NCBI RefSeq assembly: GCF_003056055.1
Contig: NZ_PYFP01000001.1
Coordinates: 1,984,001-2,048,000, forward strand
From: Glaciimonas sp. PCH181
GTDB lineage: Bacteria; Pseudomonadota; Gammaproteobacteria; Burkholderiales; Burkholderiaceae_D
Direction: 5' to 3'
Length of the DNA: 64,000 nucleotides
The notes under the pieces were generated by a model. It ran no database searches, was not told the DNA's origin, and was given only the letters and a program-made list of their open reading frames with translations. This document shows positions 1 to 64,000 of this stretch, piece after piece (the stretch's first letter is position 1; each line of letters opens with the position of its first letter). The translations under genes and the position numbers were made by a program.

Positions 1-2
1 TG

Positions 3-929
3 CGAATGGAAGTCGAGCTGGTACACGGCGCATCTCATCCTTTCGATAAAGAAGCATTTTTGGCGGGTGTGCAAACCCCTGTATTTTTCGGTTCCGCGAT
101 TAACAACTTCGGTATCCGCGAAATTCTGAATGCGCTGATCGACTGGGCGCAACCGCCGGGCGCCCGCGATGCCACCATTCGCACCGTGGCACCGACTGAA
201 AAACCGTTTTCCGGCTTCGTGTTCAAGATTCAGGCCAATATGGACCCGGCCCATCGTGACCGTATTGCGTTCCTGCGGGTCTGCTCTGGTCACTTTGAGC
301 GCGGCATGAAAATCAAACATTTACGCCTGAATCGTGAAATCAAAGTATCCAACGTCGTAACGTTCATGGCGTCCAGCCGCGAGCAAGTCGAGGAAGCCTA
401 CGCCGGTGACATTATCGGCCTGCCTAACCACGGCAATATGCAAATCGGCGATAGTTTCTCAGAAGGCGAACTGCTGCAATTCACGGGAATTCCTTACTTT
501 GCACCGGACTTTTTCCGCTCGGTGCGGATTCGTAACCCGCTCAAAATCAAGCAGCTTCACAAAGGCTTGCAACAGTTGGGCGAAGAAGGTGCGATTCAGG
601 TATTTAAGCCAGTGTCGAGCAGCGATTTAGTACTCGGCGGTGTTGGCGTATTGCAATTTGAAGTCGTCGCCAGCCGCTTAATGAACGAATACGGCGTGGA
701 TGCAGTATTTGAAGGCACAAGTATCAGCAGCGCCCGCTGGATTAGCTGCGACGATAAAAAGATGCTGGCAGATTTTGAAAGATCATCCGCCGGTAATTAC
801 CTTGCGCATGATGCTGCTGGCAATCTGGCCTATCTCGCAAGCTCTGGCGTTAACCTTCGTTTGGCGCAAGAGCGCTGGCCGTTAGTCACGTTCCATGAAA
901 CCCGCGAACATGCGGTTAAATTGTCCTAA
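3..929 (+). CDS. prfC: Peptide chain release factor 3 (RF3), C-terminal part
   Basis: The frame is open from the window edge, so the 5' part (most of the GTPase domain) is missing; about 308 of the usual ~530 residues are present. RF3 is a translational GTPase that recycles RF1/RF2 from the ribosome after peptide release. The visible part starts at the end of the G domain (FFGSAINNFG, the SA-type G5 element), then the domain II beta-barrel (FKIQANMDPAHRDRIAFLRV, ERGMKI) and the RF3-specific C-terminal domain (GVGVLQFEVV, LMNEYGVDA). The ATG at position 6 is an internal Met, not the start. A bidirectional terminator follows 45 bp after the stop. The family call is firm. Confidence 0.96.
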   Translation, partial: RMEVELVHGASHPFDKEAFLAGVQTPVFFGSAINNFGIREILNALIDWAQPPGARDATIRTVAPTEKPFSGFVFKIQANMDPAHRDRIAFLRVCSGHFERGMKIKHLRLNREIKVSNVVTFMASSREQVEEAYAGDIIGLPNHGNMQIGDSFSEGELLQFTGIPYFAPDFFRSVRIRNPLKIKQLHKGLQQLGEEGAIQVFKPVSSSDLVLGGVGVLQFEVVASRLMNEYGVDAVFEGTSISSARWISCDDKKMLADFERSSAGNYLAHDAAGNLAYLASSGVNLRLAQERWPLVTFHETREHAVKLS

Positions 930-973
930 GCAAGGGATAAGCAAAGCACGTTTATAAACACAACGTGCAGACT

Positions 974-1004
974 AAAAAAAAACGGTCCATCGGACCGTTT
1001 TTTT
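974..1004. terminator. Bidirectional intrinsic terminator between prfC and dctA
   Basis: Perfect stem AACGGTCC (981-988) / GGACCGTT (992-999) with a 3-nt loop. It is flanked by an A-run on the left and a T-run on the right, so it can end transcripts of prfC (plus) and dctA (minus), which converge here. Confidence 0.85.
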
Positions 1005-1073
1005 ATTTGTCTTACAAGATGCTGATAACGCATCCTGTAAGACTTTCACCTACTTGTGCTGACAAAACTACGA

Positions 1074-2405
1074 TCAGCCTTTGTACTTTGCATGACCGTC
1101 AACAGCCGCCAGTTTGGCATCCTGAAGGTCCAGTTCCTGCTCTGGATCGACCTTGCCATCCAGTTGCGCATGCAAACGTGCTTCATCCAGATCGCCCGAC
1201 CATTTAGCGACCACAATCGTGGCAACGCCATTACCAACTGTATTAGTCAGCGCCCGTGCTTCGGACATGAAACGGTCGATTCCCAGAATCAGCGCCAAAC
1301 CAGCAACCGGTACGTGACCGACTGCGGACAACGTCGCCGCCAGCACGATAAAGCCGCTGCCGGTTACGCCTGCTGCACCTTTTGAGGTCAGCAACAACAC
1401 TAGCAATAACGTAACTTGATGCCAGATCGTCAGTGGCGTATCAGTCGCTTGCGCAATAAATATTGCTGCCATCGTCAGATAAATCGACGTGCCATCGAGA
1501 TTGAACGAGTAGCCTGTTGGAATGACCAAACCGACCACTGATTGTTTTGCGCCCAGATTTTCCATCTTGGCCATCAAACGCGGCAATACCGACTCTGATG
1601 AAGATGTCCCCAGTACGATCAGCAACTCTTCACGGATGTACTTAACAAACTTGAAGATACTGAAACCGTGCAGACGGGTAACGATGCCGAGTACCACGAA
1701 AACGAACAGCAAACAGGTTGCATAAAACAGACCCATCAGCTTGCCCAGCGACAACAACGAACCAATGCCGTATTTACCGATAGTGAATGCCATCGCGCCA
1801 AACGCGCCGATTGGTGCGACCTTCATGATCAAACCAACGATGCCGAACAAGACGTGTGAAAACTTTTCGATGAAATCAAACACCAGCGTGCCGCGTCCAC
1901 CGAAGCGATGTAGCGCAAAACCAAATAGTATTGAAATCAACAGGACTTGCAGGATGTTGCCTTGGGCAAACGCATCCACAAAACTGTTAGGAATAATATG
2001 GAATAGGAAGTCAGTAGTAGATTCCATTTTGCCCGGCGCAGTATAGGCGGCGAGGCTTTTGGTATCCAACGCGGTGACATCGATGTGCATGCCAGCGCCC
2101 GGCTGGAAAATATTGATCATGATCAAACCAATAATCAACGCGACCGTACTCATGACTTCAAAGTACAACAACGCCAGTCCACCGGTCTTACCGACCTTCT
2201 TCATGTCTTCCATACCGGCAATACCAATTACCACGGTACAGAAAATAACCGGTGCGATGATCATCTTGATCAGCTTGATGAAACCATCCCCCAACGGTTT
2301 CATCGCAGCGCCGGTTTCCGGATAGAAGTGACCAAGCAAAACGCCAATAATGATGGCGGTGATCACCTGAGCATACAGCGATTTATACAGCGGCTTTTTT
2401 GCCAT
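1074..2405 (-). CDS. dctA: C4-dicarboxylate/cation symporter DctA
   Basis: Inner-membrane secondary transporter of the DAACS family that imports succinate, fumarate and malate (aspartate also possible) with cations. The 443 residues have many hydrophobic segments and the family hallmarks: serine-rich hairpin [26 protein letters not shown], and the substrate region [19 protein letters not shown]. The frame is open 18 codons further upstream, but the ATG at 2405 gives the normal N-terminus ([11 protein letters not shown]) and has GGAGAGAT just before it. A consensus -35 (TTGACA) lies at 2460-2455 on this strand, with only a weak -10 17 bp on. It stands alone, convergent with prfC. The distinction from the closely related glutamate carrier GltP rests on length and similarity. 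Confidence 0.93.
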
Positions 2406-2688
2406 TTTATCTCTCCATTTACACGTATTGTGCTTAGAATTTTTGCGCTGCCGTGTCAACCCTGAACCTTCTCACCACTGGTTGTCGGTTCACTTTACGA
2501 CAGCATTTCTTACCTAAGTTATTTTTCAAGACCTGCTGGACGCGCCACCAAATTTCGAAAAGTTTGCAACTTTAGCTGGAACAGACAATATCATTCAAGC
2601 TATTTCACTGGATATGTGGAAATCACGTAGGCGTTAGATAAAGACAAGAATAAACCCAGAAAAGCAGATTTGATGCGATTTACCGAGA

Positions 2689-2718
2689 TAAAAAAATAGC
2701 GGCTATATAGCCGCTATT
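2689..2718 (-). terminator. Intrinsic terminator of the CorC/CNNM-type gene
   Basis: Perfect 12+12 palindrome AATAGCGGCTAT/ATAGCCGCTATT at 2695-2718. An A-run at 2691-2696 is a U-run at the 3' end on the minus strand. It lies 80 bp downstream of the stop of the 2799-4103 gene. Confidence 0.8.
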
Positions 2719-2798
2719 ATCAAAATTGCCCTAGAAATTAATGCTAATTACGCATAATTACACATAAATAACGCCATTTCTGTTGTTGATGGTAGTGA

Positions 2799-4103
2799 TT
2801 ACAAAGGACTTGCCGGATATACCTTTACCAACACGATGCGCGGTCCATTCATCTTTTTAACCACAATATCAAAACCGTCGAACGCCACCTTTTGGCCCTC
2901 CTGCGGCAAATTGCCCAGCTTGGCCATAATCAGGCCGCCGACAGAATCGACATCTTCAAGTTCTTCAATATCGCCACCCAAAATGCGCTCAAGCGAAAAA
3001 ATCGGCAGGCTGCCCTTGCCCAACAATGTGCCATCTTCAAGACGGGTCCAATCGTTATCATTGAGACGAAATTCGTCGCGAATTTCACCGACCAACGCAC
3101 CCAATAGGTTGTCGAGCGTAATAAAACCGCGTGGAACCAAACCCTTTTTACCAATAATTGCAAAGTGCGGCGCACCGCTGCGTACCAGACGAAATAACGC
3201 CAACGCAGACATGCGTGAGGAAATATATTGCACCGGGCGCAGGTAATCTTTCAGACTATCGATCGCTTTGCCTTCTTGCTGAGCAAAGAATAAATCCTTC
3301 ATATGCACAACACCCAGCACCGTGACGCCATCGATATCAAAATAAGGATAACGACTGAAACGGTTGCGATAGATAATTTGCAGGTTTTCTTCCAAGCTTA
3401 AGTTAGCATGCAACGCAGCAACTTCATTGATAGGCCGCATTAAATCGGACACTTCCAGTTCGCTGAAATCCAAAGTTTGCGCCAGTACATTCCATTCATC
3501 CGGGGTAAATTTATCGCCCGAGCGGCTACTGCGTAAAATCAGTTTCAATTCATCCGCAGTGTATTGGGTATCGTGGCCCTGCCCGTGACCCAGACCGACA
3601 ATTCTGAGCAACCAGTTAGCGCTTGCATTCAACAGCCAGATTGCCGGATACATCATCCAGTAAAAGCCATACAGCGGCAATGCGCTCCACATACCGATAA
3701 CTTCGGGGTTGCGAATCGCCATCGTCTTGGGGGCGAGTTCACCCACAACGATGTGCAAAAAGGAGATGACGAAAAAAGCGAAGAAAAAAGAGATGCCGTG
3801 GATCAGCTCGACCGAAGTAATCCCAATCCAGCCGAATACGGGTTCCAATAGTCCGGCAAAAGCGGGTTCGCCGATCCAACCCAGACCAAGTGAAGCTAAT
3901 GTAATACCCAGCTGACAGGCCGATAAATAGGCGTCTAGCTGGCGATGCACAACGGCAAGAATCCGTCCGCGAGTGCCATGGGTTTTGACAATCGCGCGAA
4001 TCCGCGTTTGACGTAATTTAACTAAACTGAATTCGGCGGCAACAAAAAAGCCATTGAGCGCAACCAAAAATAGCGCAGCAATGACCAGTAACAGGTTATT
4101 CAA
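2799..4103 (-). CDS. CNNM/CorC (HlyC/TlyC) family membrane protein with CBS domains
   Basis: 434 residues. Layout is that of the UPF0053 family: an N-terminal DUF21 membrane domain (~1-190; starts NNLLLVIAALFLVALNGFFVAAEFSLVKLR, with further segments near 95-150), a CBS pair (~210-340; LMRPINEVAALHA, VLGVVHMKDLF, RGFITLDNLLGALVGEI) and a C-terminal CorC/HlyC domain (~350-430). Such proteins act in Mg2+/Co2+ efflux or homeostasis; older annotations call them hemolysins, but a haemolytic role is not shown by the sequence. It is a single gene with its own terminator at 2689-2718. Substrate is not predictable. Confidence 0.88.
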   Translation of the reverse strand: MNNLLLVIAALFLVALNGFFVAAEFSLVKLRQTRIRAIVKTHGTRGRILAVVHRQLDAYLSACQLGITLASLGLGWIGEPAFAGLLEPVFGWIGITSVELIHGISFFFAFFVISFLHIVVGELAPKTMAIRNPEVIGMWSALPLYGFYWMMYPAIWLLNASANWLLRIVGLGHGQGHDTQYTADELKLILRSSRSGDKFTPDEWNVLAQTLDFSELEVSDLMRPINEVAALHANLSLEENLQIIYRNRFSRYPYFDIDGVTVLGVVHMKDLFFAQQEGKAIDSLKDYLRPVQYISSRMSALALFRLVRSGAPHFAIIGKKGLVPRGFITLDNLLGALVGEIRDEFRLNDNDWTRLEDGTLLGKGSLPIFSLERILGGDIEELEDVDSVGGLIMAKLGNLPQEGQKVAFDGFDIVVKKMNGPRIVLVKVYPASPL

Positions 4104-4421
4104 TGCATCTCTTCCCTAATATATCGGATCATTAGTATAGGCGAACGGGGTAATAAAGGGCCGCCTAAATACTTAACTGTCAGCGTAGCCTACTTGCGGG
4201 AGGCATGATAAGGGGGAGGAATATCGTCTGCCCAGTCCTGTTTGCAACGTTTTGGGCTTTTCAAATAATGCTTATTTAGCATTATCGGCGGTTTGAGACC
4301 GCTTGAGGATGCGTGCGAAGAGAGTAAATAGTGGTCGTAACTAACACCCTATTTACCCTCCCCCGCATTATTTAAAACAATACCGCTAACCGCTAGACCA
4401 CACGCGGATAACGCAGGTCAA
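4104..4421. other. Intergenic region with no gene seen
   Basis: Holds the upstream region of the CorC-type gene and the downstream region of hemY. Only a small AT-rich hairpin is visible (ATAATGC 4265-4271 / GCATTAT 4279-4285) with no T-run, so hemY has no convincing intrinsic terminator here. Confidence 0.5.
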
Positions 4422-5618
4422 TTACAACATCGTCGCCAGAGCACATTCCCGATAATGCTCGGAAGCCTGCTCAGTATGTTCCAATCCTTCATGCAACTGC
4501 GCCAATTTTAAGTGCGCCTCGCGGATGGTGCGCGCCTCGGTCGCATCTAGCAACGCCTGCTGCAAATGACGCTGTGCCTTGCCCCACAACTTCTGCTTCA
4601 GGCAAAAGGCGCCAAGGGTTAGCGCTAACTCCGCTTCTTGCGGTTCCTTGGCTAACCAAGCTTCGCAGCGCTCGATCTGAGTGCGCAAGGCCGGCGTGCC
4701 TTCATCGGCGGCAGAGTCACGATAAACCCGCATCAGGCGCACATCCCATTCGACAGCAAGAGACTTCTCGACCATGTTGCGCGCTTCATCCTGCAAGTCA
4801 TGCCGATTAAATGCGCGTGCAGCGCGAATAACGATAGAGGGCTTAACCCGTTCGTCCGCCGGAACCGACTGCCACAGCCGCTGAAGTGATTCTGCGTCGT
4901 GCGATGCATCGGATAACAAAGCATCATAAGCCATCTCGCGCAGCCGGTTGGACAGAACCGCATTTAATGCGCCGTGCTTATCCAATGTTTTAATCAAGCG
5001 CAGCACTTCAGGCCAATTCTTGGCTTGCTGATTGGCTTTGAGGGCCAGACGTAACGCTTGAATATGACGGATGCCGCTGGCGTTCAATGCGCTGACCGCC
5101 GCGAGAGCCGCTTGCGGTTTATGTTCGTCGACCAGCAAATCCAACGCCGTCATCAGACGCGCCGTTTTCATCGCTTCCTTGTCTTCAATGCTCGAAAGCC
5201 AGATATCACGGCGATCAGACTGCCCCATCCGATGCGCGGCACGGGCGGCAATCAATGCGGCTACGCCGAGGTTTTCATTTAACTCAGCCGCGCGCGTGGC
5301 GGCCTTTTCGGCTTGCCCAAAACGTCCTTCAAACAACGATTTAAGCGAATCACGCAGGGCTTTATTAGATTTTTCTTCGCGTTTTTGACGACGATAAGAA
5401 ATCACTTTCCCCGGCAATTTCTGGGTAGTCCGAATCGCCCTGATCAAGATATATAAAGCAATGAAAAATATGCCGGTCAACAGAATGAAGAAATTCAGTG
5501 ACAGATCGATCCGATACGGTGGGTAAAACAACACCACATTGCCCGCGTTATAGCGTGCGAGAACTGCCAGACCGATGGCGGTAGCAAACAGGGCAATAAG
5601 CCAAAGAAAAAATCGCAT
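4422..5618 (-). CDS. hemY: HemY-type heme biosynthesis protein (TPR membrane protein)
   Basis: 398 residues. Two N-terminal membrane helices (~1-21 and ~42-62; MRFFLWLIALFATAIGLAVL, FFILLTGIFFIALYILI) precede a charged linker and a long alpha-helical TPR region, ending in EAHLKLAQLHEGLEHTEQAS. This is the HemY of proteobacterial hemCDXY operons, a tetratricopeptide protein thought to organise late heme synthesis; it is not the Gram-positive protoporphyrinogen oxidase also called HemY. It follows hemX after 4 bp, as the last gene of the operon. The assignment rests on operon position plus architecture. Confidence 0.93.
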   Translation of the reverse strand: MRFFLWLIALFATAIGLAVLARYNAGNVVLFYPPYRIDLSLNFFILLTGIFFIALYILIRAIRTTQKLPGKVISYRRQKREEKSNKALRDSLKSLFEGRFGQAEKAATRAAELNENLGVAALIAARAAHRMGQSDRRDIWLSSIEDKEAMKTARLMTALDLLVDEHKPQAALAAVSALNASGIRHIQALRLALKANQQAKNWPEVLRLIKTLDKHGALNAVLSNRLREMAYDALLSDASHDAESLQRLWQSVPADERVKPSIVIRAARAFNRHDLQDEARNMVEKSLAVEWDVRLMRVYRDSAADEGTPALRTQIERCEAWLAKEPQEAELALTLGAFCLKQKLWGKAQRHLQQALLDATEARTIREAHLKLAQLHEGLEHTEQASEHYRECALATML

Positions 5619-5622
5619 AAGC

Positions 5623-6840
5623 CTATCGCTTGTTTTTGTAGGTACGGATCGCAGCCAGACTGTCTAGCGCTGGCATATTGATCGACAGATTATTCCCTTG
5701 CACTTGCTTTAACAACGCCTGTGCGGTCTGCGTCTGCTTGGCACGCGTATCAAAATATTTGACGATAGTCTCTTGCGCCGCGATCAGATCGCTGCGAAAT
5801 GCCGATTCATTATGCGACAGCAAACCCAGGCGCGCATTCAGCAAGCGCAGTTTCAAATTCTCACGCGCATAGTAAGCCTGCGTCGGTGACAACAATAATG
5901 CGTCAGGTGTATTAACCGTCCGTACCCGTATCAACTGGCTGATTTCAGTCCACATTTCAGCGGTCCAGCGGGTCCAGATATCTTTTACGAAACCGCCCCA
6001 GTCAGTGGTCGTACGGCCATTGACGCTGGTGGTGTGATCAGGATTGGAAACCATCGGAGGATTAGCCGACTTGCCAGCGCCAGCTTTAACTGTTTTCGTC
6101 GCCACCGGGGTAGCCGGCTTCACAACCGGCTGGCTAGGCAATGCCACCGCTACCGGCTGTGCATCAGACAACAATGGCATGCTATCAATTTGACTGATCA
6201 GGCTATCGAGACGCACGGCAATGCCGGTGGTATCCAGCGTCGGAAGCGCTTTAAGGCGATCAATATCGTGTGCAATCGCGCTGCGAATGACGACAAATTG
6301 CGGTTTATCGGATCGCGCCAGATTTTTATCCGCGTTTTCCAACGCAATCAACGCACCCGAGACATTGCCAGCCAATTGCAGTTGCTGACTTGCTGTCGAC
6401 AAAACATCCTCAACTTCTGACAGAGCCCAGTCATCGCCATTTTTAGACAAATCCTGATACAACTGCGCCAACGCGAGTTGCTGACTTTGCGATTCGACTT
6501 GCTTATTTTCTAATACGGCGATCTTGGCTTGCAAATCTTTGGTGCCGTCCTGCACCGATTTCACGACAGCTTTAGTATCGTTATTAGTGCTGTCCCCGAC
6601 TTGCAGGCGACGCGCCATTTCGGTGCGCAACTTAACGTTGTCGTTATGCGAACTCCACCATAGCGCCACCAGCAAGCCTGCAACGATCAATATCAGCACA
6701 TACACTGTGCGTAACTGTTTGCCAGCGCTTTTGTCGCTATTTAGCGCATATGGCTGCAGCACGGGAGAGTGCGGCGGTGCCGAAGTGACTGTAGGACCAG
6801 CGGACTGGTGCGATTCTGGAGTGGATTGCGGTTCATTCAT
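5623..6840 (-). CDS. hemX: HemX-like membrane-anchored protein of the heme operon
   Basis: 405 residues. A Pro/Ser-rich cytoplasmic N-terminus (~1-45) is followed by one membrane helix (~46-62, VYVLILIVAGLLVALWW), a coiled-coil-prone segment (~75-130; LQAKIAVLENKQVESQSQQ) and a helical domain ending in YARENLKLRLLNARLGLLSH. HemX proteins are often annotated as uroporphyrinogen-III methyltransferases, but no SAM-binding methyltransferase motifs are visible; it is more likely a scaffold. Its ATG overlaps the hemD stop by 4 bp (ATGA), indicating translational coupling. Confidence 0.92.
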   Translation of the reverse strand: MNEPQSTPESHQSAGPTVTSAPPHSPVLQPYALNSDKSAGKQLRTVYVLILIVAGLLVALWWSSHNDNVKLRTEMARRLQVGDSTNNDTKAVVKSVQDGTKDLQAKIAVLENKQVESQSQQLALAQLYQDLSKNGDDWALSEVEDVLSTASQQLQLAGNVSGALIALENADKNLARSDKPQFVVIRSAIAHDIDRLKALPTLDTTGIAVRLDSLISQIDSMPLLSDAQPVAVALPSQPVVKPATPVATKTVKAGAGKSANPPMVSNPDHTTSVNGRTTTDWGGFVKDIWTRWTAEMWTEISQLIRVRTVNTPDALLLSPTQAYYARENLKLRLLNARLGLLSHNESAFRSDLIAAQETIVKYFDTRAKQTQTAQALLKQVQGNNLSINMPALDSLAAIRTYKNKR

Positions 6841-7634
6841 AGCGGGAATTGTAACGCGTCGAGTAGTCGTTCGTCCCCTGAGCCTGTCAGGGTTATTGCA
6901 GTAAACCCCAGCGCGCGTGCTGTATCGGCGATACGCGCATGCGGAACGAAGAGATTTTTCCGTTGTATTTTTGCAACACTATCAGCATTGCCCGGCATAT
7001 TTTCTAACGCTTGCACCATCTGCATCAGGATCCTTAAAGCTTCTGAACTGGTGACTATCCAGTCATTTTCGTGCGTCAGTAAGTGCTGTAATTGACTAAT
7101 AAGCGCCGTCGTCATCAATGGTGCACGGCGTTGATACGCGGATAACGATACCACTTCGACACCCGCTGCCCGCAGACTATCGGCCAGCAGTTCTCGCCCG
7201 CTTTCACCACGGACCAGTAACACGCGCTGACCACTAAGCTGCGGCAGGTCCAGCGCTTGCAACAAGCCTTCCGAATCAGTCTTGGTCGCATCGGGAGGAC
7301 TAAAAATAGTCGCATTTTGTGCCGTCACGCCGTGTCGCCCCAAGGCTAAACGACTGCCCTCACCAACGATGCCAATTGCCACGCTTTGCGGCCATTGCAA
7401 AATGTATTGAAAGGCAGCATCAATCGCATTCGGGCTGACAAACACCACCAAGGCATAATCCTCTAACCGGGCCAGCGTTGCTTGCAAAATCTGTAATGCA
7501 GCCGACTCGGTTAGCTGAAAAATTTCCAGCAAGGGGAAAATAACCGGCTCTCCCCCTAGTGCAGAGATCTGTTGCGCCAGCGTCACCGCTTGCGCTTGCG
7601 GCCGGGTAATCACTATCGGTCGCAGCTTACTCAT
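6837..7634 (-). CDS. hemD: Uroporphyrinogen-III synthase
   Basis: 265 residues. Cyclises hydroxymethylbilane with inversion of ring D to give uroporphyrinogen III, the branch point to heme, siroheme and cobalamin. Recognised by the weakly conserved but typical pattern: N-terminal ITRPQAQAVTLAQQISALGG, then VFVSPNAIDAAF and the second-domain motif DWIVTSSEALRIL. GGAGGGAG precedes the ATG by a short spacer. It follows hemC after 79 bp and overlaps hemX by 4 bp. Confidence 0.93.
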   Translation of the reverse strand: MSKLRPIVITRPQAQAVTLAQQISALGGEPVIFPLLEIFQLTESAALQILQATLARLEDYALVVFVSPNAIDAAFQYILQWPQSVAIGIVGEGSRLALGRHGVTAQNATIFSPPDATKTDSEGLLQALDLPQLSGQRVLLVRGESGRELLADSLRAAGVEVVSLSAYQRRAPLMTTALISQLQHLLTHENDWIVTSSEALRILMQMVQALENMPGNADSVAKIQRKNLFVPHARIADTARALGFTAITLTGSGDERLLDALQFPL

Positions 7635-7713
7635 ACTGATCTCCCTCCTAATTCAGTGTTGGATACAGTGTTGAATACATCGGCGATATTTTGAGATGAG
7701 CGTACCCTAGTTA

Positions 7714-8646
7714 TTAAGCGTCTTTACAGGCTAAAAGAATAGCAGCCGCATCTTGTCGCTCCAGTGCTTCTGCGATCTTTTGGCCCAACGCTTCCGGCGC
7801 ATTCGCCGCACCGCTAAGGTCAGCGGTAACAGTACGCAAACCATCCGGCGTACCGATCATTGCACGCAAGCGCATCGATGGGCCATCAATCGTCGCAAAC
7901 GCCGCCAACGGAATTTGACAACTGCCACCAAATATTCGCGACAGCGTGCGCTCGGCAGTCACAGCCTGCTCAGTCGGTACGTGATTAAGCGGGGCCAGCA
8001 CTTGTAACAAATCCTCGCGTCCGCCACAAATTTCAATCGCCATCGCGCCTTGGCCTGGCGCCGGTAAACTTTGCTCGGGTTCAATCAACGCCTTGATCCG
8101 CTCAGACAGACCAAGCCGCTTCAAACCAGCCGCTGCGAGAATAATCGCCGCATATTCGCCTTTATCTAGCTTGCCCAGCCGGGTATCCAGATTGCCACGC
8201 AATGGCTTGATCACTAGTTGCGGAAAACGCGCCGCAATCAACGCCTGCCGCCGCAAACTGCTAGTGCCGACAATCGCGCCCGCAGGCAGCGCAGCAAGTG
8301 AATCATAATCGTTAGAGACGAACGCATCACGCGGATCTTCACGCTCCAGGACTGCGGCCAGCACAAACCCTTCCGGCAACGCCATCGGCATATCTTTCAG
8401 CGAATGGACCGCCAGATCGGCACGACCTTCAGCCATCGCCACCTCCAACTCCTTCACGAACAGACCTTTGCCGCCCACTTTAGACAAGGTACGGTCAAGA
8501 ATTTGATCCCCCCTTGTCGTCATACCAAGAATTTCTATGACGCACTGAGGATATAATTCGGCTAGTCTGTCGCGCACGTTTTCTGCTTGCCACATGGCTA
8601 ATCGGCTTTCACGCGATGCAATTACTAACTTGGAGGGAGGGGACAT
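7714..8646 (-). CDS. hemC: Porphobilinogen deaminase (hydroxymethylbilane synthase)
   Basis: 310 residues from the ATG at 8646; the frame is also open 7 codons upstream to a TTG, but the ATG matches the family N-terminus ([18 protein letters not shown]). The enzyme links four porphobilinogens into hydroxymethylbilane. The catalytic Asp region (AVHSLKDMP), Arg-rich binding segment ([21 protein letters not shown]) and the dipyrromethane-cofactor Cys ([10 protein letters not shown], Cys243) are all present, so it should be active. First gene of hemCDXY, divergent from ppc across about 300 bp. Confidence 0.97.
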
Positions 8647-8952
8647 TTTCAGCACAAGCTCTTTCAAATTTTATCTACGCGGCCCAAATCTTGCTAGGTC
8701 TGCGTAGTCAGCATGTTCGGTTCAGGCCAAATTCTAGCATGCGTCCCTGGTTATATTTGATTCAAAACACGGCTGATATGGGCATGTTCTTGATATATTG
8801 CCCATGACGTTGTTGATTTATTGGCTATTCAGGTTGATATTAAGTCGGTACTAAGTTGGTAGACGTTAGTAAGTAGGTTGTCATCCGGGTTGACAAAAGA
8901 CCGTCAGCCAACCTTCATCTTTTACGCAGAAAAGCAGATCGCCACGTTTCTC

Positions 8953-11838
8953 ATGTCAAAACCTCTCATCGCAAAACAAACACCTCCCGCACCCCGCATC
9001 AAGAATTCCCTCCCTAATAAAGACGCACCATTAAAAGAAGATATCCGCTTGCTGGGCCGTCTTTTGGGTGATGTCTTGCGCGATCAAGAAGGCGACGCCG
9101 TCTTTGAAGTCGTGGAAACCATCCGCCAGACCGCCGTCCGCTTTCGCCGCGAATCGGATCAGCAAGCCGGAGCTGAACTCGACAAGTTATTGAAAAAGCT
9201 CACCCGCGATCAGACTAATTCAGTGGTTCGGGCCTTTTCGTATTTCTCGCATCTGGCGAATATCGCCGAAGATCAGCACCACAATCGCCGTCGCCGCGCC
9301 CATTTGCTGGCGGGTTCCAGCGCCCAACCGGGCAGCGTTGCCCACGCGCTGACCAAACTTGACGATGCCGGCGTTTCTGGCGCTACGGTGCGTAACTTCT
9401 TGAAAGATGCGCTTATTTCACCGGTATTGACCGCACATCCGACCGAAGTACAACGTAAAAGTATTCTGGATGCGGAACGTGAAATTGCGCGCCTGCTGGC
9501 CGAGCGCGATCAACCGCATACGCCGAAAGAGCTGCGCGATAACAGCGAACTGTTACGAGGTCGGATTGCGACGTTATGGCAAACCCGGATGCTGCGTTAC
9601 TCCAAATTGACCGTAGCGGACGAAATCGAAAACGCGCTGTCCTATCATAGGATTACTTTTCTGCGCGAATTGCCAGCGCTGTATGACGAAATCGAAGCTG
9701 AAATCGCGACACAGTTCCCAACCCGCGCACGGCAGACCGGGGCGATTGCACCTTTATCGCCTTTCGTTCAGATGGGTAGCTGGATCGGTGGCGACCGCGA
9801 CGGCAATCCGAATGTGAACGCTGGCACGATGCAACATGCGTTGCAACGGCAATCGACGACTATTCTTGATTTTTATCTTGAGGAAGTCCATGCACTCGGC
9901 GCGGAATTATCCGTTTCCACCCTGATGGTAAGCGTTAATGCCGAGCTGGAAGCGCTGGCGAAGTCTTCGCCGGACACCTCAGAACATCGCTCGGACGAGC
10001 CGTATCGCCGTGCTCTGATCGGCATTTATGCCCGCCTTGCCGCGACCGCCCGCGATCTGGGCGCAACCAACATCCTGCGCCATGAAGTCGGTCCCGCTGC
10101 GCACTACGCCACGGTAGCTGAATTTACGCAAGAGCTGCAAATCATCGAAGATTCGTTGATCGCCAACCATGGCGCGGCATTGGTTAAGCCCCGCTTATCC
10201 ACGTTGAAGCGCGCCAGTCAGATTTTTGGCTTCCATTTGGCCTCGCTCGATATGCGTCAAAGCTCGGACGTGCATGAGCGCGTGCTGACTGAATTGTTGG
10301 CGAATGCCGATGTCGAGCCCAACTACAAACAACTAGGCGAAGAACAAAAAATCGCCCTGCTATTAGCCGAATTGCACAACCCGCGTCCGCTGTACTCGCC
10401 TTATAGCAGCTATTCGGATGAGACCAATTCTGAACTCGGCGTTCTGCGCATGGCACGCGAAATTCGCCAACGCTACGGCGCACGGGCGATTCGCAACTAT
10501 ATTATTTCGCACACCGAAACCGTCTCCGATCTGCTAGAAGTCATGCTGTTGCAGCAGGAAACCGGCTTATTGCATCAACTTGACCCAGCGCACACTAGCG
10601 CTAAAGCCGTCACCAATAGCGAACTTGAGTTGATGGTCATTCCGCTGTTTGAAACCATCCCCGACCTGCGCGCAGCCGCAGCGATCATGCAGCAATGGAT
10701 GGCATTGCCGCCAGTTGCGCGACTGATTGTGGAGCAAGGCCGCCTGCAAGAAGTCATGCTGGGATATTCCGACTCAAATAAAGATGGCGGTTTCCTGACC
10801 TCAAACTGGGAGCTTTATAAAGCTGAGATCGAACTGGTCCGCGTATTTAATACCGCTGGTGTGAAACTGCGCTTGTTCCATGGCCGGGGCGGCACAGTTG
10901 GTCGCGGCGGCGGCCCAAGCTATCAAGCCATTCTGGCGCAGCCACCGGGCACAGTAAACGGTCAGATTCGACTGACCGAACAGGGTGAGATTATTGCCTC
11001 CAAATTCTCTAATCCGGAAATTGGTCGGCGCAATCTCGAACTGCTGGTAGCAGCCACACTGGAAGCCAGCCTGATGCCCAATACTGCGGTCGGCAAGCAA
11101 GCTAAAAAACTCAGCGAGTTCGAGCAATTAATGGATGGCTTGTCCGAGCGTGCTTATCAGGCTTATCGCAATCTGGTCTATGAAACCCCGGGCTTTACCG
11201 ACTATTTCTTTGAAGCGACGCCGATTGCAGAAATCGCTGAACTGAATATCGGCTCACGCCCGGCATCGCGCAAATCAACCCGTCGGATTGAGGATTTACG
11301 CGCCATTCCATGGGGCTTTTCATGGGGCCAATGCCGCTTGTTGTTGCCGGGCTGGTATGGTTTTGGCAGTGCCTTGTCAGCATGGCTAAACGATGGTGAC
11401 GCGAAAAGTAAAACGCAAAAAATGACCACTTTGCGCAGCATGTACAAAGAATGGCCATTCTTTGCCACGCTGTTGTCAAATATGGATATGGTGCTATCAA
11501 AAACCGATCTGGCGGTGGCCTCACGCTATGCAGGGCTGGTGACTGATCGCAAATTACGCAACAGCATTTTCAAGCGCATCGTGCAAGAACATGAATTGAC
11601 CAGCAGCTTGCTTTCATCGATCACCGGCGCGAAAGACCGACTGGCAAATAATCCATTGTTAGCCCGTTCGATCAAAAATCGCTTTGCCTACCTAGATCCG
11701 CTGAATCATTTGCAGGTTGAGTTGATTAAACGTCACCGCAGCGTGACTGCTTCGGGAAAAACCACGGAAGAACGCGTCAAACGCGGTATTCATTTGAGTA
11801 TCAACGGTATCGCAGCAGGCTTACGCAATACAGGTTGA
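8953..11838 (+). CDS. ppc: Phosphoenolpyruvate carboxylase
   Basis: Carboxylates PEP to oxaloacetate, replenishing the TCA cycle. 961 residues from the ATG at 8953 (a TTG 25 codons upstream would add an unlikely N-terminus); slightly longer than E. coli Ppc. Key motifs: catalytic His in [41 protein letters not shown], the glycine-rich [16 protein letters not shown] and the conserved C-terminal RNTG. The upstream ~300 bp shared with hemC shows no clear promoter or strong SD. A strong terminator follows. Confidence 0.97.
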
Positions 11839-11877
11839 TAAAGGTAACGATTGATCTGAGGACTGCGTAGTAATAGC

Positions 11878-11919
11878 AAAAAGCCGGGGAAATCACAACG
11901 TTGATCCCCCGGCTTTTTT
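11878..11919 (+). terminator. Intrinsic terminator of ppc
   Basis: Stem AAAAAGCCGGGG (11878-11889) with a complementary CCCCGGCTTTTT arm ending near 11919, loop of about 18 nt, T-run at the end. The flanking A-run would also allow function on the minus strand. Confidence 0.85.
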
Positions 11920-12266
11920 ACGTCTGTATCGGCGCGTTCTATCACCATCTTTATATATCGCCATTTTGATTCTAAACATCACAGCGAAATCATCCCATAA
12001 CGATTGCCCATTTAATCAACAGAGATAAACAACTTTCTAAATAGGCGCAAACCATTTGCACGGCATAGCCAATGCCATCGCCCAAGATTTTTCCATCAAA
12101 TACCCAAGGCTATTCTCGGCAATTAATAGACAACCCGACATCATTTGAAGAAATATCTGATAGCCGAACGATAAGCCAAGGCGATAAGGTTGATCTACAG
12201 ATAAGAACCCCAGCAACAACGTCAGCGCCAAGACGTTCATTCAACGCACAATAGGAGAATATTTAC
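11920..12266. other. Intergenic region upstream of the response regulator
   Basis: No convincing gene. A short plus-strand frame (12072-12254) lacks an SD and family resemblance. The last bases hold the SD (TAGGAGAA) of the response regulator gene. Confidence 0.5.
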
Positions 12267-12974
12267 ATGTCAAAACATGCATTGATCACCAAGATTCGCA
12301 TCGTTATCGCGGATGATCACCCCGTCGCCCTTTCTGGCGTAAAAACGCTGATCGAGCAATGCGCCAATATGATCGTGACGGGCATCGCCGCCAGCCCTCG
12401 TGGCGTTTTCCAGCAACTCGACAAGCAGCAATGTGACATTCTGGTGACCGACTTTTCTATGCCAGTCCAGAATGAAGTAGACGGCATCGAAATGATCCGT
12501 CAGATACGTCTTCAATTTCCGATGATCGCGGTGGTCGTCTTGACGGCGATGAAAAAAGCACCGTTATATACCGCGTTACTAGAATTAGGAGTGCGGGCGA
12601 TTGTCAACAAAGATAGTGATAACGGTGAAATCGCCCAAGCGATCAATCAAGCCTTTAACGGCCTGATATTTTTGGGAAGAAGCAGCGCAGAGTTAATGAA
12701 GATGCGTCAACTCATTACAGCGGACGATATGCATAACAAACAACATTTGTCAGTCCGTGAAACCGAAGTATTGCATTTCCTTTCGAGAGGCGTCTCCGCC
12801 GATGGCATCGCCCGCATCCTGCACCGCAGCATCAAGACGATTAGCCATCATAAGCGTTCAGCGATGGAAAAACTCAATGTAGAAACGGATCTTCAACTCA
12901 TGCGCTATTTTGCAGAGAAAGAGCTGGATGACGTCGCCCCTGCGAATATTGTCCAAAACAGCGTCATGAAATAA
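12267..12974 (+). CDS. RcsB/NarL-family response regulator
   Basis: 235 residues. Receiver domain 1-~125: acidic pocket ADDHP (D16, D17), phospho-acceptor D62 (LVTDFSMP), Thr93 (VVVLTA) and Lys115 (IVNKDSD). The C-terminal LuxR-type helix-turn-helix (~160-220; LSVRETEVLHFLSRG, HRSIKTISHHKRSAMEKL) is close in wording to RcsB/BvgA-type regulators (RSIKTIS..KKSAMMKLGVE in RcsB). AGGAGAA lies 8 bp before the ATG. No sensor kinase gene is adjacent, so this is an orphan regulator and its target is unknown. Confidence 0.88.
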   Translation: MSKHALITKIRIVIADDHPVALSGVKTLIEQCANMIVTGIAASPRGVFQQLDKQQCDILVTDFSMPVQNEVDGIEMIRQIRLQFPMIAVVVLTAMKKAPLYTALLELGVRAIVNKDSDNGEIAQAINQAFNGLIFLGRSSAELMKMRQLITADDMHNKQHLSVRETEVLHFLSRGVSADGIARILHRSIKTISHHKRSAMEKLNVETDLQLMRYFAEKELDDVAPANIVQNSVMK

Positions 12975-12982
12975 ACGTTGCA

Positions 12983-13462
12983 TTAGAGGTTTTTTTGTAG
13001 AAACGTAGCCTTACCCATTTCTGGATTCAATTCATAGCCAGCAAAACCGCAGGATTTATAGAGGTTAGTGGCAATCACGTTTCCTTCCAATACTTCCAGT
13101 GTGACTTTGCAACAGCCTAGCGACGTCGCAAGAAGCGACACATAGTCAATTAACTTTCGGCCTATCCCCTGCCCCCTAAATGCCGTAGCCACTGCGAGAT
13201 CATGAATATTCAATAATGGCCGGCAAGAAAAGGTCGAAAAACCATCCATGCACATCGCCAGTCCCGCTGGCATACCATCTACAAAAGCGAGCACTGGCCG
13301 AATCGTGGGTCTTTTTCTCAATTCGGCAATTAAGTTTTCTTTGACAAAATCGGCTAACGGTTTGTTGCCTCCCATCGGGTCGGTTGCATAACCATCGAGC
13401 AAAGTCAGAATCGCTTGCGTGTGATGGGGATTACTTAAATCCGCGTTGATTATTTCTGTCAT
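12983..13462 (-). CDS. GNAT family N-acetyltransferase
   Basis: 159 residues with the acetyl-CoA pyrophosphate-binding motif A (VATAFRGQGIGRKLIDYV, R/QxxGxG/A type at ~95-105) and motif B region (VTLEVLEGNVIATNLYKSCGF). Transfers acetyl from acetyl-CoA to an amine; the substrate cannot be told from sequence. It converges with the response regulator gene 8 bp away and is divergent from the adenine deaminase gene. Confidence 0.85.
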   Translation of the reverse strand: MTEIINADLSNPHHTQAILTLLDGYATDPMGGNKPLADFVKENLIAELRKRPTIRPVLAFVDGMPAGLAMCMDGFSTFSCRPLLNIHDLAVATAFRGQGIGRKLIDYVSLLATSLGCCKVTLEVLEGNVIATNLYKSCGFAGYELNPEMGKATFLQKNL

Positions 13463-13583
13463 CTAATTTGCTTGTATAAGGTCGTTAAAAGTAGGTAATC
13501 TAACACTGAGACTGTCATGGCTTTCCTTTGTCTCTGTAGAATTACGGAAATATCCACTCATTCCCTGAAAAATTAAAGCACCC

Positions 13584-14633
13584 ATGACAACTTCAACGCC
13601 CGCACTCGCCGCCGATCTGAAATCGTTTATCGAAGGTTTGCCAAAAGCGGAACTGCATTTGCATATTGAAGGCACGCTGGAGCCTGAATTGCTGTTCGCG
13701 TTGGCCCAGCGCAATCAGGTGCAACTGCCGTATGCAACGGTGGAAGAATTACGGGCCGCTTACGCTTTCAGCGATCTGCAATCGTTTCTGGATCTTTATT
13801 ACGCCGGTGCCGCAGTGCTGCAAACCGAACAGGATTTTTATGAAATGACTGCGTCCTATATCGGACATTGTCGTAGCGATAACGTGCGTCACGCTGAAAT
13901 CTTCTTCGACCCGCAAACCCACACCGAGCGCGGCATCGGCATTGAGATTGTCTTCGCAGGCATCGCACGCGCACTGCGCGAAGCACGGGATGCGCATGGC
14001 TTTAGCAGCGCGATAATTATGTCGTTTTTGCGCCATCTTCCTGAGGAAGAGGCATTTATCACGCTAGAAGCAGCGCTGCCATTGCGCGACCAATATCGTG
14101 ATCTATGGATTGGTATAGGTCTTGATTCTGCCGAGCGTGGTAATCCACCAGAAAAATTTACCAACGTATTTGCCCGCTGCCGCCAACTCGGTTTCCATCT
14201 GGTCGCCCACGCAGGCGAAGAAGGACCACCGGAATACGTGCGCGACGCGTTGGATATGCTGCATGTTGAACGCATTGATCACGGCGTGCGCAGCGAAGAA
14301 GACCCGGTATTAATGGCACGTCTGGCAAAGCAGCGCACACCGCTGACGGTGTGTCCGCTATCGAATCTCAAGCTCTGCGTAGTGAACGACATGACCGAGC
14401 ACAATTTGGCACGCTTGCTGCACGCTGGCCTGGCCGTCACGATCAACTCCGATGATCCTGCTTATTTTGGCGGCTACATGAACGCCAACTATCTGGCTGT
14501 CGCCGAATCACTACAACTCAGCCGTACCGAATTGGTCAAGCTGACACGAAATAGCTTCGAAGCCAGTTTTTTACCAATAGCGGAAAAACAGCGGCTATTG
14601 TTAGAGCTTGATGGCTATTGCATGGCGCATTAA
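13584..14633 (+). CDS. Adenine deaminase (adenosine-deaminase superfamily)
   Basis: 349 residues, TIM-barrel amidohydrolase. Metal and catalytic motifs: KAELHLHIEG (~21-30), VAHAGEEGPPEY with His and catalytic Glu, ERIDHGVR, and the Asp pair in NSDDPAYFGGYMNANY. The SDDPAYFGGY wording and PQTHTERG segment match the adenine deaminase subgroup (such as Pseudomonas PA0148) rather than true adenosine deaminase, which has SLNTDDP-type sequence. So the likely reaction is adenine to hypoxanthine plus ammonia in purine salvage. Many databases label such genes add. No strong SD is seen. Confidence 0.9.
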   Translation: MTTSTPALAADLKSFIEGLPKAELHLHIEGTLEPELLFALAQRNQVQLPYATVEELRAAYAFSDLQSFLDLYYAGAAVLQTEQDFYEMTASYIGHCRSDNVRHAEIFFDPQTHTERGIGIEIVFAGIARALREARDAHGFSSAIIMSFLRHLPEEEAFITLEAALPLRDQYRDLWIGIGLDSAERGNPPEKFTNVFARCRQLGFHLVAHAGEEGPPEYVRDALDMLHVERIDHGVRSEEDPVLMARLAKQRTPLTVCPLSNLKLCVVNDMTEHNLARLLHAGLAVTINSDDPAYFGGYMNANYLAVAESLQLSRTELVKLTRNSFEASFLPIAEKQRLLLELDGYCMAH

Positions 14634-14800
14634 TACATTGCCCCTGTAGTCCATAGTTAGTTATTACAGGCAAAATTGCAGCAGAATCAAATGCGGCGCG
14701 CTGAATCAAGACAAACCATGAAGGCAAACCCTTGATTCTCCGGCGCAATCAACTTCACAGCCAGGATTGCTGCCAACGTAGGCCAGCCAAAAATCAAAAC

Positions 14801-14869
14801 AAAAAAAAGCCCGCAGAACCTTTCGGTTGCGGGCTGAATCCAAACCTTAGGAGGTGTTGGAGGAGACAG
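14801..14869 (-). ncRNA. Candidate small RNA with anti-Shine-Dalgarno motifs (betaproteobacterial toxic sRNA-like)
   Basis: Seen on the minus strand: a ~69-nt unit starting about 14869. It carries two C-rich stretches complementary to Shine-Dalgarno sequences (TCTCCTCC, and CACCTCCTAAGG, which mimics the 16S 3' end). It ends in a hairpin CCCGC-AACC-GAAA-GGTT-CT-GCGGG (GNRA loop) followed by U8 (14808-14801), an intrinsic terminator. A near-consensus -10 (TATAGT) sits about 6 nt upstream of the presumed start. Known (from memory): Rfam describes a 'Betaproteobacteria toxic small RNA' family found by failed cloning in E. coli, and this layout fits what I recall of it. Inferred: it could block translation by masking SDs. 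The opposite strand carries SD-like AGGAGGTG, but it has no terminator and would have a weaker TTTC loop. Confidence 0.65.
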
Positions 14870-14874
14870 GTGTA

Positions 14875-14903
14875 ACTATATCGAGTCTTGTGTCACGTGT
14901 ATG
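14875..14903 (-). promoter_or_regulatory. Putative promoter of the anti-SD small RNA
   Basis: -10 TATAGT at 14880-14875 (minus strand, one mismatch to TATAAT), 17-bp spacer, weak -35 CATACA at 14903-14898. The position predicts a start near 14869, consistent with the ~69-nt RNA. Confidence 0.5.
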
Positions 14904-15063
14904 CTTAATTATTCGAATACCTGATATTTCAGAAATGTATAACTAAAAGTTCTTTGCACTTTTAAAACTTTTCGCCTAGGCCTTATTTAAGCCGAAACAT
15001 ACTTTAAATAGAATCGTCGATCGGATCACGCTCTATCTTCAGAGCCAATATCAGGAGAAACTT

Positions 15064-15327
15064 ATGAATGATAAAGAAACACGCGATCAATATGCGCAAG
15101 AATTGACGCGTCGCTTTGACGAACTAAGAGAATGGGCGCTTAGCAATTGGCCAGTGAAGTCCTATCCGCTGATGGAATCCGATTTCAGCGCGTCAGGCAA
15201 AGAAATTAGCGAAATTTTGGGGCCAAAACTGGCCAAAGGCGAGAGTGGCAGCGCCGATGACAGCAAATCTCATTGCTGTGACGATCAGCCACAATACATT
15301 AGCGTCACACCGATGCCATGGCCATAA
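15064..15327 (+). CDS. Small hypothetical protein (87 aa)
   Basis: Not recognised. Acidic-to-neutral soluble protein, N-terminal helical half rich in charged residues (QELTRRFDELREWALSNWP), a middle SDFSASGKEISEILGPKL segment, a C-terminal CC pair (SHCCDDQP) and a proline-rich end. CAGGAGAAACTT immediately precedes the ATG, which supports translation. No signal peptide or membrane segment. Neighbours give no functional hint. Confidence 0.65.
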   Translation: MNDKETRDQYAQELTRRFDELREWALSNWPVKSYPLMESDFSASGKEISEILGPKLAKGESGSADDSKSHCCDDQPQYISVTPMPWP

Positions 15328-15539
15328 ACAATCACTTTCTACACAGCATACAAATTTGCGTCTTAAGACCAATTTAGAAGGAGTTCATCTTATTTTCACC
15401 AGGGTTCTTGCTAGTACGGCATTTTTCGCGCAAGATCGATGAGGAACAAAATAGTTTGCCCGGCAGATGTTGCAACCAGCTCTACCAAGCAATATTTCTG
15501 ATCACATTGGCAACATGAATAGCACCTGTGGAGATTACG

Positions 15540-15794
15540 ATGGACAACGTACTAGCTGCACCGCGCCTGACGCGCGCCGGGATTCTATTTTCAGTGATTG
15601 TTAATTACCAGCACTATCAATGCCTTGTTCCTGCTGCCACCCTCGCTGCTCTGTCCCATTCAAAAGATCCAAAATTAGACTTATTAAATACCTATCGCGC
15701 CTTTCAAACCAAAATTGAAGGCGTAGCACGGCGCGTTATTAACGCCGGGGTCGCTGGCGTTCCGGTAGTTGTCAGTAGCGGCTACTTTCATTAG
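15540..15794 (+). CDS. DUF1488-like small protein
   Basis: 84 residues from the ATG at 15540, which has GGAG 8 bp upstream (a GTG 4 codons earlier is less likely). The pattern FSVIVNYQHYQCLVPAATLAAL, followed by a helix with FQTKIEGVARRVINAG and a final beta segment VVVSS, resembles DUF1488 proteins, which are small, widespread and uncharacterised. Family assignment is by remembered pattern only. Confidence 0.6.
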   Translation: MDNVLAAPRLTRAGILFSVIVNYQHYQCLVPAATLAALSHSKDPKLDLLNTYRAFQTKIEGVARRVINAGVAGVPVVVSSGYFH

Positions 15795-15911
15795 CGCTAG
15801 CCTGAACTTTATGCGCCCATAACACTGCGGCGCATTAAACCCTCTTTTCTTTATAACCTGAAGCGCCCTCAGCGCTGCGTTAGCACGCGTGCCTTCGATC
15901 AGCGCTGTGCG

Positions 15912-16055
15912 CTATTTAGCGGGCGCAGTGGATGCGGCGGGGCTTGCTGCAGGCGTTGGCGTCACGGTTTGCGGTAACGGCGCATCTTTTTTCTGACAAC
16001 CAATAAGTAGCACCGTTAATAGCGTGATCGCAAAAATTGTTTGGCGATGCAACAT
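15912..16055 (-). CDS. Small lipoprotein (47 aa)
   Basis: A short ORF, ATG at 16055, with GAAAGG 6 bp upstream. N-terminus MLHRQTIFAITLLTVLLIGC is a textbook lipoprotein signal: positive start, hydrophobic core and lipobox LIGC with Cys20. The mature peptide is only 28 residues (QKKDAPLP then a Thr/Pro/Ala-rich tail). It would be an outer- or inner-membrane lipopeptide; Gln at +2 favours outer membrane sorting. The mature start is loosely like LptM-type lipopeptides (GCGQKGPLYLP), but too different to name. Easily missed because of its size. Confidence 0.7.
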   Translation of the reverse strand: MLHRQTIFAITLLTVLLIGCQKKDAPLPQTVTPTPAASPAASTAPAK

Positions 16056-16353
16056 ATAAACCTTTCTATATCAGGCAAATAAAGAAGGAAGATTATCGAC
16101 GTTGCGCGTTACCAACTTTTTTACCGCATCAAAGCGAAGATTGCAAATAACCACTAGACAAACAATATTACGCGCGATTATTGTTCATAAGAAACGTCGC
16201 GTTGCAATCATTAAGACTCTCGATAAGCGCTATATCAAAGTAACTTAAGTCAGGGAAGCTTTTCTGACAAATGCAGCTTCCATAGCGGACCGGAAAATAG
16301 TATAAATATAGCAATCATCGTAGCTTTTAACATCAGAATACTAGAGGAATATT

Positions 16354-16758
16354 ATGCGAAATACTGACGATCTTGGTAAATTCATCCTCCGCGCAACTTT
16401 GGCGATATTGATTCTTTTTCATGGTATTTCAAAAATGATTAGCGGTCCCGGCTTTGTGGTGGGATTGGTTAGCAGCGCTGGCCTGCCTCCGCAAGTGGCC
16501 TATTTAGTCTATATCGGTGAAGTGTTAGCGCCATTGATCATATTGTTCGGCGTCTGGACGCGGGTAGGTGCGCTAATTGTTGTCATTAATATGCTATTTG
16601 CTTTTGCGCTGGTGCACAGCAAACAAATACTGACCTTATCTGACACTGGAGGATGGGGTCTGGAACTGCAAGGTTTTTATCTCTTCAGCGCGGTTGCGGT
16701 TCTATTGCTAGGCGCAGGACGGCTGAGTATTGGCGGCACTGCCGGGCGCTGGAATTAA
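16354..16758 (+). CDS. DoxX family membrane protein
   Basis: 134 residues with four membrane segments (~10-27, ~48-66, ~70-90, ~108-124). Family signature near the N-terminus: LRATLAILILFHGISKM. DoxX-type proteins are small quinone-pathway-associated or oxidative-stress-associated inner-membrane proteins; the exact role varies and is not shown here. A GAGGAAT SD precedes the ATG and a strong terminator follows 100 bp on. Divergent from the small lipoprotein gene. Confidence 0.85.
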   Translation: MRNTDDLGKFILRATLAILILFHGISKMISGPGFVVGLVSSAGLPPQVAYLVYIGEVLAPLIILFGVWTRVGALIVVINMLFAFALVHSKQILTLSDTGGWGLELQGFYLFSAVAVLLLGAGRLSIGGTAGRWN

Positions 16759-16860
16759 GTATTTTTAAGTGATGGCGTGTCTACCTTAAACCGCTGCAAA
16801 GTCAGCACTTTTGGGTGCGCCTTGCACGGCGTTACTTACGTCATCCGATAAAACGTTACA

Positions 16861-16892
16861 CAAAACCCGCCTTCTGGCGGGTTTTGCTTTTT
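16861..16892 (+). terminator. Intrinsic terminator after doxX-like gene
   Basis: Stem CAAAACCCGCC / GGCGGGTTTTG (16861-16886) with loop TTCT, followed by CTTTTT. Confidence 0.88.
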
Positions 16893-16918
16893 ATCATTAC
16901 GCCACTCTCCGTAAAATT

Positions 16919-16937
16919 TATATCGTAATTTGATATA
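16919..16937 (+). promoter_or_regulatory. Putative MarR-type operator/promoter
   Basis: Inverted repeat TATATC (16919-16924) / GATATA (16932-16937), spacer GTAATTT, about 45 bp before the marR-like ATG. It overlaps a TATAAT-like -10 (GATATAATTT). MarR regulators typically bind such AT-rich palindromes near their own promoter, so autoregulation is inferred. Confidence 0.4.
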
Positions 16938-16981
16938 ATTTCTATTTTCCCGCTCACCAATCTCACAAAAGCCCCCTCTGC

Positions 16982-17404
16982 ATGACAGCTAAAACCACCG
17001 CCCCGCTTACCAAAGACGATTTCGAAGCGCTCTCAACATTTCGCTATCAATTACGCAAATTTTTGCGCTTTAGCGAAGAGGCAGCGCAAGCCAACGGCGT
17101 CACCCCGCAACAATATCTTCTTTTGTTGCATGTTAAAGGGTCGCCCGGCCGCAATTGGGCGACCGTGGGGGAATTAGCTGAACGTCTGCAATCGCAGCAA
17201 CACAGCGTAGTCGCATTGATTTCGCGCTGTGAAAAACTTCTGCTAGTAGAACGTCGTCCCAGCGAAGTCGACCGTCGCCAAGTCAATATCCATCTGCTGC
17301 CAGCCGGTGAGAGTTGCCTTGCCACCCTCGCCAGCCTGCATCACGACGAGCTGAATACGCTAACGGATACTTTCTTGATCCCTAACGTGAATTTCACCCG
17401 TTAA
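16982..17404 (+). CDS. MarR family transcriptional regulator
   Basis: 140 residues, winged helix. Recognition region TVGELAERLQSQQHSVVALISRCEKLLLVERRPSEVDRRQ shows the usual helix-turn-helix followed by the wing with the DRR motif. No cysteine pair typical of OhrR is seen, so a ligand-responsive rather than peroxide-responsive role is more likely. It sits directly upstream of a ClC-type exchanger gene (79 bp), which may be a target or simply a neighbour. A candidate operator lies at 16919-16937. Confidence 0.88.
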   Translation: MTAKTTAPLTKDDFEALSTFRYQLRKFLRFSEEAAQANGVTPQQYLLLLHVKGSPGRNWATVGELAERLQSQQHSVVALISRCEKLLLVERRPSEVDRRQVNIHLLPAGESCLATLASLHHDELNTLTDTFLIPNVNFTR

Positions 17405-17483
17405 TGTCATCCCCTCATTGCCAGCGTTAACTTTATATGCTTGCTTCATCCGCTTTATTCCACCCCTATTCGCCTACCTCACC

Positions 17484-19268
17484 ATGCCCTCAACCCAGAC
17501 AAAATCAGGGCATTCTGCCCTCCATCACCTCCGCCGCGATTTCTCTGCCGATCCCCGGCTATTAAGAATTTCGTTAATCGCCGTCGTTATCGGTGGCTGC
17601 GGAACGCTGGCTGCATTCGCGTTGCTGGCCTTGATCCATCTTTTTACCAATCTATTCTTCTTTCAAGTATGGTCATTCACCGCCCGCTCACCCGCGGAAC
17701 ATCATCTGGGCGCGTGGGTAATTTTGTTGCCCATCATTGGCGGCCTGATCGTCGGTCTGATCGCACGTTTTGGTAGCGAAAAAATTCGGGGGCACGGCAT
17801 CCCGGAAGCGATCGAAGCAATCTTGTTTGGAAAAAGCAAAATGTCGGCAAAGGTGGCTATTTTGAAGCCATTGTCATCCGGGATAGTTATCGGCAGCGGC
17901 GGCCCATTTGGCGCAGAAGGGCCAATCATCATGACCGGCGGAGCCATCGGCTCGCTGATCGCGCAACACTTCCATTTAACCTCCGCCGAGCGAAAAACCC
18001 TGCTGGTAGCAGGCGCTACGGCGGGCATGACAGCGATTTTCGGTACGCCCATCGCGGCCGTATTGCTGGCAGTCGAGTTATTGCTGTTCGAATTGCGTCC
18101 ACGCAGTTTACTGCCGGTGATTGTTGCCTGCACCGTGGCGGGATTTACCCGTCCGCTGTTATTAGACAGTGGCCCGTTATTTCCACTGCAAACGGCAGAT
18201 GTCGGCATCGTGACCATGTTTTCCTGCGTCATTGCCGGGATTTGCGGCGGCGCGTTATCGGCATTTATGTCGACTGCGTTATATAAGATTGAGGACATAT
18301 TCCATAAATTGCCGATCCACTGGATGTGGTGGCCTGCCATCGGCGGCATCGCGGTCGGGATTGGCGGCTATTTCGAACCACGCGCTCTCGGCGTCGGCTA
18401 TGACGTCATCGGCGATTTGCTAAATAACCATTTGGCCTTACAAGTCGCTCTCAGCCTGTTGCTGGTCAAAGCGATCATCTGGATGCTGGCGCTTGGCTCG
18501 GGCACGTCCGGTGGGGTTCTTGCACCGTTATTAATTATTGGCGCTGGCCTGGGCACCGTATTAGGACCTTTACTGCCCGGCGGCGACGCCCATTTATGGC
18601 CGTTAGTGTGTATGGCGGCGGTTTTGGCGGGCGTTCTTGGCGCACCGCTGACAGCAGCAGTATTTGCCTTCGGATTGACCCACGATGCAAACGCACTTTT
18701 GCCATTATTGCTGACTTCGGGCGTTGCCTATGGCTTTACGGTATTGACGATGCGGCGCTCGATCATGACGGAAAAAATCGCACGGCGCGGCTTCCATATT
18801 TATCGCGAATACGGCGTAGACCCGCTAGAACGCCAGCACGTGGAAGAAATCCAGAGCAGCGTGGTGTCATCGATACCGTCGCATCTCAGCATCGGCGATA
18901 CGCTGACTCTCTATTTTGGTGCCGATCAAAAATATCGCAGCTATCCGGTGATCGATGCAGAGCAACGCCTGCTCGGCATGATAGATCGCGCCAGTATCAG
19001 TATGCACACTGGCACCGACGCAACAAAGCCTATCCTGACGTTGCTGAACGCAGCAGATCCACAGCATCCGCTGATCGTTGCCTTGCCCGGTGAAACCTGT
19101 CGTATCGCTGCCGCCAGAATGGCGACGCATCATGTGGAAAGGCTGCCGGTAGTGTCCGATCTGCAAGAGAAACGTCTGATCGGGATTATTAGCCGCAGCG
19201 ATCTGATTAAGACCTATCAGTCATTTTTTGACGACGAGCAAAAGCGTGAGCGCCTGCTGAACAGCTAA
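17484..19268 (+). CDS. ClC-type chloride/proton antiporter with C-terminal CBS pair
   Basis: 594 residues from the ATG at 17484 (a TTG 22 codons upstream gives a longer, less likely start; neither has a strong SD). ClC filter motifs are present: GSGGPFGAEGPI with the gating Glu, GSGTSGGVLAPLL, and an ELRP segment where the internal proton Glu of exchangers sits (EEMRP in E. coli ClcA). This suggests H+/Cl- exchange rather than a channel, by inference. The C-terminal ~130 residues form two CBS domains (YRSYPVIDAEQRLLGMID, HHVERLPVVSDLQEKRLIGI), which in this family sense adenine nucleotides. Confidence 0.9.
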   Translation: MPSTQTKSGHSALHHLRRDFSADPRLLRISLIAVVIGGCGTLAAFALLALIHLFTNLFFFQVWSFTARSPAEHHLGAWVILLPIIGGLIVGLIARFGSEKIRGHGIPEAIEAILFGKSKMSAKVAILKPLSSGIVIGSGGPFGAEGPIIMTGGAIGSLIAQHFHLTSAERKTLLVAGATAGMTAIFGTPIAAVLLAVELLLFELRPRSLLPVIVACTVAGFTRPLLLDSGPLFPLQTADVGIVTMFSCVIAGICGGALSAFMSTALYKIEDIFHKLPIHWMWWPAIGGIAVGIGGYFEPRALGVGYDVIGDLLNNHLALQVALSLLLVKAIIWMLALGSGTSGGVLAPLLIIGAGLGTVLGPLLPGGDAHLWPLVCMAAVLAGVLGAPLTAAVFAFGLTHDANALLPLLLTSGVAYGFTVLTMRRSIMTEKIARRGFHIYREYGVDPLERQHVEEIQSSVVSSIPSHLSIGDTLTLYFGADQKYRSYPVIDAEQRLLGMIDRASISMHTGTDATKPILTLLNAADPQHPLIVALPGETCRIAAARMATHHVERLPVVSDLQEKRLIGIISRSDLIKTYQSFFDDEQKRERLLNS

Positions 19269-19412
19269 ATAGTTGCAAGTTGCGGGTTGCGGGTTGAAAG
19301 CGCACGATAGACGCCGAAACGTGTCTGTTGAGAGCGGCAACCCGCCAGTTACGTTCAATTATAAATAAAAACATTTAAGCACTTGCATTCGGCTCGCCAA
19401 CGGACAATAATA

Positions 19413-19431
19413 TAAATGAGAATCATTACCA
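19413..19431. promoter_or_regulatory. Fur box
   Basis: TGAGAAT-C-ATTACCA (19417-19431) matches the 7-1-7 Fur consensus TGATAAT-N-ATTATCA at 12 of 14 positions. It lies 37 bp before the TTG start of the next gene and overlaps or follows its AT-rich -10 region (TAATATAAA), so iron-dependent repression is expected. Confidence 0.7.
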
Positions 19432-19467
19432 TTTAAAGCAATCAGGCAATCTCATAAGGAGTCCAAC

Positions 19468-19815
19468 TTGACGAATCCAGTGGCGGCCACAACCCCGGCA
19501 GCGGCATCCGATACGATCTTAATCGACATCAATGCCCACAATATTCCGCCTGAATTGCTCGTGTCAGCCGTGCTCCAGCGTATCTCGCAATTCAATACCC
19601 GCAGTCAGGAAAACGGTGCCTGCGCGCAAGCTGCCGCGACGATTGAATATCATTTACGTACATTGGCTGACTTACCGAATTTAGCCCCCGTTTTGCGCGC
19701 CACTTGTCAGCAATTATCGGAGCAATGGGCACTGGTAGCAGAACGGGCTATCCCCAAGGCGCGCTCGACTTCTACTTTTATTGCGCGCCTGATTTCGGGC
19801 GTACGTCCACACTAA
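19468..19815 (+). CDS. Hypothetical protein (115 aa) under a Fur box
   Basis: Not recognised. TTG start chosen because AAGGAG sits 6 bp upstream. Ala/Thr-rich N-terminus without a clear signal peptide, then a mostly helical soluble protein (PPELLVSAVLQRISQFNTRS, ACAQAAATIEYHLRTLADLP) with a basic C-terminus (FIARLISGVRPH). Two cysteines. The Fur box suggests a role in iron starvation or iron storage, by inference only. No iron-uptake gene is adjacent. Confidence 0.6.
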   Translation: MTNPVAATTPAAASDTILIDINAHNIPPELLVSAVLQRISQFNTRSQENGACAQAAATIEYHLRTLADLPNLAPVLRATCQQLSEQWALVAERAIPKARSTSTFIARLISGVRPH

Positions 19816-20096
19816 ATAACGATGCATTCCAGCTAAAACCAGCATTTATCGAATTCCCCGGGAAGGGAGTACCCCGTTTTTCGTTCGTCACACTACCGAT
19901 GTAGTACCGCCTACCCCACCATCTCAAGGCGATTGCTACGAAAACCATCGGTATTAAAACGTGCGTCAAACGGTTATGCGTGTGTTGTCGGCATTAGCCA
20001 ACTGCCAATCTGTATCGGTCTCTCCTCCTGATACAGCCCAGTAGCCAAGCCGATCTTTTTCGCCTGCTTTCCCCCTATAAAGCAGTCTACAATTGC

Positions 20097-20128
20097 AAAG
20101 GGAGCCATTAATTGGCTCCCTTTTGTTG
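20097..20128 (+). terminator. Strong intrinsic terminator about 280 bp after the Fur-box gene
   Basis: Perfect 11-bp stem AAAGGGAGCCA / TGGCTCCCTTT (20097-20107 / 20113-20123) with T-rich tail. The 19816-20096 stretch before it holds no convincing ORF, so the Fur-box transcript would have a long 3' UTR, or a separate small RNA ends here. Confidence 0.7.
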
Positions 20129-20214
20129 TTATTGCCTGTATCGGCAACGTGCCTTCAAGACAAAATCAGCCTCGCTGCCTATGGCGCTCTTTTTGTAGCG
20201 CATAGGTGGCCTTT

Positions 20215-20679
20215 TACTCAGCACTATCGCCAACGATTGCACGCTCACCATCCGCACTATAAAAAGACGCCAAGATCAACAAAAGACGACTCAAGTCGGG
20301 AAGCGACAAAAAGACTTTTTGGATCATCTACCGCATTTGCGCGCATCAGCGCGTTGTAGCCATTTGCGAGCTTAATTACAGGACATCCCAATCCCGTTAA
20401 TCGGAATATTTTTGCAGCCAAGACTTCCATGACCGCATAGAAATTACCGTGCCCGACATCTCTCCCCGCTGCCATGCCTTTGATGTGCGGATTTTCTCGC
20501 GCCTGACTGAAATCACGCACCTGAAGCGCGGCCTTTGCTAACGGAGTCGTGCTGATGGTCGGAGGCTGAACGCGAGACGTATTTACTGAAGTTACTGCGG
20601 CAATGGGCATCGATTCTTTATTAGAGGTGAATTGTCGGCATTTCGGGCGACCATTCCCAAACGCCAGCAATGCAACCAT
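20215..20679 (-). pseudogene. Degraded or fragmentary ORF of unknown family
   Basis: A 140-codon frame (20679 to 20257) ends abruptly inside what reads as a domain (VMEVLAAKIFRLTGL, LFVASRLESSFVDLGVFL). Immediately after the stop another frame continues with plausible sequence (SADGERAIVGDSAE) before a second stop, which suggests frameshift decay. The Ser/Thr/Pro-rich N-terminus (~24-60) followed by a compact domain resembles secreted effectors, but no family is recognised. No SD is seen at either possible start. It could also be a short real gene. Confidence 0.35.
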
Positions 20680-20972
20680 TTCAGGTCAAAAGGGAAAGAA
20701 TCCATTTCCTCTCAAACGGTGCACGCACGGGCAAATGGCAGATAAGCGCTAATTGGATAAAAGGTGTACTCCCTTTGACGCTCACCGTACCTTAGCGCAG
20801 TCCTACAACATAAAATCCGCTCGTCCTACAGCCAGTTCATGCAGACAAAAGTACAATAATGTTGCCTCATAGTCACGCGCTGGCTTTTGCAGGCAGGCAA
20901 TATCCCCTTGAGCAAACATAACGCTTTTTCCACGCGCAATGCCGCACCAGTAGCGCCTTTGAAAGGATGCAT

Positions 20973-21113
20973 ATGAATATCGGCCTCAACCTGACCCCCG
21001 TCGTTTCGCTGATTGCCGGGATACTAATCCTGGTGATTCCCCGCCTGCTCAATTACATCATTGCGCTGTATCTAATCGTCATCGGCTTGATCGGGCTATT
21101 CGGCGCCAGATAA
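20973..21113 (+). CDS. DUF3096 family small membrane protein (46 aa)
   Basis: A short ORF that is nearly all hydrophobic: two membrane segments (~7-24 and ~27-44) separated by PRLLN. The LTPVVSLIAGILILVIPRLL and YIIALYLIVIGLIGLFG wording matches DUF3096 proteins as remembered; their function is unknown. AAAGGA precedes the ATG by 5-6 bp. It lies 129 bp upstream of the first leu leader ORF. Confidence 0.8.
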   Translation: MNIGLNLTPVVSLIAGILILVIPRLLNYIIALYLIVIGLIGLFGAR

Positions 21114-21206
21114 AACATGTCTATGTTGCAATCTGGCAGACAAACCCAGCGTCGCCGGATTACAACATCGCCGAACAAGGTGACGCAATCATCTTGCTAC
21201 AATTGC

Positions 21207-21236
21207 TTGACACAATCTGCGTACATCCTCTACATT
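21207..21236 (+). promoter_or_regulatory. Putative leuA-leader promoter
   Basis: -35 TTGACA (21207-21212), 18-bp spacer, -10 TACATT (21231-21236). The predicted start is about 21243, the A of the first leader ATG, which would make the first leader mRNA leaderless. Confidence 0.5.
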
Positions 21237-21242
21237 AGACGA

Positions 21243-21353
21243 ATGTCTTCTGCAAAACCACTCTCCCGCTCGCTGTTGCACACCTCTGGCTCCCTGCCAG
21301 CGCTGCTGCTACTACTGCCGCTACTAGCGCTATCGCTACTACGCGCTCTATGA
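21243..21353 (+). CDS. Leucine-rich leader peptide 1 of leuA
   Basis: 36 codons, 15 of them Leu (8 are the rare CTA), concentrated in the last 20 codons as runs of CTG/CTA. This is the hallmark of a leucine attenuation leader: ribosomes stall when charged tRNA-Leu is scarce. No SD precedes the ATG; the promoter position suggests leaderless translation. A small hairpin follows at 21360-21375 (CCCCGT/ACGGGG, loop ACTA) without a T-run, so this ORF may act by coupling or pausing rather than by a classical terminator. An alternative start further upstream in frame (21117) exists but lies before the promoter. Confidence 0.65.
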   Translation: MSSAKPLSRSLLHTSGSLPALLLLLPLLALSLLRAL

Positions 21354-21481
21354 TCTCGACCCCGTACTAACGGGGATGCAACTGGCAAAATGCAACACTC
21401 CAGCCAGCCGCAAAAAAGAAAATCCAAAGCAGTAAAACAGTAAGTCTGGCAACAGACCTCGATTCTGAAAAGCAGGATGCA

Positions 21482-21622
21482 ATGTATTCCAAGCCAACCT
21501 CCGTTAAATTTATCCGCGCCGCAAAAGTTGCCTGCGTCGGCACGCTTTCTGCCGCGACACTCACCCTGCTTCCCCACCTGCTACTGCTACTGCTACCGAT
21601 CGGTTGCCTGGCCTCGCGTTAA
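21482..21622 (+). CDS. Leucine-rich leader peptide 2 of leuA
   Basis: 46 codons with 11 Leu, including six consecutive codons alternating CTG/CTA (21578-21595). CAGGA lies 4 bp before the ATG. The basic N-terminal half (VKFIRAAKVACVG) plus hydrophobic end could also be read as a membrane peptide, but rare-codon leucine runs directly upstream of leuA favour an attenuator leader. The 3' end of this ORF overlaps a terminator-like hairpin (21602-21650). Confidence 0.65.
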   Translation: MYSKPTSVKFIRAAKVACVGTLSAATLTLLPHLLLLLLPIGCLASR

Positions 21623-21650
21623 TCTTCAAGTGGCAGTCAGGCAGCCTTTT
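21602..21650 (+). promoter_or_regulatory. Putative leuA attenuator hairpin
   Basis: GGTTGCCTG (21602-21610) pairs with CAGGCAGCC (21638-21646; one G-U pair) and is followed by TTTT. A competing stem GTGGC (21630-21634) / GCCAC (21652-21656) overlaps the 3' arm, giving an alternative fold. The 5' arm lies inside leader ORF 2, just past the Leu run, so ribosome position would decide which stem forms. The exact mechanism is unproven. Confidence 0.45.
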
Positions 21651-21701
21651 CGCCACAACAGACCTATCCCAATTTCATCAGATCAAATATAGAGGCTCAC
21701 C

Positions 21702-23417
21702 ATGATGTTGCAAAATCCAGCTACAAAATACCGTCCGTTTCCGCCGATTCCATTGACCGACCGTACTTGGCCAAATCAAGTGATCAGCGCGCCGCCTATC
21801 TGGATGAGCACCGACTTGCGCGATGGCAATCAAGCGTTGATCGAACCGATGGATGCTGAGCGTAAACTGCGTTTTTTTGAATTGTTGGTAAAAGTCGGTT
21901 TGAAAGAGATCGAAGTCGGATTTCCGTCTGCATCCCAGACCGATTTCGATTTTGTCCGCAAGCTGATCGAAGAAGACCGCATTCCCGATGACGTCACCAT
22001 CATCGTATTGACGCAATCGCGCGAAGAATTGATCCGTCGCACAGTTGACTCACTCAAAGGTGCAAAACAAGCGATGGTGCATCTGTATAACTCGGTCGCA
22101 CCCGCATTTCGCAAGATCGTCTTCAAGATGTCCCGCGACGAAATCAAAGAAATCGCTGTTGCAGGCACAAAATTGGTCAAGCAATTGACTGACGCCATGC
22201 CAGAAACCGAATGGCGTTTCGAATACTCGCCAGAATCATTCAGCATGACTGAACTGGACTTTTCCAAAGATATTTGCGATGCAGTATCGGCCACCTGGGA
22301 AGCCAGCCCAACCCGCAAAATCATCTTCAATCTGCCCGCCACGGTTGAATGCAGTACCCCAAACGTCTACGCCGATCAAATTGAATGGATGCACCGCAAT
22401 GTGGCGCGTCGCGATGCCGTCATTATCAGCGTGCATCCCCACAATGATCGCGGCACCGGCGTCGCTGCCGCCGAATTAGCCGTCATGGCCGGAGCAGATC
22501 GGATTGAAGGCTGTTTGTTCGGCAATGGCGAACGTACCGGCAACGTTGATCTGGTCACATTGGCGCTCAACTTGTACACCCAAGGCGTCAACCCTGGCCT
22601 CGACTTTTCTGACATCGACGTAGTCCGTCAATGCGTTGAAGACTGTAATCAGCTTCCAGTCCATCCACGCCATCCGTACGTCGGCGATCTGGTCTTTACC
22701 GCGTTCTCTGGCTCGCATCAGGATGCGATTAAAAAAGGTTTCGCGGTACAAAAAGCCGATGCCATTTGGGAAGTCCCTTATTTGCCTATCGACCCAGCCG
22801 ATCTTGGCCGCAGCTACGATGCCGTGATCCGCGTCAACAGTCAGTCCGGCAAGGGCGGCATGGCCTATTTGCTGGAGCAGGAATACGGTCTCGCGATGCC
22901 GCGCCGCTTACAAATCGAATTCAGCCGCGCAGTACAAAAAGCGGCCGATGCCAGCGGTAAAGAAATCGCCTCAAGCGATATTTATCGGATCTTCAAAGAA
23001 GAATATCTCGACAAGCAATCGCCGTACGTTTATTGCGCCCATCGGATGACCGAAGATTCCAGCAAAGCCGAACCGATCCGCATCGAAATCGATATCCAGC
23101 GCGACGGCCAGCCGCATACACTGCAAGGCGTCGGCAACGGACCGATTGATGCTTTCGTCAATGCCTTGGGATTAGATGTAAAACTGATGGATTTCCATGA
23201 ACATGCGATCAGCGCCGGCGCCGATGCACAAGCAGCCAGCTATATTGAATTGCGCCTTAACGATGCGCCAACCGCTTTTGGCGTCGGCATAGACGCCAAC
23301 ATCGTGACCGCATCGTTCAAAGCAGTCCTGAGCGCGATCAATCGTCAGATCGACATCGCCAGCCAGGCAGCTAACCAAGAATCGCAAGAAAGCATTAAAA
23401 CCGCCGTTGCCGCCTAA
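21702..23417 (+). CDS. leuA: 2-isopropylmalate synthase
   Basis: 571 residues. Condenses acetyl-CoA with 2-ketoisovalerate, the first step of leucine synthesis. Catalytic barrel: [11 protein letters not shown] with the metal Asp and catalytic Arg, then [19 protein letters not shown] and [20 protein letters not shown]-terminal LeuA dimer/allosteric domain follows (~440-571; [14 protein letters not shown]). The length and start ([15 protein letters not shown]) place it in the longer LeuA type common in Burkholderiales and actinobacteria. GAGG lies 6 bp before the ATG. It is preceded by two Leu-rich leader ORFs and an attenuator-like hairpin, so leucine control is likely. Confidence 0.97.
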
Positions 23418-23528
23418 CGCATCAGGCTATTTATAAAGAAATGCCGGGCTGTTATGGAAATCACGGGACACCCGGATCGGCATCCTGACCTTTTACCGCA
23501 TCGTCAGGATTGCTGAAAAATTGATCTA

Positions 23529-23562
23529 GTGCGCTTTGCCTGTCACAAACAGCAAAGCGCAC
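23529..23562 (+). terminator. Stable hairpin downstream of leuA
   Basis: Perfect 11-bp inverted repeat GTGCGCTTTGC (23529-23539) / GCAAAGCGCAC (23552-23562). No T-run follows, so it may protect the 3' end or assist termination for either converging gene rather than act as a classical terminator. Confidence 0.4.
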
Positions 23563-23667
23563 GCCGTATTACTTAATGAGTAATAAGACATGCGCTTCGA
23601 TTATTGATGATTGTTGCAGTCAGGCGCGGATGCTTATCAGCACCCTCCCCAACTTACTAGTTGATTC

Positions 23668-24285
23668 TTAAGCTACTGCAACCGCAGAAGTCAGCGCACT
23701 GATACTAGCGCGTGCCGCTGCAAAGCCAGCTTCTTTTGCATCAGGACCATAGTTCAAACCATCCGCACGCACCACTTCAATATCCGTAATCCCTACAAAG
23801 CCGAAGACCAGTTTCAAATAGTCCTCATGCGCGATGCCAGACGGTGTACCGACGTGTTTACCGCCAGAAGTCGAAACGATCACCACACGTTTACCTTTAG
23901 CCAATCCCTCAGGACCATTTTCCGAATAGCGGAAAGTCACGCCAGCCACACAGATCAGATCGATCCATGCCTTCAACTGAGTTGGGACAGTAAAGTTATA
24001 CATCGGCGCGCCCAGTACAATCACATCAGCGGCCATAAACTCCGCCAAAATCGCTTCGCCCAATGCAACTTCTTGCTGCTGCGCTAGATTGCGTTGGTCA
24101 GCCGGTGTTCCTTTGGCGGCAAATGTACTGCCCGAGATATGCGCAGTCAGGTCCTTGCTTAAATCGCGATAAACCAGTTCGACGCCCGGCTCTGACGACT
24201 GCAAATTGGCCACGACTTCGCGGGTTAATTGACGCGAAGCAGAAGCGTCGCCAAGAATACTTGAATCGATATGTAATAATTTCAT
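23668..24285 (-). CDS. azoR: FMN-dependent NADH:quinone oxidoreductase / azoreductase
   Basis: 205 residues from the ATG at 24285 (MKLLHIDSSILG), preceded by GGAAAAAT; an in-frame upstream start is unlikely. Flavodoxin-like fold with FMN-binding segments HIDSSILGDASASRQLT, APMYNFTVPTQLKAWID and STSGGKHVG. The enzyme reduces quinones by two electrons and azo compounds with NADH, limiting redox cycling. It is divergent from a LysR gene, its probable regulator, across 212 bp rich in inverted repeats. Confidence 0.92.
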   Translation of the reverse strand: MKLLHIDSSILGDASASRQLTREVVANLQSSEPGVELVYRDLSKDLTAHISGSTFAAKGTPADQRNLAQQQEVALGEAILAEFMAADVIVLGAPMYNFTVPTQLKAWIDLICVAGVTFRYSENGPEGLAKGKRVVIVSTSGGKHVGTPSGIAHEDYLKLVFGFVGITDIEVVRADGLNYGPDAKEAGFAAARASISALTSAVAVA

Positions 24286-24372
24286 GATTTTTCCGTATAG
24301 AAAAGGGTAGCTGTTCAATAGTGTTCGTGTACCCGGAGCAACATTAACTGTTCCGCCCCACGCACAACAAAG

Positions 24373-24440
24373 TGCCTAAATTCCGACAATGCCGGTTAGC
24401 GCATTGGTTAGGCATGATCCTACTCGTGGAACCGGCATTG
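24373..24440. promoter_or_regulatory. Interleaved inverted repeats in the azoR-lysR intergenic region
   Basis: Two perfect inverted repeats interlock: CAATGCCGGTT (24387-24397) / AACCGGCATTG (24430-24440), and TGCCTAA (24373-24379) / TTAGGCA (24408-24414). They lie between the divergent starts of azoR and the LysR gene, where LysR-type regulators bind. A long-range operator pair is the simplest reading. Confidence 0.4.
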
Positions 24441-24464
24441 AACTAGTCATCAATATTGAGATAT

Positions 24465-24486
24465 ATTGTTCGGCAGGTAGAACAAT
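24465..24486. promoter_or_regulatory. Putative LysR-type operator
   Basis: Perfect inverted repeat ATTGTTC (24465-24471) / GAACAAT (24480-24486), spacer 8, containing a T-N11-A core. It ends 11 bp before the LysR ATG, suitable for autorepression. Confidence 0.5.
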
Positions 24487-24497
24487 GAAAGCCACCT

Positions 24498-25448
24498 ATG
24501 CAAGACCTGAATGACCTGTATTTCTTTGCCAATGTGGTTGAACAAGGTGGCTTCACCGCTGCCGGACGCAGTCTTGGCATCCCAAAATCGCGGCTTTCGC
24601 GTCGCATATCCGAATTGGAAACCCGATTGGGCGTCCGATTATTACAGCGAAATACGCGTGGAATTGCCCTCACCGACATCGGCGGCCGCTATTACAAACA
24701 CTGTCAGGTCGTATTAGCCGCGGCAGAAGCGGCAGAATTTGCTGTCACCAGTTCGCTGGCTGAGCCCAGCGGTCACGTGCGAGTAAGTTGTATTGTGGGT
24801 ATTGCCCGCGATGAACTGGCACTTGAATTACCTGCTTTTTTAGCACGCTATCCCCGCGTTAGTGTCGATTTAGTGCTGACCAACCGGCGCGTCAATTTGC
24901 TGGAAGATGGCATCGATATAGCGGTCCGCGTCAGAACGGCTGAAGATGAAGATCCTAATCTGGCGACAAGACGGCTGCGTCAAACCGAAGGTTATATGGT
25001 CGCCGCCCCCGCGCTATTGCAACAATTTGCGCCACCAGAACATCCACGGGCGCTGACCAAATTTCCTTTTCTAGCCGCCATCAATCAAGACCGACGCGCC
25101 CATTTCGCTATGATTGGCCCACATAATGAACGCCACACCGTCATCGTAGAGCCAAGATTGTCCGTCGAAGACTTTATGATTAGGAAGCAAGCCGCCTTGC
25201 GCGGTTTAGGGATAACAATGTTGCCTTCCGATTATTGTCAGACAGAAATTGCAAACGGAGAACTAGTACGCGTATTGCCGGAGTGGTCGCTTCCCACTGG
25301 CACGCTGCAATTGGTGTATCTGACGCAACGCGGTTTACTGCCTGCCGTGCGGGTTTTTCTGGATTTTTTGATCGCCCATCTGGCGGAAAATATTGCAGTC
25401 GAAACCAAGCCGCCAATCTCGCTAATTCCACGAATTCCGCAAGAATGA
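24498..25448 (+). CDS. LysR family transcriptional regulator (azoR neighbour)
   Basis: 316 residues. N-terminal winged helix (~1-60: YFFANVVEQGGFTAAGRSLGIPKSRLSRRISELE) and C-terminal effector-binding domain (VRVSCIVGIARDELALELPAFLARYPRVSVDLVL). The PKSRLSRRI recognition helix and RVSC start of the second domain are typical of the CrgA/AaeR-like subgroup. Divergent from azoR with inverted repeats in between, so it probably controls azoR in response to quinones or other electrophiles (inference). Confidence 0.9.
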   Translation: MQDLNDLYFFANVVEQGGFTAAGRSLGIPKSRLSRRISELETRLGVRLLQRNTRGIALTDIGGRYYKHCQVVLAAAEAAEFAVTSSLAEPSGHVRVSCIVGIARDELALELPAFLARYPRVSVDLVLTNRRVNLLEDGIDIAVRVRTAEDEDPNLATRRLRQTEGYMVAAPALLQQFAPPEHPRALTKFPFLAAINQDRRAHFAMIGPHNERHTVIVEPRLSVEDFMIRKQAALRGLGITMLPSDYCQTEIANGELVRVLPEWSLPTGTLQLVYLTQRGLLPAVRVFLDFLIAHLAENIAVETKPPISLIPRIPQE

Positions 25449-25465
25449 CGACAAGACTGAAAAAC

Positions 25466-26740
25466 TTAAGAACGCGCTAAACGCATACCGCTGAATTGCC
25501 AACGCGCAGTAGCAGGGAAAAAATTGCGATAACTCAAACGGGTATGTCCGCTCGGGGTCACGCAAGAAGACCCGCGCAATACATATTGATTGACCATAAA
25601 TTTGCCGTTGTATTCGCCGACGGCCCCTTCAAGCGCGGTATAGCCCGGATACGGCGCATAACTACTCGTCGTCCATTGCCATACTTGGCCGAAATAATCC
25701 GTTTCATCGTGTACCGCACTGCCGGCCGCCACTGCTGCAGTTTCCCACTCAGCCTCGGTTGGCAAACGCGCACCGGCCCAGCGTGCGTAGGCTTCGGCCT
25801 CAAAAAAAGAAATGTGTGCCACCGGCTCGTCCAGCGCAATCGGTTGCAGGCCATTCAACGTAAATTCTTGCCAGGCCGAATCAAATTGCGACACCGATTT
25901 TTGCCAATATAAAGGGTGCGCCAATTTGTGCTGCGTGATCCATTCCCAGCCTGCCGCCAGCCATAACAGCGGATTCTGATAACCGCCCTCTTCAACAAAA
26001 GCGAGGTACTCCCCTTTGCTCACCAACCGCGATGCCATCGAAAACGGCTCAACAAATTGACGATGACGCGGCGTCTCGTTATCAAAGAAAAATCCTTCGC
26101 CATCATGCCCAACCTCGACCACGCCGCCATCAAATTTTTGCCACTCCAGATCAGGCAAAGCATCAGCAGCCAAACCCTCTCTCAGTTGATCGGCATTCGG
26201 CAACGTGTGCAGCAATTTATAAGGCGGCTTCAACGGATTTAACGAAAACAGATGCTTGATATCTGTCAGCAATAACTCCTGATGTTGCTGCTCGTGATGC
26301 AAGCCCAATTCAACCAGCGTCGCCATCTCGGCAGCACTCTCATCAGACAACGGCGCGACAAAAACCTGCTGCATGCGCTGATCGATGTTACGGCGATAAG
26401 TCCATACTTCACGCAATGAAGGGCGCGTGATCAACCCCCGCTGCGCACGCGGATGTTGATCACCCACGCCGTCGTAATAAGAGTTAAACAAGACCCGAAA
26501 AGCCGGATGAAACGGCTGAAAATCAGCTTCAAAGCGTTCTAGAATAAAGGTCTCAAAAAACCAGGTTGTATGCGCCAGATGCCATTTAACCGGGCTGGCA
26601 TCCGGCATAGACTGGACGCAACAATCCTCATCCTCCAACGGCTGCACCAAGGCTGCCGTTTCTTCGCGCATACGCGAAAACTGCGCTGCCAATGCGCCGA
26701 TATTTGCAGGCTTTGCGGATGCCGCCGCGAGTGTTTTCAT
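25466..26740 (-). CDS. egtB: Ergothioneine biosynthesis protein EgtB (sulfoxide synthase)
   Basis: 424 residues from the ATG at 26740; a GTG at 26746 with AAGGAGG 6 bp upstream is an equally good start and would overlap the egtD stop by one base. N-terminal DinB-like domain with the iron-ligand pattern HHEQQHQELLLTD, then an FGE-sulfatase-type domain (ARLPTEAEWETAA, RGSSCVTPSGHTRLSYRNFFP). EgtB is a non-heme iron enzyme that joins trimethylhistidine (hercynine) to a thiol donor with O2. It follows egtD directly, so egtD-egtB form an operon. No separate C-S lyase (EgtE) or EgtC is adjacent. Confidence 0.93.
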   Translation of the reverse strand: MKTLAAASAKPANIGALAAQFSRMREETAALVQPLEDEDCCVQSMPDASPVKWHLAHTTWFFETFILERFEADFQPFHPAFRVLFNSYYDGVGDQHPRAQRGLITRPSLREVWTYRRNIDQRMQQVFVAPLSDESAAEMATLVELGLHHEQQHQELLLTDIKHLFSLNPLKPPYKLLHTLPNADQLREGLAADALPDLEWQKFDGGVVEVGHDGEGFFFDNETPRHRQFVEPFSMASRLVSKGEYLAFVEEGGYQNPLLWLAAGWEWITQHKLAHPLYWQKSVSQFDSAWQEFTLNGLQPIALDEPVAHISFFEAEAYARWAGARLPTEAEWETAAVAAGSAVHDETDYFGQVWQWTTSSYAPYPGYTALEGAVGEYNGKFMVNQYVLRGSSCVTPSGHTRLSYRNFFPATARWQFSGMRLARS

Positions 26741-26745
26741 GTCCA

Positions 26746-27750
26746 CTATGCCCCTCCTTGCGCGTGACATACCATGAACCATTGATCTGGATCGCACCAA
26801 GTCTGGATATTGTTAAATCCGGCTTGTTCCAGCAGCGCGACAAAGCTCTCTTGCGTATATTTGTAGCTGCTTTCGGTATGAATCCGCTCACCGCGCACAA
26901 ACTGTCGCAGGCCACCATTTTTCCAACGTACAGTAACATCCCGTCTGGCTTCCAGATGCATCTCTACCCGGTTCTGCTGCGGATTGAAAAAACCACGATG
27001 GCACCAATTACTCAAATCGAAATCAGCATCAAGCAGACGATTCAGGTGCAGCAACAAATTCAAGTTAAATGAAGCCGTGACGCCCAACGCATCGTCATAA
27101 GCCGCATCGAGAATCGCCTTATCTTTAATCAGATCAATCCCAATCAGCAAGCCACCGGTGCGATCCTGCGCGGCGCTGTTGTCATGGGTAATGGACTTGC
27201 GGATCCGCAATAAAAATTTCAACGCCTCCAGCGGCGTGTAATTACCGATGGATGATCCGGGATAAAAGAATTGACGGCGTTCGCGTCCAATGGTGTTGGG
27301 CAATTCAAGCTCGCTTGAAAAATCCATCCCCAGACAAGTCATGGCGATATGCGGAAATTGCTGCCGCAAACCGGCTACGGCCTCATGTAAAAAGGTTTCC
27401 GAAATATCGATCGCCACATAATGACTGGGATGCAAAGTTGGAAATAACTTCGCCGCCTTCGCGCAATTGCCTGCGCCAAGATCAATCAACGTCGCGCCGA
27501 CACCGACCGCTTTAGCGATTTGAGGCGCGTAACGATCAAAAATCGCCGCCTCGGTGCGGGTCGGATAATATTCCGGCAACTCACAAATCGCCGCGAACAG
27601 TCGCGAGCCAAGGACATCGTAAAGATATTTAGGCGATGCAGAAGCCTGTGGCGCTAGCAATCCAGCCTCAACCTGGGCCACGATGGCATGTTTAATATAA
27701 TGCTGTGCTGCGCCGTTTTCCGGATGCTCCGGTTGCTGCATTTGAACCAT
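26746..27750 (-). CDS. egtD: L-histidine N-alpha-methyltransferase EgtD
   Basis: 334 residues. Trimethylates histidine to hercynine with SAM, the first step of ergothioneine synthesis. SAM-binding motif LIDLGAGNCAKAAKL, DUF2260-type fold, PGSSIGNYTPLEAL, and histidine-pocket sequence GIDLIKDKAILDAAYDD with FNLNLLLHLNRLL. GGGAGG sits 6-7 bp before the ATG. It lies upstream of egtB with the stop overlapping a possible egtB GTG. Ergothioneine is an antioxidant thiol, consistent with the azoR neighbourhood. Confidence 0.95.
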   Translation of the reverse strand: MVQMQQPEHPENGAAQHYIKHAIVAQVEAGLLAPQASASPKYLYDVLGSRLFAAICELPEYYPTRTEAAIFDRYAPQIAKAVGVGATLIDLGAGNCAKAAKLFPTLHPSHYVAIDISETFLHEAVAGLRQQFPHIAMTCLGMDFSSELELPNTIGRERRQFFYPGSSIGNYTPLEALKFLLRIRKSITHDNSAAQDRTGGLLIGIDLIKDKAILDAAYDDALGVTASFNLNLLLHLNRLLDADFDLSNWCHRGFFNPQQNRVEMHLEARRDVTVRWKNGGLRQFVRGERIHTESSYKYTQESFVALLEQAGFNNIQTWCDPDQWFMVCHAQGGA

Positions 27751-27980
27751 AGAAAGCCTCCCAGAATTGGTAAAAGTACAATTTATAGGTCTTATGCGTC
27801 AAAAAACTGGTCCGCATATGCCGATGATGCCGATCCTGATTTGCTTTACGACAATGAATTACCAACAATTCTGCGCCGCGGCGCAACATCTACTACACTA
27901 GCAGACTAGTTTTATGTCTACCAACTCCGTCTGCAAATAATGACGTTTCTATAATTTATCAGAGTATCGACAATCCGTTT

Positions 27981-28058
27981 AAAAACAGGTTCAAAGCAGG
28001 TTCTAAAGCAAGTTTTTAAAACAAGGTTTTAAGCAAGCGATATAGCAGGTTTCAAAGC
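27981..28058 (+). repeat. Degenerate ~15-bp direct repeats upstream of the ABC exporter
   Basis: Four or five imperfect tandem units of the type (A)GCAGGTTCTAAA/ACAAGGTTTTAA lie in a row, 80 bp before the exporter ATG. Could be repeat expansion or a multi-site operator. The rest of the 389-bp gap holds no gene. Confidence 0.45.
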
Positions 28059-28139
28059 GCTTTCACACCCACCGCGCAGCGATCGTGCAGCATCGTACAG
28101 CACAATAAGTTAAACAATCAGCAATAAAATAAAAGCAAC

Positions 28140-29930
28140 ATGACAACCACAACCAAAGAACCTCAAAAAGCCAGTCTGGCGACCCTTGCCGGATTACTTC
28201 CCTACCTCGCCCCTTATAAACGCCAATTTTTCTTGGCTGGTATTGCGCTGTTAGTCGCCGCCGGAGCGACCCTGGCGATTCCGTATGCTTTCAGGCAGAT
28301 GATTGATCTGGGATTCGGCGGAAACGGCATCAAAGACCCGCATCACATCGATTTATATTTCCTGGCCTTGTTTGGCGTCGCCTGCGTGTTGGGTGTGGCA
28401 ACTGCGGGGCGATTTTATATGGTGTCATGGCTGGGCGAGCGCGTCACCGCCGATCTGCGCAGCGCTGTATATTCCCACGTTGTCACGCAAAGCCCCCAAT
28501 TTTTTGAGACCACTAAAACCGGTGAAGTCCTGTCACGCATCACCACCGACACCACGCTGATTCAGGCATTAGTCGGCACCAGTATCTCTATGGCGCTGCG
28601 TAACGGACTGTTGTTTTCTGGCGGTCTGATCATGTTGTTTGTCAGCAGCATCAAACTCAGCTCAATCATTATTGTCATGCTGGCGGCCGTAGTATTACCG
28701 ATAGTCTGGTTCGGACGCCGGGTCCGCAAACTATCCCGCGCCTCGCAAGATCGCGTTGCAGATGCCTCTGCCATTGCCGGTGAAATCTTGAATGCCATGC
28801 CGACGGTACAAGCCTTTACCCATGAAAACATCGAAGGCAAGCGCTTTAAAGGCGCCATTGAAACCGCTTTTGGCACCGCTATGGAACGCATCCGCGCCCG
28901 TTCGCTGCTGACGATGATGGCGATTCTGTTAGTCTTCGGCGCAATCGTATTTGTGCTCTGGCTAGGCGCGCACGCGGTGGTGCAAGGCCGTATGAGCGGT
29001 GGTGAACTTGGTCAGTTTATTTTGTACGCAGCGCTGGTCGCCGGTTCCATCGGTGCATTAGCCGAAGTCATGGGCGACACCCAACGCGCCGCCGGTGCCA
29101 CTGAACGCTTGCTAGAATTACTGGCGGCAAAGTCCCCGGTCCAATCAGTATTACTGCCAGAAAAACTGCCGCCACGCACAGCCCAAGGCGCAGCAGTCGC
29201 GCTAGAAAATGTCGCGTTCCATTACCCATCTCGTCCCGACACAGCGTCGTTGTCCAACTTTTCACTCGATATCAAACCGGGTGAAACAGTCGCCATCGTC
29301 GGTCCTTCCGGCGCAGGCAAAACTACCCTATTCCAACTGTTGTTACGCTTTTACGATCCGCAGCAAGGCAGCATCACACTAGATGGCGTGGATATAAAAT
29401 TCCTTGATTTGCATACGTTACGTAACGCCATCGGGATTGTGCCGCAAGACACCGTAATCTTCTCAGCCAATGCGATGGAAAACATTCGCTACGGTCGCGT
29501 CAACGCCACCGATGCGGAAGTCATTGCCGCCGCCACCATGGCCGCCGCTGATGAATTTATTGTGCGTCTGCCAGAGGGTTATCAATCGTTCCTCGGCGAG
29601 CGCGGTGTGCGTTTGTCCGGCGGGCAGCGTCAGCGTATCGCCATCGCCCGCGCCCTGTTAAAAAATCCGCCGCTGTTATTGCTGGACGAAGCCACCAGCG
29701 CGCTAGATGCAGAATCAGAACGCGCCGTACAAGGTGCGCTGGAAGCAGCGATGGTTGGCCGCACCACACTGGTCATTGCCCATCGTCTGGCAACGGTACA
29801 GCGCGCAGACCGCATCATCGTATTGGAACACGGCCACATCGTTGAAACCGGTAATCATGCCTCACTGGTAGCACAAAACGGGCTGTATGCCAGTCTGGCT
29901 GCACTGCAATTTAATACTGTTAGCGTATAA
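28140..29930 (+). CDS. ABC exporter, fused membrane and ATPase domains (MsbA-like)
   Basis: 596 residues. Six-helix exporter membrane domain (~15-330; FLAGIALLVAAGATLAIPYAF, SWLGERVTADLRSAVYSHV) and an ATPase domain (~350-590) with Walker A GPSGAGKTT, Q-loop VPQDTVIF, signature LSGGQRQR, Walker B LLLLDEATSAL and the H-loop IAHRLATV. All catalytic residues are present. It works as a homodimer in the inner membrane; the resemblance is to MsbA-related lipid or drug exporters, but substrate is unknown. It lies 16 bp before an OYE gene and probably shares its transcript. Confidence 0.9.
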   Translation: MTTTTKEPQKASLATLAGLLPYLAPYKRQFFLAGIALLVAAGATLAIPYAFRQMIDLGFGGNGIKDPHHIDLYFLALFGVACVLGVATAGRFYMVSWLGERVTADLRSAVYSHVVTQSPQFFETTKTGEVLSRITTDTTLIQALVGTSISMALRNGLLFSGGLIMLFVSSIKLSSIIIVMLAAVVLPIVWFGRRVRKLSRASQDRVADASAIAGEILNAMPTVQAFTHENIEGKRFKGAIETAFGTAMERIRARSLLTMMAILLVFGAIVFVLWLGAHAVVQGRMSGGELGQFILYAALVAGSIGALAEVMGDTQRAAGATERLLELLAAKSPVQSVLLPEKLPPRTAQGAAVALENVAFHYPSRPDTASLSNFSLDIKPGETVAIVGPSGAGKTTLFQLLLRFYDPQQGSITLDGVDIKFLDLHTLRNAIGIVPQDTVIFSANAMENIRYGRVNATDAEVIAAATMAAADEFIVRLPEGYQSFLGERGVRLSGGQRQRIAIARALLKNPPLLLLDEATSALDAESERAVQGALEAAMVGRTTLVIAHRLATVQRADRIIVLEHGHIVETGNHASLVAQNGLYASLAALQFNTVSV

Positions 29931-29946
29931 ACTTTTAGGACATGCC

Positions 29947-31053
29947 ATGAGCAAATTATTTTCACCACTCGTCTTGCGCGGTATCACTCTGCCGAATCGG
30001 ATTGCCGTTGCGCCAATGTGCCAATACTCCGCGCAGGACGGTTTTGCCAACGACTGGCATATGGTGCATCTGGGCAGCCGTGCAGTTGGCGGTGCCGGTC
30101 TGGTGATGTTTGAAGCCACCGCAGTCGTGGCAGAAGGCCGTATCACGCCGCAGGATTTGGGTATCTGGAAAGATGATCATATCGTGCCGTTACGTCGGAT
30201 TACGCAATTTATCGCGCAGCAAGGTGCGGTTCCCGGTATTCAGTTAGCGCATGCAGGTCGCAAAGCCAGCGTCACGCGGCCTTGGGATGCGAATCAAGGC
30301 AGCATCGCGCTGGATCAGGGCGGCTGGGAAACAGTTGGGCCATCGGCACTGCCATTCGATGGTTTTCGTCCGCCGCTGGCAATCTCAGCGGCGCAGATTG
30401 CCGACGTTGTGCAGGCTTTTGTAGACGCCGCGCTGCGTGCGCATCAAGCTGGATTTAAGGTTATTGAAGTCCACGCTGCCCACGGTTATTTATTGCATCA
30501 ATTCCTATCGCCTATCAGTAACGTGCGCACCGATGAATACGGTGGCAGTTTTGAAAACCGCACGCGCTTTGTGATGGAAGTGGTGACGGCGGTGCGCCAA
30601 GCCTGGCCTGCAGAATTGCCAATGTTCGTGCGAGTATCGGCGACAGATTGGGTTGAGGGTGGCTGGAGTGCGGATGAAACGGTGGCATTAAGCCGTTTGT
30701 TTCGAGAGGCTGGCGTTGATTTGGTGGATATTTCTAGTGGTGGCAATGTTGCCACTGCGGAGATTCCGGTCGGGCCCGGGTATCAGACCCAGTTTGCTGA
30801 GCGCGTTAAAAAAGAGGCGGGAATTCCGAGCGGCGCAGTGGGGATGATTACCGAACCGATTCAGGCTGAGCATATTTTGCGTACCGGGCAGGCTGATTTG
30901 GTATTGCTGGCGCGTGAATTATTGCGGGATCCGAATTGGCCGTTACATGCAGCTGAGGAGCTACGGGCCGAGACGCCGTGGCCGCCGCAATATGCGCGTG
31001 CGACTTCGCGCAAAATGCCGATACGGCCGTCGATTAATTATGGTGATGATTAA
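29947..31053 (+). CDS. Old yellow enzyme family NADH:flavin oxidoreductase (YqjM-like)
   Basis: 368 residues from the ATG at 29947. FMN-dependent TIM barrel that reduces activated C=C bonds of enals, enones and nitro compounds. Markers of the YqjM/thermophilic-like class: APMCQYSAQDGFANDWH with its Cys, LAHAGRKAS, HAAHGYLLHQFLSPISNVRTDEYGG and a C-terminal ARELLRDPNW. Probably involved in electrophile detoxification along with the NemR cluster 2 kb further on. Base composition becomes markedly G-rich on the coding strand towards its 3' end. Confidence 0.92.
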   Translation: MSKLFSPLVLRGITLPNRIAVAPMCQYSAQDGFANDWHMVHLGSRAVGGAGLVMFEATAVVAEGRITPQDLGIWKDDHIVPLRRITQFIAQQGAVPGIQLAHAGRKASVTRPWDANQGSIALDQGGWETVGPSALPFDGFRPPLAISAAQIADVVQAFVDAALRAHQAGFKVIEVHAAHGYLLHQFLSPISNVRTDEYGGSFENRTRFVMEVVTAVRQAWPAELPMFVRVSATDWVEGGWSADETVALSRLFREAGVDLVDISSGGNVATAEIPVGPGYQTQFAERVKKEAGIPSGAVGMITEPIQAEHILRTGQADLVLLARELLRDPNWPLHAAEELRAETPWPPQYARATSRKMPIRPSINYGDD

Positions 31054-31205
31054 TTTTAATTAATTTGATAAATGTTTTTTTGGAGAAATGCTTGGCGCTT
31101 TTCTAGCTGCTTTGTAATTCTCTTTTAACTGCACTTTGCAGGGCTCTTTGCAAAATTCTTTTAGCGCTGTCTTTAAGTATCTTTAGTACCAGTACCATTT
31201 AATGA

Positions 31206-31236
31206 AGCCTGTCGGATTGTTCCGGCAGGCTTTTTT
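31206..31236 (+). terminator. Intrinsic terminator after the OYE gene
   Basis: AGCCTGTCGGA / TCCGGCAGGCT stem (one G-T pair), loop TTGT, then TTTTTT. The T-rich stretch 31054-31205 before it holds no ORF. Confidence 0.85.
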
Positions 31237-31357
31237 CGTTCGGCATGATTTTCAATTGGGGATTATTTTGTAATTATTTTCGGCGCGTTTTGTTGACGTC
31301 GTTTGTGGCGCTTTTCATGTCTGATAATTTGCGTTTGACGATGGGGCGGCGTAGCCG

Positions 31358-31460
31358 ATTTTTTTAGCTATCACTCGGAAATAGGCGGGAAACATGTTTG
31401 AGCACAGCGAGTTGCTTTCTCGATCCTCGGGATGGCTAAAAAATTTGGAGACCCGAAGGG
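31358..31460 (+). repeat. Dispersed inverted-repeat element, copy A
   Basis: Ends form an inverted repeat (31358-31372 with 31431-31446; TTTTTTAGC / GCTAAAAAA). The interior shares with copy B (49466-49700): TCACTCGGRAAT, RACATGTTTGAGC and then AAATTTGG followed by CCCGAAGG. Located between the convergent ends of the OYE and LysR genes. From memory, similar sequences are frequent between genes in Oxalobacteraceae and are often mistaken for small ORFs (reading KKFGGPKGR). Confidence 0.7.
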
Positions 31461-31497
31461 TAGCCATTCACCGCCCACCCAACAACCAAAATTAATG

Positions 31498-32433
31498 TCA
31501 AGTAGCCGCCATCCCCAACCCAACAGCCACCTCCGAAATCAATCTCCGCAACCAAACTACATCCGGCGCAACATGCGACCGCGTATGCCACAACATATAA
31601 AACCGCATCTTAGGCATATCAAACGGCAAAGGAAAAACCTGAATCGGCCAATCCCGTACAAAATAATTCGCAAACTGCCGTCCAGTAGTAAAAATCAAAT
31701 CCGACTTAGCCAACACATGCGGCACCAACGCAAAATACGGAATCGCTACCTGCACATTACGCTTCAACCCCAATTCCGCCAACGCCGCATCGATACTGCT
31801 ACGATGCCCCTCAATGTACGGCGTAGGTGCCAAATGTGGCATCTCCACATAATATTTCAACGTCAACCCCTTCTTCGCCACAGGATGATCCCGGTGCATC
31901 ATGCACACCACATCATCCTCAAACAACTGCGCCAAATGCAAATGCTCCGGCGGATCAGGCCAGTTACCAATCACCAAATCAAGCCGCCCTGTCTCCAGCG
32001 CGTTCGAATAATCCAACCCTGCATCTAACGCATGCACCATCAAACTAGCCCCCGGCGCACGCCGCCGAACCTGCTCGATAATCGAAGGAATCAACAAAAC
32101 ATTCAGATAATCCGGCGTCCCGACATGGAACACCCGCGCCGTGCTACTCGCCTCAAAAGCCGCGACCGGCGCACCAATCTTCTCAAATATATCCAACCCC
32201 TCCTTCGCAAGCGCCAACAACTCCTGACCGCGCTCAGTCGCCACCATCCCACTCTTCCCGCGCACCAGAATCGCGTCCCCCGTCAACTCACGCAAACGCT
32301 TCAACGTATTACTGATAGTCGGCTGCGATTGCCCCAACTTAATCGCCGTGCGGGAAACACTCTTCTCCACCAGCAAGGTATGCAAAACTCGCAGAAGATA
32401 CGTATCGAGATGATGGTTAGCGCGTGAAGTCAT
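31498..32433 (-). CDS. LysR family transcriptional regulator
   Basis: 311 residues. N-terminal winged helix (TYLLRVLHTLLVEKSVSRTAIKLGQSQPTISNTLKRLREL), then a periplasmic-binding-like effector domain (VFHVGTPDYLNVLLIPSIIEQV, RLDLVIGNWPDPPEHLH). The QSQPTISNTLKRLRE recognition helix and the LHTLLVEKSVSRTA start fit the NahR/NodD-like subgroup. No divergent partner gene with obvious metabolic function is present. Unusual base bias: the coding strand is strongly G/T-rich, so the opposite strand stays open over long frames that are not genes. Confidence 0.87.
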   Translation of the reverse strand: MTSRANHHLDTYLLRVLHTLLVEKSVSRTAIKLGQSQPTISNTLKRLRELTGDAILVRGKSGMVATERGQELLALAKEGLDIFEKIGAPVAAFEASSTARVFHVGTPDYLNVLLIPSIIEQVRRRAPGASLMVHALDAGLDYSNALETGRLDLVIGNWPDPPEHLHLAQLFEDDVVCMMHRDHPVAKKGLTLKYYVEMPHLAPTPYIEGHRSSIDAALAELGLKRNVQVAIPYFALVPHVLAKSDLIFTTGRQFANYFVRDWPIQVFPLPFDMPKMRFYMLWHTRSHVAPDVVWLRRLISEVAVGLGMAAT

Positions 32434-32729
32434 TGATGCTCAAGGTGAAGAATTCATTGAAAGTACAAAAGTGAAGCGGCCTGCGAGTGCACACAAAAAC
32501 ACACACTTAGATGTCGAATTTTTATGCAAAAATTAACATAACAAATTGCATAACAAATTTACGTAGCAAATCAACATGCAAAAATAAACATATATGCTTA
32601 TTTTTTTATAGGATAACGGATAACTTACGCCGTTGGTATAGCCATAGCCGTATAGCGCCTCATCGAAAATGCCACGCCCGGACAATTCCGCATTCGCTTC
32701 TTTTATTGATATTGGATCCAAATAATTAC
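32434..32729. other. AT-rich intergenic region
   Basis: Divergent region between the LysR gene and nemR. Contains repeated ATAACAAATT-like stretches (about 32535-32590) and an AAAATAA...TTATTTT imperfect hairpin, but no supported ORF. Confidence 0.5.
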
Positions 32730-32744
32730 TAGACGACTGGTCTA
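32730..32744. promoter_or_regulatory. NemR-type operator upstream of nemR
   Basis: TAGACGACTGGTCTA: half-sites TAGAC/GTCTA, 24 bp before the nemR ATG. It agrees at 12 of 15 positions with a site upstream of the yqhD-like gene (33549-33563). A second partial half-site GGTCTAGAC lies next to it (32749-32757). Confidence 0.65.
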
Positions 32745-32767
32745 ATTAGGTCTAGACTACCAAAATC

Positions 32768-33379
32768 ATGCGAACAACCTACGACACCACCAGACGCCAT
32801 ATCCTCGATGCAGGCCAGCAACTCATCGTGGTGAAAGGCTTTGCAGGCGTAGGTTTAAACGAAATACTGACAGCCGCGGCCATACCAAAGGGCTCGTTTT
32901 ATCACTATTTCGGCTCAAAGGAACAATACGGCTGCGCGCTGATGGAGCAATACTTCAGCGACTATCTGCTGCGACTCGACCAATTACTCCACCCTTCGCC
33001 AGAAGCCGCAGACGCCTCATCGGCACGCGCACGGTTAATAACCTACTGGGAACGCTGGGTCGATACCCAATGCAGTCAAGACGTCAAAGAAAAGTGTCTG
33101 GTGGTGAAATTAAGCGCCGAGGTCGCCGATCTGTCCGAAGATATGCGCATGATCCTATGCGAAGGTACAAAACGCGTCAGGGCTAGCCTAACCGCCTGCA
33201 TCGCCAATGGCGTCACCGATGGCTCGCTGCAATCTAGCATTGATCCAGAAAAAACCGCACAAATGCTCTATCAAATGTGGCTAGGCGCTAGTCTGCTAGC
33301 AAAGTTGCAGCGGGATCGTACACCACTGGAATACGCATTCGCTACCACTATCGCAACCTTGCGAGAGCCTGTTAGCTAG
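32768..33379 (+). CDS. nemR: NemR-like TetR family repressor, electrophile and hypochlorite sensor
   Basis: 203 residues. TetR helix-turn-helix at ~10-55 (GVGLNEILTAAAIPKGSFYHYFGSKEQYG) and a C-terminal domain strikingly like E. coli NemR (KCLVVKLSAEVADLSEDMR against GCLTVKLSAEVCDLSEDMR). The redox Cys (Cys110, equivalent to NemR Cys106) and the partner Lys (Lys179 in LLAKLQR, equivalent to Lys175) are both present, so the Cys-Lys switch known for NemR is probably conserved. Two further cysteines (102, 131) are specific here. Its operator appears before itself and before the yqhD-like gene. Confidence 0.88.
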   Translation: MRTTYDTTRRHILDAGQQLIVVKGFAGVGLNEILTAAAIPKGSFYHYFGSKEQYGCALMEQYFSDYLLRLDQLLHPSPEAADASSARARLITYWERWVDTQCSQDVKEKCLVVKLSAEVADLSEDMRMILCEGTKRVRASLTACIANGVTDGSLQSSIDPEKTAQMLYQMWLGASLLAKLQRDRTPLEYAFATTIATLREPVS

Positions 33380-33513
33380 CCGCGGTGGCGGTTTTTCTGT
33401 CAATTCAGACTTAGCACATCGCCGCTCCATCACTCGTACTTTTATCACGTTCAATTTTCCAGTCGTCGTCCCAAACCAACGTCGGCGGCATTAAAAATTT
33501 CACATTACGCCAC

Positions 33514-33537
33514 ACACGACTAAGTCGTGTATTTTTT
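33514..33537 (+). terminator. Intrinsic terminator after nemR
   Basis: ACACGAC (33514-33520) / GTCGTGT (33524-33530) with a 3-nt loop, followed by ATTTTTT. It separates nemR from the yqhD-like gene, which has its own operator. Confidence 0.75.
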
Positions 33538-33548
33538 AACCCAATAAC

Positions 33549-33563
33549 TAGTTGACCGGTCTA
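33549..33563. promoter_or_regulatory. NemR-type operator upstream of the yqhD-like gene
   Basis: TAGTTGACCGGTCTA, 14 bp before the ATG. Identity with the nemR operator extends into CTAATTA on the right. Suggests one regulon. Confidence 0.65.
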
Positions 33564-33576
33564 ATTAAGGAAAAAT

Positions 33577-34734
33577 ATGTTTAATTTCGAACTCTACAAC
33601 CCTACAAAAATCGTTTTTGGTCGTGACACCATCACCAAACTATCTACTCTTGTTCCACCAACAGCGCGCGTACTAATTTTATTCGGCGGTGCAAGCGCAC
33701 AAAAAAACGGCACGCTCGATGAAGTAAAAGCAGCACTCGGCAACCGCGAAGTACAAGAATTTGCCGGTATCGAACCGAATCCGTCTTACGAAACATTGAT
33801 GCGTGCAGTTGAACAAGTACGCCGCGAAAAAATTGATTTCTTGCTAGCAGTTGGCGGCGGCTCCGTCATCGACGGCACCAAATTTATCGCCGCTGCCGCC
33901 AACTTTGAAGGCGAACCATGGAACATCGCCGTCAAAGGCGGTGCCAACATCACCAGTGCGCTACCGTTCGGCACCGTGCTGACGCTGCCAGCGACCGGCT
34001 CAGAAATGAATAACGGCGGCGTTGTCACACGCAAATCCATTCAAGCCAAACTAGCGTTCCGCAGTCCGTTGGTCTATCCGCAATTTTCGATACTCGACCC
34101 TAGCAAAACCTTCACTTTGCCAACTCGCCAAATTGCTAACGGCGTCGTCGATGCTTTCGTCCACACCGTCGAGCAGTATTTAACCTATCCCGTCGATGGT
34201 CAGGTGCAAGACCGTTTCGCAGAAGGATTACTCCTCAGCCTGATCGAAACCGGACCACGCGTTTTGGCCGATCCGAACGATTACGATGCCCGCGCCAATC
34301 TGATGTGGGTGGCAACGCTAGCCTTAAATGGCTTGATCGGCGCAGGCGTGCCGCAAGATTGGGCCACGCACATGATCGGGCATGAACTGACCGCGCAATA
34401 TGACATCGATCACGCCCGTACATTGGCAATCGTGTTGCCATCATTGCTGACAGTCCAGCGTAAAAACAAACACGCCAAACTGCTGCAATACGCGGCCAGA
34501 GTATGGAATATCACCGAAGGCAGCGAAGAAGCGCGCATCGATCAAGCCATCCAAAATACACGTAATTTCTTTGAAAGCATGGGCATCAAAACCCGTCTGT
34601 CCGATTATGAATTAGGTCAGGCAGCAATCGACATCGTCGTCACGCAGTTGAGCGCGCATGGCATGACAACGCTGGGCGAGCACAAAGACATTACACTTGA
34701 AGTCAGCCGTAAGATTCTCGAAGGCGCTTTATAA
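33577..34734 (+). CDS. YqhD-like NADPH-dependent aldehyde reductase (iron/zinc alcohol dehydrogenase)
   Basis: 385 residues, group III metal-dependent alcohol dehydrogenase. Nucleotide-binding GGGSVIDGTKF (~91-101), metal-site regions NGVVDAFVHTVEQYL and THMIGHELTAQYDIDHARTLA with the conserved His residues. N-terminus MFNFELYNPTKIVFG is typical of E. coli YqhD, which reduces methylglyoxal, acrolein and other toxic aldehydes. Placement behind a NemR operator supports a role in reactive carbonyl detoxification. AAGGAAAAAT precedes the ATG. Confidence 0.93.
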   Translation: MFNFELYNPTKIVFGRDTITKLSTLVPPTARVLILFGGASAQKNGTLDEVKAALGNREVQEFAGIEPNPSYETLMRAVEQVRREKIDFLLAVGGGSVIDGTKFIAAAANFEGEPWNIAVKGGANITSALPFGTVLTLPATGSEMNNGGVVTRKSIQAKLAFRSPLVYPQFSILDPSKTFTLPTRQIANGVVDAFVHTVEQYLTYPVDGQVQDRFAEGLLLSLIETGPRVLADPNDYDARANLMWVATLALNGLIGAGVPQDWATHMIGHELTAQYDIDHARTLAIVLPSLLTVQRKNKHAKLLQYAARVWNITEGSEEARIDQAIQNTRNFFESMGIKTRLSDYELGQAAIDIVVTQLSAHGMTTLGEHKDITLEVSRKILEGAL

Positions 34735-34824
34735 GTCGCAACATTCAGTAGCCATTAGTAGCAAAAAACGCCAATTCACCGGCGTTTATTTCCCTCGTTT
34801 AACACTCTACAAGGAGCCGCAAAC

Positions 34825-35868
34825 ATGCCACAAACCAACACCGTCAATCGTCGCATCGTCCTGGCCGCCCGTCCGCATGGCGCGCCCACCCCAGAAGATT
34901 TCAGACTGGAAGAAACCGCCGTGCCAACCCCGGCGACGGGTCAAGTATTGTTGCGTATCGTCCATTTATCGCTAGACCCTTATATGCGTGGCCGCATGAG
35001 CGATGCAAAATCCTACGCAGCATCAGTGGCGGTTGGTGAGCCGATGGTTGGCGGCACCGTTGCCCGCGTCGTCACATCGCACCATCCCGACTACAAACAA
35101 GACGATCTGGTCCTTAGCAACAGTGGCTGGCAAGACTATGCAGTGTCAGACGGCACAGACCTGACCAAACTGGATGCCAATATCGGCAAGCCATCGTATG
35201 CGCTTGGTGCGCTGGGAATGCCAAGCTTTACCGCCTACATGGGTCTGCTGGATATCGGTCAGCCAAAGGCCGGTGAAACCGTCGTAGTGGCAGCCGCCAC
35301 TGGCGCAGTTGGTTCAGTCGTCGGACAAATCGCCAAACTCAAGGGCTGTTACGTTGTCGGCATTGCCGGTGGCGCAGAGAAGTGCGCGTATGCCGTCAAA
35401 GAACTCGGCTTCGACGCCTGCATCGATCATCGCAGCGCCGACTTCCCACAACAACTGGCGGCAGCTTGCGCTAAAGGGATCGACGTGTATTTTGAAAACG
35501 TCGGCGGCGCAGTGTTTGATGCAGTATTGCCGCTGCTCAATACCAGCGCCCGCGTACCGGTTTGCGGTTTGATCGCAAACTACAATGCTACCGAGTTGCC
35601 AGCTGGACCGGATCGCCTGCCGTTATTGACACGCACCCTGCTGACACGGCGCATCAGAATGCAAGGCTTTATTATTTTTCTTGATTACGCCCACCGTTAT
35701 AACGAATTCTTTAATGACATGAGCGGCTGGTTGAAAACGGGGAAAATAAAATTCCGTGAGGATATTGTGGAAGGCCTGGAAAATGCACCACAAGCGTTTA
35801 TTGGTCTTCTTGAAGGTAAAAATTTCGGCAAATTGATTATTAATGTTGCTGAAAACGGCGCTGAATAA
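34825..35868 (+). CDS. NADPH-dependent alkenal/curcumin reductase-like MDR protein
   Basis: 347 residues, zinc-free medium-chain dehydrogenase/reductase of the leukotriene B4 12-hydroxydehydrogenase type (CurA). N-terminal YMRGRMSD motif, nucleotide motif VVVAAATGAVGSVVGQIAKLKGC (AxxGxxG), FENVGGAVFDAVLPLL and RRIRMQGFIIFLDY. Reduces the C=C of alpha,beta-unsaturated carbonyls, complementing the aldehyde reductase just upstream (90 bp). AAGGAG sits before the ATG. Likely in the same transcript as the yqhD-like gene under NemR. Confidence 0.92.
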   Translation: MPQTNTVNRRIVLAARPHGAPTPEDFRLEETAVPTPATGQVLLRIVHLSLDPYMRGRMSDAKSYAASVAVGEPMVGGTVARVVTSHHPDYKQDDLVLSNSGWQDYAVSDGTDLTKLDANIGKPSYALGALGMPSFTAYMGLLDIGQPKAGETVVVAAATGAVGSVVGQIAKLKGCYVVGIAGGAEKCAYAVKELGFDACIDHRSADFPQQLAAACAKGIDVYFENVGGAVFDAVLPLLNTSARVPVCGLIANYNATELPAGPDRLPLLTRTLLTRRIRMQGFIIFLDYAHRYNEFFNDMSGWLKTGKIKFREDIVEGLENAPQAFIGLLEGKNFGKLIINVAENGAE

Positions 35869-35877
35869 AAAGTGTTC

Positions 35878-35912
35878 TTCAGGTGCCGACCCGCATGGGT
35901 CGTGCACCTGAA
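35878..35912 (+). terminator. Long hairpin after the curA-like gene
   Basis: TTCAGGTGC (35878-35886) / GCACCTGAA (35904-35912) with an inner GACCC/GGGTC stem and GCAT loop, 10 bp after the stop. No T-run directly follows, so termination is likely but not certain. Confidence 0.5.
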
Positions 35913-35990
35913 ATCGGTCCGGGTTCGTTTCCTTTATTTCTCTATCTTTTCTTCGGTACAAACATCTGCCTGACTTGAGACCGGTGGGCA

Positions 35991-36545
35991 TTAATGCTCT
36001 CGGCTTTTGTTTTGCAAACGATCCGTCTGGTATGACGAACCAGTGACCGTCGCTTTACCAAATCCCACATCAGCTATCTGACTGAGTAATAATCCCCGAT
36101 CATCCAACTCCAGCGTGCTGGAACTCAGATGATCGATCGGGCTATAGTGCAACTAATTATTCCCAATACTACCCGGTCTGACAGGGTTCCAATGCAGGCC
36201 GCCCTCTGCGGTAATCACCTGCAAGTTTTCACTAGCGACACTATCGCTGCGCATTTTGCACACGCGTGTCCGCCTCCGTCGTACATATAGCCTTCACTCG
36301 TCTACGCCATCTTCGCGCACAACCAGCGTGACCAATCACTTGGTTACGCGCGTCCGAGGGCAACTCGCCCGTGTCGCCCGCAATCTGGCTGGGATTGCTG
36401 GTAGCCGCAACGGCGATCTTGCGGGTATATTTTTGCGCGCCGCTATGCCGCAAGGTATCCAGATTGCCACCGCTATCGTAGTCATCAGTCTAGGTATGTT
36501 TCGCCATGTGATGCGGGTCTGTGGCCACTTGCACAGCCGACAACA
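35991..36545 (-). pseudogene. Decayed Tc-toxin C component (TccC/Rhs-type) remnant
   Basis: Three stretches on this strand, in different frames and with internal stops, read as consecutive parts of a TccC-like Rhs protein: DDYDSGGNLDTLRHSGAQKY then TRKIAVAATSNPSQ (36489 downward); ASENLQVITAEGGLHWNP (~36240-36160); and LHYSPIDHLSSSTLELDDRG through SSYQTDRLQNKSREH with a stop at 35991. Known TccC wording is YDAGGNLLxLxHxGAxxYTR and HYSxxDHLGSSTLELDDQG. Tc C components are the toxic, self-cleaving subunits of insecticidal complexes. Only the end of the conserved part is left; the variable toxin tail, start and partner genes are gone. Confidence 0.7.
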
Positions 36546-37005
36546 CAAGGCCGTGACGTAGCATGCTGATGAAAAAAAGTAACTTCAAACTCCCCCTATG
36601 ATTACAAAGTCCATTTTTGAACGGACCTAAAGCCAGTGCGTCGACAGTAAAAAATCGAGACCAGAGAAAATGCTCGGTTTATGAGTACGCTGCTCAGATG
36701 ACGAATCTGGTCAATCTCATTTCTTCGTTTTTGGGAAAAACCCCATTCTTGATTTCTGCTGTATTGGCGATAATTCTCTCAACGAATCGCGGCTTAGATA
36801 GCCTTCAATAAAAAGCAAATTAAGAAGTAGATAACTCTCTCTTTCACATTTCGATCAGTCAAAACCGCGCAAGTCGATTACCGAAAACCGCATCCGAATT
36901 CAGCGTTAATTGCCTTATTTTTTCCCGCCGAGGACGCGATGTCCTCGCACGACTAACTTTGCAGCAAAAAATATTAAGCGCGCTTCCACATAAGCGGACC
37001 AGCGC
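36546..37005. other. Intergenic region upstream of the autotransporter
   Basis: No supported gene. Short frames (such as 36617-36811) lack an SD and family resemblance. Probably includes more degraded Rhs flank and the autotransporter promoter. Confidence 0.4.
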
Positions 37006-39903
37006 ATGGGATTTTTTTTGCTGTTTTTTGAAAGTGACTTATGTCCTCAACTATCACAGCAAAAAAATGCATCATGTATCGCCATTTCTGTTCTTCTGAT
37101 CGGCTGCGGTGGTGGTGGCGGTGGAAGCGGTGCAAATAATCCAGGCACGCCGGGTGTGATCTCTACCCAGCCAACAGTCATTACGCCAATAATTGGCACG
37201 GTAATCAATCCAGACAAATCTACGACGCCGGTTATTACCCCAAAGCCAGTTAAGCCGCAAAAGCCCGGCGCGTTTAATACAGACGATCCTTTTAAAGTAA
37301 AGCAAGCACATGCAAATGGCCTGACTGGAAAAGGTGTGAAGGTCGGGATTGTCGATGGTGATTTCAATTCATCGCATTCGGAGTTGGCTGGTCTTACCGA
37401 AAAAACTTTTTATCAAAACGGCGGTAAAGGTAATGGCAGTCAGCATGGCGCGGTAGTGGCTGAAATATTGGGCGGTCGCACTTCAGGCGTGGCACCGCAG
37501 GTTGAAATGATTGGTGCCGCAGCCGGAGTAGATGAACCACAAAAGCGTTCTATGCTGACGCGAAAGATGTTTGCGGATCTGGCAGCTAAAGATGTGCGCA
37601 TCGTTAATATATCGCTGGGTTCCGGCGACATCTCGACAAAACCAAAAGATACGACGGAGAAATGGTCTTATGTCGGCATGCCGAATACCGGCGAAGATCT
37701 CTTATTCGTTTTCGCAACAGGAAATTCAAATCAAGCGAATCCGACAGTCAACGCCGGTCTGCCTTACTGGTCGCCAGAACTAGAAGAACGCTGGCTTGCG
37801 GTAACGTCGGTCAACGCCATCGACGGCATGTATGGCAAGGCGGGGGAATTTGCTGAAGGCGTTAATCGTTGCGGCGTTGCACAAAACTGGTGTTTAGCCG
37901 CTCCAGGAGACTTTCAGTCAAAAGTAGCTGGAAAAAGAATGGACGGCACCTCATTTGCCGCGCCAGCAGTCAGCGCCGCTGCGGCGTTGGTGCAGCAAGC
38001 CTATCCGTGGATGAATGCCAGTACCTTGCGTCAGACAATTTTATCGACGGCAACGCGTCAGGAAGATCGCAACACATATGGCTGGGGTGTATTAGACGCC
38101 AGCAAAGCCGTAAAAGGACCGTCTTTATTTGATAAGAAATTAACGCTGGCTGGTGATTTTATTGCAGATTTGGGCAGCGATGACAATGCCTACACGTTCA
38201 GTAACGACATCGCTGGCAACGCAGGCCTGTTCAAAGATGGTAACGGCAGCTTGACCTTATCCGGTGCAAATACTTATACCGGTGAGAATCATGTGCAATA
38301 TGGCGAATTGAATATCACTGGCTCAGTACGCGCCGGTGTCACAGTCGCATCGTTCGCCACGCTGCGTGCCGACAATGGCAAGATCGGTGGCAATGTACAA
38401 AATTCGGGCACGATGACAGTCGCAGGTAAAGGGATGACGATTGCTGGAAATTATGCGGTAGATGCAGGTGCAACGCTGAACAAACACATTGGCGCGCCGT
38501 TGACTATCGGTGGAACTGCAACACTGGATGAATCAAGCTTAATAATGCATCCACGTACAGGCCAGGCGGCCAGTTTTGTTACTGCGCAAGGAACAAAAGA
38601 TACGATACTGCAGGCAAACGGCGGCGTAATCGGTACGTTTGAAGACGCCTCTTTTGCGGGCAAAGATAGCAACATTGCATTGTTAAATACAGGCTTTGAA
38701 TACACAAAAAATCAGGTCGATCTGACGATTCAGCGTAAAAATATGCGCGACATGGCAGAGCAGTCTTTCGGCGGCGATGCAACACGCATGAACTCGGCTG
38801 AAAATCTGGAACAAGCAATGCAAGTGGCGGATACGCTGGCCACGGCAGGAAATACTGAGGGTACACAAGCGACGTTTATGCGCGCCGCTGCAGAGCTGCA
38901 AAATACGACAACAGCGAACGTTGCGGACGTGATCGATAGCCTTTCAGGCCAGATCCACGGTTCTGCACAAGCGCTGACGTTTCAGCAGTCGCAAGCAGTG
39001 AATCGTGATTTATCGAACCGACTGGCGCAATTCGGCAACAATACTGGTTCGACGGCAAAACACGGTTTATGGACTAGTGTGATCGGTAGTTCAGGTAAGT
39101 TGGCGCAAGATGGTTTTGCCGGTGCGAATACATCGCTGGCAGGCGGTCAGTTTGGTGTAGATACGCATCTGAATGAAAAAACAGTGATCGGTGCGGCCTT
39201 GGCTTATTCGGACAGCACGGCTCACTTTAACCGTTTCGGCGGTCAATCAAAAAGTCAGAGCGTTGGTGTTTCGGTCTACGGACGTCACGCATTTGAGGTC
39301 GGCAGCACCGATGTGTATGTCAGTGGTCGCGGTGGTATCGCCACCGTCAATAGCCGCGTTAATCGTAGCGTGATGATGGGATCGACAACCGATACATTAG
39401 ATGCACGTCACAACGACAAAGTGTTATCGGCGTATCTGGAAACAGGGTTCGATCAGGCACTTTCTGGCAACATCAGCATGACACCGTTTGCAGGCGTTTC
39501 GTATGATCGCGTCAATCGTGGCAGCTTTACTGAATCGGGTAGCGCGTTCGGCTTGACCGCTAAAAATCAGTCTTATCAGCAAGTTGCCAGTACCTTGGGT
39601 CTGCGTGCAAACTCGACATTTACATCATTCGCCGGTAAAAGTTATGTGCAGATGTACGCCGCCTGGCAGCATGCTTTTGGCAGCGGAAAACTTGATTTCG
39701 ATGCCAATTACACCGGTGCGCCAACGACTGGTTTTCAGGTAAAAGGTATCGGCATGGCGCGCAACACCGGTTGGGTTGGTATTGGCATAGCAACCGATAT
39801 CACCAAACGCTTAGGCTGGTTTGCAAACTATGATGCGCAATTCGGTCAGGCAGGCAAATTGAATAATGTGGTCTCTGCGGGTATTCGGCTTCATTTGGAT
39901 TAA
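37006..39903 (+). CDS. Subtilisin-family autotransporter serine protease
   Basis: 965 residues as read. Signal region with lipobox-like SVLLIGCGGGGGGSG, then a Pro/Thr linker, an S8 peptidase domain (~90-370) with catalytic Asp117 (VGIVDGDF), His147 (GSQHGAVVAEILGG), oxyanion Asn240 and Ser316 (GTSFAAPAVSAAAAL). A beta-helical passenger with a repeat (GNGSLTLSGANTYTGENHVQ) follows, then a C-terminal autotransporter beta-barrel (~690-965, ending VSAGIRLHLD). Such proteins sit on the outer surface and process other exoproteins (SphB1-type). Odd: the N-terminus before the hydrophobic core is atypical, and the better ATG at 37041 is in another frame separated by an A7 tract; see findings. Confidence 0.88.
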   Translation: MGFFLLFFESDLCPQLSQQKNASCIAISVLLIGCGGGGGGSGANNPGTPGVISTQPTVITPIIGTVINPDKSTTPVITPKPVKPQKPGAFNTDDPFKVKQAHANGLTGKGVKVGIVDGDFNSSHSELAGLTEKTFYQNGGKGNGSQHGAVVAEILGGRTSGVAPQVEMIGAAAGVDEPQKRSMLTRKMFADLAAKDVRIVNISLGSGDISTKPKDTTEKWSYVGMPNTGEDLLFVFATGNSNQANPTVNAGLPYWSPELEERWLAVTSVNAIDGMYGKAGEFAEGVNRCGVAQNWCLAAPGDFQSKVAGKRMDGTSFAAPAVSAAAALVQQAYPWMNASTLRQTILSTATRQEDRNTYGWGVLDASKAVKGPSLFDKKLTLAGDFIADLGSDDNAYTFSNDIAGNAGLFKDGNGSLTLSGANTYTGENHVQYGELNITGSVRAGVTVASFATLRADNGKIGGNVQNSGTMTVAGKGMTIAGNYAVDAGATLNKHIGAPLTIGGTATLDESSLIMHPRTGQAASFVTAQGTKDTILQANGGVIGTFEDASFAGKDSNIALLNTGFEYTKNQVDLTIQRKNMRDMAEQSFGGDATRMNSAENLEQAMQVADTLATAGNTEGTQATFMRAAAELQNTTTANVADVIDSLSGQIHGSAQALTFQQSQAVNRDLSNRLAQFGNNTGSTAKHGLWTSVIGSSGKLAQDGFAGANTSLAGGQFGVDTHLNEKTVIGAALAYSDSTAHFNRFGGQSKSQSVGVSVYGRHAFEVGSTDVYVSGRGGIATVNSRVNRSVMMGSTTDTLDARHNDKVLSAYLETGFDQALSGNISMTPFAGVSYDRVNRGSFTESGSAFGLTAKNQSYQQVASTLGLRANSTFTSFAGKSYVQMYAAWQHAFGSGKLDFDANYTGAPTTGFQVKGIGMARNTGWVGIGIATDITKRLGWFANYDAQFGQAGKLNNVVSAGIRLHLD

Positions 39904-39934
39904 TGCGACAACGTGATTTCGCGCTGCATAAAAA

Positions 39935-39974
39935 AGCGCGCACTACGATTGTTTTGTAGTCACGCGCTGTTTCC
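39935..39974 (+). terminator. Terminator after the autotransporter
   Basis: AGCGCG (39935-39940) plus ACTAC / GTAGT plus CGCGCT (39963-39968), followed by GTTTCC. A T-rich tract of repeated CTGTTTCC-like units continues to about 40015. Confidence 0.6.
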
Positions 39975-40058
39975 TGCTGTTTCCTGTTCTTTCTTGCTGT
40001 TTTTTGCTGTTTCTGTATTGCACCGCAAAGAATGATGCGGCGGGTAAATCTTCAAAAA

Positions 40059-40709
40059 CTATTTTGTACCGAAAATCCGGTCACCGGCATCGCCTAAACC
40101 AGGAACAATATAGGCGTGCTCATCAAGATGCGAATCCAGGCTGGCAACATATAACTTAACGCCTGGATGCGCATCCTGGAATACTTGCACGCCTTCCGGT
40201 GCAGCAACCAACGCCAGGAAAATAATCTGCGCGTCGGTGACGCCACGTTGCTTGAGGACATTGACGGCGTAAACAGCTGAATTGCCGGTAGCAACCATCG
40301 GATCGCAGAGAATAAATGTGCGCTCAGCCAGATCTGGCAGGCGTACCAGATATTCGACTGGCTCTAATGTAGTGGGATCGCGATATACGCCGATATGCCC
40401 TACCCGCGCCGATGGCACCAGATCCAGCAGGCCATCACTCATGCCGATACCGGCACGCAATACTGGCACCACAGCCAACTTGCGGCCTGCGATTACGGGC
40501 GCATCCATGCTTTGAATCGGGGTATCGATGCGTTGCGTGGTGAGCGGTAAATCACGGGTGATTTCATAACCCATTAACTGGGTAATTTCGCGCAGTAGCT
40601 GGCGGAAAGTCCGCGTGGAGGTTTCCTTGCTGCGCATGTGCGTCAGCTTGTGCTGAATCAGCGGATGATTAAGGATAAAAAGATTTGGGAAGCGTGGATC
40701 GCTGAGCAT
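40059..40709 (-). CDS. upp: Uracil phosphoribosyltransferase
   Basis: 216 residues. Converts uracil and PRPP to UMP in pyrimidine salvage. PRPP-binding motif [18 protein letters not shown] (~134-150), uracil-binding [16 protein letters not shown] at the C-terminus and [19 protein letters not shown] are all typical. Single gene convergent with the autotransporter. Confidence 0.96.
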
Positions 40710-40901
40710 GATGGGCAGTTTCTAAGCCGAATGTGAGGCTGTTTGTAAAATAAGTAGAGCGCGCATGATTGTCGCTCACGGCGGGTAAGACACGCTATAA
40801 CGATCTATGGCGATCGCAGCAAGACTATGCCTATTCCCGGCCGCTAACCCGCGCGATCTAGTGCTAGTGATTATTGCCTCTTGGTTGCTACTGAATAATA
40901 A

Positions 40902-41327
40902 CTATTTAGTGGCCGCAACCGTTTTCGCTTCAGGTGCAATTGTCAGCAACGCCAGAATCTGCTCTAACTCATGACGCACTTCAATCAAATTAATCTTGTT
41001 TTGGGCCGCCTCTGCCGCTGCCGCCATCGAATCTTTTTCAGCTTGCGCCAAGCGACCGTCAAGCTTATTGCGCGCACCGCTGATGGTAAAACCTTGCTCG
41101 TATAACAGTTCCCGGATGCGACGGATCAACAATACTTCGTGATGCTGATAATAGCGCCGATTGCCGCGTCGTTTGACCGGCTTAAGCTGCGTAAACTCTT
41201 GCTCCCAGTAGCGTAAAACGTGCGGCTTCACACCACACAATTCGCTCACTTCACCAATGGTGAAATAACGCTTTGCAGGAATCGGCGGTAGGACGATAAC
41301 CTCAGACTTACTAATACGATCATTCAT
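40902..41327 (-). CDS. MerR family transcriptional regulator at the ihfA end of the operon
   Basis: 141 residues. MerR helix-turn-helix YFTIGEVSELCGVKPHVLRYWEQEF (~20-45) and the wing RRGNRRYYQHHEVLLIRRI, then a coiled-coil-like helix. The effector region is short and lacks metal-ligand cysteines, as in MlrA/CarA-like small regulators. It follows ihfA after 8 bp, a gene order conserved in betaproteobacteria; function unknown. Confidence 0.9.
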   Translation of the reverse strand: MNDRISKSEVIVLPPIPAKRYFTIGEVSELCGVKPHVLRYWEQEFTQLKPVKRRGNRRYYQHHEVLLIRRIRELLYEQGFTISGARNKLDGRLAQAEKDSMAAAAEAAQNKINLIEVRHELEQILALLTIAPEAKTVAATK

Positions 41328-41335
41328 GGATTAGC

Positions 41336-41749
41336 TTAAAGGGAGAGGGAAAAAGGTTGTTGAGAGGTAGCCTCGACCATGCCCTTCAGCTTTTGGCTGG
41401 CATGAAACGTTACTACGCGACGGGCTGTAATAGGGATTTCCTCACCTGTTTTTGGATTGCGACCTGGCCGCTGTGGTTTGTCACGCAACTGAAAATTGCC
41501 AAAGCCGGATAACTTCACGGCCTCGCCACGTTCCAGCGCATTGCGCATTTCGTCGAAAAAAGTTTCGACCATATCTTTGGCTTCGCGCTTGTTGAGACCG
41601 ACTTGTTCAAACAAGAGTTCCGCCAACTCTGCTTTGGTCAATGTTGGTAAATCTTTTTCGGCCTGCGAACGTGCCTGTGCCTCGCGCATCGCTCGATTCA
41701 GATCGGCGTCCAGAACGGACTCAAACTCGACTGCCTGCATATCGCTCAT
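41336..41749 (-). CDS. ihfA: Integration host factor subunit alpha
   Basis: 137 residues, about 35 longer at the N-terminus than E. coli IHF-alpha (~99). The core [57 protein letters not shown] is clear, including the beta-arm proline region. IHF bends DNA at specific sites and acts as a heterodimer with HimD. The acidic extension ([20 protein letters not shown]) may be real or the start may be the internal Met21. It sits after pheT in the conserved thrS-to-ihfA operon. Confidence 0.93.
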
Positions 41750-41935
41750 TCTGCGTTCATTCTGTTTATTACCCTGTTTTACGTGTCATTGCATCGTGTG
41801 GTGCTATCCAATCGACGCAACGCTTAGTCGTGTTCCAACAACTGATGAAACCACCCGCTGCGCCGACGTAAATAAAGTCGGCGCGGCATTCCACTAATTT
41901 ATTTTTTTAACAATTTCCGCGTCTGCCGAGTCTGT

Positions 41936-44362
41936 TCAGGTACGCAGTTTCGCACCATCAAGTTTGCTGACTGCAGCAATCAAAGCGGTCATAGCAGCTT
42001 CCACGGTGTCGTCTTGCAGGGTATTTTCAGTATCTTGCAAGGTAAATCGGAAAGCAAGACTTTTTTCGTCATTTTCCAGTCCCTTGCCGTGATATTCATC
42101 AAATAAAACAAAGGCTTGCAGAATTCGGCAAGCATTGTTAGTACGCTTCTCGGCGGCAAAAATATCCAGTAAATCTTGCGCTGGAACACCCTGTTTCACC
42201 ACCACAGCAAGATCACGGACGACGGCTGGAAATTTTGATAGTTCGGCGTATTTTGGTATCGCGCGTTGTTGCAAAGCATCTGCGGTAACTTCGAATACGA
42301 CCGGTGCCAAAGGCAGCTCATACTTCTGCTGCAAGCGCGGATGTAGCTCGCCAATAAAACCGACTACTTTGCCGTCTAGCAGTACTTGCGCTGCGCGGCC
42401 CGGATGCAATGCCGGATGCTCTGTTTTGGCAAAGCGCAATGTTATTGGCGCAAACAGCGCCTCAAGATCCGCCTTGACATCAAAGAAATCCACCGCCCGG
42501 CCAGGTTGGCCCCATTGCTCTTCGGCATACGGTCCGTAGGCTAATCCGGCAACGTGTTTAGGCTGATCGAAACCTGCTACCGATAGTGGGCCATCTTGCA
42601 CGTCTGGATTGCGCGAGAATACCGTACCGGCCTCGAAAATCCGTACCCGACTAACCTTGCGATTCAGGTTGTATTTAACGTTGGCGACCAGGCTGCCGAC
42701 CAGCGACGAACGCATGACGCTCATCTGGCTGGCAATAGGATTGAGTAGTTTAATCGGCTGCGCGTTAGCGGCAAAGTCAACTTCCCACGCTTCTTCGACA
42801 AAACTGTAGTTGATCACTTCCTGATAATCTAGCGCGGCTAGTTTATGACTAATGGCGAACAACGAGCGCGTATTTTCCGGCGCAATAAACATCGTGTTTG
42901 GCGCAACTGGCGGCAATGCAGGGATGTTTTCAAATCCGTACACGCGAACGATTTCTTCAATCAGATCTTCTTCAATTTCAATATCGAAGCGATACGATGG
43001 TGGCGTCACCTGAAATACACCCGGCTCTTGCGAGAAAGTCAAACCAAGACGCGTAAAGATGTCGGCAATCAATGCATCTGTCAGCGGCACACCGATGACT
43101 TTGACGGCGCGTGCGGTGCGGATAGTCACTGGCAATCGCTGCGGCAAATTAACCTGCTGATCGTCGATAGGGCCGATCTTGGTATCTGCATTGCCGCAGA
43201 TATCGATTAATAGCGCGGTGATGCGTTCGAGATGTTCAACGTTGGTAGCGAAATCAACGCCACGCTCAAAGCGATGGCCAGCATCGGTCGAAAAATTGAA
43301 GCGACGTGCACGGCCTTGAATCGCTTGCGGAAACCAAAATGCGGCTTCCAGATAAATATTTTGTGTATCGAGCGATACAGCTGTCGCATCGCCGCCCATG
43401 ATGCCCGCCAGCGACTCAATCTGCTGTTCGTCGGCAATCACACCGATCCACTCATCAACGCTGACGGTGTTGCCGTTTAACAGTTTTAGCGATTCGCCGG
43501 TTTTGCCCCAACGCACATCGAGGCTGCCATGGATTTTATCCAGATCGAATACGTGGGTCGGTCGTCCCAATTCCAGCATCACATAGTTGGAGATATCCAC
43601 CAGTGCTGAAATCGAACGCTGACCGCTGCGCTCCAGACGCTGCTTCATCCATTGCGGTGTCGCAGCTTTGGCATTCAGACCGCGAATAATACGACCTGAA
43701 AAACGGCCGCATAAGTCAGGGGCGGAAATTTTGACCGGTAATGCGTCAGCAATATTTGCGCTGACGATTTCAAATGTCGGCTGCTTGAGCGGCGTACCAG
43801 TCAAAGCGGATACTTCACGCGCAACGCCCAGAACGGACAGGCAATCAGCTTTATTTGGGGTGAGTTTGATCGTAAATTTCAGATCGTTTAACTCATAATA
43901 ATCACGGAAATTCATGCCGACTGGGGCATCATCGGCCAATTCCAGCAACCCATCATGATCCTCGGACAGCTTTAATTCGCGGGCGGAACACAGCATGCCT
44001 TGCGATTCTACGCCGCGCAACTCGCCTATTTTGATCTCGAAAGGCTTACCGTCTGCGCCCGGTGGCAGGATCGCGCCCACCATTGCGCACGGCACTTTAA
44101 GACCGGCGCGCACATTCGCAGCGCCGCATACGATCGTTAAATGTGTCCCTGTGCCAACGTCCACCTGACAGACATTGAGCCGGTCAGCGTTCGGGTGTTT
44201 GCCGATCTCAAGCACGTGGCCGACGACGATCTGCGTGAATGGTGGCGCGACGGGCGCGATCTCTTCCACTTCAAGGCCAGACATTGTCAGCAAATGGGAT
44301 AGTTCGTCCGAAGTCATCTTCGGATCGACCATGGTACGCAGCCAGCTTTCAGAGAATTGCAT
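41936..44362 (-). CDS. pheT: Phenylalanyl-tRNA synthetase beta subunit
   Basis: 808 residues from the ATG at 44362 ([14 protein letters not shown]); a TTG 5 codons upstream is unlikely. N-terminal tRNA-binding EMAP-like domain (~40-155; [22 protein letters not shown]), B3/4 editing domain, B5 domain, catalytic-like core ([11 protein letters not shown]) and C-terminal anticodon-binding domain ([14 protein letters not shown]). With PheS forms the alpha2beta2 enzyme that charges tRNA-Phe. It follows pheS after 92 bp. Confidence 0.96.
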
Positions 44363-44454
44363 AGGGTAAACCTTCAAAAACTATCAGGGAAGACTCGGAT
44401 CAGTTGCGCGTCGTAAATAAGGCGCATGATCCGAGACATCTTGGGTGACCAGCT

Positions 44455-45471
44455 TTAATTAAATTGCTTTAAAAAGCGCAAATCGCCTTCGTAGAAGAGA
44501 CGCAAGTCGTTGATGCCATAGCGCAGCATCGTCAGGCGTTCGAGGCCGGAGCCGAACGCAAAACCAATGTACTGCTCAGGATCAAGGCCCATATTGCGCA
44601 CGACACTTGGATGTACCTGACCGGCACCGGAAACTTCTAGCCATTTACCTTTGAGCGGACCGCTGCCAAAGGCAATATCGATCTCAGCGGAAGGTTCGGT
44701 AAACGGGAAATAAGAGGGGCGAAAACGTACTTGCAAATCGTCTGTTTCAAAGAACGCTTTGACGAAATTCAAATACACGCCTTTAAGATCCGCGAAGCTG
44801 ATATCTTCAGCTATCCACAATCCTTCGACCTGATGGAACATCGGCGAATGGGTGGCGTCGCTATCGACCCGATAAGTACGACCCGGCGCAATCACTTTGA
44901 TCGGCGGCTTACTCATCCGCGCATAACGTACCTGCATCGGGCTGGTATGCGTGCGCAGCAATAATGGCTTGCCTTGGGTGTCGTTGCCTTCGATGTAGAA
45001 AGTATCTTGCATTGAGCGCGCCGGATGATTTTCGGGGCTGTTCAATGCGGTGAAATTGGTCCAGTCTGTTTCGATTTCGGGGCCGTCGGCCACATCGAAA
45101 CCAATCGAGCGGAAAATCTCTTCAACCCGTTGCCAGGTGCGCATTACCGGGTGAATACCACCGACACTGCGACCACGTCCCGGTAAGGTAACATCGATGG
45201 CCTCAGCGTTTAAGCGCGTTTGCATCTGCGCATCTGCCAACGCATCACGGCGCGCAGTCAGCGCGTTCTCGATCTGCTGTTTGGCGATATTGATGACGGC
45301 ACCCTGCACTTTGCGTTCTTCAGGTGCCAGCTTACCCAGCCCCTTCATTTGCTCCGTGATTTGACCGGTTTTGCCAAGATATTTGGCTTTGGCATTTTCG
45401 AGCGCGGCAGCATCGATAGCGGCGACAAAATCAGCCTGCGCCTGCGTTACAAGTTGTTCTAGGGAATTCAT
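44455..45471 (-). CDS. pheS: Phenylalanyl-tRNA synthetase alpha subunit
   Basis: 338 residues from the ATG at 45471 with AGGA upstream (an upstream in-frame start is not supported). N-terminal coiled-coil (~1-85), class II motifs in the catalytic domain: [41 protein letters not shown], and motif 3 [15 protein letters not shown]. Binds ATP and phenylalanine. No Phe-rich leader peptide is seen in the rplT-pheS gap, only a strong hairpin (45530-45562). Confidence 0.97.
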
Positions 45472-45529
45472 GCAGTTTTTCCTGCTCCGACGGAATCTAT
45501 AAATAAAACAAATTGGCACTGAAAGCACA

Positions 45530-45562
45530 AGCGGGGCATAAGGTGTTGACCTCTGCCCCGCT
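45530..45562 (-). promoter_or_regulatory. Strong hairpin in the rplT-pheS gap
   Basis: AGCGGGGCA / TGCCCCGCT, perfect 9 bp, with an inner AGGT/ACCT stem. No T-run follows on the minus strand (TGTGCTTTC), so it is more likely a processing or stability element than a full terminator. Located 60 bp before pheS. Confidence 0.5.
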
Positions 45563-45673
45563 CTGGATTGCTACGCTGCTTGATGATAAATAATAATACT
45601 CAGTGATAATTACTTGTAATCTTACTCAGCACTACGCATTATCAATCGGCCGCTTAGCAAACTACAAAATCAC

Positions 45674-46033
45674 TTATGCAGCGATGTTGGCTTTAACTTG
45701 ATTGACAATCGCAGCAAACGCTGGCTTGTCCATCACTGCCATATCGGCCAGGACTTTACGGTCCAGTTCGATAGAAGCACGTTTCAGACCGTTCATGAAT
45801 ACGCTGTATGTTACGCCATGCTCACGGGAAGCAGCGTTAATACGGGCGATCCACAATGCACGGAAAACGCGCTTCTTGTTACGGCGATCACGGTAAGCAT
45901 ATTGACCAGCGCGCATAACTGCTTGCTTGGCAACACGGTAAACCTTACTGCGGCGACCACGGTAACCTTTTGCAAGGGCTAATACTTTTTTATGGCGGGC
46001 ACGAGCTGTAACCCCACGTTTTACTCTAGGCAT
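45674..46033 (-). CDS. rplT: 50S ribosomal protein L20
   Basis: 119 residues, canonical length. [21 protein letters not shown]-terminal extension that threads into the 23S rRNA core, then the globular half ([20 protein letters not shown]). Needed early in 50S assembly; in E. coli it also represses its own operon. Follows rpmI after 23 bp. Confidence 0.98.
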
Positions 46034-46056
46034 AGTAACTCCTTAATAGTGTGAGG

Positions 46057-46254
46057 TTAGCCGTTTGGCAACATTGAACGAACAGAGACCATGTTTGTAT
46101 CATGGACACCGACTGAACCGCGCAATTGGCGTTTGGTCTTGGTCGTTTTTTTGGTCAGAATGTGACGTTTAAACGCTTGACCGCGTTTAACAGTACCACC
46201 CGGACGGACGCGAAAGCGCTTCTTAGCACCGCTTTTCGTTTTCATTTTTGGCAT
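46057..46254 (-). CDS. rpmI: 50S ribosomal protein L35
   Basis: 65 residues, canonical. [20 protein letters not shown] start and highly basic composition ([17 protein letters not shown]). Between infC and rplT as in most bacteria. The 213-bp gap to infC holds a hairpin at 46378-46399. Confidence 0.98.
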
Positions 46255-46377
46255 GATTCTATCTGTCCTTCAGGACAGCTCCTTTTTTAACATGATTGCA
46301 GGTGGCAACAATCGTTGCGCTTGGATGCCTACTCTCACTTGTTTAAACCTCGCCACCTTATTCCGTGACCAGATTTT

Positions 46378-46399
46378 GCAGCAGAATCAAGTCTGCTGC
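46378..46399 (-). promoter_or_regulatory. Hairpin in the rpmI leader (possible L20 operator)
   Basis: GCAGCAGA / TCTGCTGC, perfect 8 bp with loop ATCAAG, in the infC-rpmI gap. In E. coli L20 binds structured RNA in this gap to repress rpmI-rplT; a similar role is inferred from position only. Confidence 0.35.
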
Positions 46400-46467
46400 T
46401 TTTGGACGAAGTGCAGTAAAACGCACACTCCGCCACAAAACTGATAAAAGAAGTAAATATTAACTAC

Positions 46468-46989
46468 TTACTTCTTCTTTTTAGGGCCAATGATCATGAT
46501 CATTTGACGCCCTTCCATCTTAGGCCACTGCTCGACTTGTCCGAACGGCTCCAGATCAGATTTCAGGCGTTCCAGCATGCGCACACCGATATCCTGATGG
46601 GCCATTTCGCGACCACGAAAACGCAATGTGATCTTGGTCTTGTCGCCGTCTTCCAGAAACTTGGTCAGATTGCGCAGCTTGATGCCGTAATCGCCATCAT
46701 CGGTACCTGGACGGAATTTAACTTCCTTCACCAGAATAACCTTCTGCTTCAATTTGGCTTCGTGCGCTTTCTTCTGTTCCTGGTATTTAAACTTACCATA
46801 GTCCATCAAACGCGCTACCGGAGGCTGCGCAGTCGGCGCGATTTCCACCAGATCTACGTTTGCCTCTTCAGCCAAACGAAAGGCTTCTGCCAGGGAAACG
46901 ATACCGAGCGGTTCGTTTTCAACGCCGCTGAGACGCAATTCAGGTGCTGTTACTTCACCATTTATGCGATGTGACTTGTCCGTAGCTAT
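46468..46989 (-). CDS. infC: Translation initiation factor IF-3
   Basis: 173 residues when started at the ATA codon at 46989-46987; this gives the standard N-terminus [20 protein letters not shown], and AAAGGAAAC lies just upstream. No ATG fits: the first usable start otherwise would lose 17 conserved residues. Rare start codons are the rule in infC and allow autoregulation, because IF-3 discriminates against them. N-domain ([20 protein letters not shown]), linker ([12 protein letters not shown]) and C-domain ([20 protein letters not shown]) are complete. Follows thrS after 60 bp. Confidence 0.95.
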
Positions 46990-47049
46990 TGCAGTTTCCT
47001 TTAAAAATCAAATAAATAAGCCGTGCTCCCACGCTCCGGACTTTCCCGA

Positions 47050-48957
47050 TCAGGCTTTGGTTTCGACCTCAGTTTTGAGGCGTTCTACCAATGCGTCAAT
47101 TGACATGACACCCAAATCGACATTGCCCCGCGCACGCACGGCCACTGTATTTGCATCACGCTCCTTGTCACCTACAACGAGGATATAAGGCGGTTTTTGC
47201 AAAGAATGCTGCCGTATTTTATAGGTAATCTTCTCATTACGCAAATCGACGTCTACTCTAAACCCTTGTTTCTTCAGCGTTTGTGCAACAGTTTTGACGT
47301 ATTCCGACTGCGCATCGGAGATATTCAAAATGACAACTTGCACTGGTGCCAGCCACAACGGCATCGCTCCGGCATGGTTTTCAATCAAAATACCGATGAA
47401 GCGCTCCAGCGATCCAACGATGGCCCGATGCAACATGACCGGTACCTTGCGATTATTGTCTTCTGTGACATATTCTGCGCCCAGACGACCCGGCATAGAG
47501 AAGTCGACCTGCATCGTGCCGCACTGCCATGAACGTCCGATTGAATCCTTTAAATGGTATTCAATTTTTGGCCCATAAAACGCGCCTTCGCCCGGCAATT
47601 CTTCCCAAGAAGTGCCAGAGGCGCGCAAAGCATCGCGCAATGCATTCTCAGCAGTATCCCAGACGTCATCCTCGCCAACCCGTTTTTCAGGACGCAAAGC
47701 CAGCTTTACAGCGACTTCGGTAAAGCCGAAACGGTCATAGACTTCGCGCACCACTTTATCAAAGGCGGCGACTTCGCTCTGTACTTGCTCTTCTGTACAA
47801 AAAATATGTCCATCATCCTGCGTAAAACCACGCACTCGCATCATCCCGTGCAACGCACCGGACGGCTCATTGCGATGACATTGGCCGAACTCACCAAAAC
47901 GTAGCGGCAAATCACGATAACTATGCAAAGTTGCATTAAAAATCTCGACATGGCCGGGGCAATTCATCGGTTTTAGCGCATAACTGCGGTTTTCCGACTC
48001 AGTTGTGAACATATTGTCACGATAATTTTCCCAATGCCCGGTACGTTCCCACAGCGAACGATCCAGAATCTGCGGCGCTTTTACTTCCTGATAGCCGTTT
48101 TCCTGATAAACCCGGCGCATGAACTGTTCAACTTGTTGCCAAATAGTCCAGCCTTTCGGATGCCAGAAAATCAAGCCCGGCGCTTCTTCTTGCATATGGA
48201 ATAAATCCAACGCGCGTCCGAGCTTGCGGTGATCGCGCTTTTCAGCCTCTTCCAGCATATGCAAATAGGCTTCCTGATCCTCTTTTTTAGTCCAGGCAGT
48301 GCCATACACACGTTGCAGCATTTCATTCTTTGCGTCGCCGCGCCAGTAAGCGCCCGCCAACTTCATCAGCTTGAAGACTTTCAGCTTGCCGGTAGAAGGA
48401 ACGTGCGGCCCGCGACACAAGTCGGTGAAACTGCCCTCTGTATACAAGGAAACATCCTGATCCGCAGGAATCGACTCAATCAACTCTGCCTTATAAGCCT
48501 CACCAATCGACTTGAAGTAAGCGACCGCTTCGTCACGCGGCAATACTTTACGGGTCACCGGCTCATCTCTTTTAGCCAGCTCCGCCATTTTCTTTTCGAT
48601 AATTACCAAATCGTCCGGAGTAAACGGTCGCTTATAAGCAAAGTCATAATAGAAGCCATTCTCAATCACCGGCCCGATAGTCACCTGCGCATCCGGAAAC
48701 AACTCCTTAACAGCGTAAGCCAACAAATGCGCGGTCGAATGCCGAATAACATCCAAACCCTCAGCATCCTTATCAGTAATAATCGCCAGCGCCACATCAC
48801 GCTCGATCAAATAAGAAGTATCGACGACCACGCCATCGACCTTCCCCGCCAAAGCCGCCTTAGCCAGCCCCGCGCCGATACTAGCGGCAACCTGCGCAAC
48901 TGTCAGTGGCGCATCGAACTGGCGCTGTGAACCATCTGGAAGTGTGACTGAAACCAT
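47050..48957 (-). CDS. thrS: Threonyl-tRNA synthetase
   Basis: 635 residues from the ATG at 48957, preceded by AGGAC; an in-frame start 10 codons upstream gives an atypical N-terminus. Domains: TGS (~1-62), editing N2 (~63-225; [21 protein letters not shown] with the HxxxH-type zinc/editing site), catalytic class II core (~240-535; [39 protein letters not shown]) and anticodon-binding domain. First gene of the thrS-infC-rpmI-rplT-pheST-ihfA cluster. A Thr-rich leader peptide and attenuator lie upstream. Confidence 0.97.
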
Positions 48958-49051
48958 AGTGAGTCCTATATCAGCCATCGCGCGCATTGCAACGATGCCG
49001 AATTAAATAAAATGAATGAAGAATGCTAAAAAACAGTACAAAAACGCAGAC

Positions 49052-49082
49052 GAAAAAAAACGCGGACCAGCCGCGCTTTTTC
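49052..49082 (-). terminator. thrS attenuator terminator
   Basis: On the minus strand GAAAAAGCGCGG (49082-49071) pairs with CCGCGTTTTTTTTC (49065-49052): a GC stem CGCGG/CCGCG with loop CTGGT area, ending in U8. It lies about 95 bp before the thrS ATG and after the Thr leader stop, so it would end transcription before thrS. A competing hairpin shares its 5' arm. Confidence 0.75.
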
Positions 49083-49094
49083 GAACAGAAAAAG
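49071..49094 (-). promoter_or_regulatory. thrS antiterminator hairpin
   Basis: CTTTTTC (49094-49088) / GAAAAAG (49082-49076) with loop TGTTC. It uses the same GAAAAAG that the terminator needs, so the two are mutually exclusive, the classical 2:3 against 3:4 arrangement. Located 7 bp after the leader stop codon. Confidence 0.6.
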
Positions 49095-49101
49095 ACCTCG
49101 A

Positions 49102-49143
49102 CTAGCGTCGCGCACAGATTGTGGTGGTAGTTCGCGGTGTCAT
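49102..49143 (-). CDS. Threonine-rich leader peptide of thrS
   Basis: 13 codons: MTPRTTTTICARR then TAG. Five Thr codons, four of them consecutive. AAAGG lies about 10 nt upstream. Directly followed by overlapping antiterminator and terminator hairpins and then thrS. Stalling at Thr codons when threonyl-tRNA is low would favour the antiterminator. No homologous leader is known to me for thrS in betaproteobacteria. Confidence 0.7.
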   Translation of the reverse strand: MTPRTTTTICARR

Positions 49144-49306
49144 AACCAGGATGCCTTTCTCGCTCTTACAGATATTGATCTACATTTAAATACCGCCCGC
49201 TTATTAGCGGAAGATTTTCGGATGATACCAGAAAATTTAGAATTCATGCCAAGCCACATACTATACAACCCACCAAAAAACCGATAACTGTAGCCTTAAA
49301 GTTACG

Positions 49307-49440
49307 GTGCCGTTGCACTTGCAAGCGCAACGACAGTTGAAGTTGCCTTTGAAGTTGCAGGCGCAACCATCTTTGAAGCTGTTCTTGAACTTGGCGACGC
49401 AACCACCTTTGAAGTTGACTCTGTTTTTAAACTGACAGTT
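49307..49440 (+). repeat. Low-complexity repeats (GAAGTTG/GCAACC units)
   Basis: Imperfect repeats of TTTGAAGTTG and GCGCAACC-type units. The plus strand reads as an alternating V-E-V/F-E-V frame without a start codon, and the minus strand as a Cys/Lys/Asn-rich frame (49261-49455). Neither is convincing as a gene. The stretch runs straight into the repeat element copy B. Confidence 0.5.
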
Positions 49441-49465
49441 GAGGTACCCCGTCATGTAGCGCTGT

Positions 49466-49700
49466 CAAATTTCTTAGCTGTCACTCGGGAATTGTCGGAG
49501 GACATGTTTGAGCCAAAGGCGAATTGGTCCTTCTACCAGAAGGGCAGCTAAGAAATTTGGGGGCCCGAAGGACCGCAATACCTGCGGTCGCCTTCTTTTT
49601 GGTTACTTATTTGGTTACTTATTCTGCGGGGGACGTCTGAAACAAGAAAAAGTAACCGGCTGCCCCCCCCGGCTTGCATCGACGGAGGACATACCCGTCC
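49466..49700 (+). repeat. Dispersed inverted-repeat element, copy B (longer)
   Basis: Near-perfect inverted ends CAAATTTCTTAGCTGTC (49466-49482) / GGCAGCTAAGAAATTTG (49543-49559), interior as in copy A (TCACTCGG, GACATGTTTGAGC), then GGGCCCGAAGGACC, a hairpin ACCGCAATACCTGCGGT, and a second inverted pair GGTTACTT (49601-49608, repeated at 49612-49619) / AAGTAACC (49650-49657). It ends in CGGCTTGCATCGACGG-like sequence. Lies between thrS and the efflux operon. Confidence 0.7.
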
Positions 49701-49715
49701 AATCAACCAACAAAC

Positions 49716-51203
49716 CTATCGCAAACCATCAGCCAAAATTTCCCCCCGATTCCACCAACCTCCCCCCAAAGCCTGAAACAACGCCGCGCTATCAGCAAAC
49801 CTCCCAGCCTGCGCCTGCGCCAAATTAATCACCGCCTGCTGATAAATCAACTCAGCCGCCAGCAAAGTCTGCGGGCTACTAGCCCCCAACCCAACCGATC
49901 TCCGCGCAATCTCCACACTCCGCGCCGCCGCCCGCTCGGCCAAAACCTGCCCCCGCAACGTCTCCGCATCAAACTGCAAAGCCCGCAAACTATCCGCAAC
50001 ATTCTGAAACGCCACAATCACCGTACTCCGATACTGTCCCGCAGCCTGCTCTAACAACGCCTCCGAAGCCCGCTTCTTATGCAACAAAGCCCCACCAGCA
50101 AACAAAGGCTGCGTCAACCCACCAGCCAACCCCCAAAACCCAGTGCCGCTAGTGAACAAGTTCCCGAACTGCGTCGCAGAGCTTCCAATATTCGCGCTCA
50201 AGGTAATCTGCGGCAACATATTGGCCGTCGCCACGCCAACCGCCGCCGACGCAGCATGCAACTGCTCTTCCGCAGCCCGCACATCAGGCCGCTGACGCAC
50301 CAACTGCGACGGCAAACTCACCGGCAACTGCTGCGGCAACTGCAACCCAGACAACACAAATTTCTCATCCAACTCTTCGCTAGGAAACCGCCCCGCCAAC
50401 GCAGTCAAGCGATTCCGCTGCTGCGACAACGCATTTTGCAATGGCGGCAAAGTAGCCTGCGTCTGCGCCAATGTCGCCTCTTGCGTCGCCACATCCGCCT
50501 GCGCCACATCCCCCAACGCATACTGACGCTGCAACAATCCCAGCAACGAAGTCTGCATCGCAATAACCCGCTCGGTCGCCCCGATCTGCGCCCGCAGCGA
50601 AGCCTCCTGCACGGCAGTCGCAACAACATTAGACGTCAACGTCAAATAAGCCGCCTCAAGCAAAAATCGCTGCTGCCCAGCCTGCGCCTGCAAATCTTCC
50701 ACCTGACGCCGATTGCCACCAAAAGCATCCAGCGTATAAGCCACATTAACCTGCGCCGTATGCAAATTAAACGGCGACACTTCACCCTGAGCAGGCGTCC
50801 CGGCCAGCTTCTGCCGAGTAGGTGCCAGGCTAGCATCAACACTAGGGAAATAGCTGCCCCGTTGCGCCGCCACCTGCTCATCAGCTGCACGTAATGCAGC
50901 CCGCGCCGAAGCCAGATCGGGGCTAGCCTTCAGCGCCTGCGTAATCACCGCGTTCAACTGCGGCGATTGAAACAATGTCCACCACTGCGCCGGAATATCC
51001 ATGCCAGCAACGAACTCCTGCGCTGTGCCGCCAGTGGTATCGGCAGAAACTGTTTTATCCGGTAACGGCGTTTTGGTATAACCCTGCACCGTCGGCGCAT
51101 CCGGCTGCTTAAAATCCGGACCAACCGCGCAGCCGGATAACGCCACAAGCAATATTGAAGGCGCTGCAACAGAGCGCAATAATGTTTTCTTCATGTTCTT
51201 CAT
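49716..51203 (-). CDS. NodT/OprM-type outer-membrane efflux lipoprotein
   Basis: 495 residues from the ATG at 51203 (TAGG upstream; a TTG 6 codons earlier is less likely). Lipoprotein signal with lipobox ALSGC, then CAVGPDFKQP as in OprM/CusC. Two outer-membrane-efflux repeats (TolC-like helices and beta-strands; PDLASARAALRAADEQVAAQRG, RPDVRAAEEQLHAASAAVGVA). It forms the trimeric exit duct for the RND pump encoded just upstream (84 bp gap). The coding strand is unusually G-rich, especially near the 3' end next to the repeat element. Confidence 0.92.
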   Translation of the reverse strand: MKNMKKTLLRSVAAPSILLVALSGCAVGPDFKQPDAPTVQGYTKTPLPDKTVSADTTGGTAQEFVAGMDIPAQWWTLFQSPQLNAVITQALKASPDLASARAALRAADEQVAAQRGSYFPSVDASLAPTRQKLAGTPAQGEVSPFNLHTAQVNVAYTLDAFGGNRRQVEDLQAQAGQQRFLLEAAYLTLTSNVVATAVQEASLRAQIGATERVIAMQTSLLGLLQRQYALGDVAQADVATQEATLAQTQATLPPLQNALSQQRNRLTALAGRFPSEELDEKFVLSGLQLPQQLPVSLPSQLVRQRPDVRAAEEQLHAASAAVGVATANMLPQITLSANIGSSATQFGNLFTSGTGFWGLAGGLTQPLFAGGALLHKKRASEALLEQAAGQYRSTVIVAFQNVADSLRALQFDAETLRGQVLAERAAARSVEIARRSVGLGASSPQTLLAAELIYQQAVINLAQAQAGRFADSAALFQALGGGWWNRGEILADGLR

Positions 51204-51286
51204 CTTTAAGCCTATTTTCAAGCCTCTACACTTTTATCGTGTGCAATGGATCAGCACGCTATCACCGACTAATTTCCGACTATCGA

Positions 51287-54200
51287 TTACCGACCATCAA
51301 GCGGTCTGGCAATCCCTTTACGGCGTTCGATCCAGCGTTCCAGCGCAAAATAAAATGTCGGCAAAATAAACAGCGTCAGCAATGTAGCAACCACCAATCC
51401 GCCCACAACGACCGTCGCCAGACCACGCTGCACGTCTGTGCCAACACCGGTCGCCAACGCCGCTGGCAGCATCCCAACGGATGCCACCGTCGCGGTCATC
51501 AAGACCGGGCGGAAACGTTCGGAAGCGCCCGCCAATACTGCCTCCATTAACGCCATTCCCTGTTGTCGCACCCGATTAATATTAGAGACCATAATGATGC
51601 CGTTTTGCACCGCCACGCCAAACAACGCAATGAAGCCGACGCCGGTCGCCACGTTGATCGTGTTGCCAGTAACTTGCAGCGCAACCAATCCGCCCAGCGC
51701 GGCCAATGGCACCACGCCCAAGATCAATAACGCCTGACGCAGCTTGCCAAATCCGGCATATAAAATAATCGCCATCAAACCCAGCACCAGACCGAATACA
51801 ACGATCAGCCGTGCCTGGGCCCGTTCTTGGTTTTCAAACTGTCCCGCCCATTCCAGACGATATTTCGCATGATCGAAATGGACATCTTTAGCCACCTTGG
51901 CTTGCGCTTCTTCGTAGTAGGACAGCAAATCGCGGTCCGCGTAATCCAGCCGCACGGTTAACTGACGATGCGTGCTTTCATGCGTAATCGTGCTCTCGCC
52001 AGTGCTGGTCCGAATATGCGCCAGTTGCGACAACGGAATCCGTGCGCCATTGGATGCTGTCAACAACAAATTACCCAACGCCTCCGGCCCGTTGCGGCTA
52101 TCTTTCGGAAACCTTACCGAGACGTTATAGATACGATCGGCAACATACATTTGCGTCACTGGCGCGCCGCCAATACCGGTCTGAATCAGGTTCGAAATAT
52201 CCGCGATATTGATACCCAGACGGGCAGCCGCAGCACGATCAATATCGATCACCATCTGTGGAATCGGCGGTTCCTGAAAAATCGACACATCGGCGCTGCC
52301 TCTGACACCGTGCAAGACGTTAACGATATCATTGCCGATACGTCGCAGTTCTTTAAAATCATCGCCATAAACGCGGATTACCAGTGGACTATGCGCACCA
52401 CCGACAGCATCATTCACACCATCGCTGATAGGCTGACTAATCCCGACCGAAAATCCCGGCAGCTGCACCAAACGCGCATTCAGGCGTCGTACAAATTCAG
52501 CCTTATTTTCACCGTTGGGCCACGTGCTATACGGCTTCAATCCCACCGGCACTTCCATATGCGAGGGCGTCCACGGATCGGTCCCGTCATCACTGCGCCC
52601 AAGCTGGGTAACAACGTAAGAAACCTCAGGAAACGACAGCAATGTACGGCGCAGCTCAGCCGCCATTTCACTGCCTTTTTCCAGCGACAGACCGGATGGC
52701 ATCTGCACTTGCAGCCACAGCGTGCCCTCATCCAATTGCGGCATAAACTCACGACCAGTCGCACCACCCAACACAATCACGCCCACCAATGCGATAGCGC
52801 CAATGCCATAAGCAATTACCGGTTTATTTAATAAATTTCCCAGCGTTTTACGATAGCCTGCACTCAGCCATTCGAGCGGCTTATTATGGAAAATACGACG
52901 CGGTTTGCGCAACGCCATATATGCCAATCCCGGCACCAAAACGATGCTACACAACAACGCGCCCAGCAACGCATAACTGACCGTAAATGCCATCGGCGAC
53001 AACAATTTTCCTTCGGCACGTTCAAACGCAAACAAGGGCAAATACGCGGCAATAATGATCAACGTCGCAAAGAAAATTGGCCTGATGACTTCAGTGGTAG
53101 CAGCACGGACTTCCGCCTCGCTTAATTCTTCCGTCGGCTTGGCTTCGCGCCGCCGCAAAATTGCCTCAGTAACGACAATCGCACCATCGACAATGATGCC
53201 GAAATCAATCGCGCCCAACGAGAATAAATTCGCTGGCATCTTGGTCAGATACATCATGATAAAGACCGCCACCAGCGCCAGTGGAATAGTCACTGCCGCC
53301 ACTAATGCGCTGCGTGGGCTGCCCAGAAAAAGGATCAAAACGATACACACCAGACCAATACCTTCGATCACGGTATGACTGACTTTATGCACGGTGAGTT
53401 GAATCAATTCGTCGCGATCAATGTACGGAACAATCCGGACACCTTGCAGTGCTAATTGTTTCTGTAATTGCGCAACTTTGGCATGCACATCCTTAATCAC
53501 TTCTGAGGCATTTTGATATTTCAACAGTTTGACAATCCCTTCAATCGTGTCAGGATTATTGTCCTTGCCGAGAATTCCCTGGCGCTCTTGATGACTGTAT
53601 TGCAGCTTGCCCAAATCACGCACCAATACCGGTACGCCATTGACTTGCTTGACCACGACATTGCCCAAATCGGTCAAGCTGCGCATCATGCCGATGCCAC
53701 GCACCACATAACCCTGTTCACCGCGTGAAATCCGGCTGCCGCCTGCGTTGGCGTTATTGTTGTTGATTGCGGTCGTCACATCGGACAGCGACACACCAAA
53801 ACGCTGCAACTGATCCTGATCGACTTCAAGTTGATATTCCATCGTCAAACCGCCGAAATTACCAACGTCGGCAATGCCCGCGACTTGCCGTAATTCGGGC
53901 ATGACAATCCAGCGTTGAATCTCGGACAATTCCAGCAAATTTTTGCTATCCGATTCCAGCGTATAACGATAAATTTCGCCCGATGGGCCACTGACGGAAT
54001 CAAGACTAGGTGTGATCCCGGTCGGCAACGTAGCTTGCGCCATTCGTTCGGTCACGCGTTGACGTTCCCAATAATCTTCTGCACCGTCTTTAAACGTCAG
54101 CGTAATCAGCGACAACCCAAACGTGCTGGACGAGCGCATGTGCACCAATCCGGGCGTGCCGCTTAACTGGCGTTCTAGCGGGATGGTGATTTGCTGTTCG

Positions 54201-54382
54201 ATTTCTTCAGCAGCCAGACCGGGGGCCTGGGTGGTGACTTGAGCGGAAACGTCGGACAGTTCCGGATAGGCTTCTACCGCCATCCGTGTCCAGGAATAAT
54301 AGCCAAATAACGCTACCAAAATCGTCACCAGAATCACTGCATAACGCTTTTGCAGGCAATAGCGAACGATGTTATTAATCAT
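51287..54382 (-). CDS. Heavy-metal RND efflux pump (CzcA/CnrA-like)
   Basis: 1031 residues, 12 membrane helices and two large periplasmic loops. The TM4 motif DFGIIVDGAIVVTE (Asp393, Asp399, Glu406) is the proton-relay signature of divalent-cation (Zn, Co, Cd, Ni) HME pumps such as CzcA and CnrA, rather than monovalent CusA. Full-length family layout (AVEAYPELSDVSAQVTTQAPG, GREFMPQLDEGTLWLQ). Which metal is exported is not decided by sequence. Overlaps the adaptor gene stop by 8 bp, so the two are translationally coupled. Confidence 0.92.
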   Translation of the reverse strand: MINNIVRYCLQKRYAVILVTILVALFGYYSWTRMAVEAYPELSDVSAQVTTQAPGLAAEEIEQQITIPLERQLSGTPGLVHMRSSSTFGLSLITLTFKDGAEDYWERQRVTERMAQATLPTGITPSLDSVSGPSGEIYRYTLESDSKNLLELSEIQRWIVMPELRQVAGIADVGNFGGLTMEYQLEVDQDQLQRFGVSLSDVTTAINNNNANAGGSRISRGEQGYVVRGIGMMRSLTDLGNVVVKQVNGVPVLVRDLGKLQYSHQERQGILGKDNNPDTIEGIVKLLKYQNASEVIKDVHAKVAQLQKQLALQGVRIVPYIDRDELIQLTVHKVSHTVIEGIGLVCIVLILFLGSPRSALVAAVTIPLALVAVFIMMYLTKMPANLFSLGAIDFGIIVDGAIVVTEAILRRREAKPTEELSEAEVRAATTEVIRPIFFATLIIIAAYLPLFAFERAEGKLLSPMAFTVSYALLGALLCSIVLVPGLAYMALRKPRRIFHNKPLEWLSAGYRKTLGNLLNKPVIAYGIGAIALVGVIVLGGATGREFMPQLDEGTLWLQVQMPSGLSLEKGSEMAAELRRTLLSFPEVSYVVTQLGRSDDGTDPWTPSHMEVPVGLKPYSTWPNGENKAEFVRRLNARLVQLPGFSVGISQPISDGVNDAVGGAHSPLVIRVYGDDFKELRRIGNDIVNVLHGVRGSADVSIFQEPPIPQMVIDIDRAAAARLGINIADISNLIQTGIGGAPVTQMYVADRIYNVSVRFPKDSRNGPEALGNLLLTASNGARIPLSQLAHIRTSTGESTITHESTHRQLTVRLDYADRDLLSYYEEAQAKVAKDVHFDHAKYRLEWAGQFENQERAQARLIVVFGLVLGLMAIILYAGFGKLRQALLILGVVPLAALGGLVALQVTGNTINVATGVGFIALFGVAVQNGIIMVSNINRVRQQGMALMEAVLAGASERFRPVLMTATVASVGMLPAALATGVGTDVQRGLATVVVGGLVVATLLTLFILPTFYFALERWIERRKGIARPLDGR

Positions 54383-55541
54383 TTAAGAGCACTCCGCCCT
54401 TAGTCACGACGCGATCGCCCAACTTAAGTCCTGACTGGATGCGGACACTACCATCATCTTCACTGCCTATCGTCACCTTGCGCCGGACAAAAGTCCACGG
54501 CGTCAACTCCAGAAATACCGTCGTGTCGTCATTGTTCATCAATAAGGCCGACGTCGGCACCGTTGGGGCCGCTGCTTGTACGACGCTAAATGCCGCCGTT
54601 GCAAACATATTCGGCTTCAACTTTCCATCGGCATTTGGCATGCTGATGCGCACCGCAGCACGTCGTGTATCGGGCTGTAAAACATCGCTGATAAAGGCGA
54701 CTTTTCCCTGAAACGCATTGTCAGGATAGGCAGGAAAACGGATCGCCACTGACTGACCGTTCTTAACCGATGCCAGCATATTTTCTGGCACGTTGGCGGT
54801 GACCCAGACGCTATCCAGATTTGCGATTGTCATCAATACGGCAGTCGGATCGTTAAGGCTCTGGCCGACGCCGACGGCTAGTGCGGTAATGCTACCGGAG
54901 GTAGGCGCAACAATATTCAGGCGCTGTCCATTACTCGCGGCACTGCCGTTGGTTGCGGCGCTCAAAGACTTCACGCGCGTATCGGCGCGGGTAAATTCCG
55001 ACTGCGCTTGAATATGCGCGCTTTCAGCTTGCTCCAAATCCTTGGCTGCACCCGCACCGGCATCTTGCACGCCGCGCTGACGTTCCAGCACTTTGTTAGC
55101 CAGTTGTAATGCATCGCGGGCCTTTTGTTGGTCCGCCGTGGCTTGCGCAAAATCGCCCGATGTCAGCACTAACAACAGCTGGCCTTTTTTAACGTGATCC
55201 CCTAGACCTACTTTCAATTCCAATACTTTCCCGGCCACTGGCGGCACGATGTTTACCGTACGCGCAGGATCGGCTTCTACCTGCGCTGGCAATGCCAACG
55301 TATGGTCGCTTCCAAGCGCCTCTACCGCCTGGACCACAATTCTGTCGCGTAAGGCGGACTGCGCAGGAATAGAAATTTCTTCGCCGCTGCGGACAAAATT
55401 CGGCTCAGGACGGACTTCAGTAGCGTGCGCCAGACTTTTGCCGACGCCGATTGCCACTACCCAGGCAATACACACAGCGACGAAAATAGCGATGGCGATG
55501 ATGAATACGGGTTTTTTTTGTTGCGGGAGTGATTTTTGCAT
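54375..55541 (-). CDS. RND efflux membrane-fusion (periplasmic adaptor) protein
   Basis: 388 residues. N-terminal membrane anchor (~11-35, VFIIAIAIFVAVCIAWVVAI), lipoyl/barrel-sandwich halves (VNIVPPVAGKVLELKVGLGDHVKKGQ and LNIVAPTSGSITALAVGVGQ) flanking an alpha-helical hairpin, and the beta-barrel domain (VTANVPENMLASVKNGQSVAI). Bridges the inner-membrane pump and outer-membrane duct. CzcB/CnrB-like; no metal-binding His-rich N-terminus is seen. Confidence 0.92.
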   Translation of the reverse strand: MQKSLPQQKKPVFIIAIAIFVAVCIAWVVAIGVGKSLAHATEVRPEPNFVRSGEEISIPAQSALRDRIVVQAVEALGSDHTLALPAQVEADPARTVNIVPPVAGKVLELKVGLGDHVKKGQLLLVLTSGDFAQATADQQKARDALQLANKVLERQRGVQDAGAGAAKDLEQAESAHIQAQSEFTRADTRVKSLSAATNGSAASNGQRLNIVAPTSGSITALAVGVGQSLNDPTAVLMTIANLDSVWVTANVPENMLASVKNGQSVAIRFPAYPDNAFQGKVAFISDVLQPDTRRAAVRISMPNADGKLKPNMFATAAFSVVQAAAPTVPTSALLMNNDDTTVFLELTPWTFVRRKVTIGSEDDGSVRIQSGLKLGDRVVTKGGVLLND

Positions 55542-55652
55542 GATGGGACTTTAAATAAATATCGTTGTATCACTGGCTTAATCGTTAGAACGCCTCAATT
55601 TCTTGCATTTTTTTGCAACCGCGTTATTGCGTACCGAGTTGCAAAAGTAGCG

Positions 55653-56213
55653 TCAGGGACTGGGGGGACGATCAATGCTGGCAGCGGGCTGCGTTGCCGG
55701 ACTGATCAATTTGGATGCCAACACAGCAGCTTGTCCAGTCTGCTGGTCGACGATCTTGAAGGTGATTTTTTCAGCATTGAAAAGCTGATATAGCTGCTCT
55801 TGCAGATAGGTATTCTTATAGCCTTCAACCTGCATCGAAAAGCTATCATGCTTCCCATTTTTGGGATCGCTTGCATTCACAGTATGTGTGCCTGGATTGG
55901 TTTCAATGACCAGATAAGTCAACGGCGCCAAGGTGCCGATCCATTTTCCGTCTAGAAAAATATCTGATTTTTGCAGTGGTGCCATGGTGCCTGACCGCGC
56001 CAGGTAAATTTTTGCCACCGCATCGGATGGCGCGTCAAATTGCTTGGCCTGCGCATCGTCAGCGGGCGTTGCCAGCGGAACTGAAACGCAGGCAATTTGA
56101 TGCCAAAACCGTTGGCATGGCACGCGTGCATCCTGCGCCTTGGCGGGGAATAGCACGGTAATGCCGACCAACAGCAGCGCCAGACTAAAAATACGGTTGA
56201 GAGGAAAATTCAT
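55653..56213 (-). CDS. DUF2846 domain exported protein
   Basis: 186 residues from the ATG at 56213 (GAGGAAAA upstream). Signal peptide ~1-27 (FSLALLLVGITVLFPAKAQ). The central VAKIYLARSGTMAPLQKSD through NPGTHTV region is the DUF2846 pattern, a beta-rich periplasmic domain of unknown function. Two cysteines flank the start of the mature part (CQRFWHQIAC). It sits 111 bp upstream of the adaptor gene in the same direction and behind a tandem OmpR/PhoB-type operator. Confidence 0.8.
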   Translation of the reverse strand: MNFPLNRIFSLALLLVGITVLFPAKAQDARVPCQRFWHQIACVSVPLATPADDAQAKQFDAPSDAVAKIYLARSGTMAPLQKSDIFLDGKWIGTLAPLTYLVIETNPGTHTVNASDPKNGKHDSFSMQVEGYKNTYLQEQLYQLFNAEKITFKIVDQQTGQAAVLASKLISPATQPAASIDRPPSP

Positions 56214-56318
56214 AAAATGCGACTTCGTGCGCCAGTAGGGAAATGGCACAGAAGATCCAGCTAACCGCCAGATATCCTGCGATCCCATGAAGGGATGACA
56301 ACAGATTACCGATTGATT

Positions 56319-56358
56319 CTGTCAGAAACCTGAAAGAAACCTGACAAAACCCTGACAA
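56319..56358. promoter_or_regulatory. Tandem PhoB/OmpR-type operator (four 11-bp repeats)
   Basis: CTGTCAG-AAAC-CTGAAAG-AAAC-CTGACAA-AACC-CTGACAA: four 7-bp units starting at 56319, 56330, 56341 and 56352, exactly 11 bp apart, as in a pho box (CTGTCAT with 4-bp AT-rich spacers). It lies 106 bp before the DUF2846 ATG on one side and 230 bp before the aldehyde dehydrogenase on the other. The regulator is not encoded in the window. Confidence 0.6.
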
Positions 56359-56589
56359 ACACCAGCGACTGCAAATAAATAAGAAAAAATCAAGAAGCGC
56401 AGCATGCGGATTGCGCATCATTGAGAAGAAAATCAGCCCCACTCGTCCCCAGAAACCGTTAAACCGCTGATAGTTAATTCCAAATGCGCATGAACTCGTT
56501 CCTATTCATCGTTTGCTAGCGCACCCCAAAAAGAACAATAATTTTCCGTCGAAATACACATTACACATCTTTTCCAAATGGGGGCAGGC

Positions 56590-58071
56590 ATGACGCAACG
56601 CTATCAATTATTCATCAACAACGAGTGGGTCGATCCACTTTCCGGACTATGGTTTGATACGCTCGATCCGTTCAGCGGTGAAGCATGGGCAGAAATCCCC
56701 CGCGCCAACAAGGAAGACGTCGACCGCGCTGTAGAAGCAGCGTCCGCCGCAATGGACGGTCCGTGGGGCACGATGTCGGCCACCGATCGCGGTCTGTTGC
56801 TGCACAAACTTGGTGAATTGATCGAAAAGAATGCAGATAACCTGACCCTTGCCGAAAGTCGTGACAATGGCAAATTGTCCAGCGAAGTCGGTGGTCAGGT
56901 GCGCTACATGGCCAAGTATTTTTATTACTACGGAGGACTCGCAGACAAGATTCAGGGCGCGGTGATCCCGATGGATAAACCAAAGGTTTTCAACTACACC
57001 CGTTACGAGCCAATCGGCGTGGTCGCGACGATTACGCCCTGGAATTCATCTTTGCTGCTGACTGCGTGGAAAATAGCCCCGGCATTATGCGCGGGCAATA
57101 CCATCATCGCTAAACCCTCAGAACATACTTCTGCATCGATGTTTGAATTAGCAAAGTTATTCATCGAAGCTGGTTTTCCGCCGGGCGTATTCAACGTCAT
57201 CACTGGCTTTGGAAATGAAGTGGGCGAGCCGCTGGTAACGCATCCAAAAGTACCGCGCATCGCCTTCACTGGCGGCGACGAAGGTGGAAAGAGAGTAAAC
57301 CTGTTAGCCGCACAGCACTTAAAACGTGTATCGCTGGAACTAGGCGGAAAATCGCCGCACATCATTTTCGACGATGCCGATCTGACCCGCGCAGCCAACG
57401 GCGTCATCACGGGCATTTTCTCAGCAGGTGGGCAGACTTGCATGGCCGGTTCACGCCTGCTGCTGCAAGAAGACATACATGATGAATTCATAGAGCGGCT
57501 GCTGGCTATCGCTGGCAAAGCCAAGCTGGGCGACCCAACCAGATCGGATGTGCAAGTCGGCCCGGTGGCTACGCGTCCGCAATTTGAAAAAATCATGGAA
57601 TACATCCAAATCGGTAAAGATGAAGGCGCGCGTTGCATCTTGGGCGGAAACGCCCGTACCGGCGAGGGTTTTGGGGCCGGACAGTTTGTGGAACCCACCA
57701 TTTTCGTCGACGTGGACAACAGCATGCGTATCGCGCAGGAAGAAGTGTTTGGGCCGGTGCTGGCGGTCATCAAGTTCAAGGATGAAGCGGACGCTATCAG
57801 GATCGCCAATGACATTCGCTTTGGACTGGCTGCAGGTATCTGGACGAAGAGCTTGCACCGTGCGATGCTGATGTCGGAGAAAATCAAGGCAGGTACGGTC
57901 TGGGTGAATAATTACCGCTCAACCAGTTTTACAACCCCATTCGGCGGTTATAAAGATAGCGGTCTGGGCCGTGAAGGCGGGATTGAGGCGGTAAAAGAAT
58001 ATCTGGAGACGAAGAGCGTCTGGATCTCGACCGATTTAGACATGCCGGATCCTTTTGTGCGCAAGTATTAA
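56590..58071 (+). CDS. Aldehyde dehydrogenase
   Basis: 493 residues from the ATG at 56590, which has GGGGGCAGG before it (an ATG 4 codons earlier has no SD). NAD(P)-dependent ALDH superfamily: cofactor motif FTGGDEGGKRVN, catalytic Glu in SLELGGKSPHI, catalytic Cys in GQTCMAGSRLL, and EEVFGPVLAVIKF. Oxidises an aldehyde to its acid; substrate unknown. First gene of a plus-strand catabolic cluster with a flavoprotein dehydrogenase and a Liv-type ABC transporter. Confidence 0.92.
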   Translation: MTQRYQLFINNEWVDPLSGLWFDTLDPFSGEAWAEIPRANKEDVDRAVEAASAAMDGPWGTMSATDRGLLLHKLGELIEKNADNLTLAESRDNGKLSSEVGGQVRYMAKYFYYYGGLADKIQGAVIPMDKPKVFNYTRYEPIGVVATITPWNSSLLLTAWKIAPALCAGNTIIAKPSEHTSASMFELAKLFIEAGFPPGVFNVITGFGNEVGEPLVTHPKVPRIAFTGGDEGGKRVNLLAAQHLKRVSLELGGKSPHIIFDDADLTRAANGVITGIFSAGGQTCMAGSRLLLQEDIHDEFIERLLAIAGKAKLGDPTRSDVQVGPVATRPQFEKIMEYIQIGKDEGARCILGGNARTGEGFGAGQFVEPTIFVDVDNSMRIAQEEVFGPVLAVIKFKDEADAIRIANDIRFGLAAGIWTKSLHRAMLMSEKIKAGTVWVNNYRSTSFTTPFGGYKDSGLGREGGIEAVKEYLETKSVWISTDLDMPDPFVRKY

Positions 58072-58212
58072 AGAGCGGTCGTCTATTGCGTCGGAAATGT
58101 TATGGCTTCGACGCGCGATTTTCACGAAAGATGAGCGAACCCCGTTCGCTCATCGCGTCGGTAGCCATCCGCAACAACCGGCAACATTAGAGAAATAGAA
58201 CAGGTACGCACT

Positions 58213-59721
58213 ATGCATACATCATCAGAAACTGCGGCGAGTATTGATGCCAATAAAGTTACCAATAAAGATACCGACCTTCTCGTCATCGGTAGCGGTA
58301 TTTCCGGTCTCTCCGCAGCGGTAGCAGCGGCTACTGCCGGTGCCCGCGTCGTCGTGCTGGAACGTTCCGCGAGAGAGCAATTCGGCGGCAATACGCGCTG
58401 GACCGAATCTTATTTCCGCATGAAAAATGACAATGAAGTCAGCGACGATTTCGAGGAAAAACTGATCACCAATGCTGGTTACAATTTAGACCCGCATATT
58501 GTCCATGAAGTGGCAGCCGAATACGCCACCTGGCCGCCGTATGTCAAGGCACACGGCATGCCAGACCCCGAGCTTATTTCGACACTGTCGGAACAAGCCG
58601 GACCCACCGTCCAATGGCTGAAAAGTTTCGGCATTCGTTTTGATACGCTACCAACTTATTTCGTCACAGCAGCAGCACCGCGTTTGATGCCGGTCGGCGG
58701 CGGTCTTGCAATGCTTGAAGCGCTGTTGACTGAGGCAGAGAAACTTGGTGTCACCTTTAAATATCACACCACGGCAAGCCAAATGACGCGTGCAGATACG
58801 CAGGGTAATTTGCAGGTATTGGTCACTGGCGAAGGTGGCCAGCAACAAACCTTGTACGCAAAAAACGTGATGATTGCGTCTGGTGGCTTTGAAGGTAATC
58901 CAGAAATGTTGACCCAATATCTGGGCAACAGCGCTAAGTTTGTACGGCCGGTGGCACCGGGCGGCTATTACAATCGCGGCGAAGGCATTCGTATGGCGCT
59001 GAATGCTGGCGCTGCACCTGCCGGGGATTTCGGCTCATATCATGCCGAACCACTGGATCCACGCTCGAAGGAAACCGAAGCGCTGGTCATGAATTTCTCC
59101 TACGGCGTACTGGTGAACAAACGCGGAAAGCGCTTTCTGGATGAGGCTCCCGGCCCGGTCGATGCCCACTATGACCATATCGCCCGCGATATCGGCGAAC
59201 AACCGGACGGCATTGCCTATGTCGTGTTCGATCAGCGCATCAATGATGTTCCCAATTGGAAAAAAAGCATACGTACCGACCAACCAGCCATCCAGGCAGA
59301 CACGCTGGAGGCATTGGCGCAAGCCTGTAATCTGCCGGCAAGCGCCTTCATCCGCACGATCGATGAATACAACGCTGCCTGTACTGATGGCGAATTTTCG
59401 CCGCTGAAAGAGGATGGATTGGCAACGCAAGGTTTGGATATCAATAAATCGCATTGGTCACGGCCGATCAACCAAGGGCCGTTTTGCGCCTATCCGATTA
59501 TTCCCGGAATTTGCTTTACGTATGGCGGCGTCAAGACAAACAAGCTTGGTCAAGTGATTGATCATGACGGGCGGACGATTCCAGGGCTTTATGCGGCCGG
59601 TGAATCGGCTGGTCTCTACTATCAAGTTTATACCGGCGCGACATCGGTATTGCGGGGCGCAGTTTTTGGAAAAATAGCGGGTGAACACGCAGCAATTCGC
59701 AGCAAAACGAACGTGCAATAA
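58213..59721 (+). CDS. FAD-dependent dehydrogenase, TcuA/fumarate-reductase flavoprotein-like
   Basis: 502 residues. FAD_binding_2 family: dinucleotide motif LLVIGSGISGLSAAVAAATA (~22-42), RWTESYFRMKND, PVGGGLAMLEALL, ASGGFEGNPEML and the C-terminal FAD/substrate region GLYAAGESAGLYYQVYTGAT. Resembles tricarballylate dehydrogenase (TcuA) and related flavoproteins that dehydrogenate or reduce dicarboxylate-like acids. 142 bp after the aldehyde dehydrogenase and 199 bp before the substrate-binding protein, all in one direction. Confidence 0.85.
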   Translation: MHTSSETAASIDANKVTNKDTDLLVIGSGISGLSAAVAAATAGARVVVLERSAREQFGGNTRWTESYFRMKNDNEVSDDFEEKLITNAGYNLDPHIVHEVAAEYATWPPYVKAHGMPDPELISTLSEQAGPTVQWLKSFGIRFDTLPTYFVTAAAPRLMPVGGGLAMLEALLTEAEKLGVTFKYHTTASQMTRADTQGNLQVLVTGEGGQQQTLYAKNVMIASGGFEGNPEMLTQYLGNSAKFVRPVAPGGYYNRGEGIRMALNAGAAPAGDFGSYHAEPLDPRSKETEALVMNFSYGVLVNKRGKRFLDEAPGPVDAHYDHIARDIGEQPDGIAYVVFDQRINDVPNWKKSIRTDQPAIQADTLEALAQACNLPASAFIRTIDEYNAACTDGEFSPLKEDGLATQGLDINKSHWSRPINQGPFCAYPIIPGICFTYGGVKTNKLGQVIDHDGRTIPGLYAAGESAGLYYQVYTGATSVLRGAVFGKIAGEHAAIRSKTNVQ

Positions 59722-59920
59722 ACAACGCTAGACGGCACTACCAATTCAAGAAAAATAAACAAAATAGACATTTAGCGACAGCACTATCTTTACCCAAAAA
59801 AGTTGACCGGAACGACCGATGACCAGTTGGATCATTGAGGGAATTTTGCACCTTCAATTTCGGACTTCGCAGCAATGTAGACATCAAACAAGAAATAAAT
59901 ACTTTCATCAGGAGACATAT

Positions 59921-61162
59921 ATGAAAACCAATTTCGTCCATGGCGCGCTAAAAATAACCGCGATCTGCGCAACAATATTCGGTCCACTTACGGTCGCGCA
60001 ATCGCAACCCGTCCCAAAGATTTCAGACGATGTCGTCCGCATCGGCGTGCTGACCGATCTCAGCGGCACCTTTTCAGATTTCGCCGGTAAAGGCGCGGTA
60101 GAAGCCGTAAAAATGGCGGTGGAGGATTTTGGTGGAAAAGTAGATGGCAAACCGATTGAGGTCATTGCAGCCGACCATTTGAACAAAGCAGATGTCGCCG
60201 CATCGACCGCACGCGAGTGGATTGATCAACGCAAGGTCGATATGATCGTTGATATTTCCGGCTCGGCCACAGCGCTTGCCACGATCAAAATTGCAGCGGA
60301 AAAGAAACGTATCGCGATTGTCACTGGCGGCGGCACAACCCGTGTCACCAACGAAGATTGCACGCCGTATAGTCTGCATTACAACCACGACACCGCCGCG
60401 CTGGCCAATGTCGCCGGTAAATACATTGTTAAACAAGGCGGCACCAGTTGGTACTTTCTGACTGCCGATTACTCCTTCGGTTACTCGCTGCAAGCCGATA
60501 CAAGCGCGGTCGTGGAAGCCAACGGCGGTAAGGTCCTCGGCAATGTTAAGCATCCTTTTAATACTTCAGACTTCTCATCCTATTTGTTGCAGGCGCAATC
60601 CAGCGGCGCAAAAGTTATAGGGCTGGCCAACGCTGGTTCAGATACCATCAATTCGATTAAGACTGCGGCTGAATTCGGCATGCTTACTTCTGGTAAACAG
60701 AAGTTCGCAGGGTTGCTGGTATTCATCAATGATGTACATGCTTTAGGATTAAAAACTGCACAGGGGCTGTACATTACCGAAGGTTTCTATTGGGATTTAA
60801 ACGATGAAACCAGAAAGTGGTCTGAGCGCTTCTACAAACGCGTAGGCAAAATGCCCTCTGCAATTCAGGCTGCTGATTATTCCTCCACAATGCATTATCT
60901 GAATGCGGTTAAGGCAACCGGGACTGACAACGCCGATACGGTAATGAAGAAGATGAAGGAAACGCCGGTCAACGATTTCTATACCAAAAACGGTAAGATA
61001 CGCGCCGATGGTTTGTTGGTACACGACATGTATTTGATGCAAGTTAAATCACCGGCGCAATCGAAACGGCCTTGGGATTATTACAACTTACTGGCGACTG
61101 TTCCTGGCACGGAGGCTTACCCTTCACTCGCTAGCGGCAGCTGTGCTTTTGCCAAGAAGTGA
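59921..61162 (+). CDS. Branched-chain amino-acid-type ABC transporter substrate-binding protein
   Basis: 413 residues from the ATG at 59921, preceded by CAGGAGAC. Signal peptide ~1-28 (ICATIFGPLTVAQSQ). Type 1 periplasmic-binding fold (Peripla_BP_6): VRIGVLTDLSGTFSDFAGKG, DMIVDISGSATALATIKIAAE, YFLTADYSFGYSLQADT. Such Liv-like proteins often bind aromatic or short organic acids rather than amino acids. Its gene precedes the matching ATPases and permeases. Confidence 0.92.
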   Translation: MKTNFVHGALKITAICATIFGPLTVAQSQPVPKISDDVVRIGVLTDLSGTFSDFAGKGAVEAVKMAVEDFGGKVDGKPIEVIAADHLNKADVAASTAREWIDQRKVDMIVDISGSATALATIKIAAEKKRIAIVTGGGTTRVTNEDCTPYSLHYNHDTAALANVAGKYIVKQGGTSWYFLTADYSFGYSLQADTSAVVEANGGKVLGNVKHPFNTSDFSSYLLQAQSSGAKVIGLANAGSDTINSIKTAAEFGMLTSGKQKFAGLLVFINDVHALGLKTAQGLYITEGFYWDLNDETRKWSERFYKRVGKMPSAIQAADYSSTMHYLNAVKATGTDNADTVMKKMKETPVNDFYTKNGKIRADGLLVHDMYLMQVKSPAQSKRPWDYYNLLATVPGTEAYPSLASGSCAFAKK

Positions 61163-61188
61163 TCCAGAACAGGCGCTAGGAAAATAAT

Positions 61189-61956
61189 ATGGATGCCATT
61201 CTGGAAACCAAAGACCTGACCAAGGAGTTTCAGGGTTTTACAGCCGTCAGTGCTGTTAATTTACGTGTCGCGCGTGGTCATATCCACGCTCTCATCGGCC
61301 CGAATGGAGCCGGGAAAACGACTTGTTTTAATCTGCTGACAAAATTTCTGGCACCGACATCGGGCCAGATTTTGTTTAACGGCAATAACATTACTGCCGC
61401 AGCACCAGCGCAGATCGCGCGTAAAGGGATTATCCGCTCGTTCCAGATTTCTGCAGTTTTTCCGCACTTGAGTGTGATGGAAAATGTACGGATCGGATTA
61501 CAACGCCGACTTGGCACATCTTTTCATTTCTGGCGCAGTGGCGAGTCTCTGAAGCAATTGAATACACGTGCGATGGCGCTGTTGGATGAAGTCGATCTGA
61601 TTGACTTCGCTGCGACGACTACGGTCGATTTACCCTATGGTCGCAAGCGTGCGCTGGAAATTGCGACTACGCTGGCGATGGACCCGGAACTGATGCTGCT
61701 AGACGAACCAACACAAGGCATGGGACATGAGGACGTTGATCGGGTAACCGCGCTGATCAAGAAAGTGTCTGCCGGTCGCACTATTCTGATGGTTGAACAC
61801 AATATGCACGTCGTCGCGGGCATTTGCGATCGCATCAGTGTTCTGCAACGCGGCGCGATGCTGGCCGAGGGAACGTATGCGCAAGTAACCAATAATCCAC
61901 AAGTGATGGAAGCGTATATGGGCGTCTCTGAAGGTAGTCTGGAAGGAGCACATTGA
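61189..61956 (+). CDS. livG: ABC transporter ATP-binding protein LivG-type
   Basis: 255 residues. Walker A GPNGAGKTT, Q-loop IRSFQISAVF, signature-equivalent LPYGRKRALEIA, Walker B LMLLDEPTQGMG, H-loop MVEHNMHVV and the C-terminal LivG tail. Powers uptake of the solute bound by the upstream protein. 26 bp after that gene; its TGA overlaps the livF ATG. Confidence 0.95.
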   Translation: MDAILETKDLTKEFQGFTAVSAVNLRVARGHIHALIGPNGAGKTTCFNLLTKFLAPTSGQILFNGNNITAAAPAQIARKGIIRSFQISAVFPHLSVMENVRIGLQRRLGTSFHFWRSGESLKQLNTRAMALLDEVDLIDFAATTTVDLPYGRKRALEIATTLAMDPELMLLDEPTQGMGHEDVDRVTALIKKVSAGRTILMVEHNMHVVAGICDRISVLQRGAMLAEGTYAQVTNNPQVMEAYMGVSEGSLEGAH

Positions 61957-62714
61957 TGCTAATGCGCACTGCAACTATGCCCAGATCGGCATCAACATCG
62001 GCAGATCACCCGCCAGTACTTGAGATTTCTGACTTGCAAGCCTGGTATGGCGAATCACATATTTTGCACAACGTGAATCTGACCGTGCATCAGGGCGAAG
62101 TAGTCACGCTACTGGGGCGCAACGGCGCGGGCCGCTCGACCACTTTGCGCGCCATTATGGGCTTAACTGGCACTCGCAAAGGATCGATCAAGATCAACGG
62201 CCATGAAACCATCGCCTTGCCGATCTACAAAATCGCGCAACACGGAGTCGGATATTGTCCGGAGAAACGGGGAATTTTTTCATCATTATCGACCGAAGAA
62301 AATCTGATGCTTCCACCGCTTGTTTCAAGCGCAGACAAGAGTATGTCGGTCGCAGAAATATACGATATTTTTCCTAACTTAAAAGAGCGCAAAAATAGTC
62401 AGGGCACGCGCCTTTCCGGCGGCGAACAGCAAATGCTGGCGGTTGCACGCATCTTGCGAACCGGCGCACGCTTGCTGTTGCTGGATGAGATATCGGAAGG
62501 CCTGGCACCGGTCATCGTGCAAGCATTGGCAAGGATGATCCAGACCTTGAAGGCTAAGGGTTACACGATTGTGATGGTGGAGCAAAATTTTCGTTTTGCA
62601 GCACCGCTTGCCGACCATTTTTATGTAATGGAACATGGCCAGATCGTCGAGTCATTCGCCTCGTCCGAATTGGAAGCCAAGACCGAGACGCTGAATGCTT
62701 TGCTAGGAGTTTGA
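61956..62714 (+). CDS. livF: ABC transporter ATP-binding protein LivF-type
   Basis: 252 residues. ATG at 61956 overlaps the livG stop by one base (TGATG), with AAGGAG 10 bp upstream. Walker A reads GRNGAGRSTT, with Arg in place of the near-universal Lys; signature LSGGEQQMLAVARIL, Walker B LLLLDEISEGLAP and H-loop MVEQNFRFAA are normal. The Arg variant is, from memory, seen in a subset of LivF proteins, so the pump may still work because LivG has an intact site. Confidence 0.93.
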   Translation: MLMRTATMPRSASTSADHPPVLEISDLQAWYGESHILHNVNLTVHQGEVVTLLGRNGAGRSTTLRAIMGLTGTRKGSIKINGHETIALPIYKIAQHGVGYCPEKRGIFSSLSTEENLMLPPLVSSADKSMSVAEIYDIFPNLKERKNSQGTRLSGGEQQMLAVARILRTGARLLLLDEISEGLAPVIVQALARMIQTLKAKGYTIVMVEQNFRFAAPLADHFYVMEHGQIVESFASSELEAKTETLNALLGV

Positions 62715-62842
62715 GTAAAGCGATCGTTATATTTCACCAGCGAACGCATCACCCGCAAGTCACCGGCGACCAGTTAACAACCATCATTCATCATTCATCA
62801 TTCACGCGCCATATTAACTAACATTTACAGCTAACACGCCTC

Positions 62843-63727
62843 ATGCATATATTCGGCATTCCCTTAACTGCGTTCTTCAGCCAGCTATTGCTGGGGCTGG
62901 TGAACGGCTCCTTTTACGCTACGCTATCGCTGGGTCTGGCGGTCATTTTTGGCTTACTCAATGTGATCAATTTCGCTCACGGCGCACTCTATATGCTGGG
63001 GGCATTTGTTGCCTGGATGGGATTAACTTATTTCGGCTTGAACTACTGGCTAATGTTAATTCTTGCGCCGCTAATCGTTGGTCTGTTTGGCGTCATCATA
63101 GAAAAAACGATGCTGCGCTGGCTATATAAACTGGACCATCTGTATGGCCTGTTATTAACCTTTGGTATTACATTAGTCGTTGAAGGCGTTTTTCGCACCG
63201 TTTATGGTGTTTCCGGTCAGGCCTATTCGGTGCCAGAGTCGCTGCAAGGTGCAACTGATCTGGGTTTTATGATCCTTCCCAACTATCGTGGCTGGGTCGT
63301 TCTGGCGTCGCTGATAGTATGTTTTTCCACCTGGTTTGTGATCGAAAAAACCCGTCTGGGTGCGTATCTGCGCGCAGGAACGGAAAATCCTAAACTGGTC
63401 GAAGCGTTTGGAATCAACGTACCGCTGATGGTGACGCTGACTTACGCCTTCGGCGTCGCGTTGGCAGCCTTCGCTGGCGTGCTCGCCGCACCAGTGATTC
63501 AGGTGTCGCCGCTGATGGGCTCGAACCTGATCATTGTAGTATTTGCAGTGGTCGTGATCGGCGGCATGGGCTCTATCATGGGATCGATCATTACCGGCCT
63601 GGCGCTAGGCGTCATTGAAGGTCTGACACGCGTGTTTTATCCAGAAATATCGTCGACTGTGGTGTTTATCGTCATGGTTATCGTATTAATGATTCGGCCT
63701 GCCGGATTGTTCGGCAAAGAAAAATAA
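62843..63727 (+). CDS. livH: ABC transporter permease LivH-type
   Basis: 294 residues, about eight membrane segments. Typical LivH wording: QLLLGLVNGSFYATLSLGLAVIFGLLNVINFAHGALYMLGA, LRAGTENPKLVEAFGINV, GGMGSIMGSIITGLALG. Forms the membrane channel with LivM. 128 bp after livF and 5 bp before livM. Confidence 0.95.
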   Translation: MHIFGIPLTAFFSQLLLGLVNGSFYATLSLGLAVIFGLLNVINFAHGALYMLGAFVAWMGLTYFGLNYWLMLILAPLIVGLFGVIIEKTMLRWLYKLDHLYGLLLTFGITLVVEGVFRTVYGVSGQAYSVPESLQGATDLGFMILPNYRGWVVLASLIVCFSTWFVIEKTRLGAYLRAGTENPKLVEAFGINVPLMVTLTYAFGVALAAFAGVLAAPVIQVSPLMGSNLIIVVFAVVVIGGMGSIMGSIITGLALGVIEGLTRVFYPEISSTVVFIVMVIVLMIRPAGLFGKEK

Positions 63728-63732
63728 ATCCT

Positions 63733-64000
63733 ATGATGAATAAAAAAATCGGCTACAGCATTTTATTGCTCGCCGCACTGGCTGCGCCGTTTGGTTTATA
63801 TCCTGTGCTATTGATGAAAATCTTGTGCTTCGCCTTGTTTGCGTGCGCCTTTAATTTGCTGATCGGCTACACCGGTTTATTGTCGTTCGGCCATGCCGCT
63901 TTTTTCGGTAGCGCCGGGTATATTGCCGGACTTGCGCTAAAAGTCTGGGGCCTGCCAATGGAAATCGCATTATTACTTGGTGCCACTATCGCCGCATTGA
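63733..64000 (+). CDS. livM: ABC transporter permease LivM-type, N-terminal part
   Basis: The first 89 codons are in the window; the gene continues past the edge. MMNKKIGYSILLLAALAAPF start, then the LivM signature NLLIGYTGLLSFGHAAFFG. Second permease subunit of the Liv-type transporter. Starts 5 bp after livH. Confidence 0.92.
   Translation, partial: MMNKKIGYSILLLAALAAPFGLYPVLLMKILCFALFACAFNLLIGYTGLLSFGHAAFFGSAGYIAGLALKVWGLPMEIALLLGATIAAL

Follow-up and report, generated by a model that had tools for sequence, protein, structure and literature searches.

The thrS gene of Glaciimonas sp. PCH181 is very probably controlled by a ribosome-mediated transcription attenuator of the classical threonine leader-peptide type, judging from the sequence of its leader and from those of related loci. 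The element lies on the minus strand of the 64,000-nucleotide stretch of DNA that was analyzed (hereafter, the window). It comprises a short ORF, a run of Thr codons and two mutually exclusive predicted folds, and these features, together with their conservation, are apparent from the sequence and from comparison. An earlier note on this DNA had suggested leader-peptide attenuation of thrS, and the comparison with relatives supports such control.

The thrS locus and its leader ORF

The gene proposed to be controlled is located at 47050..48957 (minus strand), and its product matches threonine--tRNA ligase (TIGR00418; E value 2e-218). It probably starts at the ATG at 48957, which has AGGA just 5' to it and at which, by eye, the thrS genes of relatives start too; the ATG at 48987, taken from the ORF listing, was set aside in favor of this position. 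The genes infC, rpmI, rplT, pheS and pheT (41936..46938, minus strand; NCBIfam matches) lie 3' of thrS and are possibly co-regulated with it.

The leader peptide, MTPRTTTTICARR, is encoded at 49102..49143 (minus strand) by 13 codons followed by a TAG stop, and has homologues in relatives. The ORF is the one that the earlier note had claimed, and direct reading of the minus strand from 49143 to 49102 gives the codons ATG ACA CCG CGA ACT ACC ACC ACA ATC TGT GCG CGA CGC TAG. The stop codon is followed, in order, by TCGAGGT, CTTTTTC, TGTTC, GAAAAAG and CGCGGCTGGTCCGCGTTTTTTTT, the last ending at 49053. CTTTTTC (49094-49088) starts 7 bases past the leader stop, a distance that had also been given correctly, and GAAAAAG occupies positions 49082-49076.

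A conserved block, TAAGAGCGAGAAAGGCA, is found 5' of the ORF at 49152..49168 (minus strand). It is present in many of the 70 leaders collected and is mostly invariant or nearly so in an alignment of 30 close relatives (alignment A1). The block includes the RBS-like sequence GAGAAAGG (49161-49154), which is separated from the leader ATG by 10 nt, a rather long spacing. A short ORF with an RBS, conserved 5' of the gene, is one of the characteristics of an attenuator, and both are found here, the translation of the ORF being predicted.

Other features of the window include an imperfect tandem array (49308-49417; period 36, 3.1 copies, 75% matches) inside a 64-codon ORF (49261-49455, minus strand) located 5' of the thrS leader. 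The upstream neighbors (49716-54382, minus strand) encode a NodT-type outer membrane efflux protein and a CusA/CzcA-family RND transporter. A match to Rfam RF02278, Betaproteobacteria toxic small RNA, is present at 14801-14868 (minus strand) with 56.4 bits (gathering threshold 50).

Related loci and spread of the leader

Relatives were collected using the thrS protein, which matched in 60 of 60 genomes, only weakly in two of them (G011 and G013), and 80 named contigs were added. Among the 117 thrS-selected loci with a recognizable ThrS N-terminus, 56 contain, 60-420 nt before thrS, an MTPR-type ORF (no more than 2 mismatches over 14 bases). Removal of 20 duplicates from 90 MTPR-type leaders resulted in 70 unique leaders; one of these (L092), in which the script found no terminator, was dropped, leaving 69. 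They include 41 close relatives, termed the 'oxa' set (loci up to L030, L051-L054, L117, and from L135), and 28 other leaders, some of which (L032, L035, L038 and L134) are filed in the window's own family. Alignment A1 omits six divergent (L014, L015, L021, L022, L030 and L054) and five near-duplicate (L052, L137, L138, L154 and L157) members of the 41, and its apparent conservation is raised by these omissions.

The exact 17-mer GTTATGACACCGCGAAC, which spans the leader start, occurs in 337 of 392 genomes of the family, never more than once per genome, and is absent from 55; its reversed control was found in none of the 392. When up to 2 mismatches are allowed, the 17-mer and the reversed control each have one occurrence in the window's genome. 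In all 60 loci fetched by two leader patterns, several of which represent one genome fetched twice, thrS is located 119-283 nt downstream. A stricter pattern was matched in at least 29 of 399 genomes of the order, belonging to seven families, which is an undercount because the pattern must end in TAG within 30 nt. Some relatives, e.g., L026 and L027, have no leader before thrS. Short ORFs starting MSTT or MATT precede thrS in L111, L127 and L128 (titled Lysobacterales, Gammaproteobacteria and Rhodanobacter); by eye, each is followed by a terminator-like hairpin and then by thrS, and may be either a related or a convergent Thr leader.

Threonine codons and codon choice

The proposed sensor consists of four consecutive Thr codons, ACT ACC ACC ACA, at codons 5-8 of the leader (49120..49131, minus strand). 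In a test that employed no leader seed, 32 of the 126 loci had a short ORF with at least three consecutive Thr codons upstream of thrS, vs. 0.32 expected from dinucleotide shuffles, the 32 not being independent events because the 126 loci are mutually related. Three loci with no ThrS hit (L035, L041 and L042) and one unusable locus were excluded from this test. Six of the 32 loci have other N-termini, e.g., MFKRTTTTRISR (Vogesella), MIFRTTTEAGN (Azoarcus) and MFFPPARTTTRNFRPMSR (Achromobacter), and the core CGA-ACT-ACN is kept in these three leaders as well as in MRAFRTTTTTLLG and MQLNRTTTTS. Of the 19 residues treated in this manner, Glu was the only other one in clear excess, with runs of three or more in 4 of 126 regions vs. 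0.02 expected.

Of the 70 unique leaders, 50 have Thr as residue 6, 44 as residue 7 and 21 as residue 8. All four Thr codons are used at codon 6 (ACC 24, ACG 10, ACA 9, ACT 7), and codons 6 and 7 vary synonymously between leaders. Because the search was seeded on codons 1-5 (up to 2 mismatches), only codons from 6 onward are unbiased in this table, and the invariance of codons 2-5 is partly imposed both here and in the codon-usage table. A recount with an upstream hexamer as the sole seed matched 52 of 127 loci and yielded 49 distinct starts, three of which begin at an ATG two codons 5' of the usual one. It agrees with the ORF-seeded counts, Thr being at codon 5 in 46 of 49, at codon 6 in 33 and at codon 7 in 29. 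A series of codons for the cognate amino acid, another characteristic of attenuators, is present in the window; it is lost in the leaders of some relatives, e.g., MTPRTCKVSEPRR and MTPRTWKFTEIRR, and some leaders have just two Thr codons left.

Codons 2-5 of the leader (49129-49140, minus strand) are also strongly conserved where the ORF sequence was not used in the search: ACA in 44, CCG in 45, CGA in 44 and ACT in 40 of 49 starts. Based on 55 thrS genes, ACA, CGA and ACT are rare, amounting to 7%, 4.5% and 11% of Thr or Arg codons, respectively. The near-invariant ACA-CCG-CGA-ACT, with its three rare codons, is required neither by the peptide nor by a simple attenuator. The rare codons at positions 2, 4 and 5, the start block, and the leaders that keep just two Thr codons would all be in line with an element that senses the general rate of translation or initiation, and not threonine specifically. 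This seems very unlikely to us in view of the enrichment of Thr runs in the test without a leader seed and of their retention by lineages with other N-termini. A sensor specific for threonine is the reading maintained below.

Terminator and competing folds

Folding and alignment A1 indicate an intrinsic terminator, AAAAAGCGCGG-CUGGU-CCGCGUUUUUUUU, at 49053..49081 (minus strand). The corresponding DNA reads AAAAAGCGCGG / CTGGT / CCGCGTTTTTT, with eight T, and ends at 49053. The predicted energy of the stem-loop tested is -11.9 kcal/mol, and in A1 98.2% of cells are paired, with no pair changed on both sides. A terminator located between leader ORF and gene is typical of attenuators, and the script found one in 69 of the 70 leaders. 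A simple terminator scan of the minus strand did not list the window's hairpin, which is seen on folding, probably because the scan prolongs the stem into the U tract, which leaves it too few T to count.

The predicted antiterminator is composed of two helices, all arms being on the minus strand. The inner helix is formed by CUUUUUC (49088..49094) and GAAAAAG (49076..49082; A1 pairing and folding), the latter being also the foot of the terminator 5' arm. In the outer helix, segment 2, GCUAGUCG (49099..49106; MFE prediction and A1), which contains the leader stop UAG, pairs with segment 3, CGGCUGGU (49066..49073; folding and A1), i.e., with the end of the terminator 5' arm and the loop. Furthermore, segment 1, CGAC (49107..49110), is predicted to pair with GUCG (49102-49099) in a 4-bp protector hairpin (-3.7 kcal/mol).

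The footprint of a ribosome has its edge 15 nt beyond the first base of the P site, and this value was used in the fold predictions. With a ribosome at any of codons 5-8, the predicted minimum before the terminator 3' arm is made is GCUAGUCG/CGGCUGGU enclosing CUUUUUC/GAAAAAG (-16.5 kcal/mol). With the ribosome at the stop codon, the predicted antiterminator is lost (-2.2) and the terminator forms (-14.4 kcal/mol for the RNA left free). When the full-length RNA was folded, the antiterminator was the minimum for stalls at codons 5-7, and the terminator was the minimum for a stall at codon 8. An antiterminator that is mutually exclusive with the terminator, free upon stalling and masked when the ribosome is at the stop codon is thus predicted from the models and the comparison. 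Taken as a whole, the 151-nt leader does not have an unusual folding energy (z 0.32), and the case for an attenuator therefore rests on comparison.

In A1, the outer helix is paired in 97.9% of cells, with one-sided changes only, and the inner helix in 76.7-87.8%, with two-sided changes at four pairs, a number reached by 18 of 500 shuffles (shuffle mean 2.0) and within the range of slid versions (0-4). The CGAC/GUCG hairpin (97.5% of cells paired) and the hairpin around the AUG hardly vary, and hence neither has covariation support. In 67 of the 69 leaders, upstream pairing of the terminator arm is predicted with P>0.5, just 12 of 69 ranking below 0.05; this probability is weak by itself because shuffled upstream parts reach mean P values of 0.65 and 0.77.

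Antiterminator pairing was first examined with a duplex test, which gave a summed z of -1.46 (control -1.82) for the 41 close relatives, a value that is not significant, and a significant one of -3.62 (control 0.17) for the 28 other leaders. Since this test left out the terminator loop, an energy-shuffle test and a core-site test were added. The energy of the pre-terminator RNA, relative to that of RNA with a shuffled upstream part, has a mean z of -2.67 in the 41 close relatives and -0.68 in the 28 others. In the core-site test, in which the site was chosen blind to the neighboring base, a site complementary to the terminator core was found in 22 of the 28 more distant leaders (six had none), and in 18 of these it starts 0-10 nt past the leader stop. 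In 19 of the 22 leaders, the base flanking the core site forms a pair with the terminator loop (G-C 8, U-A 7, A-U 3, G-U 1), vs. 6.1 expected. For example, the loop bases CCUUG face CAAGG or CGAGG past the stop codon in Ralstonia (L075, L081) and Cupriavidus (L060). Among the close relatives, three of the 41 did not fit the core pattern and 37 of the remaining 38 rows have no site, the test not being applicable to them, where the helix lies partly over the loop. We read the varied sites and loop bases of the distant leaders as probable compensatory rebuilding of the antiterminator.

The GAAAAAG terminator arm, the U8 end and the succeeding thrS had all been anticipated in the earlier note, and are borne out by reading, folding and the TIGR00418 match. 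CUUUUUC/GAAAAAG, which it took to be the antiterminator, is indeed a predicted stem, but only the inner half, the outer helix with the leader stop codon having been missed. The conservation that it proposed to look for in relatives is seen in Thr codons and stems kept beyond the genus, the Thr codons changing synonymously. Compensatory stem changes, also sought, appear as the rebuilt antiterminator site of distant leaders, whereas covariation within the close relatives is slight (antiterminator score equalled by 92 of 500 shuffles). It contained nothing on the CGAC/GUCG hairpin, the conserved start block, the tRNA-Val context described below or the rare codons.

Other candidate pairings were set aside. 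The pairing of GAGAAAG in the upstream block with CUUUUUC in the untranslated fold was not relied on, because relatives that lack CUUUUUC also retain the block. A kissing interaction between the stop-codon hairpin and the terminator loop was dropped, as the complementarity is, by eye, not consistent, and so was a pairing between codons 3-4 of the leader (CCGCG) and the terminator, L017 having an altered terminator and an unchanged leader.

Nucleotide conservation in the start block, TAAGAGCGAGAAAGGCA..GGTTATGACACCGCGAACT, goes further than the peptide requires, and an invariant hairpin, CGGU/ACCG or UGGU/ACCG, surrounds the AUG. Both would be in line with a leader RNA that mimics tRNA-Thr and is bound by ThrRS, as at the E. 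coli thrS operator, the ORF being of minor importance. By eye, the AUG hairpin has no Thr anticodon-like loop, and such autocontrol has no need of Thr codons, antiterminator or terminator; we regard it as extremely improbable and retain ribosome-mediated attenuation.

Upstream context and tRNA-Val

A putative start region for the thrS transcript is the promoter-like extended -10 sequence TGGTATCAT at 49222..49230 (minus strand), a weak motif reading; TGGTATCAT or TGGTATGAT recurs upstream of the leader in L002, L003, L005, L006 and L022. A sigma-70 scan of 48900-49700 gave no promoter. In 24 of the 70 leaders (e.g., L009, L010, L012, L013 and L051-L053), tRNA-Val(GAC) is encoded on the same strand and ends 32-115 nt before the leader ATG, in 21 of them at no more than 56 nt. 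Two of the 46 leaders lacking the tRNA (L054 and L093) have less than 200 nt of upstream sequence, and ARAGORN detected no tRNA in the window. With a tRNA gene so close, there is hardly space for a promoter of their own upstream of those 24 leaders, and we infer that, where tRNA-Val adjoins, the leader effectively forms the tRNA's 3' trailer and thrS would be reached by reading through the terminator of this tRNA.

The adjacent tRNA genes, together with L027, in which tRNA-Val is followed by a terminator without a leader, would also be consistent with the hairpin being simply an old tRNA-Val terminator, with an incidental ORF and a thrS promoter further down. The Thr runs, the synonymous Thr codons and the antiterminator site past the stop codon would then be left unaccounted for, and this explanation is highly improbable. 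An old tRNA-Val terminator may nevertheless have been the origin of the attenuator that we favor.

Although we are inclined to doubt it, these observations could be united if, in part of the Burkholderiales, the tRNA-Val(GAC) terminator became a threonine-sensing gate, such that thrS and the translation operon are expressed by readthrough from the tRNA unit under an old and codon-specific sensor. The CGA-ACU-ACN core common to lineages with different N-termini would reflect the age of the sensor, and ACA-CCG-CGA-ACU would act at the nucleotide level, e.g., as a timing pause or an isoacceptor-specific sensor. Control of the tRNA promoter would in that case be combined with threonine sensing.

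Proposed mechanism

In the proposed mechanism, a ribosome would translate the 13-codon peptide while RNA polymerase transcribes the leader. With ample threonyl-tRNA, the ribosome would arrive at the UAG within segment 2 and its footprint would cover this segment. The antiterminator could then not form, the terminator at 49053-49081 would fold, and transcription would end before thrS. With scarce threonyl-tRNA, the ribosome would stall on the Thr run (codons 5-8), 13 nt separating the end of codon 8 from segment 2. This segment would remain free to pair with the terminator 5' arm and loop, CUUUUUC/GAAAAAG would close inside, and the polymerase would continue into thrS and perhaps into infC-rpmI-rplT-pheST. 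Translation of the ORF, stalling, induction by low threonyl-tRNA and the position of the transcription start are, in this scheme, deduced from the arrangement of the leader.

Relation to known systems

The closest architectural parallel is pheM-pheST of E. coli, a leader-peptide attenuator before a synthetase operon. Both have a peptide rich in the cognate amino acid, a terminator with an antiterminator, and a synthetase operon, but pheM is specific for Phe and not Thr, and the likeness is one of architecture only. The E. coli thrS operator is under translational control, with ThrRS binding a tRNA-like leader that contains no leader peptide; it shares with the element described here the feedback control of thrS through its leader, and differs in being translational, ThrRS-bound and devoid of a peptide. 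In the Firmicutes, thrS is controlled by a T-box riboswitch, which likewise acts by antitermination and senses uncharged tRNA, but binds the tRNA directly. Thr_leader (RF00506) is a Thr-rich leader peptide with an attenuator, as is proposed here, but it controls threonine biosynthesis, and the window has no match to the family. Attenuation of aminoacyl-tRNA synthetases was reportedly surveyed by Lopatovskaya et al. in 2010, and the survey may list thrS.

At gathering thresholds, neither Rfam, including RF00506, nor the T-box covariance model gave a match in the leader. At E values up to 5, the region 48900-49500 gave only a chance-level match to a microRNA family, and neither Thr_leader nor T-box. 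No description of a thrS leader peptide or of thrS attenuation in these organisms was found in open-licence PMC full texts, supplements apart. Passages of one paper describe the uORFC-8-2 motif upstream of cysS in Rhodobacterales as a leader of the attenuator type (PMC8632094). According to these passages, it resembles the thrS leader in being a predicted ribosome-mediated attenuator of a synthetase, in which the cognate codons are conserved and an intrinsic terminator is present; it differs in having Cys codons and in belonging to alphaproteobacteria. A passage of a terminator-based survey mentions self-regulation by ThrRS (PMC2965389), a table in another paper lists Thr_leader with thrA (PMC2659441), and passages on prior work appear in further papers (PMC4833913, PMC11109978, PMC6429828, PMC10272879).

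The type of switch itself is well known. What may be new is its probable use, in a Thr version, on thrS, along with an unusual linkage to tRNA-Val and an unexplained codon constraint. If the proposal is true, it would be a third mode of control for thrS, in betaproteobacteria, present in most of the genomes sampled from one family. Codon-choice theories of attenuation could then be tested directly on the natural variants, in which tRNA-Val is present or absent, the Thr run is kept or lost, and the antiterminator is built from different sequences.
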